Virus record (IMG/VR): IMGVR_UViG_3300025093_000092
Span: 1-28,740 of that record
Strand: one strand, 5' to 3'
From: a virus
Length of the DNA stretch: 28,740 nt
The number at the start of each line of letters is the position of its first letter. Positions within the stretch are counted from its first letter, which is position 1. Made by a program: the position numbers and the translations under genes. Below are positions 1-28,740 of the stretch, piece by piece. The notes under the pieces were generated by a model, which worked only from the letters and a program-made list of their open reading frames with translations, had not been told where the DNA came from and made no database searches.

Positions 1-1506
1 TTTGGTGGTAAAAAAGACGGCGGTAGAATAGGATTTAAAGACGGAACTCCAGATGCAAATAAATTTACGTATACTATGGAGGATTTTGATATAATAAAAG
101 AACCAGAAGTAGTATTGGTAAGTCTACCAGGTCCAGATGGAATTCAATTAGAAAAAATGCTTAAGTCTGATGCAATAAAATATGGATTAAACATAGTTGC
201 AGATTCATTTGATACTGAAAATCTTGAAGGTAACACAATAGATTTATCTGTTTTAGGTAAAAAAAACGGTGGAAGAATAGGATTTAAAAAAGGTAGTCCC
301 GAAGAATCATCTGAAATAGGTATCATGTCAATCGACGTTGAAGCAGGAGATGACGAAGACGATATGGATGATTTGATGGCAGGTATTACATTTAGCTCCG
401 CTGAAAAATCATATTTATTTAGAAAACTAGCTGGTCAAGGTGGAGCAAGCAGATCTTACACAATGCCTAACCTATATAGAATATTAAGTAATCCAAATAG
501 GTATCCTAACGATGCAGCAATATTAAAAGAGATTGCTATCATGGGAATGAAAAAAGATGGTGGTAGAATAAAGTTTTCTGAAGGTAGTAATCTTATGACT
601 TTAAAAGTTAAAGAGATGTGGGAAGCAGAAGGCGAAGACGATCCTTTAGGAACTATTGTTAAAATGGGTCTAACTTTTAGAGCTCCTATTGTTGACCTGG
701 TAAAAATGATAGGAGTAACAGCATCCACAGCTGCTGGTCTAGTGGCTGATGTAGCTAAATTAGGTTATGATGTAACAGAACCAATAAGAGATGTGGTGAG
801 TGATGTAGCTGGTGGTATTTATGATGTAGGAAAAGATTTAGTAAAAGGAAGTAAAACAGATACAAGATTTATTCAACCTCTATATTATTTACAAAGATTT
901 GGTGGTGAGAAACCCTTAACAGATGAAGAAACACAATTAAAAATGATGTCTAATTCCGTAGGTAGAGATGATCCTAAAAAAAGAAGAGAACTAGAAAATA
1001 TAGTTTTTGGATTTGACGATGCAGGTATGAATCAACGACCTGAAGATAAAGAAGTTTCGGAGACTATAAAATTTAAAGAAAAATATAATTTTGCAGATGG
1101 TGGTAGAATAATGTATGCAAGCGGAGCTAATAGAGTATCTGAATTATTAATTTTAAGAGATAGTATATTAGCAAAAGATGCTAACGCAGATGTATCTGAT
1201 ATTGAGGCAGAAATATTTCAACTAACTGGTAAAGTATTTAAATCTACTGGTGGTATAGGAGATGTACCAACAGGAAAAATAAGACAAAATAGTGTTGGAG
1301 TAATAGAAAGAGATTATAGAGACGAAGGTGGTTTTGTACCAGTAGGTGTTAAGGAAAGAGCTGATGATGTTCCAGCAATGTTATCCAAGAATGAATTTGT
1401 AATGACTGCTGATGCTGTTAGAGGTATTGGTGGAGGAGACGTTGAAAAAGGATCTAAAAAATTATACAACACAATGAAACAAGCAGAAAAAGTGGGTAGA
1501 GCATAA
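1..1506 (+). CDS. Phage structural-region protein with GGRI-motif repeats (5' end outside window)
   Basis: The reading frame is open from base 1, so the gene starts upstream; the ATG at 76 is an in-frame Met and not necessarily the start. The visible part holds four copies of a short motif, GGRI followed by an aromatic and then a Gly (bases 19-30, 268-279, 559-570, 1099-1110), separated by unlike sequence. The middle (about residues 205-260 counted from ATG 76) is hydrophobic and helical. The last 60 residues carry a Pro-Ala-Met-Leu-Ser-Lys-Asn-Glu-Phe-Val segment that I remember from many marine phage virion-region proteins. The stop overlaps the next start (TAATG), so translation is probably coupled. 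Position before putative ejection proteins suggests a virion or virion-assembly role. No enzyme motif is recognised. Confidence 0.8.
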   Translation, partial: FGGKKDGGRIGFKDGTPDANKFTYTMEDFDIIKEPEVVLVSLPGPDGIQLEKMLKSDAIKYGLNIVADSFDTENLEGNTIDLSVLGKKNGGRIGFKKGSPEESSEIGIMSIDVEAGDDEDDMDDLMAGITFSSAEKSYLFRKLAGQGGASRSYTMPNLYRILSNPNRYPNDAAILKEIAIMGMKKDGGRIKFSEGSNLMTLKVKEMWEAEGEDDPLGTIVKMGLTFRAPIVDLVKMIGVTASTAAGLVADVAKLGYDVTEPIRDVVSDVAGGIYDVGKDLVKGSKTDTRFIQPLYYLQRFGGEKPLTDEETQLKMMSNSVGRDDPKKRRELENIVFGFDDAGMNQRPEDKEVSETIKFKEKYNFADGGRIMYASGANRVSELLILRDSILAKDANADVSDIEAEIFQLTGKVFKSTGGIGDVPTGKIRQNSVGVIERDYRDEGGFVPVGVKERADDVPAMLSKNEFVMTADAVRGIGGGDVEKGSKKLYNTMKQAEKVGRA

Positions 1507-2396
1507 TGGCAGATTATACACAAACAACAAGACGAGCACCTTTTTTAGAAGCTGCTCAACAAAATTATATAGACTTATTAACTGAAGCAGTAGGTAGAGC
1601 TCCTGGTTCGGAAGGTGTACCAACACTCGCGGAACTTGGACCACAAGTTGCAAGTCAAAACGTTTTAACTCAAGCGGCTCAACAAGCTGCTGCTACTCAA
1701 GCAGGATTAGGTCAGCTAACTTTTGGACCCGATGGATCTGTAATAGGTGCGGGAGCAGGAACAGGAGTTGCGGGTTATCAACCTTTCTTGGATCAAGCTG
1801 CAGCATATTCTGGCCCACAAGCTTACCAACAATTTATGTCTCCGTATCAACAACAAGTTATTGATACAACTCTTGCAGAATTTGATACACAAACTGCAAA
1901 AGGTGTACCACAGCTAGCAGCTAATGCTATTCAAGCTGGAGCTTTCGGGGGTGGTAGAGAAGGTGTAGCTCAAGCTCAATATGCTTCTGATGCAGCAAAA
2001 AATAGAGCAGCTTTACAAGCACAATTATTAGGTCAAGGATTTGCTCAAGCAAATCAATTAGCTAATCAAGCTTTTGATCAACAAAGAAATTTAGCTTCAT
2101 TACAACCATCGTTAGCAGCGAGTGGTGTACAACAATTAGGTGCAGCCGGAACAGGAAACTTGGCTTATCAACAAGCAGCTTTAGATGCTGCTCAACAACG
2201 AGCTCAATTAGCGTACAATGAACCAATGAATAGACTTGCGGCTTATGGATCAGGAATTGCAAGTCAGGCAAGTGGATCACCAACGACGACGACAAACACG
2301 TCACTTGGGGGTCCTGGAACAATAAGTCCTTTATCACAAGCTTTATCTGCTGGATTAAACGCTTATGGTTTAGGTAGTATTTTTGGAGGAAACTAA
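1506..2396 (+). CDS. Ala/Gln-rich putative internal virion or ejection protein
   Basis: A 296-residue protein very rich in Ala, Gln and Gly, with long predicted helical stretches such as the alternating Ala-Gln segment near residues 60-70 and residues 165-230. A Gly-rich AFGGGREG segment (about residues 147-154) interrupts the helices. There is no signal peptide and no enzyme motif. It overlaps the neighbouring genes on both sides by one base (TAATG). Helical Ala/Gln-rich proteins next to a giant internal-virion-like gene are common in podovirus-type structural blocks, where several are injected with the DNA. The ejection role is inferred from composition and neighbours; a tail-associated protein is the alternative. 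Confidence 0.75.
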   Translation: MADYTQTTRRAPFLEAAQQNYIDLLTEAVGRAPGSEGVPTLAELGPQVASQNVLTQAAQQAAATQAGLGQLTFGPDGSVIGAGAGTGVAGYQPFLDQAAAYSGPQAYQQFMSPYQQQVIDTTLAEFDTQTAKGVPQLAANAIQAGAFGGGREGVAQAQYASDAAKNRAALQAQLLGQGFAQANQLANQAFDQQRNLASLQPSLAASGVQQLGAAGTGNLAYQQAALDAAQQRAQLAYNEPMNRLAAYGSGIASQASGSPTTTTNTSLGGPGTISPLSQALSAGLNAYGLGSIFGGN

Positions 2397-3832
2397 TGTA
2401 TTTTAAAAGACCATCTTTTAGAAGAGGCGGATCAACTGGCATAGGACAATTGAGTCCTAGAGTAAAAGCTAACATGGGTTTTCCTAACTTTGGTGTAAGT
2501 TATTCTGGAGGGGAACCTAACGTTTTAAAAATGAGATCTCGTCCTTATAAACAAAGTAATGGTATATTAGATTTAATATTAGGAGAGAGATACACAAACC
2601 CTGACTTTGTTTCTCCTTTTTTAAAACCAGACTCACCTTTCTTTTCTAACAAGACAGGTTTTGAGTTTATGAATTTAGGCGCAGGAAACGAGGGTGATAC
2701 TATTTATATGACTAAAGATGGTCCAAAAGTTGATGAAGAAATTAAAATAACATCGGACTCCGATAATTTAGTAGACACTTCAGATGCTAGAATAAAAGCT
2801 TTACGAGCTTTAAGAAGTGATGACGCCTATACTCTTAAAGATGATTCTCTACCTCCACCACCAGACAAAAAAATAAATCTTAATGAACTTGTGGGTGAGA
2901 CATCTATGAAAGATTCAATCGAAGGTGAAGTAGATATTCTTAAAGACTTATTAAAAGACACTGGCACAAGCAAAGGTGAGAAAGCTTTAATACTTGCTAA
3001 AGCTATTAAAACACCTGGAACAATTGCAGATAAGCTAGAAGTCGGTGCAGACGCAGCAGCTAAATTGAAAAAAGAAGAACGAAAAGAAGATAAGGCTTTA
3101 ATACTTACTGCATACAAAAACTACAAAGCAAAAGAACTAGCCGACGGTAAATTAACTAACACAGAAAAAATAGTTAAAAATTATGTAAATCAACAAATAG
3201 CAAATCCCAATAATAAAAAATCTAAAAATCAATTAGAATTAGAAGCTTGGGAAATGGTAATTAAAGGTGCGGGAAGTGGTAAAGACATTAATGTAGAATT
3301 TGCTACGGCTATGTTAACCGCTAACAATATAGCTTACAAAGATGCTTTAAGAAATATACAAAGATATGGAAATAAAACAGATGCTGCTTCTCAAAAGAAA
3401 GTAGCGGAAGCTAAACAGATTATAAAAGAATATGCAGAGTACGCTAACATAGCAGGAATTACTATTCCTGGTTTAAATGATTTAAATTTAGCAAAAGGTG
3501 GTAGAGTAAATAGAGCTCTGGGAACTCCTGAAATGGGAGAGATAACTGAAACTGTGGAACAAGAAACTGTTAAAACTCCAACAGGAAAAGTTGAAGCAAC
3601 AGAAGTAGCGGCTGCAGAAAATGTAGAGCCGATGAAAGAAGTACCTGTTATGGACTTTGCTACATTAAGAAGTAGATTACCAAAAGAAATAACAGATGAC
3701 GTTGTACAGCTATTAGCTAACAGCAAAGAAGCATTACAAGACTTTTATTACATCAATTCACAAACTGATGTCAGTAATTTTAATACAAAATACGGAGTTA
3801 ATCTAATATTACCGCCAGCGGTATTAGCATAG
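2396..3832 (+). CDS. Putative structural protein with Gly-rich N-terminus
   Basis: A 478-residue protein. The N-terminus reads MYFKRPSFRRGGSTGIG, a basic Arg/Gly-rich start also seen, from memory, in other marine phage structural-block proteins. Residues about 180-350 are strongly charged and helical (Lys/Glu/Ala-rich). A single GGRV motif near residue 369 (bases 3497-3508) matches the GGRI repeats of the first gene. The C-terminal 80 residues look globular, ending in NLILPPAVLA. The start overlaps the previous stop, and a strong Shine-Dalgarno for the next gene sits at the stop codon. Function is unknown; the virion role is inferred from position only. Confidence 0.75.
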   Translation: MYFKRPSFRRGGSTGIGQLSPRVKANMGFPNFGVSYSGGEPNVLKMRSRPYKQSNGILDLILGERYTNPDFVSPFLKPDSPFFSNKTGFEFMNLGAGNEGDTIYMTKDGPKVDEEIKITSDSDNLVDTSDARIKALRALRSDDAYTLKDDSLPPPPDKKINLNELVGETSMKDSIEGEVDILKDLLKDTGTSKGEKALILAKAIKTPGTIADKLEVGADAAAKLKKEERKEDKALILTAYKNYKAKELADGKLTNTEKIVKNYVNQQIANPNNKKSKNQLELEAWEMVIKGAGSGKDINVEFATAMLTANNIAYKDALRNIQRYGNKTDAASQKKVAEAKQIIKEYAEYANIAGITIPGLNDLNLAKGGRVNRALGTPEMGEITETVEQETVKTPTGKVEATEVAAAENVEPMKEVPVMDFATLRSRLPKEITDDVVQLLANSKEALQDFYYINSQTDVSNFNTKYGVNLILPPAVLA

Positions 3833-3837
3833 GAGGT
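3831..3837 (+). promoter_or_regulatory. Strong Shine-Dalgarno AGGAGGT
   Basis: AGGAGGT lies 3 bases before the ATG at 3841 and overlaps the preceding TAG. Most genes here rely on overlap or weak purine runs, so this marks high or independent translation of the 1433-residue protein and fixes its start. Confidence 0.75.
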
Positions 3838-3840
3838 TCT

Positions 3841-6800
3841 ATGGATTGGCAAGAACTTGCTAAAATTGCATCATTCCAACAAGAACAGGATGTTGTAGCA
3901 CCAGAAGCAGAAACTACTATTGGTGATTATGCACTTGATGTATTTAGAGCACCTATCGGTGGTATTAGTGATGCATTACAAGGTTTAGTTACATTAGGTG
4001 TATTACCTTTTGATATGTTAACTGACAAAGATCTTACAGGAAAGATAGATGCTTTTTTTGAAGCAGCTCCTATTTTAAATATCGAAGCTAAAACAGGTCT
4101 TGGACAAATTGTTCAAACTATAACTCAATTTGGTGTACCACTAGGTATTGCATCTAAAATAGGTAGAGCTATTCCTCTTTTACGAAAAGCAGGACAAACT
4201 ACTAAACTTTCTAGTCTACCAACTATTGGAGCTAAAGGCACAGAGATTGCAAGAAGAGCTGGTTATTGGGGAGCTCTAGGTGGAGCCACTGATATTGCAG
4301 TTAGTGTACCAACCAAGAACGTTGTTTTATCAGACATGCTTGGCATAACAGAAACACCGGATCTTGCATCAGCTACAGGTAAAGAATTAGCTGTAGCAAA
4401 AATGAAACAAAAATTAAAGTTTGGAGCTGAAGGTGGCACCATTGGTGGTGCTATTGCAATGTTACCAGTTGCAGGTGCGGTAGGTAAAAAACTTTTAGGA
4501 CCTGTATATAATAAAGTAATTGATCCTGCAGCAGGTGCAGTATTAAGACAATTAGATAATAAAGTTCTTAATCCATTAACAGTTGGAATAGCTGGTAAAG
4601 GTAAAGAAGGTAGCTTTATTACTAAAGGTGTAACTAAACTTGGCACAAAAAAAGATAAGTTTAAAAGTAAATTATATGAAAAATTAGATATACCTGATCC
4701 ATCTATGTGGGCTTTTTATAATACTAAAGGCGGTACGTTTGGTCAAACGGTTGCAGGTAAATTAAGTAAACTCAAAGAATACTTTGGTTCTGCTGGTTTA
4801 ATGTCTAAAGGTTTAAAAAACGAAGGTGATAAAGTAACTGCTAAATTAGAAGCTATTACTAAAAAATTTAATCGTAAAGATGAATACATGAATGAAAAAC
4901 TTTATGACATTGTTACTAAAATGAAAGGTAATATATTTGATAGAGTTCCTGATATTACTGCTTTCGGTAAACAATTAACAAAATTTGGAGATATCAGCAC
5001 AGTTACAAAAGATAAAAAGGTTATAACTTATAGAAATATTATGGACGATCTTCAAAGAGAACGTAATAAAATTACAGACTATATTATGGCTCCAGGTAAA
5101 AAGCAAGCAGATGAAATGTTAAAGTTAGTAGATCCTGCAATAAGAAAAGAAGCTAAAGAAATAAAACAAATGTTAAAAGAGTCTAATCAAATGGTAGGTA
5201 ATTTATTTGCTAATTCTCCAATTAAATCTTTTAAAGATTTAGCTAGTTTAAAAATGAAGGATGCAGATAATTTTTTTAAACAAAGACTTGCATCATTTAA
5301 TAATAAAAATTTTGAGTTTGATGTAAAAGGCACAGCAGCGTTAGGTGCAAGAAAAGAAATAAAAAATAATATTCTTTTAAATCAAAACATGCGGCCTAAA
5401 AATATTTCTTATAAAGAAGCTAGAACACTAAAAGATAAATTAGCCAAAGGTAAAAAACTTAACGAAAAAGAAACTGCGTTTAATAAATTATTAGATGATG
5501 AAGTAACAGCCAGAATGAATGGTTTAAAGAGTGCAGTAATAAATGCTGGAGCTAATACTAATAAATATTTTGGATCTATTGCTAGGTTTACAGGTAAAGA
5601 TATTAAAAAAGTAGATGATCTTTCTGATGAAATTAGAAAATTTTTATCTACACCTAAAGGACAAAAAGTAGAAATAAAAGATTATAGTCCGGTATTAGAT
5701 ACGATTATATGGAATAATAAACAAGTTTATCAAAGACAATACTTTGATCTTGTAGAGTCTGAATGGTTAAAAAATGGTATAGTATTTAAAAACATTTTAA
5801 CTGATGACGCTGCATATCAAGATGTAATAAGAAGAGGAATTGACCCTACACGTTTAAGAAAAATTACAGCTCGACCTGACGCTGGTATTAATTCTATTGA
5901 CGACTTTGCTTTAGACTCTAAATTTTTTAGGAATGAAAAAATGAGAAAACCTAAAGAGGGAGAAGCAGCAAAGTTTGATACTTATTATACACTTCCTGAA
6001 ATTGCCAATGCAATACAAGGAGTAAAAAGTAATTTTGATAATTTATTTGATAATGTTTTTTATTCTAACATAATGAAATTTAAAGCTGGTGGTCAGATAA
6101 CTAAAACTATTTTTTCACCAATGACACAAGTAAGAAACGTAACTACCGCTTCTTTCTTTCCTTTAGCTAGTGGATTAATAGGTAGTCGTAGTTCAGTATC
6201 TCAAGCATTTAGAGATACGTTTGAAGATATATTTAAAAGTGGAAAAGTAGACGAAAAAATATTTGATGATTTTATAGATGATAGTGTAACACGAGGAATC
6301 ATTGATCAAAGTATTGCAGTTAATGAAATGAAACGTCTCGCTCAAAAAGGAGTTAAAGGAATAATAAGTATTGATGACTTTATGAAAAATCCAACAGTTA
6401 AAAAGTTTGTTGATGTTTATCAAGGAGGTGATAACGTTTGGAAGATATACTCTGACAGATTCTATCAATCTGCTCTTAAACAAGCGTTCGGAGATCCTAA
6501 AGCTACTCCTGCTAAAGTATTAGATGAAGTAAAAGACTGGTACAGAACTGTAGCTAAAGAAGATTTTATTGAAATAAGTTCTATTACAGGTGCAAAGAAA
6601 ACGGCAGACGAAGCTCTTAAAGAAGTGTCTGCGTATCTTGTAACTAATACTATTCCGACTTACAGTAAGGTCCCTAAAATAATTCAAAGTATTAGAGACT
6701 TACCTTTAGGAAATTTCATAGCGTTTCCTGCAGAGATATTAAGAACAGGATCTAATCTAATTACAATTGGTGCAAGAGAATTAACTAGCACCAACCCATA

Positions 6801-8142
6801 CATTAGACAAATGGGAGCTCGTAGATTAATCGGAGCTTCAGCAACGTTTGGTGGTATAGGTACAGTTATTGGTGGCACAGCTCAAGCCATCACTGGGGTA
6901 ACTGATGAGATGATGCAAAAGGCTAGAGCGTTTGTTCCTGTGTATGAAAAAAACGCAACATTAATACCAGTGTCATCGCCTGATGCCGATGGTAACTTTA
7001 AGTATTTTAATTTTTCATATTCTAATCCATACGATTCATTAGTCAGACCAATCAATGCGGTTGTAAATGCTTTTGGTAGAGGAGAAGTAAATCAAGACAG
7101 CGTAAATACAATTGTGTTTAATTCTTTAATTGGTACTCCCGATAATCCTGGAGCTTTAGTAGAATTCTTTTCACCATTTATATCCGAGTCTATTGGTGTT
7201 GAAAGAATCACGGATGTTAGTTTAAGAGGTGGAAAAACAGGAACAGGTAAAGTTATTTATAGAGAAACAGATCCACTAGGTGTAAAGCTATCTAAAAGTT
7301 TAGAACATATCATAGGTGGCCTTAACCCTGGAGCATTTACTTCTGCAGTTAAAATATGGGATGGTGCTAGTGGTAGATTTACCGACTATGGTAGTGAAAG
7401 AAATTTAAGAGACGAATTAGTAGCACTGATGGCTGGTGTAAGGGTCCAGGAAATTAAACCTATGCAAAGTATGCCATTTATTATTACATCATTTGGAAGA
7501 GATAAAAGAAACATAGGTTCCAAGTTTGCAAGTATTGCTTATAGCGCAAGGTCTACACCAGAAGAAAAAATTAATGCTTACAAAGTTTGGGTAATGGACT
7601 CATTTAAATCTCAAAAAAATTTAATGAATATTATTCAAGCTGCCGAAGATTTAGGTGTAAGTAGAAGTGATTTAAGAAAAGTTTTAAATGATCGTTTAAA
7701 AAACAAAACAGAAGTACAAAATTTATTTGCTGGTAGATTTAAAGTTCCTACCCCAAGTGATGCTAGAGTTAAATCTTTACTTGAAAGATTAGAGGACCAA
7801 AATCTAGATGCGGCATTAAAATTTGAACTAGGTTTAGATGTAGCTGAAGATGCATGGGATGATTTAAGAAAAGATGTAAGAAACTATGATCTTAATGATA
7901 GTTTAGAAAGTTTCGAAGCATATATTGATGCAGCTTTAACTTTTGGTGTTAAAGAAGCAAGAACCTTACCACCTAGAGGTGCTAATTTAGTTCCAGTCAA
8001 TAATGTGCCAGCGGTACTACCAGTTGATCCAAACAAAAATGCATCAGTAAACATGGCTTCTGTTAATACCACTAATTTAGGAACCAAATATAATTTACTA
8101 CCAACTGATCAAAAATTTGATAAACTATTTCCTTTTGGATAA
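3841..8142 (+). CDS. Giant internal virion (ejection) protein-like, 1433 aa
   Basis: By far the largest gene. The N-terminal 110 residues resemble the start of large internal virion proteins remembered from marine podoviruses: a DYALDVFRAPIGGISDALQG segment, then mixed hydrophobic helices. Gly/Ala-rich hydrophobic patches near residues 195-220 and 1000-1020 (SATFGGIGTVIGG) could be membrane-active. The long middle (residues about 270-700) is Lys-rich and helical. I see no clear lysozyme or transglycosylase catalytic motif, although such domains occur in T7 gp16-type proteins. In podoviruses, proteins of this size form the inner core and extend the DNA channel across the cell envelope during injection. 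The start is fixed by a perfect Shine-Dalgarno. Main alternative: another very large minor virion protein. Confidence 0.75.
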   Translation: MDWQELAKIASFQQEQDVVAPEAETTIGDYALDVFRAPIGGISDALQGLVTLGVLPFDMLTDKDLTGKIDAFFEAAPILNIEAKTGLGQIVQTITQFGVPLGIASKIGRAIPLLRKAGQTTKLSSLPTIGAKGTEIARRAGYWGALGGATDIAVSVPTKNVVLSDMLGITETPDLASATGKELAVAKMKQKLKFGAEGGTIGGAIAMLPVAGAVGKKLLGPVYNKVIDPAAGAVLRQLDNKVLNPLTVGIAGKGKEGSFITKGVTKLGTKKDKFKSKLYEKLDIPDPSMWAFYNTKGGTFGQTVAGKLSKLKEYFGSAGLMSKGLKNEGDKVTAKLEAITKKFNRKDEYMNEKLYDIVTKMKGNIFDRVPDITAFGKQLTKFGDISTVTKDKKVITYRNIMDDLQRERNKITDYIMAPGKKQADEMLKLVDPAIRKEAKEIKQMLKESNQMVGNLFANSPIKSFKDLASLKMKDADNFFKQRLASFNNKNFEFDVKGTAALGARKEIKNNILLNQNMRPKNISYKEARTLKDKLAKGKKLNEKETAFNKLLDDEVTARMNGLKSAVINAGANTNKYFGSIARFTGKDIKKVDDLSDEIRKFLSTPKGQKVEIKDYSPVLDTIIWNNKQVYQRQYFDLVESEWLKNGIVFKNILTDDAAYQDVIRRGIDPTRLRKITARPDAGINSIDDFALDSKFFRNEKMRKPKEGEAAKFDTYYTLPEIANAIQGVKSNFDNLFDNVFYSNIMKFKAGGQITKTIFSPMTQVRNVTTASFFPLASGLIGSRSSVSQAFRDTFEDIFKSGKVDEKIFDDFIDDSVTRGIIDQSIAVNEMKRLAQKGVKGIISIDDFMKNPTVKKFVDVYQGGDNVWKIYSDRFYQSALKQAFGDPKATPAKVLDEVKDWYRTVAKEDFIEISSITGAKKTADEALKEVSAYLVTNTIPTYSKVPKIIQSIRDLPLGNFIAFPAEILRTGSNLITIGARELTSTNPYIRQMGARRLIGASATFGGIGTVIGGTAQAITGVTDEMMQKARAFVPVYEKNATLIPVSSPDADGNFKYFNFSYSNPYDSLVRPINAVVNAFGRGEVNQDSVNTIVFNSLIGTPDNPGALVEFFSPFISESIGVERITDVSLRGGKTGTGKVIYRETDPLGVKLSKSLEHIIGGLNPGAFTSAVKIWDGASGRFTDYGSERNLRDELVALMAGVRVQEIKPMQSMPFIITSFGRDKRNIGSKFASIAYSARSTPEEKINAYKVWVMDSFKSQKNLMNIIQAAEDLGVSRSDLRKVLNDRLKNKTEVQNLFAGRFKVPTPSDARVKSLLERLEDQNLDAALKFELGLDVAEDAWDDLRKDVRNYDLNDSLESFEAYIDAALTFGVKEARTLPPRGANLVPVNNVPAVLPVDPNKNASVNMASVNTTNLGTKYNLLPTDQKFDKLFPFG

Positions 8143-8145
8143 ACT

Positions 8146-8859
8146 ATGACAACTTTAAAAGAACTTAAACTAGCAGCAGAACTAAAAGGAATAGCTCCAG
8201 GTAGAACGATTGGAGAGCAGGTTTATGATGCTAACATTAATACTGTATCACAAGACACGGATCTTGGATCAGATACATACAATCAAAGTCAAACTAATAC
8301 GCAAGACATTGATCCTTTTTATGCTGGACTACAGTCTGTAACTCAACCAATTGGATCTATGTTGAATAAATATGGAGTACCTATAATGGCGGGTATAATG
8401 GGAATGGCCACTGGAATACCTGGAATGAATTTTATAATGACTAAATTTGGTCCTAAACCTTATGATCAGAATCTTTTAGATATGTATGGAGGATATGGTC
8501 CACACGGCAGACAAGATAAGTATGGATATAATGTTGTAAGTATGATGGATAATTACATGCAACCAGGAACTAGCTCTTATCGATCACACGCTTTAGCGGG
8601 ATTAAGAAGTTTAGATCAAGATTTAGCAAATCAATTTTATATGGATAATTATGGATTAAGCTATGACGATGTTAAAACACAAATTCAAAAAAAACAAGAT
8701 CCTTTTGATTCTGGAGGCATTATAGATATGGGTGCAGACTATCAAGGAGGAGATAATGACAATCAAAGTTTTAATGAAAGCCCTGTAGGAAACAATGCAG
8801 GCGGAGCACAATTAGGAAGTGGCATGTCCACAGGACAACACGCTGCATTTAGGGAGTAA
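8146..8859 (+). CDS. Hypothetical structural-block protein
   Basis: A 237-residue protein starting 3 bases after the previous stop. A hydrophobic Met/Gly-rich stretch (about residues 75-105, VPIMAGIMGMATGIPGMNF) could insert in a membrane. It is followed by a Tyr/Gly/Asp-rich region and a flexible C-terminus rich in Gly, Asn, Gln and Asp (residues about 185-237). This low-complexity tail is typical of minor virion proteins. No family is recognised; the virion-associated role is inferred from position. Confidence 0.65.
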   Translation: MTTLKELKLAAELKGIAPGRTIGEQVYDANINTVSQDTDLGSDTYNQSQTNTQDIDPFYAGLQSVTQPIGSMLNKYGVPIMAGIMGMATGIPGMNFIMTKFGPKPYDQNLLDMYGGYGPHGRQDKYGYNVVSMMDNYMQPGTSSYRSHALAGLRSLDQDLANQFYMDNYGLSYDDVKTQIQKKQDPFDSGGIIDMGADYQGGDNDNQSFNESPVGNNAGGAQLGSGMSTGQHAAFRE

Positions 8860-8861
8860 CA

Positions 8862-9041
8862 ATGACTAGAAAATCAGCATTACAAAAAATTGAATCCCAT
8901 GAAAAGCTTTGCAGAATAATGCAAAAGCAAACGTTTGAACAAATAAAAGAAATGAAAGAACGTATTAAAAGACTAGAGTATTGGATAGTTGGTGGTATGG
9001 GAGCCGTACTTTTAACTTTACTAATGGATATGACAAATTAA
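8862..9041 (+). CDS. Small coiled-coil plus single-TM protein (XhlA-like architecture)
   Basis: A 59-residue protein. Residues 1-39 form a charged amphipathic helix (Lys/Glu/Arg with regular Ile/Met/Leu). One C-terminal membrane segment follows (about residues 40-56, WIVGGMGAVLLTLLM). This layout matches hemolysin XhlA-type and related small phage membrane proteins found with holins and endolysins, but similarity is by architecture only. It starts 2 bases after the previous stop and its last 4 bases overlap the minus-strand gene at 9038. It may be a second lysis protein, remote from the endolysin at 19507, or a membrane anchor for virion proteins. Confidence 0.65.
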   Translation: MTRKSALQKIESHEKLCRIMQKQTFEQIKEMKERIKRLEYWIVGGMGAVLLTLLMDMTN

Positions 9042-9244
9042 CGACACATACATCCAATTAAACTTCCACTACCATCCTTCATAATGTGAAGATTTAAAGT
9101 GTCAACATACCCTGTTAATTTTAATCTAATGATATCACACAGATCAAAACAATCTACGTCCGTAGTTAATGCAATTCCTTCTAATAATTTTTTTGTAACT
9201 GGAATTAAGTGATATATTCCATCATTTAAAATAATTAAATCCAT
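9038..9244 (-). CDS. Small hypothetical protein downstream of the SNF2 helicase
   Basis: A 68-residue protein whose ATG lies 10 bases inside the end of the helicase gene in another frame, suggesting coupled translation. It is mixed polar and hydrophobic with four Cys, two of them in a CMC near the C-terminus. No family is recognised. It converges on the plus-strand gene ending at 9041 and overlaps it by 4 bases, so late and replication transcripts meet here. Real-gene status rests on operon position and full use of the gap. Confidence 0.55.
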   Translation of the reverse strand: MDLIILNDGIYHLIPVTKKLLEGIALTTDVDCFDLCDIIRLKLTGYVDTLNLHIMKDGSGSLIGCMCR

Positions 9245-10665
9245 GCTTTTAATTCTTCTCCCATGACTTCCGAAGCTATATTTATTTTTTTACGTAAAGC
9301 TTTTACTATACGTTCGTCTACAGTTTTTTCAGCTATAATATCTATGTAAGTCATTTTTCTTTTTTGACCAATACGATTTATTCTAGCTTCTGATTGTGTA
9401 CGTTTTTCTAAATCATAACCATTAGAATAATAAATCATTACATTAGCTTCTGTAAGTGTAATACCATACCCACCTGTTTGTGGTGTACCAACTAAAAACC
9501 TAACTTTAGAATTAGGATCTTGTATAGCTTTAATTGCTTTGGCTCTGTCTTCAGTAGACGTAGAACCATAATAAGTCATCACGGAACCCGGATATACTTT
9601 TTCAATTGCTTTAACTATGGAGTCTATATCATGTCTCCAATGAGCCCAGATAATAGCCTTACCCTCCACTTCTTCAAGAATATCCATTAATGCAGTGACT
9701 CTTTCATTTTTAATAATTTTAAGTGTACCATCATCAGCTTTAAAATGACCACAAGTAATTTGTTGGAGTCTCATTAATTGAACCAATGCAGTAGATGTAG
9801 TCATTAGTTTACCATCCATTTGTGCAAGCGCTACATTTTTCATTTGATCGTAAAGTTTTTGTTGTTCTTTACTTAATTGTATAATTCTTTTTTGATAAGT
9901 ATAATCAGGTAAATCTAAACAATCTTCTTTTAATACTCTGTCAGAAAACAAAGCAATCTTATCAGATAATTCCTGTAAATTTTTATAACCAACAGGAACT
10001 TTAGCACTATGGGAACCAAAGTTCATAGTTTTAAGGATAGCGTATCTAGTTCTAAATGCATAATAAGATGTAAAATCTAATAGACCTTCTCCTAAAAATT
10101 CACATTGTTTATATAAATCTAATGGGGATTTAGTAACAGGTGATCCTGTAAGAATTCTTTTGTAGGTAGCATACTGGCCCAAGGAACATATATGTTTAGA
10201 TCTTTTAGCATCAGGATTTTTAATTGTAGTAGACTCATCAATAGCCATCATAGTTCGATGACAACGTAAAAATTTAGCTGCAAACTCTACACCTTTACTT
10301 GTGCTGAATGCATCTACATTCATTATTAAAATATGTAAGTCTTCACCAGGTTCAAATAAAGTATCTAATTTTTGTTGCTGTGATTTAGTGATGTTTGCTT
10401 GCCACAGCACCATTTTCTTTTCAATGTGGTCCACCATATGCGTAGGTATCTCTGAATCAAACCAATTTTTATATACACCTTTAGGTGCTACTAATAAAAA
10501 TCCATTAATCTTACCTTTATCGTAAAGCATAGATACATTATCTATTAAGACTTTAGATTTACCCGTACCCATTTCCATAAAATATGCAAATAGTTCTTTG
10601 TTATGTGACTTCTTAAGAGCTTTTAATTGATGCTCATAAGGCTTTGTTTTAAATTTATAGTTCAT
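9235..10665 (-). CDS. SNF2-family DNA helicase/translocase
   Basis: About 476 residues, a complete two-lobe superfamily 2 helicase. Visible motifs: Q-motif-like YEHQ near residue 10; Walker A MGTGKSK (about residues 32-38); a Walker B/DEAH-box equivalent IDEST; the motif III-type LTGSPV; and motif VI RINRIGQKRK near the C-terminus, typical of SNF2/Rad54-like proteins. The likely role is ATP-driven translocation in replication, repair or recombination. An in-frame ATG exists at 10698, but the promoter at 10713-10718 would place it at or before the transcript start. ATG 10665, with a purine-rich AGAAAGAAG site, fits better. The gene is divergent from the plus-strand replication block. Confidence 0.9.
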   Translation of the reverse strand: MNYKFKTKPYEHQLKALKKSHNKELFAYFMEMGTGKSKVLIDNVSMLYDKGKINGFLLVAPKGVYKNWFDSEIPTHMVDHIEKKMVLWQANITKSQQQKLDTLFEPGEDLHILIMNVDAFSTSKGVEFAAKFLRCHRTMMAIDESTTIKNPDAKRSKHICSLGQYATYKRILTGSPVTKSPLDLYKQCEFLGEGLLDFTSYYAFRTRYAILKTMNFGSHSAKVPVGYKNLQELSDKIALFSDRVLKEDCLDLPDYTYQKRIIQLSKEQQKLYDQMKNVALAQMDGKLMTTSTALVQLMRLQQITCGHFKADDGTLKIIKNERVTALMDILEEVEGKAIIWAHWRHDIDSIVKAIEKVYPGSVMTYYGSTSTEDRAKAIKAIQDPNSKVRFLVGTPQTGGYGITLTEANVMIYYSNGYDLEKRTQSEARINRIGQKRKMTYIDIIAEKTVDERIVKALRKKINIASEVMGEELKAWI

Positions 10666-10679
10666 AATATTTCTTCTTT

Positions 10680-10721
10680 CTATTGACAAACCTATCATTG
10701 ATCTGTATCAAATGTCAATAG
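10680..10721. promoter_or_regulatory. Divergent promoter pair with inverted -35 boxes
   Basis: CTATTGACA (10680-10688) and its exact reverse complement TGTCAATAG (10713-10721) form a 9-bp inverted repeat. Each arm contains TTGACA. On plus, TTGACA then 17 bp then TATCAA (10706-10711) serves the gene at 10729. On minus, TTGACA (10713-10718) has AT-containing -10 candidates about 17-18 bp on, serving the helicase. The -10 boxes are weak, so an activator or competition between polymerases is possible. Confidence 0.65.
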
Positions 10722-10728
10722 GAAAGTT

Positions 10729-11079
10729 ATGAACACAGTTTATATAATACAAGAATTACCTGGAACTAAAATAGGTGCGCCTAAATTTAATATTATGGGG
10801 GCTCAAAAGTTTGGTACATTAAAAACTTTATTACCTGAACATTCACAAATTATATTGTCTCCAGGGCCATTAATTTTTAAATTGCGAAAACTATTAGATA
10901 ACTACACAGAAAAAGATTATTTACTACTTACAGGCGATCCTGCTATTATTGGGGTTGCATGTTCAATTGTGGCAGATAAAACCGGTGGTAAATTTAATTT
11001 ACTAAAATGGGATAGACAAGAAAAAACTTATTATCCTATAGAAATAAATTTATATGAACAAGGAAAGATTGAAGAATAA
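10729..11079 (+). CDS. Conserved hypothetical protein, first gene of the replication block
   Basis: A 116-residue, compact, probably globular protein with alternating beta and helix. Typical segments are MNTVYIIQELPGTK at the start, a LLLTGDPAIIG segment near residue 62, and NLLKWDRQEKTYYPIEINL at the end. I recall close relatives at this place in marine phage genomes but no assigned function. AGGAAAG before the ATG is a fair ribosome site, and the putative transcript would have a leader of only about 10 bases. No catalytic motif is clear. Confidence 0.75.
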   Translation: MNTVYIIQELPGTKIGAPKFNIMGAQKFGTLKTLLPEHSQIILSPGPLIFKLRKLLDNYTEKDYLLLTGDPAIIGVACSIVADKTGGKFNLLKWDRQEKTYYPIEINLYEQGKIEE

Positions 11080-11081
11080 AC

Positions 11082-11111
11082 TTGACATAGGATATTATGA
11101 CATTATATTAA
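11082..11111 (+). promoter_or_regulatory. Promoter with TAGGATATT motif in the spacer
   Basis: TTGACA (11082-11087) is followed by TATATT at 11104-11109 (16-bp spacer) or TATTAA at 11106 (18 bp). TAGGATATTATG (11088-11099) lies in the spacer, where a bound regulator would compete with RNA polymerase. It drives the genes from 11146 on. Confidence 0.65.
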
Positions 11112-11145
11112 CAACATCATTAACTACTACGAAAGGTAAAAAGAC

Positions 11146-11700
11146 ATGAGTATAAATCTAGAAAAAGATAAAGTTGATTCGTTAGCAAGTGCTAATACGA
11201 ATGACATTAAAGAACTATCTACCCAGGTAATTAAATTAAGAACTTTGGAAGATAATCTTGCAGCAAAAGAAGAAGAATTAAAAAAAATTAAAAATGATAT
11301 AGACGTTTTATCTGGAGAGGTTATACCTACCATGATGACAGAAATGAATATATCAAAATTTAGTTTAGCAGATGGGGCTGGCGTAGAAGTCAAACCCGTC
11401 TATGGTGCTTCAATTCCAAAAGCAAAACAGGATGAAGCATTTAACTGGCTTCGTAAGAATGACTTGGGGGATCTTATTAAAAATGAGATCACCGTTTCCT
11501 TTGGTCGTAACGAAGATAACAAGGCTGCAGAATATGCAGTCCTTGCACAAGGTCAAGGGTATCAACCGACCCAGAAGTTAAAGGTTGAGCCAATGACACT
11601 TAAAGCATTGGTTCGTGAGCGTCTTGAGTCTGGGAAAGAGATGCCCACGGATCTATTTAACGTGTTCGCAGGAAACAGAACCAAAATAACGAGGAAATAG
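11146..11700 (+). CDS. Coiled-coil hypothetical replication-block protein
   Basis: A 184-residue protein. Residues about 20-65 form a Glu/Lys/Leu-rich coiled coil. It continues into a mixed alpha/beta region with VEVKPVYGASIPKAK near residue 85. The GAAAGG ribosome site is 11 bases before the ATG. It is followed after 4 bases by the putative ssDNA-binding gene and probably acts with it. I do not recognise a named family. The second half has visibly higher GC than the first, which could mark a mosaic junction. Confidence 0.75.
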   Translation: MSINLEKDKVDSLASANTNDIKELSTQVIKLRTLEDNLAAKEEELKKIKNDIDVLSGEVIPTMMTEMNISKFSLADGAGVEVKPVYGASIPKAKQDEAFNWLRKNDLGDLIKNEITVSFGRNEDNKAAEYAVLAQGQGYQPTQKLKVEPMTLKALVRERLESGKEMPTDLFNVFAGNRTKITRK

Positions 11701-11704
11701 AAAA

Positions 11705-12487
11705 ATGAGCAAAGAACCAATAACGAAGAAAAACAATGCTCTGTCTACAAACGTTGTGTTTGAAGCAGATGCAAATGTACAAACTGGAACGGTAGGACAA
11801 GATGATCTTGCATTACCGTTTCTTAAAATACTTGGTCAGTTATCTCCTGAAGTAAACAAGAGAGACGGCAAGTATGTTGAAGGTGCAGAACCTGGAATGA
11901 TTTACAATTCAGTAACAGGTGAGCTCTTCGATGGTGAAAAAGGAGTCCAAGTGATTCCATGTTACTACAAACTTGAATACGTCGAGTGGAAAGATAGAGG
12001 AACAGATGGATCTGGTGCGCCAGTAAATATCTATCCTTCATCTAGTGACATCATGACTAAAACAACTAGAGGTGCAGATTTTAAAGATAGACTACCAAAT
12101 GGTAACTATATCGAAAAAACTGCTCAACATTTTGTTATAGTCAATAGTCAATCACCAACTACTGCATTGATTGCTATGAAATCTACTCAATTAAAAATTA
12201 GTAGAAAATGGAATAGCATGATGCAAAGTATAAAGATGCAAGGTAAGAACGGTATGTTTACACCAGCATCTTTTAGCCATCTTTATCAATTAAAAACTGT
12301 ACAACAGTCTAACGACAAAGGTACATGGTTTGGTTGGGAAGTGAGCAAAACAGGTCCAATTGAAGACGCTGCATTATATCAACAAGCTAGAAGTTTTTCT
12401 GAAAGCATTTCTAAAGGAGATGTTCAAGTAAAACATGGTGAGGAAGATATAGCCAAGTCTGATGGTGGATCCGCTCACATTATGTAA
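11705..12487 (+). CDS. Putative single-stranded DNA-binding protein
   Basis: A 260-residue protein placed just before the primase, in the position where many phages keep their ssDNA-binding protein. The core (about residues 40-200) is rich in beta-prone and aromatic segments, for example YNSVTGELFDGEKGVQVIP and YYKLEYVEWKDRG. The C-terminus is acidic and flexible (KHGEEDIAKSDGGS), loosely like the acidic tail used by such proteins to recruit partners. No recognised OB-fold signature can be read by eye, so the function is inferred from position and architecture. It is probably co-transcribed with the 11146 gene. Confidence 0.7.
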   Translation: MSKEPITKKNNALSTNVVFEADANVQTGTVGQDDLALPFLKILGQLSPEVNKRDGKYVEGAEPGMIYNSVTGELFDGEKGVQVIPCYYKLEYVEWKDRGTDGSGAPVNIYPSSSDIMTKTTRGADFKDRLPNGNYIEKTAQHFVIVNSQSPTTALIAMKSTQLKISRKWNSMMQSIKMQGKNGMFTPASFSHLYQLKTVQQSNDKGTWFGWEVSKTGPIEDAALYQQARSFSESISKGDVQVKHGEEDIAKSDGGSAHIM

Positions 12488-12488
12488 A

Positions 12489-12545
12489 ATTCCCCTCCGG
12501 GAATGGTTGCAACAGGGGTGGCAAAGCGAGAGTAGAGTCACCCCT
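12489..12545 (+). other. Two tandem GC-rich hairpins before the primase gene
   Basis: ATTCCC (12489-12494) pairs with GGGAAT (12499-12504) around a 4-base loop. AGGGGTG (12514-12520) pairs with CACCCCT (12539-12545) around an 18-base purine-rich loop. The second ends 15 bases before the primase ATG. No U-run follows, so leader structure, RNA processing or a small regulatory RNA fits better than a terminator. Confidence 0.6.
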
Positions 12546-12559
12546 ACTAAAAAGGAAAG

Positions 12560-14182
12560 ATGGAAAATAAATTTATAGAAATATTTACAGGTCTTAAAAG
12601 AGACTATGGTTATGCAGATATAAACTCTGCATACAAAGATCCTGCCACAGGAAAGTTAAAATTAAAATATGGTTGGGCAGCTAAACCATTAATTGAGTCT
12701 GATTATTTAGATCATTTATCTGGTAAAAAATCTATTGGGATTCAACCATGTAATGATGAAGGACTCGCAAAGTTTGGAGCAATTGATATTGACTCTGACG
12801 AATATGACAACTTTGATTTAAGAAAATATTTAGAAATTATTGACAAGAAAAATATTCCTGTAGTACCCGTTAAATCTAAAAGTGGTGGGCTACATATTTA
12901 TGTGTTCTTTAAAGAACCAGTCAAAGCAAGTTTTGTAAGAAATTTTTTAGATAAACTTTTATTTACTTTTGATTTAAAAGCATCAACAGAAATATTTCCG
13001 AAACAAACACAACTAGGTGTAGGTTCAGATCAAAAACCTATCAACGGTAACTTTATTAATTTACCTTATTATAATCGTAATGAAAGAGTAGGTGTTAATT
13101 TAGATGGTACGGAGTTTACCTTTGACCAATTTATAAAAGTCGTCGAGGCTAACACAAAAACAAAAGAAGAGCTAGAAGAATTTGCTAATGAATTAATTAG
13201 ATTAGAACTTACGGGTGGTGCAGATGAATTTATAGATGGCCCTGTATGTCTACAAAGACTCTCTAAAAATAAACTCGATGATTATAGAGACAGGTTTATT
13301 TATAATTATATGGTCTTTGCTAAAAAGAAATATCCAGATAATTGGGAAGAAAAACTTTTAGAAGGTGCCAGGAACTATATTGTTTACGATAACATTTGGG
13401 GAGATGAAAAAGTAAAACAAAAAATAAAAGCATACAAAAAAGAAACTGCTGGTCATACTTGTTCAGAAGAACCTATTAATAGTATGTGTGTTAAATCAGA
13501 ATGTCTTAAAAGAAAATTTGGTGTGGCCTCTGATAAAGTTAAAAAATTTCCAACATTATCTGCATTAATTAAAATAGATTATTCACCAGATCCTGAATTT
13601 AGATTTACGGTACATTACAATGATAAAATAGAAGGCGAAACCACACAACAAATAATCGCTAGAGATATTAATTACATCATGGACCAAGAAAAATTAAGAC
13701 GTTTAATTGGAGCACATACCCCTATTCCACCACCACGAATTAAAGGTGATGATATGCAAAATATTTTAGATACTCTATGGCAGGGAATGAAAACAGAAAA
13801 AGCTCCTCCTGGAACATCACCAAAAGAAGTATTACATAAACATTTAGAAGATTATATACACGGCGTTCCAGCAGTAAGTGATGCAGCATTCAGAAGTGGT
13901 AGTACCTTAATTGATGCTGATGGCTTTGCTTATTTTGTGTTTGATCCTTTTTATAATTTTTTAAAAAATAAAGAATGGAAAGCAAAGATTGATCGAACTG
14001 GACAAATGTTAATGGATTTTTTTGAGGCCGAACTTCGACATCCTAAAAGATATCCTAAAAAGAATACAGAAAAAAAATCTAACAACCCGGTAAGATGCGT
14101 AAAAATTTCTATGACCTACTTTCAAAAAGAAGAGAACGAAGTAGAGATCATACCTATGAAGAGTAAAAAAGATATTCTTTAA
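12560..14182 (+). CDS. Archaeo-eukaryotic-type primase (TOTE-like AEP)
   Basis: 540 residues. The N-terminal half shows the metal-binding DxD of archaeo-eukaryotic primases in GAIDIDSDEYD (D76, D78) and the sxH motif in SKSGGLHIYVFF (H112), as in TOTE/primase-polymerase proteins. A central Cys group (C301, C310, C315) after His299 resembles a small metal-binding or iron-sulfur insert. The C-terminal third is helical and of unknown fold. The predicted role is RNA or DNA primer synthesis at the fork, feeding the PolA at 16066. The stop shares one base with the next start (TAATG), coupling it to the UvrD-like helicase. I see no hexameric-helicase domain fused to it. Confidence 0.85.
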   Translation: MENKFIEIFTGLKRDYGYADINSAYKDPATGKLKLKYGWAAKPLIESDYLDHLSGKKSIGIQPCNDEGLAKFGAIDIDSDEYDNFDLRKYLEIIDKKNIPVVPVKSKSGGLHIYVFFKEPVKASFVRNFLDKLLFTFDLKASTEIFPKQTQLGVGSDQKPINGNFINLPYYNRNERVGVNLDGTEFTFDQFIKVVEANTKTKEELEEFANELIRLELTGGADEFIDGPVCLQRLSKNKLDDYRDRFIYNYMVFAKKKYPDNWEEKLLEGARNYIVYDNIWGDEKVKQKIKAYKKETAGHTCSEEPINSMCVKSECLKRKFGVASDKVKKFPTLSALIKIDYSPDPEFRFTVHYNDKIEGETTQQIIARDINYIMDQEKLRRLIGAHTPIPPPRIKGDDMQNILDTLWQGMKTEKAPPGTSPKEVLHKHLEDYIHGVPAVSDAAFRSGSTLIDADGFAYFVFDPFYNFLKNKEWKAKIDRTGQMLMDFFEAELRHPKRYPKKNTEKKSNNPVRCVKISMTYFQKEENEVEIIPMKSKKDIL

Positions 14183-15627
14183 TGACAAAAATTACAAAGA
14201 TATATGGACCTCCTGGCACGGGGAAAACAGAAAAATTAATAAGAAGAGCTATGGCCTATATTAGAATAGGCACTCCTGTTAATAAAATAGGTTACTTTGC
14301 ATTTACTAGAAAGGCAGCTCACGAAGCTAGAAATAGAATGCTTCAAAAAAATCCTCAATATAAAAAGAAACAACTTCGATATTTTCAAACACTTCATTCT
14401 TTGGCCTTTCATAGTTTAGGACTTCGAGAAGAAAATGTAATGCAGGATTATCATTACAATGATCTGGGAAAAGAATTAAGTATACGGGTCAATGCAAAAA
14501 AAGATATGGATGCTTCACCTTACTTAACCTGCGATAACGAATACTTTCAAATTATTTTAAAAGCTAAAGAAAAAGATATTCCGGTATGGGATGAATATTG
14601 TACTGCAGAACATTCAACAGATGTAGATCCTGATTTGTTAAAACATATTGAAGCAAATTATAATCATTACAAACATCCTGACATAAATAATTTAGTTGAC
14701 TTTACGGATATGATTCACGATATCGTACGGCAACCAAATAAAATTCCAGAATTTGATGTAGTTTTTATTGATGAAGCTCAAGATCTTTCACCAATACAAT
14801 GGAAACTTTATGACATATTAAAATCAAAAACAAAAAATATATATCTTGCTGGAGATGATGACCAGGCTATCTATGGTTGGGCAGGTGCAGATGTACATAG
14901 ATTTATACAAGAACCTGCAAAAGAAAAAGTATTATCTAAATCAAGAAGGATTCCAAAAGCCGTACAAGATATTTCTGAAATTATAACTGGAAGAATCGAA
15001 GGACTCCGGGCAACTAAAAATTATCTACCTAGAAATGAAGAAGGATTATGTAGTAAAATCAATAGCTTGGAGAATGTGGATCTTTACCAGGACAATTGGT
15101 TAATCTTAACCAGAACAATATCTCGATCAAAAGAAGTATGTGATCTATTAAAAGTGAAAGGATTATACTACGAAAATAAACATCAAAAAAGTTATAATAC
15201 AAAACTTTACAAAGCAATTATTAATCATAGCAAATGGTTAAATGGAGAAGTAATTTCTGACACTGCTCTAGAAGACATAAAAGAATACATGGGAAACAGA
15301 GAACTTAAAAAAGATTTAAAATGGTTTGAATGTTTTGACAATGCACCAGCTGATGATAAAATCTACATAAGACTAATGTTGTCAAATAAAGAAAAATTAA
15401 GTGATGAGGCCCGAATCAAAGTATCTACTATTCACGCTGCCAAAGGTGGTGAATGTGAGAACGTAATTTTAGTATTAGATAATGCTAAAAAAATAAGAGA
15501 AGCTACAATTAAAAGTATAATAAAGCGTGACGAAGAGCATAGAGTATGGTATGTAGGTTGCACGAGAGCAAAAAGAAACTTATATTTAATGAGAGCAAAA
15601 ATCGAACGAAAGGGATATCAACTATGA
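14182..15627 (+). CDS. UvrD/PcrA-like superfamily 1 helicase
   Basis: 481 residues with the SF1A motif set: Walker A GPPGTGKT (9-16), motif Ia-type YFAFTRKAAHEAR, Walker B FIDEAQDLSP (D197, E198, Q200), motif III AGDDDQAIYGWAGAD (about 223-237), a motif V region STIHAAKGGE, and motif VI WYVGCTRAKRNLYL (456-469). It is shorter than cellular UvrD (about 720), with reduced insertion domains, closer in size to Dda-like phage helicases. Such proteins unwind duplex 3'-5' or 5'-3' in replication or repair. It lies between primase and polymerase, suggesting a replisome motor. The stop overlaps the next ATG (ATGA). Confidence 0.92.
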   Translation: MTKITKIYGPPGTGKTEKLIRRAMAYIRIGTPVNKIGYFAFTRKAAHEARNRMLQKNPQYKKKQLRYFQTLHSLAFHSLGLREENVMQDYHYNDLGKELSIRVNAKKDMDASPYLTCDNEYFQIILKAKEKDIPVWDEYCTAEHSTDVDPDLLKHIEANYNHYKHPDINNLVDFTDMIHDIVRQPNKIPEFDVVFIDEAQDLSPIQWKLYDILKSKTKNIYLAGDDDQAIYGWAGADVHRFIQEPAKEKVLSKSRRIPKAVQDISEIITGRIEGLRATKNYLPRNEEGLCSKINSLENVDLYQDNWLILTRTISRSKEVCDLLKVKGLYYENKHQKSYNTKLYKAIINHSKWLNGEVISDTALEDIKEYMGNRELKKDLKWFECFDNAPADDKIYIRLMLSNKEKLSDEARIKVSTIHAAKGGECENVILVLDNAKKIREATIKSIIKRDEEHRVWYVGCTRAKRNLYLMRAKIERKGYQL

Positions 15628-15872
15628 CATCAGAAGATATATTTAAAGAATCATTTCCACAATACACCCAGGTAGGCGGGAATCACTATACCAAGTTTCC
15701 CATTCAACCTTATGAGTTTATTTCTAAAAATGATCTTTCATTTTTTCAGGGGAACGTTGTGAAGTACGTTTGCAGGTACCAGAGAAAAGGAGGAATTGAA
15801 GATCTTAAAAAAATTGTACATTACTGTCAATTAGAAATGCTAAAAATAAACGATATGAAAAAGAAAAAATAA
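15624..15872 (+). CDS. DUF3310 family protein
   Basis: 82 residues. It contains the characteristic block of this small phage family: a GGNHYTKFPIQPYEFI segment, then NVVKYVCRYQRKGGIEDLKK, and a closing helix. The family is often called nucleotide kinase-like, but no Walker motif is present here and its biochemistry is unsettled. The start is ATG 15624, overlapping the helicase stop, with AAAGGGA just upstream; a longer frame from 15546 would run through the helicase motif VI region. It lies between helicase and polymerase, so a DNA-metabolism role is likely. Confidence 0.9.
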   Translation: MTSEDIFKESFPQYTQVGGNHYTKFPIQPYEFISKNDLSFFQGNVVKYVCRYQRKGGIEDLKKIVHYCQLEMLKINDMKKKK

Positions 15873-16069
15873 TGGGACAAAAAGCAACTATTAAAAAAAT
15901 AATTACAGTAGCTAAAAATAAATTTTATTTAGAAATATATACAGGTTTTGAAGAACTTGCCTGGGAAATTTTTCCTGACAACTATAATGCAGCTTTGTAT
16001 GCATTTAGTAATAAACACAGATTAAATAAAGTTATAGAAAAAAAATATTTATACGAGCCTAAAAAATGA
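15872..16069 (+). CDS. Small hypothetical protein before DNA polymerase
   Basis: A 65-residue basic protein with a beta-rich N-terminus (ATIKKIITVAKNKFYLEIYTG) and a Lys-rich C-terminus. It overlaps the DUF3310 stop by one base and the polymerase ATG by four, which argues for a real, co-translated gene. No family is recognised. Confidence 0.65.
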   Translation: MGQKATIKKIITVAKNKFYLEIYTGFEELAWEIFPDNYNAALYAFSNKHRLNKVIEKKYLYEPKK

Positions 16070-17922
16070 AAGTACCTTTATTTGAAGCACAGACAGAATG
16101 GAATGAACCAGAAGAATATCCTGATTTAAGAAAGTATGATGAGATCGCGATCGATTTAGAAACAAGAGATCCTGATTTAAAATCAAAAGGATCTGGATCT
16201 ATTATTGGGAACGGAGAAGTTGTAGGTATTGCGGTTGCTGTACCAGGTAGAAAATTTTATTTTCCAATTGCTCACGGATCAGGGCCAAACATGGATCGTA
16301 AGAGAACATTAAATTGGTTCCAAGATGTATTAGATAGTGACGCTATAAAAATATTTCACAATGCAATGTACGATGTATGTTGGATTAGGTCTATGGGTCT
16401 TGGTATTAATGGACAAATAGTTGATACCATGATTGCAGCCTCTTTGATTGACGAAAATAGATTTCGATTTGATTTAAATAGTTTAGCTTGGGATTATTTA
16501 GGTCACGGTAAAAATGAATCTGCATTAAATGAAGAAGCAAAGTCCAGAGGATTAGATCCCAAAGCAGATATGTGGCAACTGCCAGCAATGTATGTTGGAT
16601 CTTACGCAGAAAAAGATGCTGAACTTACTTTAGAACTTTGGCAAATATTTAAAAAAGAATTATTACATCAAGACGTTGAGTCTATTTTTGAACTCGAGAC
16701 AGATCTATTTCCTTGTCTGGTAGACATGAGATTTCTTGGGGTGAGAGTGGACGTTGAAAGAGCTCATAAATTGAAGCAAGCGTTAACAGTACAAGAAGAT
16801 AACTTACTCCAACAAATAAAAATAGAAACAGGAGTAGATGTTCAATTAATGGCAGCAAGAAGTGTTGCCAAAGTTTTTGATAAACTTGGTTTACCTTATG
16901 AAAGAACTGCAAAATCACAGGCTCCATCCTTTACAAAAAATTTTATTTCTAATCATGAACATCCTGTAGTTAGAATGATTGCTCAAGCTAGAGAAGTTAA
17001 TAAGGCTCATACTACTTTTATAGATACCATAATTAAACATGAACATAAAGGCAGGATTCATGCCGACATAAATCAAATAAGATCGGATAATGGTGGGACT
17101 GTGACTGGTAGATTTAGCTATTCTAATCCTAATTTACAGCAGCTTCCAGCTAGAAATAAGGATCTTGGACCTATGATTAGGTCTATTTTTATACCCGAGA
17201 AGGGCCATAGATGGGGTAGTTTTGACTATTCTCAACAAGAGCCTAGGCTGGTAGTGCATTATGCAGCTTTACATAAATTTCCATCTGTTAATGATGTAAT
17301 TGATAATTATGAAAATGACACTTCAACAGACTTTCACCAGGTCGTAGCAGACATGGCAAAGATTCCAAGATCACAAGCCAAAGTAATTAACCTAGGATTA
17401 TTTTATGGTATGGGTAAAGCAAAACTCCAGGCGGAACTAGGTGTATCAAAAGATAAAGCAATAGAATTGTTCGATCAATACCACGCTAAAGTTCCCTTCG
17501 TTAAGCAGTTAATGAATAGTGCTTCCAATCGTGCCCAAGAGCGTGGTCAAATTCGAACTCTCTTGGGACGATTGTGTAGGTTTCATTTGTGGGAGCCTAA
17601 TCAATTTGGTATGCATAAAGCATTGCCTCATGAAGAAGCATTACAGGAACACGGACCAGGAATTAGAAGAGCTTATACTTACAAAGCTTTAAATAAATTA
17701 ATTCAAGGATCTGCGGCAGACATGACTAAAAAAGCTATGTTAGATTTATATAAAAATGGTATTATAGCGCACGTACAAATTCATGATGAACTTTGTATTT
17801 CTGTAAAAGATCAAGAGCAAGCGAAACAAATTGTGGAGATCATGCAGGATGCAGTTACTTTGGAAGTCCCCAACAAAGTGGACTGTGAATTAGCAGATAC
17901 TTGGGGAGATATTAATGGTTGA
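16066..17922 (+). CDS. polA: Family A DNA polymerase with 3'-5' exonuclease domain
   Basis: 618 residues. Exonuclease: DLE (D30, E32), NAMYD (D103) and YAEKD (Y180, D184). Polymerase: motif A FDYSQQEPR (D387), the O-helix KVINLGLFYGMG (K439 to Y447) and motif C HDE (H573, D574, E575). There is no 5'-3' exonuclease domain, as usual in phage enzymes. The residue equivalent to E. coli Phe762 is Leu443. Leu here is frequent in marine phage PolA and has been proposed to go with slower replication and temperate lifestyles. It is the main replicative polymerase and ends the replication block. I chose the ATG 4 bases inside the previous gene. Confidence 0.95.
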   Translation: MKVPLFEAQTEWNEPEEYPDLRKYDEIAIDLETRDPDLKSKGSGSIIGNGEVVGIAVAVPGRKFYFPIAHGSGPNMDRKRTLNWFQDVLDSDAIKIFHNAMYDVCWIRSMGLGINGQIVDTMIAASLIDENRFRFDLNSLAWDYLGHGKNESALNEEAKSRGLDPKADMWQLPAMYVGSYAEKDAELTLELWQIFKKELLHQDVESIFELETDLFPCLVDMRFLGVRVDVERAHKLKQALTVQEDNLLQQIKIETGVDVQLMAARSVAKVFDKLGLPYERTAKSQAPSFTKNFISNHEHPVVRMIAQAREVNKAHTTFIDTIIKHEHKGRIHADINQIRSDNGGTVTGRFSYSNPNLQQLPARNKDLGPMIRSIFIPEKGHRWGSFDYSQQEPRLVVHYAALHKFPSVNDVIDNYENDTSTDFHQVVADMAKIPRSQAKVINLGLFYGMGKAKLQAELGVSKDKAIELFDQYHAKVPFVKQLMNSASNRAQERGQIRTLLGRLCRFHLWEPNQFGMHKALPHEEALQEHGPGIRRAYTYKALNKLIQGSAADMTKKAMLDLYKNGIIAHVQIHDELCISVKDQEQAKQIVEIMQDAVTLEVPNKVDCELADTWGDING

Positions 17923-17924
17923 TT

Positions 17925-18572
17925 ATGGCTTATTTAAATGCGAACATACCGCCAATTTACGCAAAAATTAGAAGGGAGTATTTATATGATCTTAAAAAAC
18001 ATCATGGAGAAGTTGAAGACTGTATTATCTTTGGTATTACCTCTATGGGAGGTCGTGCTATCTTATGGCATGCGCTTATGGAAAATGGTGCAATCTTTTA
18101 TCGTCTCCCAATTACGGCTTTTATTCAACGTGGTTATGAACCCACATCTGTTCCACATAAGAGACTTGATGAACTGGAACTTTGGAATTCTTTTAGTTAT
18201 TATCCTACTGTTACTAGTTGGTCTATTTTAAGCGCAGCTTCCGGTAAATACATAGGAAAAGACAAGAAATGGCACCATGGTCATTATTTATTTACTATTG
18301 ACTGGGCCCACCCAGATAGTAATATACTTGACACCGATCATTCGGAAATACCGCACGAACATAAGTGCGCTCACATAATTGCTTTAGAAGATGGCAATTT
18401 TGCAGCACAACCTAACAATAGATGTATATGGGATTTACCCTCTTTCACTGTGAAAGATAATATCCCTGACTGGAAAGTGCAAACGAATGAATGGAACGTA
18501 GAAGATACTGGTAAATGGAAAACAGAAGATACCGATAATTTCTTTTACGAAATTGAGGAGAAAAAAACATGA
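17925..18572 (+). CDS. Conserved hypothetical protein after DNA polymerase
   Basis: About 215 residues; I prefer ATG 17925 (MAYLNANIPP) over the TTG at 17919. Trp, His and Tyr are abundant, with conserved-looking clusters: RREYLYDLKKHHGEVEDC near residue 15, GNFAAQPNNRCIWD near 160, and several His in EIPHEHKCAHI. I recall close relatives in the same place in other marine phages, but no function. There is no signal peptide or membrane segment. The final 35 residues are acidic and Trp-rich, probably flexible. The end overlaps the next ATG (ATGA). Confidence 0.75.
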   Translation: MAYLNANIPPIYAKIRREYLYDLKKHHGEVEDCIIFGITSMGGRAILWHALMENGAIFYRLPITAFIQRGYEPTSVPHKRLDELELWNSFSYYPTVTSWSILSAASGKYIGKDKKWHHGHYLFTIDWAHPDSNILDTDHSEIPHEHKCAHIIALEDGNFAAQPNNRCIWDLPSFTVKDNIPDWKVQTNEWNVEDTGKWKTEDTDNFFYEIEEKKT

Positions 18573-18730
18573 GTATAAAATATGTACAACCCACTAACAT
18601 TTGTGGAATCTGTGGTATTCGATTAAGAGGATTACCCTGTCCTACATGTGTACCAGAAAAAAAAGTGGAGGATAGTATGATTAAAAAAATAAAAAAATTT
18701 TTAAAAAAATTAATTTTTTGGACTAGATAA
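18569..18730 (+). CDS. 53-aa zinc-ribbon microprotein with basic helix
   Basis: Too short for a usual length cut-off. It has two Cys pairs, C12-x2-C15 and C24-x2-C27, the spacing of a small zinc ribbon, followed by a Lys-rich amphipathic helix (about residues 38-53, MIKKIKKFLKKLIFW). The helix could bind membrane or nucleic acid. GAGGAG lies 9 bases before the ATG, and the start overlaps the previous stop by ATGA. No family is known to me. Being at the head of the lysis-type cassette, it could be membrane-active or regulatory. Confidence 0.6.
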   Translation: MSIKYVQPTNICGICGIRLRGLPCPTCVPEKKVEDSMIKKIKKFLKKLIFWTR

Positions 18731-18732
18731 TT

Positions 18733-18831
18733 ATGGAGTATCAAAGGATGAACTATTATTTTACAGGTGCTTTAATCATAGCTTTTGTATTGATAGCTCT
18801 TTTTTTACAGCCGGGGTATATACCTAAATGA
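18733..18831 (+). CDS. 32-aa single-TM microprotein
   Basis: It reads as a short N-terminus, then one strong hydrophobic segment (about residues 9-26, YFTGALIIAFVLIALFLQ), then a short polar tail. It starts 2 bases after the previous stop, and its TGA overlaps the next ATG. Candidate holin accessory or other small membrane protein; the size and single membrane span are visible, the lysis role is inferred from neighbours. Confidence 0.55.
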   Translation: MEYQRMNYYFTGALIIAFVLIALFLQPGYIPK

Positions 18832-19202
18832 GTAATAAACCTTTAAACATATCTGAATCAGCTGCTGTACAGATGCCGATGAAGACGGTTGCCTCTCTGA
18901 TTTTGCTCGTCGCAGCCGGCGTGTTCGCATATACGGAGCTTACTGCCAGGTTGGTATCGTTAGAGACATCACGTGAGTTGTTTCAAAATGATTTGTTAAA
19001 AAAATCCGAACAAGTACCCGTGGACCAGGAACAAATATTTTTAATCGAGGATTTGTACAAGACCGTAGAAAAAATGGAACAAACTCAAGAGATGAATATG
19101 ACTAACAAAGTTAACATAGAATTTTTAAGAGAACAATTAGATAAAGCATTAGCTGATATCGAAGCGTTAAAAGATAAAGTTAGAGAAAACGGAGCACACT
19201 AA
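18828..19202 (+). CDS. Membrane-anchored coiled-coil protein (spanin/holin-like)
   Basis: 124 residues: a short polar N-terminus, one membrane segment (about residues 20-38, VASLILLVAAGVFAYTE), and a long charged coiled coil to the end. The topology (N-in, C-out) is that of an inner-membrane spanin, but a lipoprotein partner is not obvious. It is also seen in small holin-accessory proteins. The sequence around 18880-18950 is GC-richer than its surroundings. It overlaps both neighbours (ATGA before, TAATG after), and the endolysin follows two genes later. Confidence 0.65.
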   Translation: MSNKPLNISESAAVQMPMKTVASLILLVAAGVFAYTELTARLVSLETSRELFQNDLLKKSEQVPVDQEQIFLIEDLYKTVEKMEQTQEMNMTNKVNIEFLREQLDKALADIEALKDKVRENGAH

Positions 19203-19414
19203 TGGAGTTGATTATAGCCCTTCTTATGATTGTCAATGGAGAAATCAAAGAACATAGAATACAGGAAACTATGTCTGACTGCTTGAAAGGGAAGAGGGTT
19301 GCAATGAGATCAAATAAAAATAATAATATTCAGTACCAGTGCATAAAATCTATGGCAGAATTAGAGTCAAATATTGATGGTAGCAAAAGTATCAAAAAAC
19401 TCATCCTCGAATAA
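19202..19414 (+). CDS. Small secreted or membrane protein of the lysis cassette
   Basis: 70 residues. The N-terminus MELIIALLMIVNG is a short hydrophobic stretch that could be a signal peptide or anchor. The rest is polar and basic, with two Cys (near residues 27 and 47) that could form a disulfide in the periplasm. I recall similar proteins in other marine phages, without function. The start overlaps the preceding stop by one base. A candidate partner to the 18828 protein across the envelope. Confidence 0.65.
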   Translation: MELIIALLMIVNGEIKEHRIQETMSDCLKGKRVAMRSNKNNNIQYQCIKSMAELESNIDGSKSIKKLILE

Positions 19415-19424
19415 AGGTAATCAT

Positions 19425-19523
19425 ATGGCTAAACTATTGAGAGATAGAAAGTATAAACAACGTATACTTAAATCTAAAAAAATATATAATAGGAAGGATA
19501 AAAATTATGAATCTATCGCGTAA
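19425..19523 (+). CDS. 32-aa highly basic peptide
   Basis: Begins MAKLLRDRKYKQR; about half the residues are Lys or Arg. It fills the gap between the 19202 gene and the endolysin, overlapping the latter by 17 bases in another frame. AAAGG lies 8 bases before the ATG. Similar tiny basic peptides at this place are familiar to me from marine phages. Function unknown; nucleic-acid binding or translational coupling are possible. Confidence 0.5.
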   Translation: MAKLLRDRKYKQRILKSKKIYNRKDKNYESIA

Positions 19524-19983
19524 CTTTACTTTATCAGAACTTATCAAATCGGACACAGCAATCCGTAAAGGCATTAATAATAATCCTAATGCAGAACAAA
19601 TAGAAAAATTAAAAGCTTTGTGTGAAAATATTTTGCAACCCGTTCGGGACCATTTCGGCAGAGTTAAGGTGACGAGCGGTTTCCGTAGCGAAGAACTATG
19701 CCTTGCCATTGGATCGAGTCGGAACAGCCAGCATGCCAAAGCCGAGGCCGCAGACTTCGAATGTATTGGCGTAGACAACGCTGAACTTTTTGATTGGATT
19801 AAAAATAATCTTTCACCAGATCAATTGATCCTCGAGTTCTACACTCCTGGCGAACCCAACTCGGGTTGGATCCACTGCAGCTGGGTAGAAGGAACACCAA
19901 GAGCTAGTTTTTTACATGCGTACAGATCAGAAGGTAAAACTAAATACAAACCTATAATAGGAAAGGCCAAAGATCTTGTCTAA
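19507..19983 (+). CDS. Peptidase M15-family endolysin
   Basis: 158 residues, the usual size of a single-domain phage M15 peptidase (VanY/L-alanyl-D-glutamate type). Zinc and catalytic positions are visible: H76 and D83 in SQHAKAEAADFE, and H123 in GWIHCSW. SGFRS (57-61) matches the family's SGYRS. The family Gly three residues after the first His is Ala here. The enzyme cuts peptide bonds of peptidoglycan to lyse the cell. There is no signal peptide, so it needs a holin, consistent with the small membrane proteins upstream. Bases 19640-19880 are markedly GC-rich for this genome. Confidence 0.9.
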   Translation: MNLSRNFTLSELIKSDTAIRKGINNNPNAEQIEKLKALCENILQPVRDHFGRVKVTSGFRSEELCLAIGSSRNSQHAKAEAADFECIGVDNAELFDWIKNNLSPDQLILEFYTPGEPNSGWIHCSWVEGTPRASFLHAYRSEGKTKYKPIIGKAKDLV

Positions 19984-20188
19984 TAAATTTAAAATTTTTC
20001 ATAAAATTGATACTGTGACAGGTATTTGTGAAGAGTGTAATGAAGAAGCTATTTTAGTTGCGATTGTTACTGAATATTATAGATGCACTAATTGTGGTGC
20101 AGATACTAGACAGCATATCAATGGTAGTATAAGATACTTAAGATTGAATGAAAGTGATAAACAATGGATAAAAGAACAAAGTAAATAA
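19976..20188 (+). CDS. Small zinc-ribbon protein, TTG start
   Basis: 70 residues. CEEC near residue 18 and CTNC near residue 37 give a classic CxxC...CxxC zinc ribbon. The best start is TTG 19976, 8 bases inside the endolysin gene, with GGAAAGG upstream; no ATG is available before the first Cys pair. It overlaps the next ATG by one base. The role is unknown; such ribbons bind nucleic acids or proteins. Confidence 0.7.
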   Translation: MSNKFKIFHKIDTVTGICEECNEEAILVAIVTEYYRCTNCGADTRQHINGSIRYLRLNESDKQWIKEQSK

Positions 20189-20325
20189 TGGCTCGTCAAA
20201 AATTTATACATTTCGTACCAAGACCAAAACCTAAAAAAAGAATTCGAGTTCACAAGAAATCAAAAAACAAAAGCGAGAAGCGCAGCTTTAAAAAATACAA
20301 TCGACAAGGAAGACGGGCTAAATAG
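20188..20325 (+). CDS. 45-aa Arg/Lys-rich protein
   Basis: Very basic: the PRPKPKKRIRVHKKSKNKSE region is almost all Lys, Arg, Pro and Ser, and the end is KKYNRQGRRAK. The start overlaps the previous stop (TAATG). It resembles tiny basic proteins I recall in related marine phages, which could bind DNA or RNA or be packaged. It meets the minus-strand gene at 20318 head-on with 8 bases of overlap. Confidence 0.6.
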   Translation: MARQKFIHFVPRPKPKKRIRVHKKSKNKSEKRSFKKYNRQGRRAK

Positions 20326-20566
20326 GTTCAGCCTCTTCTGGAGTGAAAGGTTCACATACAAATTTAGGATACATTCGAGTCTTATTTATTTGATCTATTT
20401 TTAATAACTTCCCATTAAAGAATATTTCAAAAGACTCCCCTAATCCATCCTTAATACAACTATCAAATGAATCATGGACAGTCTGATAAGCGTGCATTTC
20501 TGTGGGTATATGCAGGCAATTATTACCCATTACCGAGCATATATAAATAGTTAAAATAAATTTCAT
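20318..20566 (-). CDS. Small secreted Cys-containing protein
   Basis: 82 residues. The N-terminus MKFILTIYICSVMG is a plausible signal peptide or membrane anchor, and four Cys occur in the whole protein. The mature part is acidic. I remember similar single-gene minus-strand proteins in marine phages, without function. AAGGAC lies 5 bases before the ATG. It is transcribed divergently from the ribbon-helix-helix gene across the palindrome at 20597-20608, so both may be under the same regulator. A superinfection or envelope role is only a guess. Confidence 0.7.
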   Translation of the reverse strand: MKFILTIYICSVMGNNCLHIPTEMHAYQTVHDSFDSCIKDGLGESFEIFFNGKLLKIDQINKTRMYPKFVCEPFTPEEAEPI

Positions 20567-20573
20567 AGAGTCC

Positions 20574-20608
20574 TTGACATTAATTTGAATATTTTATAGG
20601 ATATCCTA
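20574..20608. promoter_or_regulatory. Promoter with perfect palindrome TAGGATATCCTA
   Basis: On plus, TTGACA (20574-20579) then 17 bp then TAGGAT as a weak -10. The -10 is the left half of a perfect 12-bp palindrome (20597-20608). On minus, TATAAA-like bases beside the same palindrome could serve the 20566 gene. A dimer bound here would block both directions, as in autoregulated RHH operators. Confidence 0.65.
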
Positions 20609-20633
20609 ATATTAAAATGAAAGGATATAACAG

Positions 20634-20807
20634 ATGACTGATTTTAGCAAATACAAAAACATCTCAATTAAAAAAGAGACGTATGCAAAAATTGATAAAA
20701 TTAGAAAAGTGTTAGTACCTGACGATCCCGATGTATCAAGGGCCCAGGTAGTAACTATTCTAGTAAACAAAGAAGCCAAACGTTTAAATGGCAAAATAAA
20801 AGACTAA
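20634..20807 (+). CDS. Ribbon-helix-helix-type small regulator
   Basis: 57 residues. The pattern suits the Arc/CopG ribbon-helix-helix fold: a short strand with alternating residues (KNISIKKETYAKIDKIRK, about 8-25) that would enter the DNA major groove as a two-stranded sheet, then helix A, a turn (PDDPDVSRAQ), and helix B (VVTILVNKEAKRL). Such proteins bind as dimers to palindromes, usually as repressors of their own promoter. A perfect palindrome lies 26 bases upstream in the -10 region, so autoregulation is likely. Fold assignment is by pattern only. Confidence 0.65.
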   Translation: MTDFSKYKNISIKKETYAKIDKIRKVLVPDDPDVSRAQVVTILVNKEAKRLNGKIKD

Positions 20808-20825
20808 CCAATACAGGAGGAAAGT

Positions 20826-21077
20826 ATGAAATATACATTAGTCAAAAGAGTAACGTTCTCATACAAGGGAGCGCAAGATGTAGTGAGCATAGTGAAAGAA
20901 GCTAACTCACTGGAAGATGCACTTAAATATAAAGTAGGTGCAGAGATGTTAGAAGAACCGGCAGACAATAAAAAGTTTCAAGTTCTTATTAACATTGATG
21001 ATGCATTTGATTACATCAAAGAGCCGGCAAAACCTTTGCTGCTTACAGATGAAGTTAAAGGTCAAAAGGCGTCGTAA
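20826..21077 (+). CDS. Hypothetical small protein
   Basis: 83 residues, with AGGAGG 6 bases before the ATG, one of the better ribosome sites here. The N-terminal half looks beta-strand then helix (YTLVKRVTFSY, then ANSLEDALKYKVGAEML). The second half has a strand pattern (KKFQVLINIDDAFDYI). Short two-layer proteins like this often bind partners, but no family is recognised. It is followed by a one-base-overlapping gene in the same operon. Confidence 0.65.
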   Translation: MKYTLVKRVTFSYKGAQDVVSIVKEANSLEDALKYKVGAEMLEEPADNKKFQVLINIDDAFDYIKEPAKPLLLTDEVKGQKAS

Positions 21078-21259
21078 TGCCGGAACTTAAAGAGGAACAT
21101 TTTGAGGTTATAGATCGTAACAAGTCTATGAATTTTGACAGACAAAATACTGCCAAACTTTTACAGGCTCGGGAAATCTATAACCAATCAAATGGTTTGC
21201 AAAACATATCGGAGCATGAACTCAAAAAGTTTAATGAGTTGATGAAATACCATAGATGA
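21077..21259 (+). CDS. Hypothetical 60-aa protein
   Basis: Helical, charged, with no Cys, membrane segment or named motif. It overlaps its neighbours by 1 and 4 bases (TAATG-type before, ATGATGA after), which supports real, coupled translation. Composition (Asn, Glu, Lys) is ordinary for this genome. Confidence 0.55.
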   Translation: MPELKEEHFEVIDRNKSMNFDRQNTAKLLQAREIYNQSNGLQNISEHELKKFNELMKYHR

Positions 21260-21474
21260 TGAGTGAAGCAGACATAATTGAATATAATAAACTAACAGAA
21301 CAGTTAGAGTTATTAAAAAAGAAAGGGGCTCCGGTTGATGACCGGGGCCCTGCAGATCTCACTAAACGAATAGAAATTCTTGAGTTTAGAAATGAGAAGT
21401 TACACCAATATAATGAAAAACTAATTGAAGAGATACGTTCTCTTCGATCTCAACTTTATGTGAAAGGAAACTAA
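21256..21474 (+). CDS. Small coiled-coil protein
   Basis: 72 residues in two coiled-coil segments (about 8-23 and 40-70) joined by a Gly/Asp/Arg linker. Starts at 21256 and 21259 are both possible (ATGATG). The linker is encoded by a GC-rich 10-bp hairpin (21326-21350). The stop overlaps the alpha-CTD gene start (TAATG), so the two are likely co-translated and might interact. No named family. Confidence 0.6.
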
Positions 21475-21896
21475 TGAATAGAGAACTATTAGAAAGACCA
21501 ATAAGTGATCTTGAATTAAGTGTAAGAGTACACTCTGCATTTTTAAAATATGAACCCCAAATGAAAACAATTGGAGACTTAATACAAAAAACTCCAGGTG
21601 AGTTACTACGAACACCTAACTTTGGTCGTAAATCTATGAATGAAGTAAAAGAAGTTTTAGCTAGTATGGGTTTAAATTTAGGAACGAGTGCTGAATCTAT
21701 ACCTCCAACGATGGATAAAGTAAGACAAGACTTTGTTTATAATATAATTGAACATGCATCGAGTGCAGCAAGTAAATCTTTAGAGGTTATTGTAGATAAA
21801 AAAGAATGGGCCTATCATGATATTGAAAAGTATTTCGAGTCTCATAGAAAAATAATGGATGCCTACAAAGAAGCATTGCAGAGGTTACATGATTAA
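21474..21896 (+). CDS. Stand-alone RNA polymerase alpha C-terminal domain homologue
   Basis: 140 residues. Residues 10-70 align closely with the alpha-CTD of bacterial RpoA (DLELSVR, then [36 protein letters not shown]). Aligned to E. coli positions known to touch UP-element DNA, R265, G296, K298, S299 and E302 are kept (here R18, G51, K53, S54, E57), while N268 and C269 are replaced by S21 and A22. No alpha N-terminal domain is present. Residues 71-140 are a separate helical domain of unknown kind. It could recruit or redirect host RNA polymerase, or bind DNA directly. It is coupled to the coiled-coil gene before it and overlaps the next gene by 8 bases. Confidence 0.85.
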
Positions 21897-22446
21897 AGGA
21901 GATAGCACAGACTACAATCTACTAGAAAAATGGACCAAGAATTTCGATTGTGATGGTTTTGCATCCGTTGAAATAGGGGTTCGTGAAGGTATGGGATCTA
22001 AAATAATTATGGATAATGTAATTAATAATTACATTCATATTGGTATAGATCCCTATGCCAATTTAGAATATCAACATTATGATGACACAGGTAAATATAC
22101 TTGTGATTATACAGATCAAATGCGTGATACAATGCTACATGATTTTAAACCTTATCGTAATCAAGGTAAGTTTACTTTGTATAATGATACTGATATTAAA
22201 TTTATGGCCGACAGGGCTCACCAGGATTCCAGGTTTGCGTTAGTACATTTTGATGGTCCACACATGACTCGAGATGTAATCACTGAAGCTATTTGGTTTG
22301 CTAATCGTGCAGCACCCAAGACTCGTTATATCTTTGACGATTATCCTAAATATAATATGCAGCTTATCAGAGATATGTTGAAGTATTATGATTTTGATAT
22401 TTTGGAACAAGGTAAAAATAAAATCTGTTTAGAAAAAAAGATTTAA
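21889..22446 (+). CDS. Class I SAM-dependent methyltransferase-like protein
   Basis: 185 residues from ATG 21889, chosen over 21859 because GAGG lies just upstream and the overlap with the alpha-CTD gene falls to 8 bases. Motif I is [13 protein letters not shown] (E28 to G36), followed by [11 protein letters not shown] with an acidic residue after the second strand, and [10 protein letters not shown] near residue 115. This is the pattern of Methyltransf_24-type enzymes. The substrate is unknown; a small molecule, DNA or protein is possible, and no DNA-methylase NPPY-type motif is seen. Confidence 0.75.
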
Positions 22447-22913
22447 TGGGCTACAAAGATCCTAACGACGAAAGACGAATACAAAAGGATTTTGAATACA
22501 TGAACTCGGAACGAGGATATGTGACACGAACTATCTCTTCTAAATTTAAACCTAGTTATACAAAGTATGGTGGCCACATTCCTAACATAGATAAAAAAGA
22601 ATTTTGGAGATTATATATGAATCATATTATTAATATGAAAGAAAAATTTCCAGAAACAAATGGTAGAATTTGTAGATATTGTGAGCAGCCCTTTACATTT
22701 AAAGCTAGACGTGGAACTAGAGGTAAGGGATATCAAGGACGTAAAGGTCAAATAACAACTAACTTTAGTATTGATCGATATGATCCAAGATTAACGTATA
22801 CCACTGATAATATTATATTTTGTTGCGTTGCTTGTAATGATAAAAAAAGAGATAGTAATCCGGATGATTGGAAAAATTATTTAAGGGTAGGTAGAGAATT
22901 TGTAAGTGATTAA
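22446..22913 (+). CDS. HNH-type endonuclease
   Basis: 155 residues. A zinc-binding frame C76-x2-C79 and C127-x2-C130 encloses the nuclease core: a SIDRYDP segment (D110, R111) and NIIFCCVACNDKKRD at the end. This is the pattern of phage HNH proteins with Asp-Arg in the first motif. Residues 1-60 lack a known motif and could bind DNA. Such genes act in packaging, as homing nucleases, or in DNA metabolism. Here the start overlaps the methyltransferase-like gene by one base, so it belongs to the operon and does not look like a recent intron insertion. Confidence 0.85.
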   Translation: MGYKDPNDERRIQKDFEYMNSERGYVTRTISSKFKPSYTKYGGHIPNIDKKEFWRLYMNHIINMKEKFPETNGRICRYCEQPFTFKARRGTRGKGYQGRKGQITTNFSIDRYDPRLTYTTDNIIFCCVACNDKKRDSNPDDWKNYLRVGREFVSD

Positions 22914-23064
22914 ATGTGAATGTAAAAAAGATGCAGTTGTTGTTGAAAATAAAAAATATTATTGTGCTGATTGTTATATTAATAAGTTTGTCCGGGTGCG
23001 TAAAAGACTACGACCTAAACCCTTGGACAACCGTAATGAGACAAATGATAAAGGTAAACTATGA
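22906..23064 (+). CDS. 52-aa Cys-pair microprotein, GTG start
   Basis: It reads as M-I-K-C-E-C near the N-terminus, C-A-D-C near residue 20, then a basic tail (KFVRVRKRLRPKPL). Four Cys in two pairs suggest a zinc ribbon. It fills the gap exactly, overlapping the HNH gene by 8 bases and the exonuclease ATG by 4, which supports coding. GTG 22906 is the only start that includes both Cys pairs. Confidence 0.55.
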   Translation: MIKCECKKDAVVVENKKYYCADCYINKFVRVRKRLRPKPLDNRNETNDKGKL

Positions 23065-23777
23065 TAAAACTAAATAAAAAATTTTATTATCCGACATCAA
23101 CTCGGAAAATAATTGATGGTAAAAGACATTACTTGGTAGGAGAGGAGAAGCTGCCAAGTGTTACTTCTATATTAAAAGCCTGCGAGAGTGAAGAGAAGAA
23201 AGCTTCATTGGAGGCGTGGAAAGCTAGAGTGGGAGAGGCCGAAGCCACAAGGATCACGGACAATGCAGCAGCGAGAGGAACTTTAATGCACTCGATTCTT
23301 GAAGGATATATGTTGAACAGACCTATAGTGGATCTAACTCCGGAAGGACAATTAGCTACGAAGATGGCAAGACAAATCGTGGACCGGGGATTAACAGATA
23401 AGCTAGAAGAATTGTGGGCAACGGAATGTGTTTTATTTTATCCGGAGATGTACGCAGGGGCCAGTGATGGAGTCGGAATCTACGAGGGCAAACAAGCCAT
23501 ATTAGATTTTAAACAAACCAATAAACCAAAAAGAAAAGAATGGATTGAAGATTATTTCTTGCAGCTAGCAGGATATGCAATTGCTCACAATCAAATATAT
23601 CAAACTAATATCCAGTTTGGAATCATTCTAATGTGCAGCAAAGATTTATATTTCCAGGAATTTCGCGTAGAAGGTGAAGAATTTAGACATTATGCGAACG
23701 AATGGTGGAAGAAAGTAGCACAATATTACAAGCAAAAAAAAGAATGGGAAGAATTAGTTGACAGAGCCGGGATGTAA
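23061..23777 (+). CDS. PD-(D/E)XK exonuclease (Cas4/RecB-like)
   Basis: 238 residues. The nuclease core is visible: RGTLMH with H77, E122, D136 in AGASDGVG, D149-x-K151 in ILDFKQ, and a QLAGY motif later, the order of RecB/Cas4-type phage exonucleases. There is no four-Cys iron-sulfur cluster as in Cas4 proper. The expected role is resection of double-strand ends for recombination. A VRR-NUC gene lies about 2 kb downstream. The ATG overlaps the previous stop, and its last bases carry the -35 of the promoter for the next operon. Confidence 0.85.
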   Translation: MIKLNKKFYYPTSTRKIIDGKRHYLVGEEKLPSVTSILKACESEEKKASLEAWKARVGEAEATRITDNAAARGTLMHSILEGYMLNRPIVDLTPEGQLATKMARQIVDRGLTDKLEELWATECVLFYPEMYAGASDGVGIYEGKQAILDFKQTNKPKRKEWIEDYFLQLAGYAIAHNQIYQTNIQFGIILMCSKDLYFQEFRVEGEEFRHYANEWWKKVAQYYKQKKEWEELVDRAGM

Positions 23778-23798
23778 TGTTATATAGGATATTATATG
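23758..23798 (+). promoter_or_regulatory. Promoter with TATAGGATATT motif at the -10
   Basis: TTGACA (23758-23763), a 17-bp spacer, then TATATA (23781-23786). TATAGGATATTATATG (23783-23798) overlaps the -10 and runs past it, so a bound regulator would cover the start site. The promoter lies partly in the end of the exonuclease gene and serves the 23811 gene. Confidence 0.6.
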
Positions 23799-23810
23799 AA
23801 AGGAATGAAT

Positions 23811-24185
23811 ATGAAAAAATATAGTTACACGGCAACAAGAAATTTTACTCAATCTTATATGATTACAGTAAAAGCTAAAAATGATGTAGAGGCTGCAAGT
23901 AAAGTGCATGCCTTAAGATATAACTACAACAATGAATGGTCAGAGATGGGTAAGTTAGCAGCTGACGATAAATTAATTGATATCGAAAGATGTGCAGTTG
24001 AAAATCCCGCAGATAATTATTGTCAGGATTGTGATGGCAAAGGGTATTTTGAAGACGTCATAAGCACGGGTTTATCTGACCCAAAAGATCCTTACCATGA
24101 GCCACATATTGAAAGATGTGATACTTGTATGGCATTTGAAGACGATGAAAAAGCAAAGGAGTACCATGAAAAAAGAAAAAGGTAG
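23811..24185 (+). CDS. Zinc-finger protein with DnaJ-like Cys motif
   Basis: About 124 residues from ATG 23811 (MKKYSYTATRNF). ATG 23796 is in frame but would sit at the transcript start, whereas AAAGGA at 23799-23804 fits 23811. The N-terminal half is beta-rich. CQDCDGKGYFED near residue 72 is the DnaJ-type CxxCxGxG, with a second CDTC near residue 104, so one zinc site is likely. The C-terminus is Lys/Glu-rich. Role unknown; protein or nucleic-acid binding. Confidence 0.7.
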   Translation: MKKYSYTATRNFTQSYMITVKAKNDVEAASKVHALRYNYNNEWSEMGKLAADDKLIDIERCAVENPADNYCQDCDGKGYFEDVISTGLSDPKDPYHEPHIERCDTCMAFEDDEKAKEYHEKRKR

Positions 24186-24369
24186 AACGTTTGACGGTAT
24201 TACAAGACCATCAAACGAAACATACAGAAAAAATTTTAATGAAATATTTGGTAAGAAACCAGAAATAGATTTAAAAGGAACTGTATTTTGTAAAGCCAAA
24301 AAATGCAATAATCATTTATATAAAAATGAAAGTGCCAGTTTACCTGGATATTGTATGGAGTGTGGCTAA
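24166..24369 (+). CDS. Small Cys-containing protein
   Basis: 67 residues. AAGGAG lies 5 bases before ATG 24166; the frame stays open to an upstream ATG at 24097, but that would run deep into the preceding gene. C-terminal half: FCKAKKCNNHLY (C-x4-C) and YCMECG (CxxC), a likely zinc site. It overlaps the previous gene by 20 bases and is the last gene of the operon before the non-coding gap. Confidence 0.65.
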   Translation: MKKEKGRTFDGITRPSNETYRKNFNEIFGKKPEIDLKGTVFCKAKKCNNHLYKNESASLPGYCMECG

Positions 24370-24380
24370 AATACAACAGT

Positions 24381-24443
24381 AGTGTGGCATAAATGCAACA
24401 CTTTCCCTCTGGGCTAGGGTAAAAGCCCCTATAGACTTTTTTT
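24381..24443 (+). terminator. Hairpin plus likely terminator after the 20.6-24.4 kb operon
   Basis: AGTGTGGCAT (24381-24390) pairs with ATGCAACACT (24393-24402) with one mismatch and a tight turn. GGGCT (24411-24415) pairs with AGCCC (24424-24428), and a run of seven T follows at 24437-24443. The second hairpin with its T-run fits an intrinsic terminator on the plus strand, though 8 bases intervene before the T-run. The gap continues to the next gene at 24707 and holds the repeats below. Confidence 0.5.
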
Positions 24444-24482
24444 GCCAGAAAAGTTTTTTTGTTTTTCAATTTCCAAAATGGT

Positions 24483-24592
24483 GTTACAATGGTTACAATG
24501 GCCTTCAATGTGCTATTATTCGCTAATACCAACACTTTTAGACGATATTTTTGTAACAAAACGCTGTTACAATGGTGTTACAGCTGTTACAA
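24483..24592 (+). repeat. Cluster of GTTACA(ATGG) repeats, iteron-like
   Basis: GTTACAATGG occurs at 24483-24492, 24492-24501 and 24566-24575. GTTACA also occurs at 24577 and 24586. The inverse TTGTAAC (24551-24557) forms a 7-bp inverted repeat with GTTACAA (24566-24572). The surroundings are AT-rich. Repeated short sites with AT-rich flanks fit protein-binding iterons, for example an origin, packaging site or operator. The open frame over this stretch is not convincing as a gene. Confidence 0.55.
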
Positions 24593-24706
24593 TTTATAAT
24601 AATTGGCCTATATCAACGCTTTTAGCAAACCCGTACGCGCGCATAAGAAAAATGTTTTTGAAAAAAATGTGCCTAGAGAAAAAACCTATAGGTGATATAT
24701 AGAGGT

Positions 24707-24991
24707 ATGAAAAGAAAAAAGTCAAAATATAAACATGCAGTAATCGGAAAAAAGAAATATTATTTTTATTCTATTGAATGGATTGATCCGTGTGGAGATT
24801 CGGGACATGCAGAAGCTGCTGATGTAAAAGATTTAAAACCTGCAAAGATGATGACTCAAGCTTATATTTTTGAAAAAGATAATAAACATGTTTGGACTTT
24901 TGCTTCTTATGATACTGAATCCGCAGTCTTTTCTGATCGTAATGTATTTCCTAAATCTATTGTAACTAAAATGGAAAAAATTAGTCTTTAG
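24707..24991 (+). CDS. Hypothetical protein converging on the small terminase gene
   Basis: 94 residues from ATG 24707 (MKRKKSKYKHAV); AGAGG precedes it closely, and an upstream GTG at 24692 is possible. It begins with a basic stretch and continues as an aromatic-rich alpha/beta protein (YYFYSIEWIDPCGDSGH). It meets the terminase gene with 11 bases of overlap. No family is recognised. Confidence 0.6.
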   Translation: MKRKKSKYKHAVIGKKKYYFYSIEWIDPCGDSGHAEAADVKDLKPAKMMTQAYIFEKDNKHVWTFASYDTESAVFSDRNVFPKSIVTKMEKISL

Positions 24992-25469
24992 TTTCTTCAA
25001 TCACTTCTGCATCAGATGCATCTGAATTTATAATTGGTTTAAAGTCTTGCAGCGCTTTAGCTAACATTTTATCTAACTCTGATTCCTCAACGTTGTTTAG
25101 GTCCTTATGTAGATGAAGGTGATTATTATTTTGGAATCCGGCAGCTTTACCTCTAGCAATTTCCATATTACCTGCTGCACTCCAGGCTTTGTTTTCAAAA
25201 GCACCATCTCTAATTCTACCTAGTTCAGCCAAATGTTTTTCATAAGTGATGTCATATTTTTTTAATTTTTCGGCTCGGAGTCTACCAATGTATTGGGCCA
25301 CCAAAGGATACAATGCAGGGTTTTGAAGTCTGCTTGCACTGACATAGGCATTGTCAGGTTTATAACCTGCAGCAATAGCGCATTCAGAATCAGTCTTTTT
25401 ACCTTCTTCTGTTACGATTAAATTAGCAAACTTAATTTGTTTTTCAGTAAGTCTTTTTGGAACTCCCAT
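24981..25469 (-). CDS. terS: Terminase small subunit
   Basis: 162 residues. The N-terminus (LTEKQIKFANLIVTEEGKKT, then SECAIAAGYKPDNAYVSASR) is the helix-turn-helix found at the start of many phage small terminases, which recognise the packaging site and assemble with the large subunit. The rest is helical, ending in an acidic tail (SDASDAEVIEETKD). The gene is isolated on the minus strand, away from the structural genes, and the large subunit is not in the window. Its own promoter (25476-25504) leaves only 6 bases between -10 and ATG, so the message is probably leaderless. Confidence 0.8.
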   Translation of the reverse strand: MGVPKRLTEKQIKFANLIVTEEGKKTDSECAIAAGYKPDNAYVSASRLQNPALYPLVAQYIGRLRAEKLKKYDITYEKHLAELGRIRDGAFENKAWSAAGNMEIARGKAAGFQNNNHLHLHKDLNNVEESELDKMLAKALQDFKPIINSDASDAEVIEETKD

Positions 25470-25475
25470 ACTTGC

Positions 25476-25504
25476 AATATAATTTATTTTTGGTATATGT
25501 TCAA
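25476..25504 (-). promoter_or_regulatory. Promoter for the small terminase gene
   Basis: Read on the minus strand: TTGAAC (25499-25504), a 17-bp spacer, then TATATT (25476-25481), then 6 bases and the ATG at 25469. Transcription would start at or within a base or so of the start codon. Confidence 0.6.
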
Positions 25505-25507
25505 GTG

Positions 25508-25735
25508 ATGGTAACAGGAAAGCTATTAAGGAAAGTCCTAGACAAATTTTTAAAGTCCCCTACAGTTCAAGAGGCTCGAGTCCAGATCTGTATGCCGAAC
25601 GGTGAAATGTTTGATGTCAAAGACGTTAAATTAATGGAAAACAAATTGTTTGGCGTCAGAGAGACTCATCGATTGGTGATCACAGTCTATAAATCCAAGT
25701 GGAATATGGGCCAGGTCATAGACAAAATTGATTAA
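25508..25735 (+). CDS. Conserved small hypothetical protein
   Basis: 75 residues from ATG 25508 (MVTGKLLRKVLDKFLKS). A longer frame from 25457 would overlap the divergent terminase gene and its promoter, so it is unlikely. The order is helix, beta hairpin (ARVQICMPNGEMFDVKDV), then the block NKLFGVRETHRLVITV, which I recall as conserved in marine phage relatives. No function is known. It is transcribed away from the terminase gene. Confidence 0.65.
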   Translation: MVTGKLLRKVLDKFLKSPTVQEARVQICMPNGEMFDVKDVKLMENKLFGVRETHRLVITVYKSKWNMGQVIDKID

Positions 25736-25763
25736 CTTGAATACTCCAAACTTAACCTGAAAA

Positions 25764-26135
25764 ATGATTAAGGGAGAGACTAAATTTTGGCATGAAATTA
25801 GGGAGTTTAATATCAAGAATAATTGTAAAATTTCCTTTACCCGTGTGGAAAATAGTGCTGCACACGGTACTCCCGATCTATTGGGCTATAATAATTCTGG
25901 CCACTTTTTCACTATTGAATTAAAGTTAAATTTGGTTAAAAAAATTCGGTTTTCACCACACCAAATTGGCTTCCATATTAAGCATCCACACAACAGTTTC
26001 ATCATGGCCAAGGGCCTCTGTCAGAGAGACATAAAACTTTATGAGGGAAGGTATATAGAAGATTTAATTAAGGGGAAGGCAGATCCGTGTGCCACGGGTA
26101 TGGAGTCAAGCTTTAAATTTCTACAAAACGTTTAG
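25764..26135 (+). CDS. VRR-NUC-type nuclease
   Basis: 123 residues, the normal size of a stand-alone VRR-NUC domain (PD-(D/E)XK superfamily, related to Holliday-junction-resolving nucleases). Key positions: E11, D38 in HGTPDLLG, E52-x-K54 in TIELKL, and Q67 in SPHQIGFH. Stand-alone phage members act on branched or nicked DNA in recombination or before packaging. It follows the 25508 gene after 28 bases and ends the plus-strand operon before the long non-coding region. Confidence 0.85.
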   Translation: MIKGETKFWHEIREFNIKNNCKISFTRVENSAAHGTPDLLGYNNSGHFFTIELKLNLVKKIRFSPHQIGFHIKHPHNSFIMAKGLCQRDIKLYEGRYIEDLIKGKADPCATGMESSFKFLQNV

Positions 26136-26136
26136 C

Positions 26137-26155
26137 GTCCTACATATTATAGGAC
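26137..26155. repeat. Short inverted repeat after the VRR-NUC gene
   Basis: GTCCTA (26137-26142) and TAGGAC (26150-26155) form a 6-bp inverted repeat with a 7-base AT spacer, just after the stop. It includes TATTATAGGA, a variant of the recurrent TAGGATATT motif. No T-run follows, so an operator is as likely as a terminator. Confidence 0.4.
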
Positions 26156-26193
26156 TAAAGTCAACGGACAAAGTGTCGCGGCTCGAGAGGAGA

Positions 26194-26214
26194 GCTTGTG
26201 GGCGGGACCCGCCC
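26194..26214. repeat. GC-rich palindromic repeat, copy 1
   Basis: GCTTGTGGGCGGG then A then CCCGCCC. In this copy the central stem GGGCGGG-A-CCCGCCC is a perfect palindrome. It is preceded by GAGAGGAGA, similar to the flank of copies 3 and 5. From here to 26477 there is no convincing gene, but a series of hairpins and the parS-like site. Confidence 0.65.
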
Positions 26215-26227
26215 GGGGAGGAAAAAA

Positions 26228-26243
26228 TGTTTCACGTGAAACT
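26228..26243. promoter_or_regulatory. parS: parS-like ParB-binding site
   Basis: TGTTTCACGTGAAACT matches the widely conserved bacterial centromere site TGTTTCACGTGAAACA at 15 of 16 positions, with the full 14-bp palindrome GTTTCACGTGAAAC (26229-26242) intact. Host ParB, a CTP-dependent clamp, loads at such sites and ParA then segregates the DNA. No parA or parB is in the window, so host ParB would be the reader. An exact 14-bp match is expected about once per 268 million random positions. Confidence 0.75.
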
Positions 26244-26307
26244 TGAACCTTGACCTGTTGGCTTGTGGCCTGTGGCCTGTGGACGTCGCTTGCGGACTGT
26301 GATGCGT

Positions 26308-26328
26308 GCTTGTGGGCGGGACCCACCC
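26308..26328. repeat. GC-rich palindromic repeat, copy 2
   Basis: GCTTGTGGGCGGG then A then CCCACCC, followed by AA and seven T. The stem has one conserved C/A mismatch relative to copy 1. The T-run makes it terminator-like on the plus strand. Upstream CTGTGAT and downstream layout are shared with copy 4. Confidence 0.65.
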
Positions 26329-26347
26329 AATTTTTTTATTTCTGCTT

Positions 26348-26401
26348 GAGGGCTGGTGGAATACTACCAGCCCTCTTGCTATTCCTGCCCAGGAATTTTT
26401 T
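26348..26401 (+). terminator. Double hairpin with T-run (intrinsic terminator)
   Basis: GAGGGCTGGT (26348-26357) pairs perfectly with ACCAGCCCTC (26366-26375). A second stem ATTCCTG (26381-26387) with CAGGAAT (26390-26396) runs directly into six T, a good intrinsic terminator for plus-strand transcripts from the VRR-NUC operon. It lies about 245 bases after the stop, so a long untranslated tail containing the parS-like site would be made. Confidence 0.6.
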
Positions 26402-26477
26402 ACACTTGTTGACGTAGGCTTTAGATAGAAGCCTGTGATCGTAAACAAAATAATTAAATAGATTGTTATGCTTGGAT

Positions 26478-27092
26478 CTAATGCTGGCCATAACTAATGT
26501 TTTTAATTTTTGGGTTCCAGCATTTTCTACAGTCGAGACATTGCCCGCCCTGCTGCGGTGCTGGACACGTGGCCTTCTTTGTAACCACGGTTGAAGTATT
26601 GGGCCAGCTTTTAATTGGTCCCTGGTTCACCATTGGTGAAGACAATCTAATTGTTAAATTGTCAGGCTTATGTTTTAAATATTTTTTCACCCATGCCTCT
26701 TTGGTTGGCATCCAATGCATACGGGACGGCGTCAACCTACAAACGGCGAAAATTTTTTGGAGGTGTTCCAGGTCCTGGACGTCTCCTGAATCGTGCCATC
26801 TGAAGACATCCGGCTTTTTTGAATTGATCAATAGTGCCATGGCCTCGACCCATCGCGGGTGCTTAATAGCTGCCAGCCTTCTATACTGTGCATCTTGTAC
26901 AACTTTAAAAACATAACAACCTTTAAGCGCATAACAGTCGAAGCAAACGGTGCCCTTCTTATTTTGTAACTTGCCGCCGGTGTTGCATTCTTTGGCGGGT
27001 ATACCAATGGACCATCCGGGCATCTTGCCGGGCTTGCTCAAGCCTCCGACTAATAACCAGGCCTGGGCCGTGTTTAAATTTTTATCTTTCAT
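26478..27092 (-). CDS. GP88-like conserved phage protein
   Basis: 204 residues. It resembles the 'gene product 88' family first named in mycobacteriophages: C36, then C50-x2-C53 YALKGCY (C59), the signature FRWHDSGD (97-104), HWMPTKEAW near residue 126, and a C-terminal Cys group C176, C185, C188, C191. The Cys groups suggest metal or Fe-S binding. Function is unknown in the family. It stands alone on the minus strand between non-coding regions, flanked by the GC-rich repeats. The likely -10 lies 6 bases before its ATG, so the message should be leaderless. GC content exceeds that of neighbouring genes. Confidence 0.8.
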   Translation of the reverse strand: MKDKNLNTAQAWLLVGGLSKPGKMPGWSIGIPAKECNTGGKLQNKKGTVCFDCYALKGCYVFKVVQDAQYRRLAAIKHPRWVEAMALLINSKKPDVFRWHDSGDVQDLEHLQKIFAVCRLTPSRMHWMPTKEAWVKKYLKHKPDNLTIRLSSPMVNQGPIKSWPNTSTVVTKKATCPAPQQGGQCLDCRKCWNPKIKNISYGQH

Positions 27093-27098
27093 GAGTCT

Positions 27099-27126
27099 AA
27101 TATAGGTTATTGTAGGATATTGTCAA
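27099..27126 (-). promoter_or_regulatory. Promoter of the GP88-like gene with TAGGATATT motif
   Basis: Minus strand: TTGACA (27121-27126), a 16-bp spacer, TATATT (27099-27104), 6 bases, then ATG at 27092. The spacer contains the recurrent motif (TAGGATATT on plus, 27113-27121) and is almost the same as the spacer of the promoter at 27784. Confidence 0.7.
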
Positions 27127-27155
27127 CAGTTAAAATTTTTTATTTTTAGAGAAGA

Positions 27156-27176
27156 GCGTGTGGGCGGGACCCACCC
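27156..27176. repeat. GC-rich palindromic repeat, copy 3
   Basis: GCGTGTGGGCGGG then A then CCCACCC, preceded by TAGAGAAGA, a flank shared with copy 5. It lies 30 bases upstream of the GP88-like promoter. Confidence 0.65.
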
Positions 27177-27200
27177 CGTGACTTGTTGCCTGTGATTAGT

Positions 27201-27221
27201 GCTTGTGGGCGGGACCCACCC
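27201..27221. repeat. GC-rich palindromic repeat, copy 4
   Basis: Same 21-bp sequence as copy 2 and, like it, followed by a T-run (eight T from 27225) and preceded by CTGTGAT. Terminator-like on plus. Confidence 0.65.
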
Positions 27222-27233
27222 ATATTTTTTTTG

Positions 27234-27280
27234 CTTGTGGCCCATTTCTGAATATATCAGCCAGGGCCACAAGATATTTT
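27234..27280 (+). terminator. 10-bp stem terminator before the structured region
   Basis: CTTGTGGCCC (27234-27243) pairs exactly with GGGCCACAAG (27264-27273). The loop can form a small CTGA/TCAG stem. ATATTTTT follows. It isolates the next segment from upstream plus-strand transcription. Its position after copy 4 repeats the layout of copy 2 plus the hairpin at 26348. Confidence 0.6.
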
Positions 27281-27299
27281 TGGGGTCACAATTTATAGA

Positions 27300-27618
27300 G
27301 CCGTACACCCTCACAAATCGAACTCTTGATCAGTAGTCGGTGCCCTATCGCCGTTCGAGATATTTCAACGCGATGAAATACCAGCGATTCACTTCCCGCT
27401 ACTGATCCCAGGTCGGTGGAAAAAGACACTTGCGCGACCATGGTATAACAATCTCACCGACCTGGGATCAGCACCCAGGAAAGACGGCCAACGTAAAGTA
27501 GCGGTGTGATCCTGGATCTGATCTTTGAGGGTTTCCCAATTTTAAGTGTAGTACAACCCCACAATCGAACACTCGATCCAGGGTGATGATTTGGGTACCC
27601 CCTGGATCTATATTTTTT
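27300..27618 (+). ncRNA. Candidate structured non-coding RNA, 50% GC
   Basis: No open frame of 60 codons lies within this stretch. I counted 150 G/C in 27301-27600, against about one third in the genes. A 17-bp perfect inverted repeat pairs 27402-27418 with 27455-27471, nested in CCGCTAC/GTAGCGG (27396-27402, 27498-27504). An exclusive alternative pairs 27328-27336 with 27399-27407. The 3' end is a 9-bp stem (27575-27583, 27600-27608) and six T, like an intrinsic terminator; CTGGATC at 27512-27518 could capture its 5' arm as an anti-terminator. Two related units (27303-27336, 27551-27583) carry an AUCGA hairpin whose G-C in one copy is G-U in the other, favouring plus-strand RNA. No promoter is clear, and no known RNA family is recognised. 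Confidence 0.55.
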
Positions 27619-27663
27619 ATTTCACCAAACTAGAATAAAAAACATAAAATCAACTTAACAGAA

Positions 27664-27692
27664 TATCCTATAATAACAAGGACAATATTGTC
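27664..27692. promoter_or_regulatory. TATCCTATAATAA motif plus GACAATATTGTC palindrome
   Basis: TATCCTATAATAA (27664-27676) repeats exactly at 27792-27804. A perfect 12-bp palindrome follows at 27681-27692. No convincing -35/-10 pair uses them, so they look like operator sites. The stretch 27619-27855 holds otherwise only repeat copy 5 and the next promoter. Confidence 0.5.
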
Positions 27693-27727
27693 GCACCTAA
27701 TTTAGAATCATTCTAAAGTAGAGAAGA

Positions 27728-27748
27728 GCATGTGGGCGGGTCCCACCC
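27728..27748. repeat. GC-rich palindromic repeat, copy 5
   Basis: GCATGTGGGCGGG then T then CCCACCC, preceded by TAGAGAAGA as in copy 3. The centre base is T here, A in the others. It lies about 36 bases before the promoter at 27784. Confidence 0.65.
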
Positions 27749-27783
27749 ATATAAAAAAATAAAAATTTTTTTCTTTTTAGGGC

Positions 27784-27812
27784 TTGACAATTATCCTATA
27801 ATAACCTATAAA
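27784..27812 (+). promoter_or_regulatory. Strong promoter for the last two genes
   Basis: TTGACA (27784-27789), 17-bp spacer, TATAAA (27807-27812): the best promoter in the window. The spacer carries TATCCTATAATAA and ends ATAACC, like the GP88-like gene promoter, so both probably answer the same regulator. Confidence 0.75.
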
Positions 27813-27855
27813 CAAATCAGTTGTAATAATAACTAAAAACAGAAAGGAATACATT

Positions 27856-28452
27856 ATGCAACCATTAAGAAAAGACCACGTTGATAGGTGGAGTGAGTTT
27901 GTACGAGATGAATTCGGAATTGCTTTTAATAGAGCAGAAGAAGAAATCGAAGTACAAGCGCAAGAGAAAGTTGAAGAAGTTGGTAAAGATTTTGCCAAGG
28001 AACTTAAACTTAATCTTAAAATAAAAGAGTTGGATAAAAGCGTAAATGCGTTGAGAGATTTCCAAGATAAGAAACAATCTATGGAAAATGATTTACGTTA
28101 TAAAGCTCAAAAAATCGCTGATGAAATTTCAGAGATTTATAACAATAGTAAAAAAAGACGTAAATGGGATATGAATAACATCTCTATTGATATTAAAGAT
28201 GACAACGATCCTGTTGAATACATAACAAAGCGAATTAAAAAAGCTTGTTATGAAGAAGCAAAACGTCATTTTACAGCGAAGCATAAGTTGTATCATGCTT
28301 TAGATCAAAAACGTAAAAAGTGTTTGAATATACTTTATACAGGCAGTCATATTCAACCGACTTTAAATGAGTTATCTAAAGAAATGAAAACCGCTAACAT
28401 TCAATTAGATTTACCTAATTCTTTATTAGCTTTACCAAGTGGAGCGAAATAA
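27856..28452 (+). CDS. Helical coiled-coil hypothetical protein
   Basis: 198 residues, almost fully helical and highly charged. A coiled coil spans about residues 20-100 (Glu/Lys-rich with regular Leu, Ile and Val). A basic segment, SKKRRKW, follows near residue 98, and a second helical region carries many Lys, His and Arg (VEYITKRIKKACYEEAKRHF). AAAGGA is 8 bases before the ATG. No family is recognised. Being under the strongest promoter, it may be an early, abundant protein; DNA binding or scaffolding is possible but unproven. Confidence 0.7.
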   Translation: MQPLRKDHVDRWSEFVRDEFGIAFNRAEEEIEVQAQEKVEEVGKDFAKELKLNLKIKELDKSVNALRDFQDKKQSMENDLRYKAQKIADEISEIYNNSKKRRKWDMNNISIDIKDDNDPVEYITKRIKKACYEEAKRHFTAKHKLYHALDQKRKKCLNILYTGSHIQPTLNELSKEMKTANIQLDLPNSLLALPSGAK

Positions 28453-28664
28453 TGATTAGAGCAGTTTATTTTGCACTTAACTTTGTAATGATCTTTTTGG
28501 GTGTAGTGTTAGCAATATACTTTGATTTGTGGATTGGTTTATCAGTAATAGCTTTATTTACTTTTAAATTCTTTTTGCAATTACCAAGTACAGAAAGCAA
28601 TCGAAAACTTGATGAAAGTTTTGAAAGAAATAAAAAACAAATGGAGTTTGATTTTGATAAATAA
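28452..28664 (+). CDS. Small membrane protein
   Basis: 70 residues. The first 45 are two closely spaced hydrophobic segments (about 5-22 and 26-42, for example FVMIFLGVVLAIYFDLW then IGLSVIALFTF), followed by a charged cytosolic-type tail rich in Glu, Lys and Asn. It overlaps the previous stop (TAATG). It could modify the host membrane, for example in superinfection exclusion; the role is a guess. Confidence 0.65.
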   Translation: MIRAVYFALNFVMIFLGVVLAIYFDLWIGLSVIALFTFKFFLQLPSTESNRKLDESFERNKKQMEFDFDK

Positions 28665-28674
28665 ATAAATCAAA

Positions 28675-28726
28675 TTGAGGGGGGATAGGAAATGTCCTAT
28701 GCAAAATGCTAGCACTCCCCCCTCAA
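28675..28726. other. Large terminal stem with inner hairpins
   Basis: TTGAGGGGGG (28675-28684) pairs exactly with CCCCCCTCAA (28717-28726). Inside, ATAGGA/TCCTAT (28685-28690, 28695-28700) forms a 6-bp hairpin, and TGCTAGCA (28707-28714) is palindromic, giving a branched, cloverleaf-like fold. It follows the last gene by 10 bases. The plus strand continues as an A-run and not a T-run, so it is not a textbook terminator for these genes. Confidence 0.65.
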
Positions 28727-28740
28727 AAAAAAAAATAGAG

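Follow-up and report, generated by a model that had tools for sequence, protein, structure and literature searches.

A free-standing alpha-CTD gene in a pelagiphage gene cluster

The DNA analyzed here, a stretch of 28,740 bases referred to as the window, is an IMG/VR virus record from an uncultivated ocean phage. At 21474..21896 on the + strand it carries an open reading frame, running from ATG to TAA, for a 140-aa protein that combines a C-terminal domain of the RNA polymerase alpha subunit (alpha-CTD; residues 3–72, 21480..21689, +), recognized by profile match, alignment and predicted fold, with a predicted helical-hairpin tail (residues 80–139, 21711..21890, +), recognized by family alignment, AF2 model and purifying selection. 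An SD-like AAAGGAAAC precedes the frame, whose ATG overlaps the stop codon of the preceding gene.

The gene belongs to a co-oriented cluster encoding, in order, proteins of 57, 83 and 60 aa, a 72-aa coiled-coil protein, the alpha-CTD protein, a methyltransferase, an HNH protein and a PD-(D/E)XK nuclease; a DNA polymerase gene is also among its neighbors. The first three genes (20634..21259, +) are tightly packed, and the 57-aa gene, whose product matches no family, might specify a small regulator that binds DNA, though this is a guess. The alpha-CTD gene overlaps both of its neighbors. Its start shares bases with the stop codon of the predicted coiled-coil gene (21256..21474, +) at TAATG (CTAATG), and its stop shares bases with the start (CATGATTAA) of a putative methyltransferase gene (Methyltransf_24, PF13578, E 6e-7; 21889..22446, +) that is homologous to gp24 of HTVC027P. 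These overlaps suggest that the alpha-CTD protein may be co-translated with the coiled-coil protein and the methyltransferase.

Ahead of the cluster, a scan matched a sigma-70-like promoter, TTGACA-N17-TAGGAT, at 20574..20602 (+). Promoter-like sites found by this simple scan were no more frequent in the cluster region than in shuffles; the TTGACA and TAGGAT hexamers are kept before the cluster's first gene in most of the relatives compared, with or without an alpha-CTD gene, the exceptions being L139, where the spacer is shorter, and HTVC027P, which differs.

The window shares its gene order with Pelagibacter phage HTVC027P and phage 023Pt_psg01 over window positions ~10.7–27.1 kb, and its PolA is 66% (65.9%) identical to that of HTVC027P, 62% to that of 023Pt_psg01 and 52% to that of HTVC023P. 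PolA similarity of at least 45% is the criterion that has been used for HTVC023P-type grouping (PMC9599517). Because PolA similarity and gene order both match HTVC027P and HTVC023P, the window phage is, as judged from its sequence, an HTVC023P-type pelagiphage.

Identity and predicted fold of the domain

The Pfam profile RNA_pol_A_CTD (PF03118) matches residues 3–63 at 57.3 bits (E 1.3e-15), the curated cut-off being 23.8 bits. NCBIfam RpoA models match the 140-aa protein through their last ~75 positions only, with E values down to 1e-23, and the top PDB sequence match is the Caulobacter alpha-CTD 9zum (E 6.8e-19); no PHROGs family was matched. The phage domain is alike bacterial RpoA alpha-CTDs (3n97, 3n4m, 9zum) both in sequence (~39–54% identity) and in fold (Z 13–14, TM-score by target 0.83–0.94). 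The frame contains no alpha-NTD, and the adjoining upstream frame encodes the unrelated coiled-coil protein; lacking an alpha-NTD, the phage protein cannot be an assembled alpha subunit. It also bears a helical-hairpin tail of its own that is not seen on the bacterial subunit.

An AF2 model calculated from a 40-row alignment, in which included RpoA rows help the fold to emerge, has a mean pLDDT of 87.7 (~90 across residues 10–70). It places the alpha-CTD helices at 17–26, 33–37, 41–45 and 52–64 and the helices of the tail hairpin at 80–108 and 114–139, the relative placement of the two parts being uncertain (pTM 0.53). The alpha-CTD part matches solved alpha-CTDs with Z up to 13.9 (3n97_B, E. 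coli) and a TM-score by target of up to 0.94, and the model fits 8y5t_A2 to 0.7 A over 67 residues. Alpha-CTDs filled the list of structural matches to the whole-protein model, and the tail received no assignment to a solved structure. When only 12 phage rows were aligned, the model (mean pLDDT 79.5) lacked an alpha-CTD fold and was discarded; a structure search with it returned ferritin-like and other helical bundles only, none at E≤0.001. Because the phage rows by themselves yielded no alpha-CTD fold, identification rests mainly on the sequence match, and we regard it as practically certain that residues 3–72 are a true RNA polymerase alpha-CTD. The initial annotation, which had described a close match to the bacterial alpha-CTD at residues 10–70, a missing alpha-NTD and a new helical C-terminus, is borne out on each of these points, and the structure prediction that it had suggested for the C-terminus gave the hairpin at residues 80–139.

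That annotation had also named a generic helix-hairpin-helix domain as the finding that would undo its reading, and this is ruled against by the fold (Z 13.9) and by a Pfam search in which no helix-hairpin-helix family (e.g. HHH_5) matched the 140-aa protein at E≤1. The wider idea that the domain serves plain DNA binding in replication, recombination or packaging, and does not contact RNA polymerase, could draw on the nearby HNH, PD-(D/E)XK nuclease and DNA polymerase genes and on the DNA-binding helix-hairpin-helix motif that any alpha-CTD holds. However, the similarity is specific to the alpha-CTD, no generic family scores, and the sigma-facing residue E261 is kept in 9/9 family members, so that we consider this function distinctly unlikely.

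Surfaces of the alpha-CTD

Alignment with the E. coli protein equates E14 with E261, R18 with R265, N49 with N294, G51 with G296, K53 with K298, S54 with S299 and E57 with E302. E261, R265, N294, G296, K298, S299, E302 and R291 are identical in all nine tail-family members, and the sigma-contact surface is kept, with D12 at position 259 and E14 at 261. R265 is also the residue that the T4 modification of alpha concerns. The equivalents of R265, G296, K298, S299 and E302 had been recognized initially and are found as described, at R18, G51, K53, S54 and E57; what had been overlooked are N268S, C269A and a two-residue insertion that directly follows helix 1 in the window clade. Position 268, a DNA-contact residue in the E. 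coli alpha-CTD, is S21 in the window protein, Ser in the three members of the window clade and Asn in the other six. Position 269 is A22 in the window protein and Ala in 9/9 members. With Ser in place of N268 and Ala in place of C269, affinity for DNA could be reduced or changed. Positions 286, 287 and 317, which we take to face CRP-type activators in E. coli, and the end of helix 1 are altered across the nine members. Thus the phage domain keeps most of the DNA-facing and sigma-facing residues of the bacterial alpha-CTD, from which it differs by N268S, C269A, the insertion and a changed 287 determinant. Since E261, R265 and the others are kept while 286, 287 and 317 have changed, this pattern suggests that DNA and sigma contacts have been retained and contacts with host activators dropped, although the sigma- and DNA-facing residues also rank among the most conserved of alpha-CTDs generally.

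Phage control through alpha has precedents. T4 modifies host alpha (PMC2988021), Rac of phiKMV-like phages cleaves it (PMC7552054), and Mor of phage Mu acts likewise through alpha (partial UP element); all of these target the host alpha-CTD, by modification, cleavage or contact, and none is itself an alpha-CTD. Such attacks on alpha, together with the kept DNA-binding residues, would fit a free alpha-CTD that occupies UP elements or activators, starves host promoters and thereby shuts down host transcription. The drift at 286, 287 and 317 argues against a decoy for activators, the conserved and more constrained tail described below would be superfluous for a simple decoy, and the gene's neighbors in its mid-genome cluster encode nucleases and a methyltransferase rather than obvious host-shut-off functions. 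We therefore judge inhibition of this kind to be rather unlikely.

An accessory cassette among close relatives

An alpha-CTD gene occupies the same site in eight related loci (L001, L002, L003, L050, L091, L092, L093 and L095), and the site is empty in L135, L138 and L139 despite a nuclease that is 86–92% identical. In L135 and L139 the coiled-coil gene runs directly into the methyltransferase gene (AACTAATGATTAAAGG), as gp23 is followed directly by gp24 in HTVC027P. HTVC027P, HTVC023P and 023Pt_psg01, while syntenic with the window, contain no alpha-CTD match. The coiled-coil neighbor is present in relatives both with and without the alpha-CTD gene. In L051 the alpha-CTD gene is placed elsewhere, beside homologs of window genes near 25–27 kb; neither the L049 locus nor the L051 locus showed a coiled-coil homolog. 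These comparisons indicate that the alpha-CTD gene is an accessory cassette whose insertion falls precisely between two neighbors of a co-oriented cluster and which, since close relatives are without it, is dispensable for this phage type. L092 has a further small ORF between the alpha-CTD and methyltransferase genes; because this ORF occupies the same site, the site may be an insertion hot spot.

The helical tail and selection on the gene

The tail hairpin is conserved as a unit and is found in nine or more further IMG/VR loci. Across the 12 rows of the family alignment, of which two are tail only, the invariant columns (A98, I106, F121, H124 and L138) all lie in the tail. No tail without an alpha-CTD was found in the viral contigs searched; L020, considered as a tail-only case, cannot count, as its match begins inside the tail at the contig end.

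In nine pairs of copies that are 54–94% identical, dN/dS (NG86) was 0.08–0.38, the pairs being non-independent and dS exceeding 1 overall for the window versus L050 and versus L093. By part, values were 0.02–0.28 for the tail and 0.19–0.60 for the alpha-CTD, with the tail lower in every pair; by this measure, constraint on the tail equals or exceeds that on the alpha-CTD. The frame is intact in every complete copy. Because such ratios denote purifying selection, the protein is very probably functional, and the gene, on this evidence, is real and under selection. Patchy presence, with an empty site in HTVC027P as well as in L135, L138 and L139, might have pointed to a recently captured, non-functional passenger, but dN/dS well below 1 across copies this divergent, the conserved tail and position, and the intact frames largely refute that idea, to which we assign next to no weight.

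The constraint on the tail, which defines the family, raises another alternative, namely that the alpha-CTD is an anchor that brings the tail, or a partner bound to it, to RNA polymerase or A+T-rich DNA for some function besides activation, such as anti-termination, inhibition, or marking of the nucleoid or phage DNA. The hints of co-translation with the coiled-coil protein and methyltransferase would be in keeping with a partner. However, occurrence of the coiled-coil gene in phages lacking the alpha-CTD, and the failure to see a homolog of it in the L049 and L051 loci, mean that no partner is indicated, and we hold targeting of this sort to be unlikely.

Other detached alpha-CTDs and their origin

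Viral contigs contain alpha-CTDs in proteins of ~127–250 aa with other partner segments (L010, L011/L012/L014, L013, L015, L016/L017, L045, L046, L052–L056 and L058–L060). Among the records of these types, a terminase scores above cut-off in those of L017, L052, L053 and L054; the others are in many cases short fragments whose viral nature rests on IMG/VR. One viral record (G022, locus L055) holds two separate alpha-CTD genes, with frames of 147 aa and 254 aa. In a cultured phage, Ruegeria phage vB_RpoS-V16, gp23 (L134:2923-3789) has an N-terminal alpha-CTD (E 1.2e-10) that was missed by annotation, the protein being labeled HTH-domain/pyrophosphatase. A Novosphingobium chromosome encodes a 456-aa protein (L042:1800-3167) in which an N-terminal GcrA domain precedes an alpha-CTD, so that a cell-cycle regulator domain and an alpha-CTD are naturally fused. 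Because viral contigs vary the partner segments and the GcrA fusion adds a further one, the alpha-CTD seems to be a portable module in use. In Alphaproteobacteria, the alpha-CTD of P0001 was matched in 366 of 385 genomes, with a second match in only three; detached copies are therefore uncommon there at this sensitivity.

The initial annotation knew of no characterized phage example, and this stands, since we found no functional study of a phage alpha-CTD protein in the literature; annotated, uncharacterized examples do exist in public databases. The sole literature example found is an annotation, on ORF40 of Erythrobacter phage vB_EliS-L02 (PMC9127768). BFVD entries annotated as phage alpha-CTD proteins match the fold of the window model, among them A0A6J5QDR9, A0A6J5SA90 and others from uncultured Caudovirales phage and A0A2P1JY10 from Rhodococcus phage Finch, but they align mostly over the alpha-CTD only, at 18–35% identity. 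Some GenBank records filed as phage are of another kind. OR851339, CAKLQH020000003, MT836419 and MT839982 carry or strongly match bacterial rpoA, the last two also hold ribosomal-protein genes, and all four are probably bacterial contigs. The best five GenBank "phage" matches were annotated full rpoA genes or Salmonella/Acinetobacter contigs, and two unannotated fecal "phage" records had bacterial ribosomal-protein genes alongside rpoA; none of these counts here as a phage example.

As to origin, locus L010:4758-5240 joins the end of an alpha-NTD (RNA_pol_L, E 3e-4, below cut-off) to an alpha-CTD on one viral contig; this truncated alpha subunit looks like an intermediate of rpoA capture and would be evidence of descent from rpoA. 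Phylogeny against RpoA, which the initial annotation had put forward as a check on capture, was less decisive, for in an 82-column tree the phage rows scattered over several positions, and a domain of ~70 residues offers too few sites to single out the donor lineage. Capture of the alpha-CTD from rpoA in general is likely. L049 has its best identity, 59%, to the low-GC RpoA row L113, one of the rows (L108–L110, L113, L114) assigned to SAR11 by low GC only; this is a hint and no more.

A proposed adaptor for host RNA polymerase

We propose, tentatively but in preference to the alternatives weighed above, that the detached alpha-CTD acts in trans as a transcription adaptor for host RNA polymerase. 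Like its host counterpart, the alpha-CTD part would bind in the minor groove of A+T-rich DNA adjacent to the -35 region and contact sigma region 4. The hairpin tail would tether the protein to itself as a dimer, to another part of host RNA polymerase or to a phage protein, with the result that host RNA polymerase is kept on the promoters of the phage, in general or for a selected class. DNA binding, RNA polymerase contact, the role of the tail and activation are what we infer from the alpha-CTD sequence and fold, from DNA- and sigma-facing residues kept throughout the family, and from purifying selection. Such an adaptor would serve a phage in which no virus-encoded RNA polymerase was detected. 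No T7-type RNA polymerase (PF00940) was found in the window, its relatives or HTVC027P, although none of the control genomes gave that search a positive control; in agreement with it, RNAP has been listed as specific to HTVC022P, and unknown early genes of HTVC027P have been suggested to initiate phage transcription (PMC12753301). The conserved sigma-70-type site ahead of the cluster and the joining of alpha-CTDs to differing partners elsewhere, including GcrA, are likewise consistent with an adaptor. The substitutions at 268 in the window clade and at 269 throughout, the absence of the gene from close relatives, and the general conservation of the kept residues in this domain weigh against it.

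More broadly, and with still less confidence than the adaptor itself, we entertain the possibility that phages have repeatedly cut the alpha-CTD from host rpoA and joined it to new partners. The resulting adaptors would act in trans, binding promoter DNA and sigma so as to take over host RNA polymerase, and the hairpin-tail family of pelagiphages would be one class of them. If true, the alpha-CTD, usually viewed as a tethered part of RNA polymerase, would work as a separate protein. Pelagiphages infect the most abundant ocean bacteria (SAR11), and a detached alpha-CTD is a direct candidate for takeover of host transcription by HTVC027P-type phages.

Elsewhere in the window, the region 26191-27239 contains four intergenic copies of GTGGGCGGGACCC[AG]CCC, two of them with T runs close behind, and a perfect 17-nt inverted repeat is present at 27402-27471.

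Follow-up and report, generated by a model that had tools for sequence, protein, structure and literature searches.

We propose that the gap between two divergent genes of a pelagiphage-related genome encodes a phage noncoding RNA built from exchangeable, combinatorial modules, which lies on the strand of the adjoining GP88-family gene, carries loops able to pair with their own copies, and would thus be multivalent and self-assembling; we put the probability of this reading at roughly 60%. The window (the whole 28,740-base virus record analysed here) is related to HTVC023P-type pelagiphages and encodes DNA polymerase A, a UvrD-type helicase and a TOTE-type primase. The protein encoded at 12560–14182 has a TOTE conflict-system archaeo-eukaryotic primase domain (PF22548), and apparently serves here as the phage primase. 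SAR11 bacteria, the most abundant in the ocean, have HTVC023P-type phages among their abundant viruses.

The modular structured RNA array occupies 27225–27640 on the minus strand, that is, in the GP88 direction (both ends are approximate, and were set by comparison with 168 homologous gaps). It fills the space between the GP88-family gene (PF17338; 26478–27092, minus strand) and a divergent 198-aa gene, O198 (27856–28452, plus strand), which form the two flanks of the locus. The nearest named relative of the window GP88 is in Pelagibacter phage HTVC027P (48%). The structural model of GP88 is of low confidence (pLDDT 62) with no PDB match at E < 0.001, and a sequence search of the PDB returned nothing convincing, so that this neighbouring gene offers no clue to the array; the predicted structure of O198 is mostly helical and also of low confidence. 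The initial annotation had singled out the region as an island of high GC (27301–27600 is indeed 50% GC, compared to ~33% for the genome) containing a candidate large structured RNA of no recognised family, noncoding and with mutually exclusive pairings, and had named a phage ncRNA among its possible identities. This description holds, and the region is probably a phage ncRNA. Rfam searches of the window at gathering and relaxed thresholds gave no match, and a tRNA/tmRNA search of the window found none. A coding origin was rejected, the arrays being mostly without open reading in any frame.

Architecture and fold of the array

The array is composed of two kinds of unit. The y units have the form CUGAUCCC-U-GGUC-(loop)-GACC-U-GGGAUCAG, and each x unit is flanked by a y unit on either side and closed by GGGAUCAG...CUGAUCCC. 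The hairpin domains abut directly, linked through the half-arms CUGAUCCC and GGGAUCAG, and since a half-arm can close the unit to its left or the unit to its right, the folds are mutually exclusive; such folds are present in all multi-unit arrays. Both octamers are nearly invariant across 156 non-redundant y units, in 129 of which position 9 is a U·U mismatch. Positions 10–17 of the y units are 87% paired, compared to 66 ± 1% when the 3' arms are permuted (z 23.8, n = 156), pairing drops to 45–48% when the stem register is shifted by one, and all four Watson-Crick pairs occur at positions 14–17. Stems within x units covary too (z 9.3). These computations establish both the structure of the array and its covariation; the initial annotation had named compensatory change in homologues as a test of its proposal, and such change proved to be massive.

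The long abutting stems would suit RNase III and the modules act as separate units, as might be expected if the array were cut by RNase III-type cleavage into separate small regulatory RNAs that silence host mRNAs by base pairing. We regard this as highly unlikely, given that no conserved single-stranded seed was seen and that conservation falls on structured motifs and palindromes.

The window RNA folds on the minus strand as x-y-x, flanked by a 5' hairpin and a 3' motif. The central y module (27402–27471, minus strand), with half-arms CUGAUCCC / GGGAUCAG, has homologous modules in the related loci L031, L191 and L176, and the 8-nt palindrome in its loop, ACCAUGGU (27437–27444, minus strand), is our proposed homotypic kissing site. 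Its stem is the 17-bp perfect hairpin (27402–27418 / 27455–27471) already noticed in the initial annotation, which had also described an exclusive partner for the hairpin's 5' flank; we recovered this partner as GATCAGTAG at 27328–27336, pairing with 27399–27407. The 3' x module (27328–27407, minus strand), closed by GAUCAGUAG / CUACUGAUC, excludes the outer half of the 17-bp stem and recurs in locus L006 (94% over 87 nt). The 5' x module, GAUCAG-AUCCAGG...CCUGGGUG-CUGAUC (27466–27523, minus strand), is taken from the fold, and its outer stem shows compensatory changes in L015 and L024 (judged by eye). The 5'-most hairpin (27575–27608, minus strand) reads on the plus strand as a terminator-like stem with a T-run; the 3' motif GAGUUCGAUUUGUGAGGGUGUACGGCUC (27296–27323, minus strand) is kept in phage 023Pt_psg01 with its flanking stem changed; and a hairpin CTTGTGGCCC...GGGCCACAAG (27234–27273, strand unassigned) marks the left edge of the array. 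The minus-strand fold reaches −156 kcal/mol, and on either strand the fold beats all 100 shuffles (z −4.2 on plus, z −6.2 on minus). The plus strand favours the 17-bp hairpin (outer pairs p 0.94); the minus strand favours the alternative pairing (p 0.99 vs 0.15), the two folds lying 3.2 kcal/mol apart.

Strand and transcription

Wobble pairs decide the strand, since each G-U pair would be A-C on the other strand. Units with more G-U on the GP88 strand outnumber those with more on the opposite strand by 34 to 6 in the window's subtype and by 39 to 3 in the HTVC027P subtype. The HTVC027P locus also contains a 90-bit match to RF02976 on the GP88 strand, between array and GP88 (as does locus L208), and a sigma-70-type promoter, TTGACAATAGGATAGTCAAGnATTATATT, lies upstream of the array, again on that strand, in 53 of 60 HTVC027P-subtype gaps, compared to 5/60 in shuffles. 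The array RNA is thus placed on the minus strand. The initial annotation had assumed the plus strand, which we too favoured at first for its T-runs and dropped on the G-U count, the promoters and RF02976. Its terminator-like stem with T-run (27588–27608, plus strand) and a second such stem upstream (27205–27219, plus strand) are both present, but the terminator and the CTGGATC supposed to compete for it are on the plus strand, and so do not form the 3' end of a minus-strand RNA. Terminator positions were mixed as strand evidence and were discarded: in scans of both strands, 23 of 100 arrays had an intrinsic terminator at the expected 3' end, and 44 of 100 had one on the opposite strand, at the opposite end.

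The array is probably transcribed in the window's subtype too, but only 5 of 40 arrays of this subtype have a recognisable sigma-70 promoter on the RNA strand, close to the 4 found in shuffles. A conserved block with a 12-bp palindrome, GGTGCGACAATATTGTCCTTGTTATTATAGGATATTCT (27660–27698, minus strand), is kept in O198-type relatives and is a candidate promoter/operator for the array in this subtype; it has no good sigma-70 match, and promoter scans of it were weak. Two further palindromes, GACAATATTGTC (27681–27692) and TTTAGAATCATTCTAAA (27701–27717), are kept upstream of the O198 gene in relatives and are possibly an operator and a hairpin. The repeat GAGAAGAGCnTGTGGGCGGGACCCACCC occurs in five copies in the window (26185–26214, 26299–26328, 27147–27176, 27192–27221 and 27719–27748) and in several copies per relative, often beside a promoter of the TTGACA type or with a T-run after it, and appears to be a dispersed promoter/terminator cassette.

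In HTVC027P, gp33 (GP88) and gp34 lie downstream of the array on the same strand, and infection RNA-seq places them in a temporal class of their own, high at 6–9 hpi (PMC12753301), which is indirect evidence for expression of the array. The RNA-seq paper makes no mention of noncoding transcripts, and reports a peptidase C33-associated domain in gp34 (PMC12753301); the annotated gp34 is 46 aa long (L002 4481–4621) and had no Pfam match here. We found nothing relevant in the literature on pelagiphage noncoding RNA, and the words intergenic and noncoding are absent from a survey of 82 HTVC023P-type genomes.

An array lying directly upstream of GP88 on the same strand, with mutually exclusive folds and, in HTVC027P, with gp34 and gp33 downstream on its strand, could be a long cis-acting 5' leader of GP88; an attenuator or riboswitch had been offered in the initial annotation. 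We consider this interpretation improbable. GP88 in the window has its own promoter (TTGACA-16-TATATT, 27099–27126, minus strand), which ends 6 nt ahead of the ATG, so that its mRNA is probably leaderless, and intrinsic terminators separate array from GP88 in 23 of 100 arrays. We found no conserved ligand-binding core; the whole array is replaced between relatives with nearly identical flanks, and the wholesale replacement of modules while GP88 stays nearly unchanged is unlike a fixed-ligand sensor.

Exchange of modules at a fixed locus

A search of IMG/VR by pattern, using two arms of the y-type hairpin, returned at least 120 stretches. A GP88-type gene adjoins the array and points away from it in 160 of the 182 array loci gathered, and each of the seven long genomes with a match has the pattern at a single site. 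HTVC023P itself has neither such a hairpin nor a GP88 match, and a search of 84,980 prokaryote genomes for the y-hairpin pattern found no exact match. The divergent gene is either of the 198-aa type or of the 333-aa type of HTVC027P, and the gap between it and GP88 ranges from 178 to 2127 nt in related viral contigs. The y hairpin is missing from 10 of 115 complete gaps, the smallest of which (L013, L014 and L028) resemble empty sites, and the array is therefore dispensable; other complete gaps hold 1–3 hairpins of one type.

Array sequence is replaced far faster than the adjoining genes. In 178 pairs of phages whose GP88 identity is 93% or more, a median of only 1.5% of array 11-mers (counted without the linkers) were common to both members, and sharing was below 5% in 110 of these pairs. 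In the extreme case of L071 and L051 the flanking proteins are 98.5% and 97.5% identical, and no array 11-mers are shared. The same inner motif is found in x and y units, thus modules move between frames as well as being swapped between genomes; 138 modules remained singletons under the clustering threshold applied.

Such hypervariability at a fixed locus, together with the recurrence of modules with conserved internal motifs and the dispensability of the array, would also be expected of a trans-acting decoy or antagonist. Its modules would be aptamer-like decoys for a host or competitor factor (a defence nuclease or an RNA-binding protein), fast exchange would reflect an arms race, and the palindromes would be incidental or suited to dimeric proteins. 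This explanation is compatible with self-assembly, but alone it does not predict loop palindromes that covary as palindromes up to 8 nt, and no target is known; we judge it rather unlikely.

Self-complementary loops and comparison with known RNAs

The covarying palindromes in the loops are the strongest hint of mechanism. Among 123 apical loops predicted with a length of 6 nt or more, 24 hold a 6-nt palindrome (~80% of these loops have none), compared to 7.6 ± 2.5 in loop shuffles, and none of 1000 shuffles reached 24. There was no excess in coding sequence (26 of 640 loops) or in modules with shuffled interiors (23 of 482). Within module families, unlike palindromes replace each other at the same position: CTGCAG, CCGCGG, CCCGGG and CTCGAG in one (9/9 members), CCATGG, CTATAG and TCATGA in a second, and CGTACG and CGCGCG in a third. 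The window's y-module family has five 8-nt palindromes at one site (ACCAUGGU, GCCAUGGC, GCCUAGGC, GGCUAGCC and GGUUAACC); the replacements in this family of the central module read ACCATGGT, GCCATGGC, GCCTAGGC, GGCTAGCC and GGTTAACC. Across 52 module families, 12 columns contain at least two distinct palindromes, compared to 1–3 for three control symmetries, and in 11 columns every variant is palindromic, compared to 0 for the controls. The overall excess of 8-nt palindromes is partly due to short stems with palindromic tetraloops, and we therefore relied on the apical-loop and covarying-palindrome tests instead. As an 8-nt palindrome is unable to pair fully with itself in one molecule, the palindromes are naturally read as sites at which two copies pair; the replacement of palindromes by unlike palindromes indicates homotypic loop-loop pairing between RNA copies, from which we infer oligomerisation.

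The inverted repeats, the mosaic pattern of recombination at conserved arms, the 6-bp palindromes among the loop words and the presence of terminase genes nearby could bring to mind an element acting as DNA, such as sites for recombination, replication or packaging, or decoys for restriction-type enzymes. However, the one-strand G-U bias and the RNA family on the same strand show selection on RNA, and the palindromes reach 8 nt and vary freely, unlike fixed enzyme sites, which makes this reading hardly probable at all.

We therefore return to the self-assembling RNA as our preferred reading. A transcript of the GP88 strand would fold into a string of abutting hairpin domains, with the half-arms CUGAUCCC and GGGAUCAG pairing inside their own unit or with a neighbour's arm. 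Many domains present self-complementary loops of 6–8 nt, by which two RNA copies could pair loop to loop, so that dimerisation seems probable, and several such loops per RNA may yield a multivalent, self-assembling scaffold. Whole modules are exchanged between phages, in our reading by recombination, and palindromes would drift only to other palindromes, leaving each lineage's RNA able to recognise itself. Computation establishes the locus, the strand, the covariation of the stems, the exchange of modules and the covarying palindromes. Speaking against the proposal are the terminators on both strands, the lack of a recognisable promoter in most arrays of the window's subtype, the many apical loops without a palindrome and the gaps that have no y hairpin. 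The use of the assembly, which may be a scaffold or a sequestering particle during infection, is the most speculative step. HTVC027P infection yields cells without detectable rRNA signal (PMC11066056), and nothing ties such cells to the array RNA.

OLE, ROOL and GOLLD, RNAs that assemble into homo-oligomers of RNA alone (PMC12286853), come closest to the array in behaviour; oligomerisation of the array is predicted from its covarying palindromes. Like the array these are large structured ncRNAs whose function is poorly understood, and GOLLD and ROOL occur in phages or prophages. Unlike them, the array has no fixed global fold, being a string of modules at one locus whose content varies between near-identical phages, and neither the window nor 60 related loci have an Rfam match to GOLLD, ROOL or OLE.

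The only Rfam family matched in the 60 related loci was Flavobacterium-1 (RF02976), with one copy in the array locus, on the same strand, in HTVC027P (L002 4704–4824) and L208 (778–899). In pelagiphages its 3' hairpin has the interchangeable palindromes CGUGCACG, CGUCGACG and CUGAUCAG, as in the array. Unlike the array it is a single 121-nt fold that is also found elsewhere in these genomes. A further ~45 marine viral contigs have copies, and the family is widespread in HTVC023P-type pelagiphages, with copies both by the array and at other sites. The window lacks a copy above the gathering score, and a genome scan for the Flavobacterium-1 core gave mostly chance matches.

Palindromic loops are also found in the HIV-1 DIS, in which a 6-nt self-complementary apical loop pairs two RNA copies and the palindromes differ between lineages; the array is unrelated, and has many modules and several loops per molecule. 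The PeSLs of T4-type phages are short structured intergenic elements, consisting of a promoter plus a terminator, that mark the places where modules are shuffled. The GAGAAGAGC..GGGCGGGACCCACCC elements flanking the array resemble PeSLs, although the array itself does not. A retron ncRNA was rejected as neighbouring genes have no reverse-transcriptase match (Pfam, PHROGs), and a CRISPR-like array because the sequence that stays constant consists of inverted half-arms and the sequence that varies forms covarying structures, rather than near-identical direct repeats and unstructured unique spacers.

To our knowledge, no known RNA class strings exchangeable structured modules together at a constant locus while conserving self-complementarity. 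The array RNA could thus be categorically new, although a stricter reader could see a variant of the large phage ncRNAs. More tentatively, and as one possibility suggested by the sequences, it may be a combinatorial self-recognition RNA of an abundant marine phage group, whose hairpin loops pair exclusively with their own copies and which forms a lineage-specific multimer in the infected cell, with traded modules and diverging palindromes giving rise to new specificities. A noncoding RNA that exchanges structured modules at one locus and keeps its loops self-complementary would represent a new RNA architecture, and its kissing-loop domains a natural library. It would also offer a testable way into why phages carry large RNAs that associate with themselves, a question that is open for GOLLD and ROOL, and as the cultured pair HTCC1062 / HTVC027P already has infection RNA-seq, the key predictions are testable.
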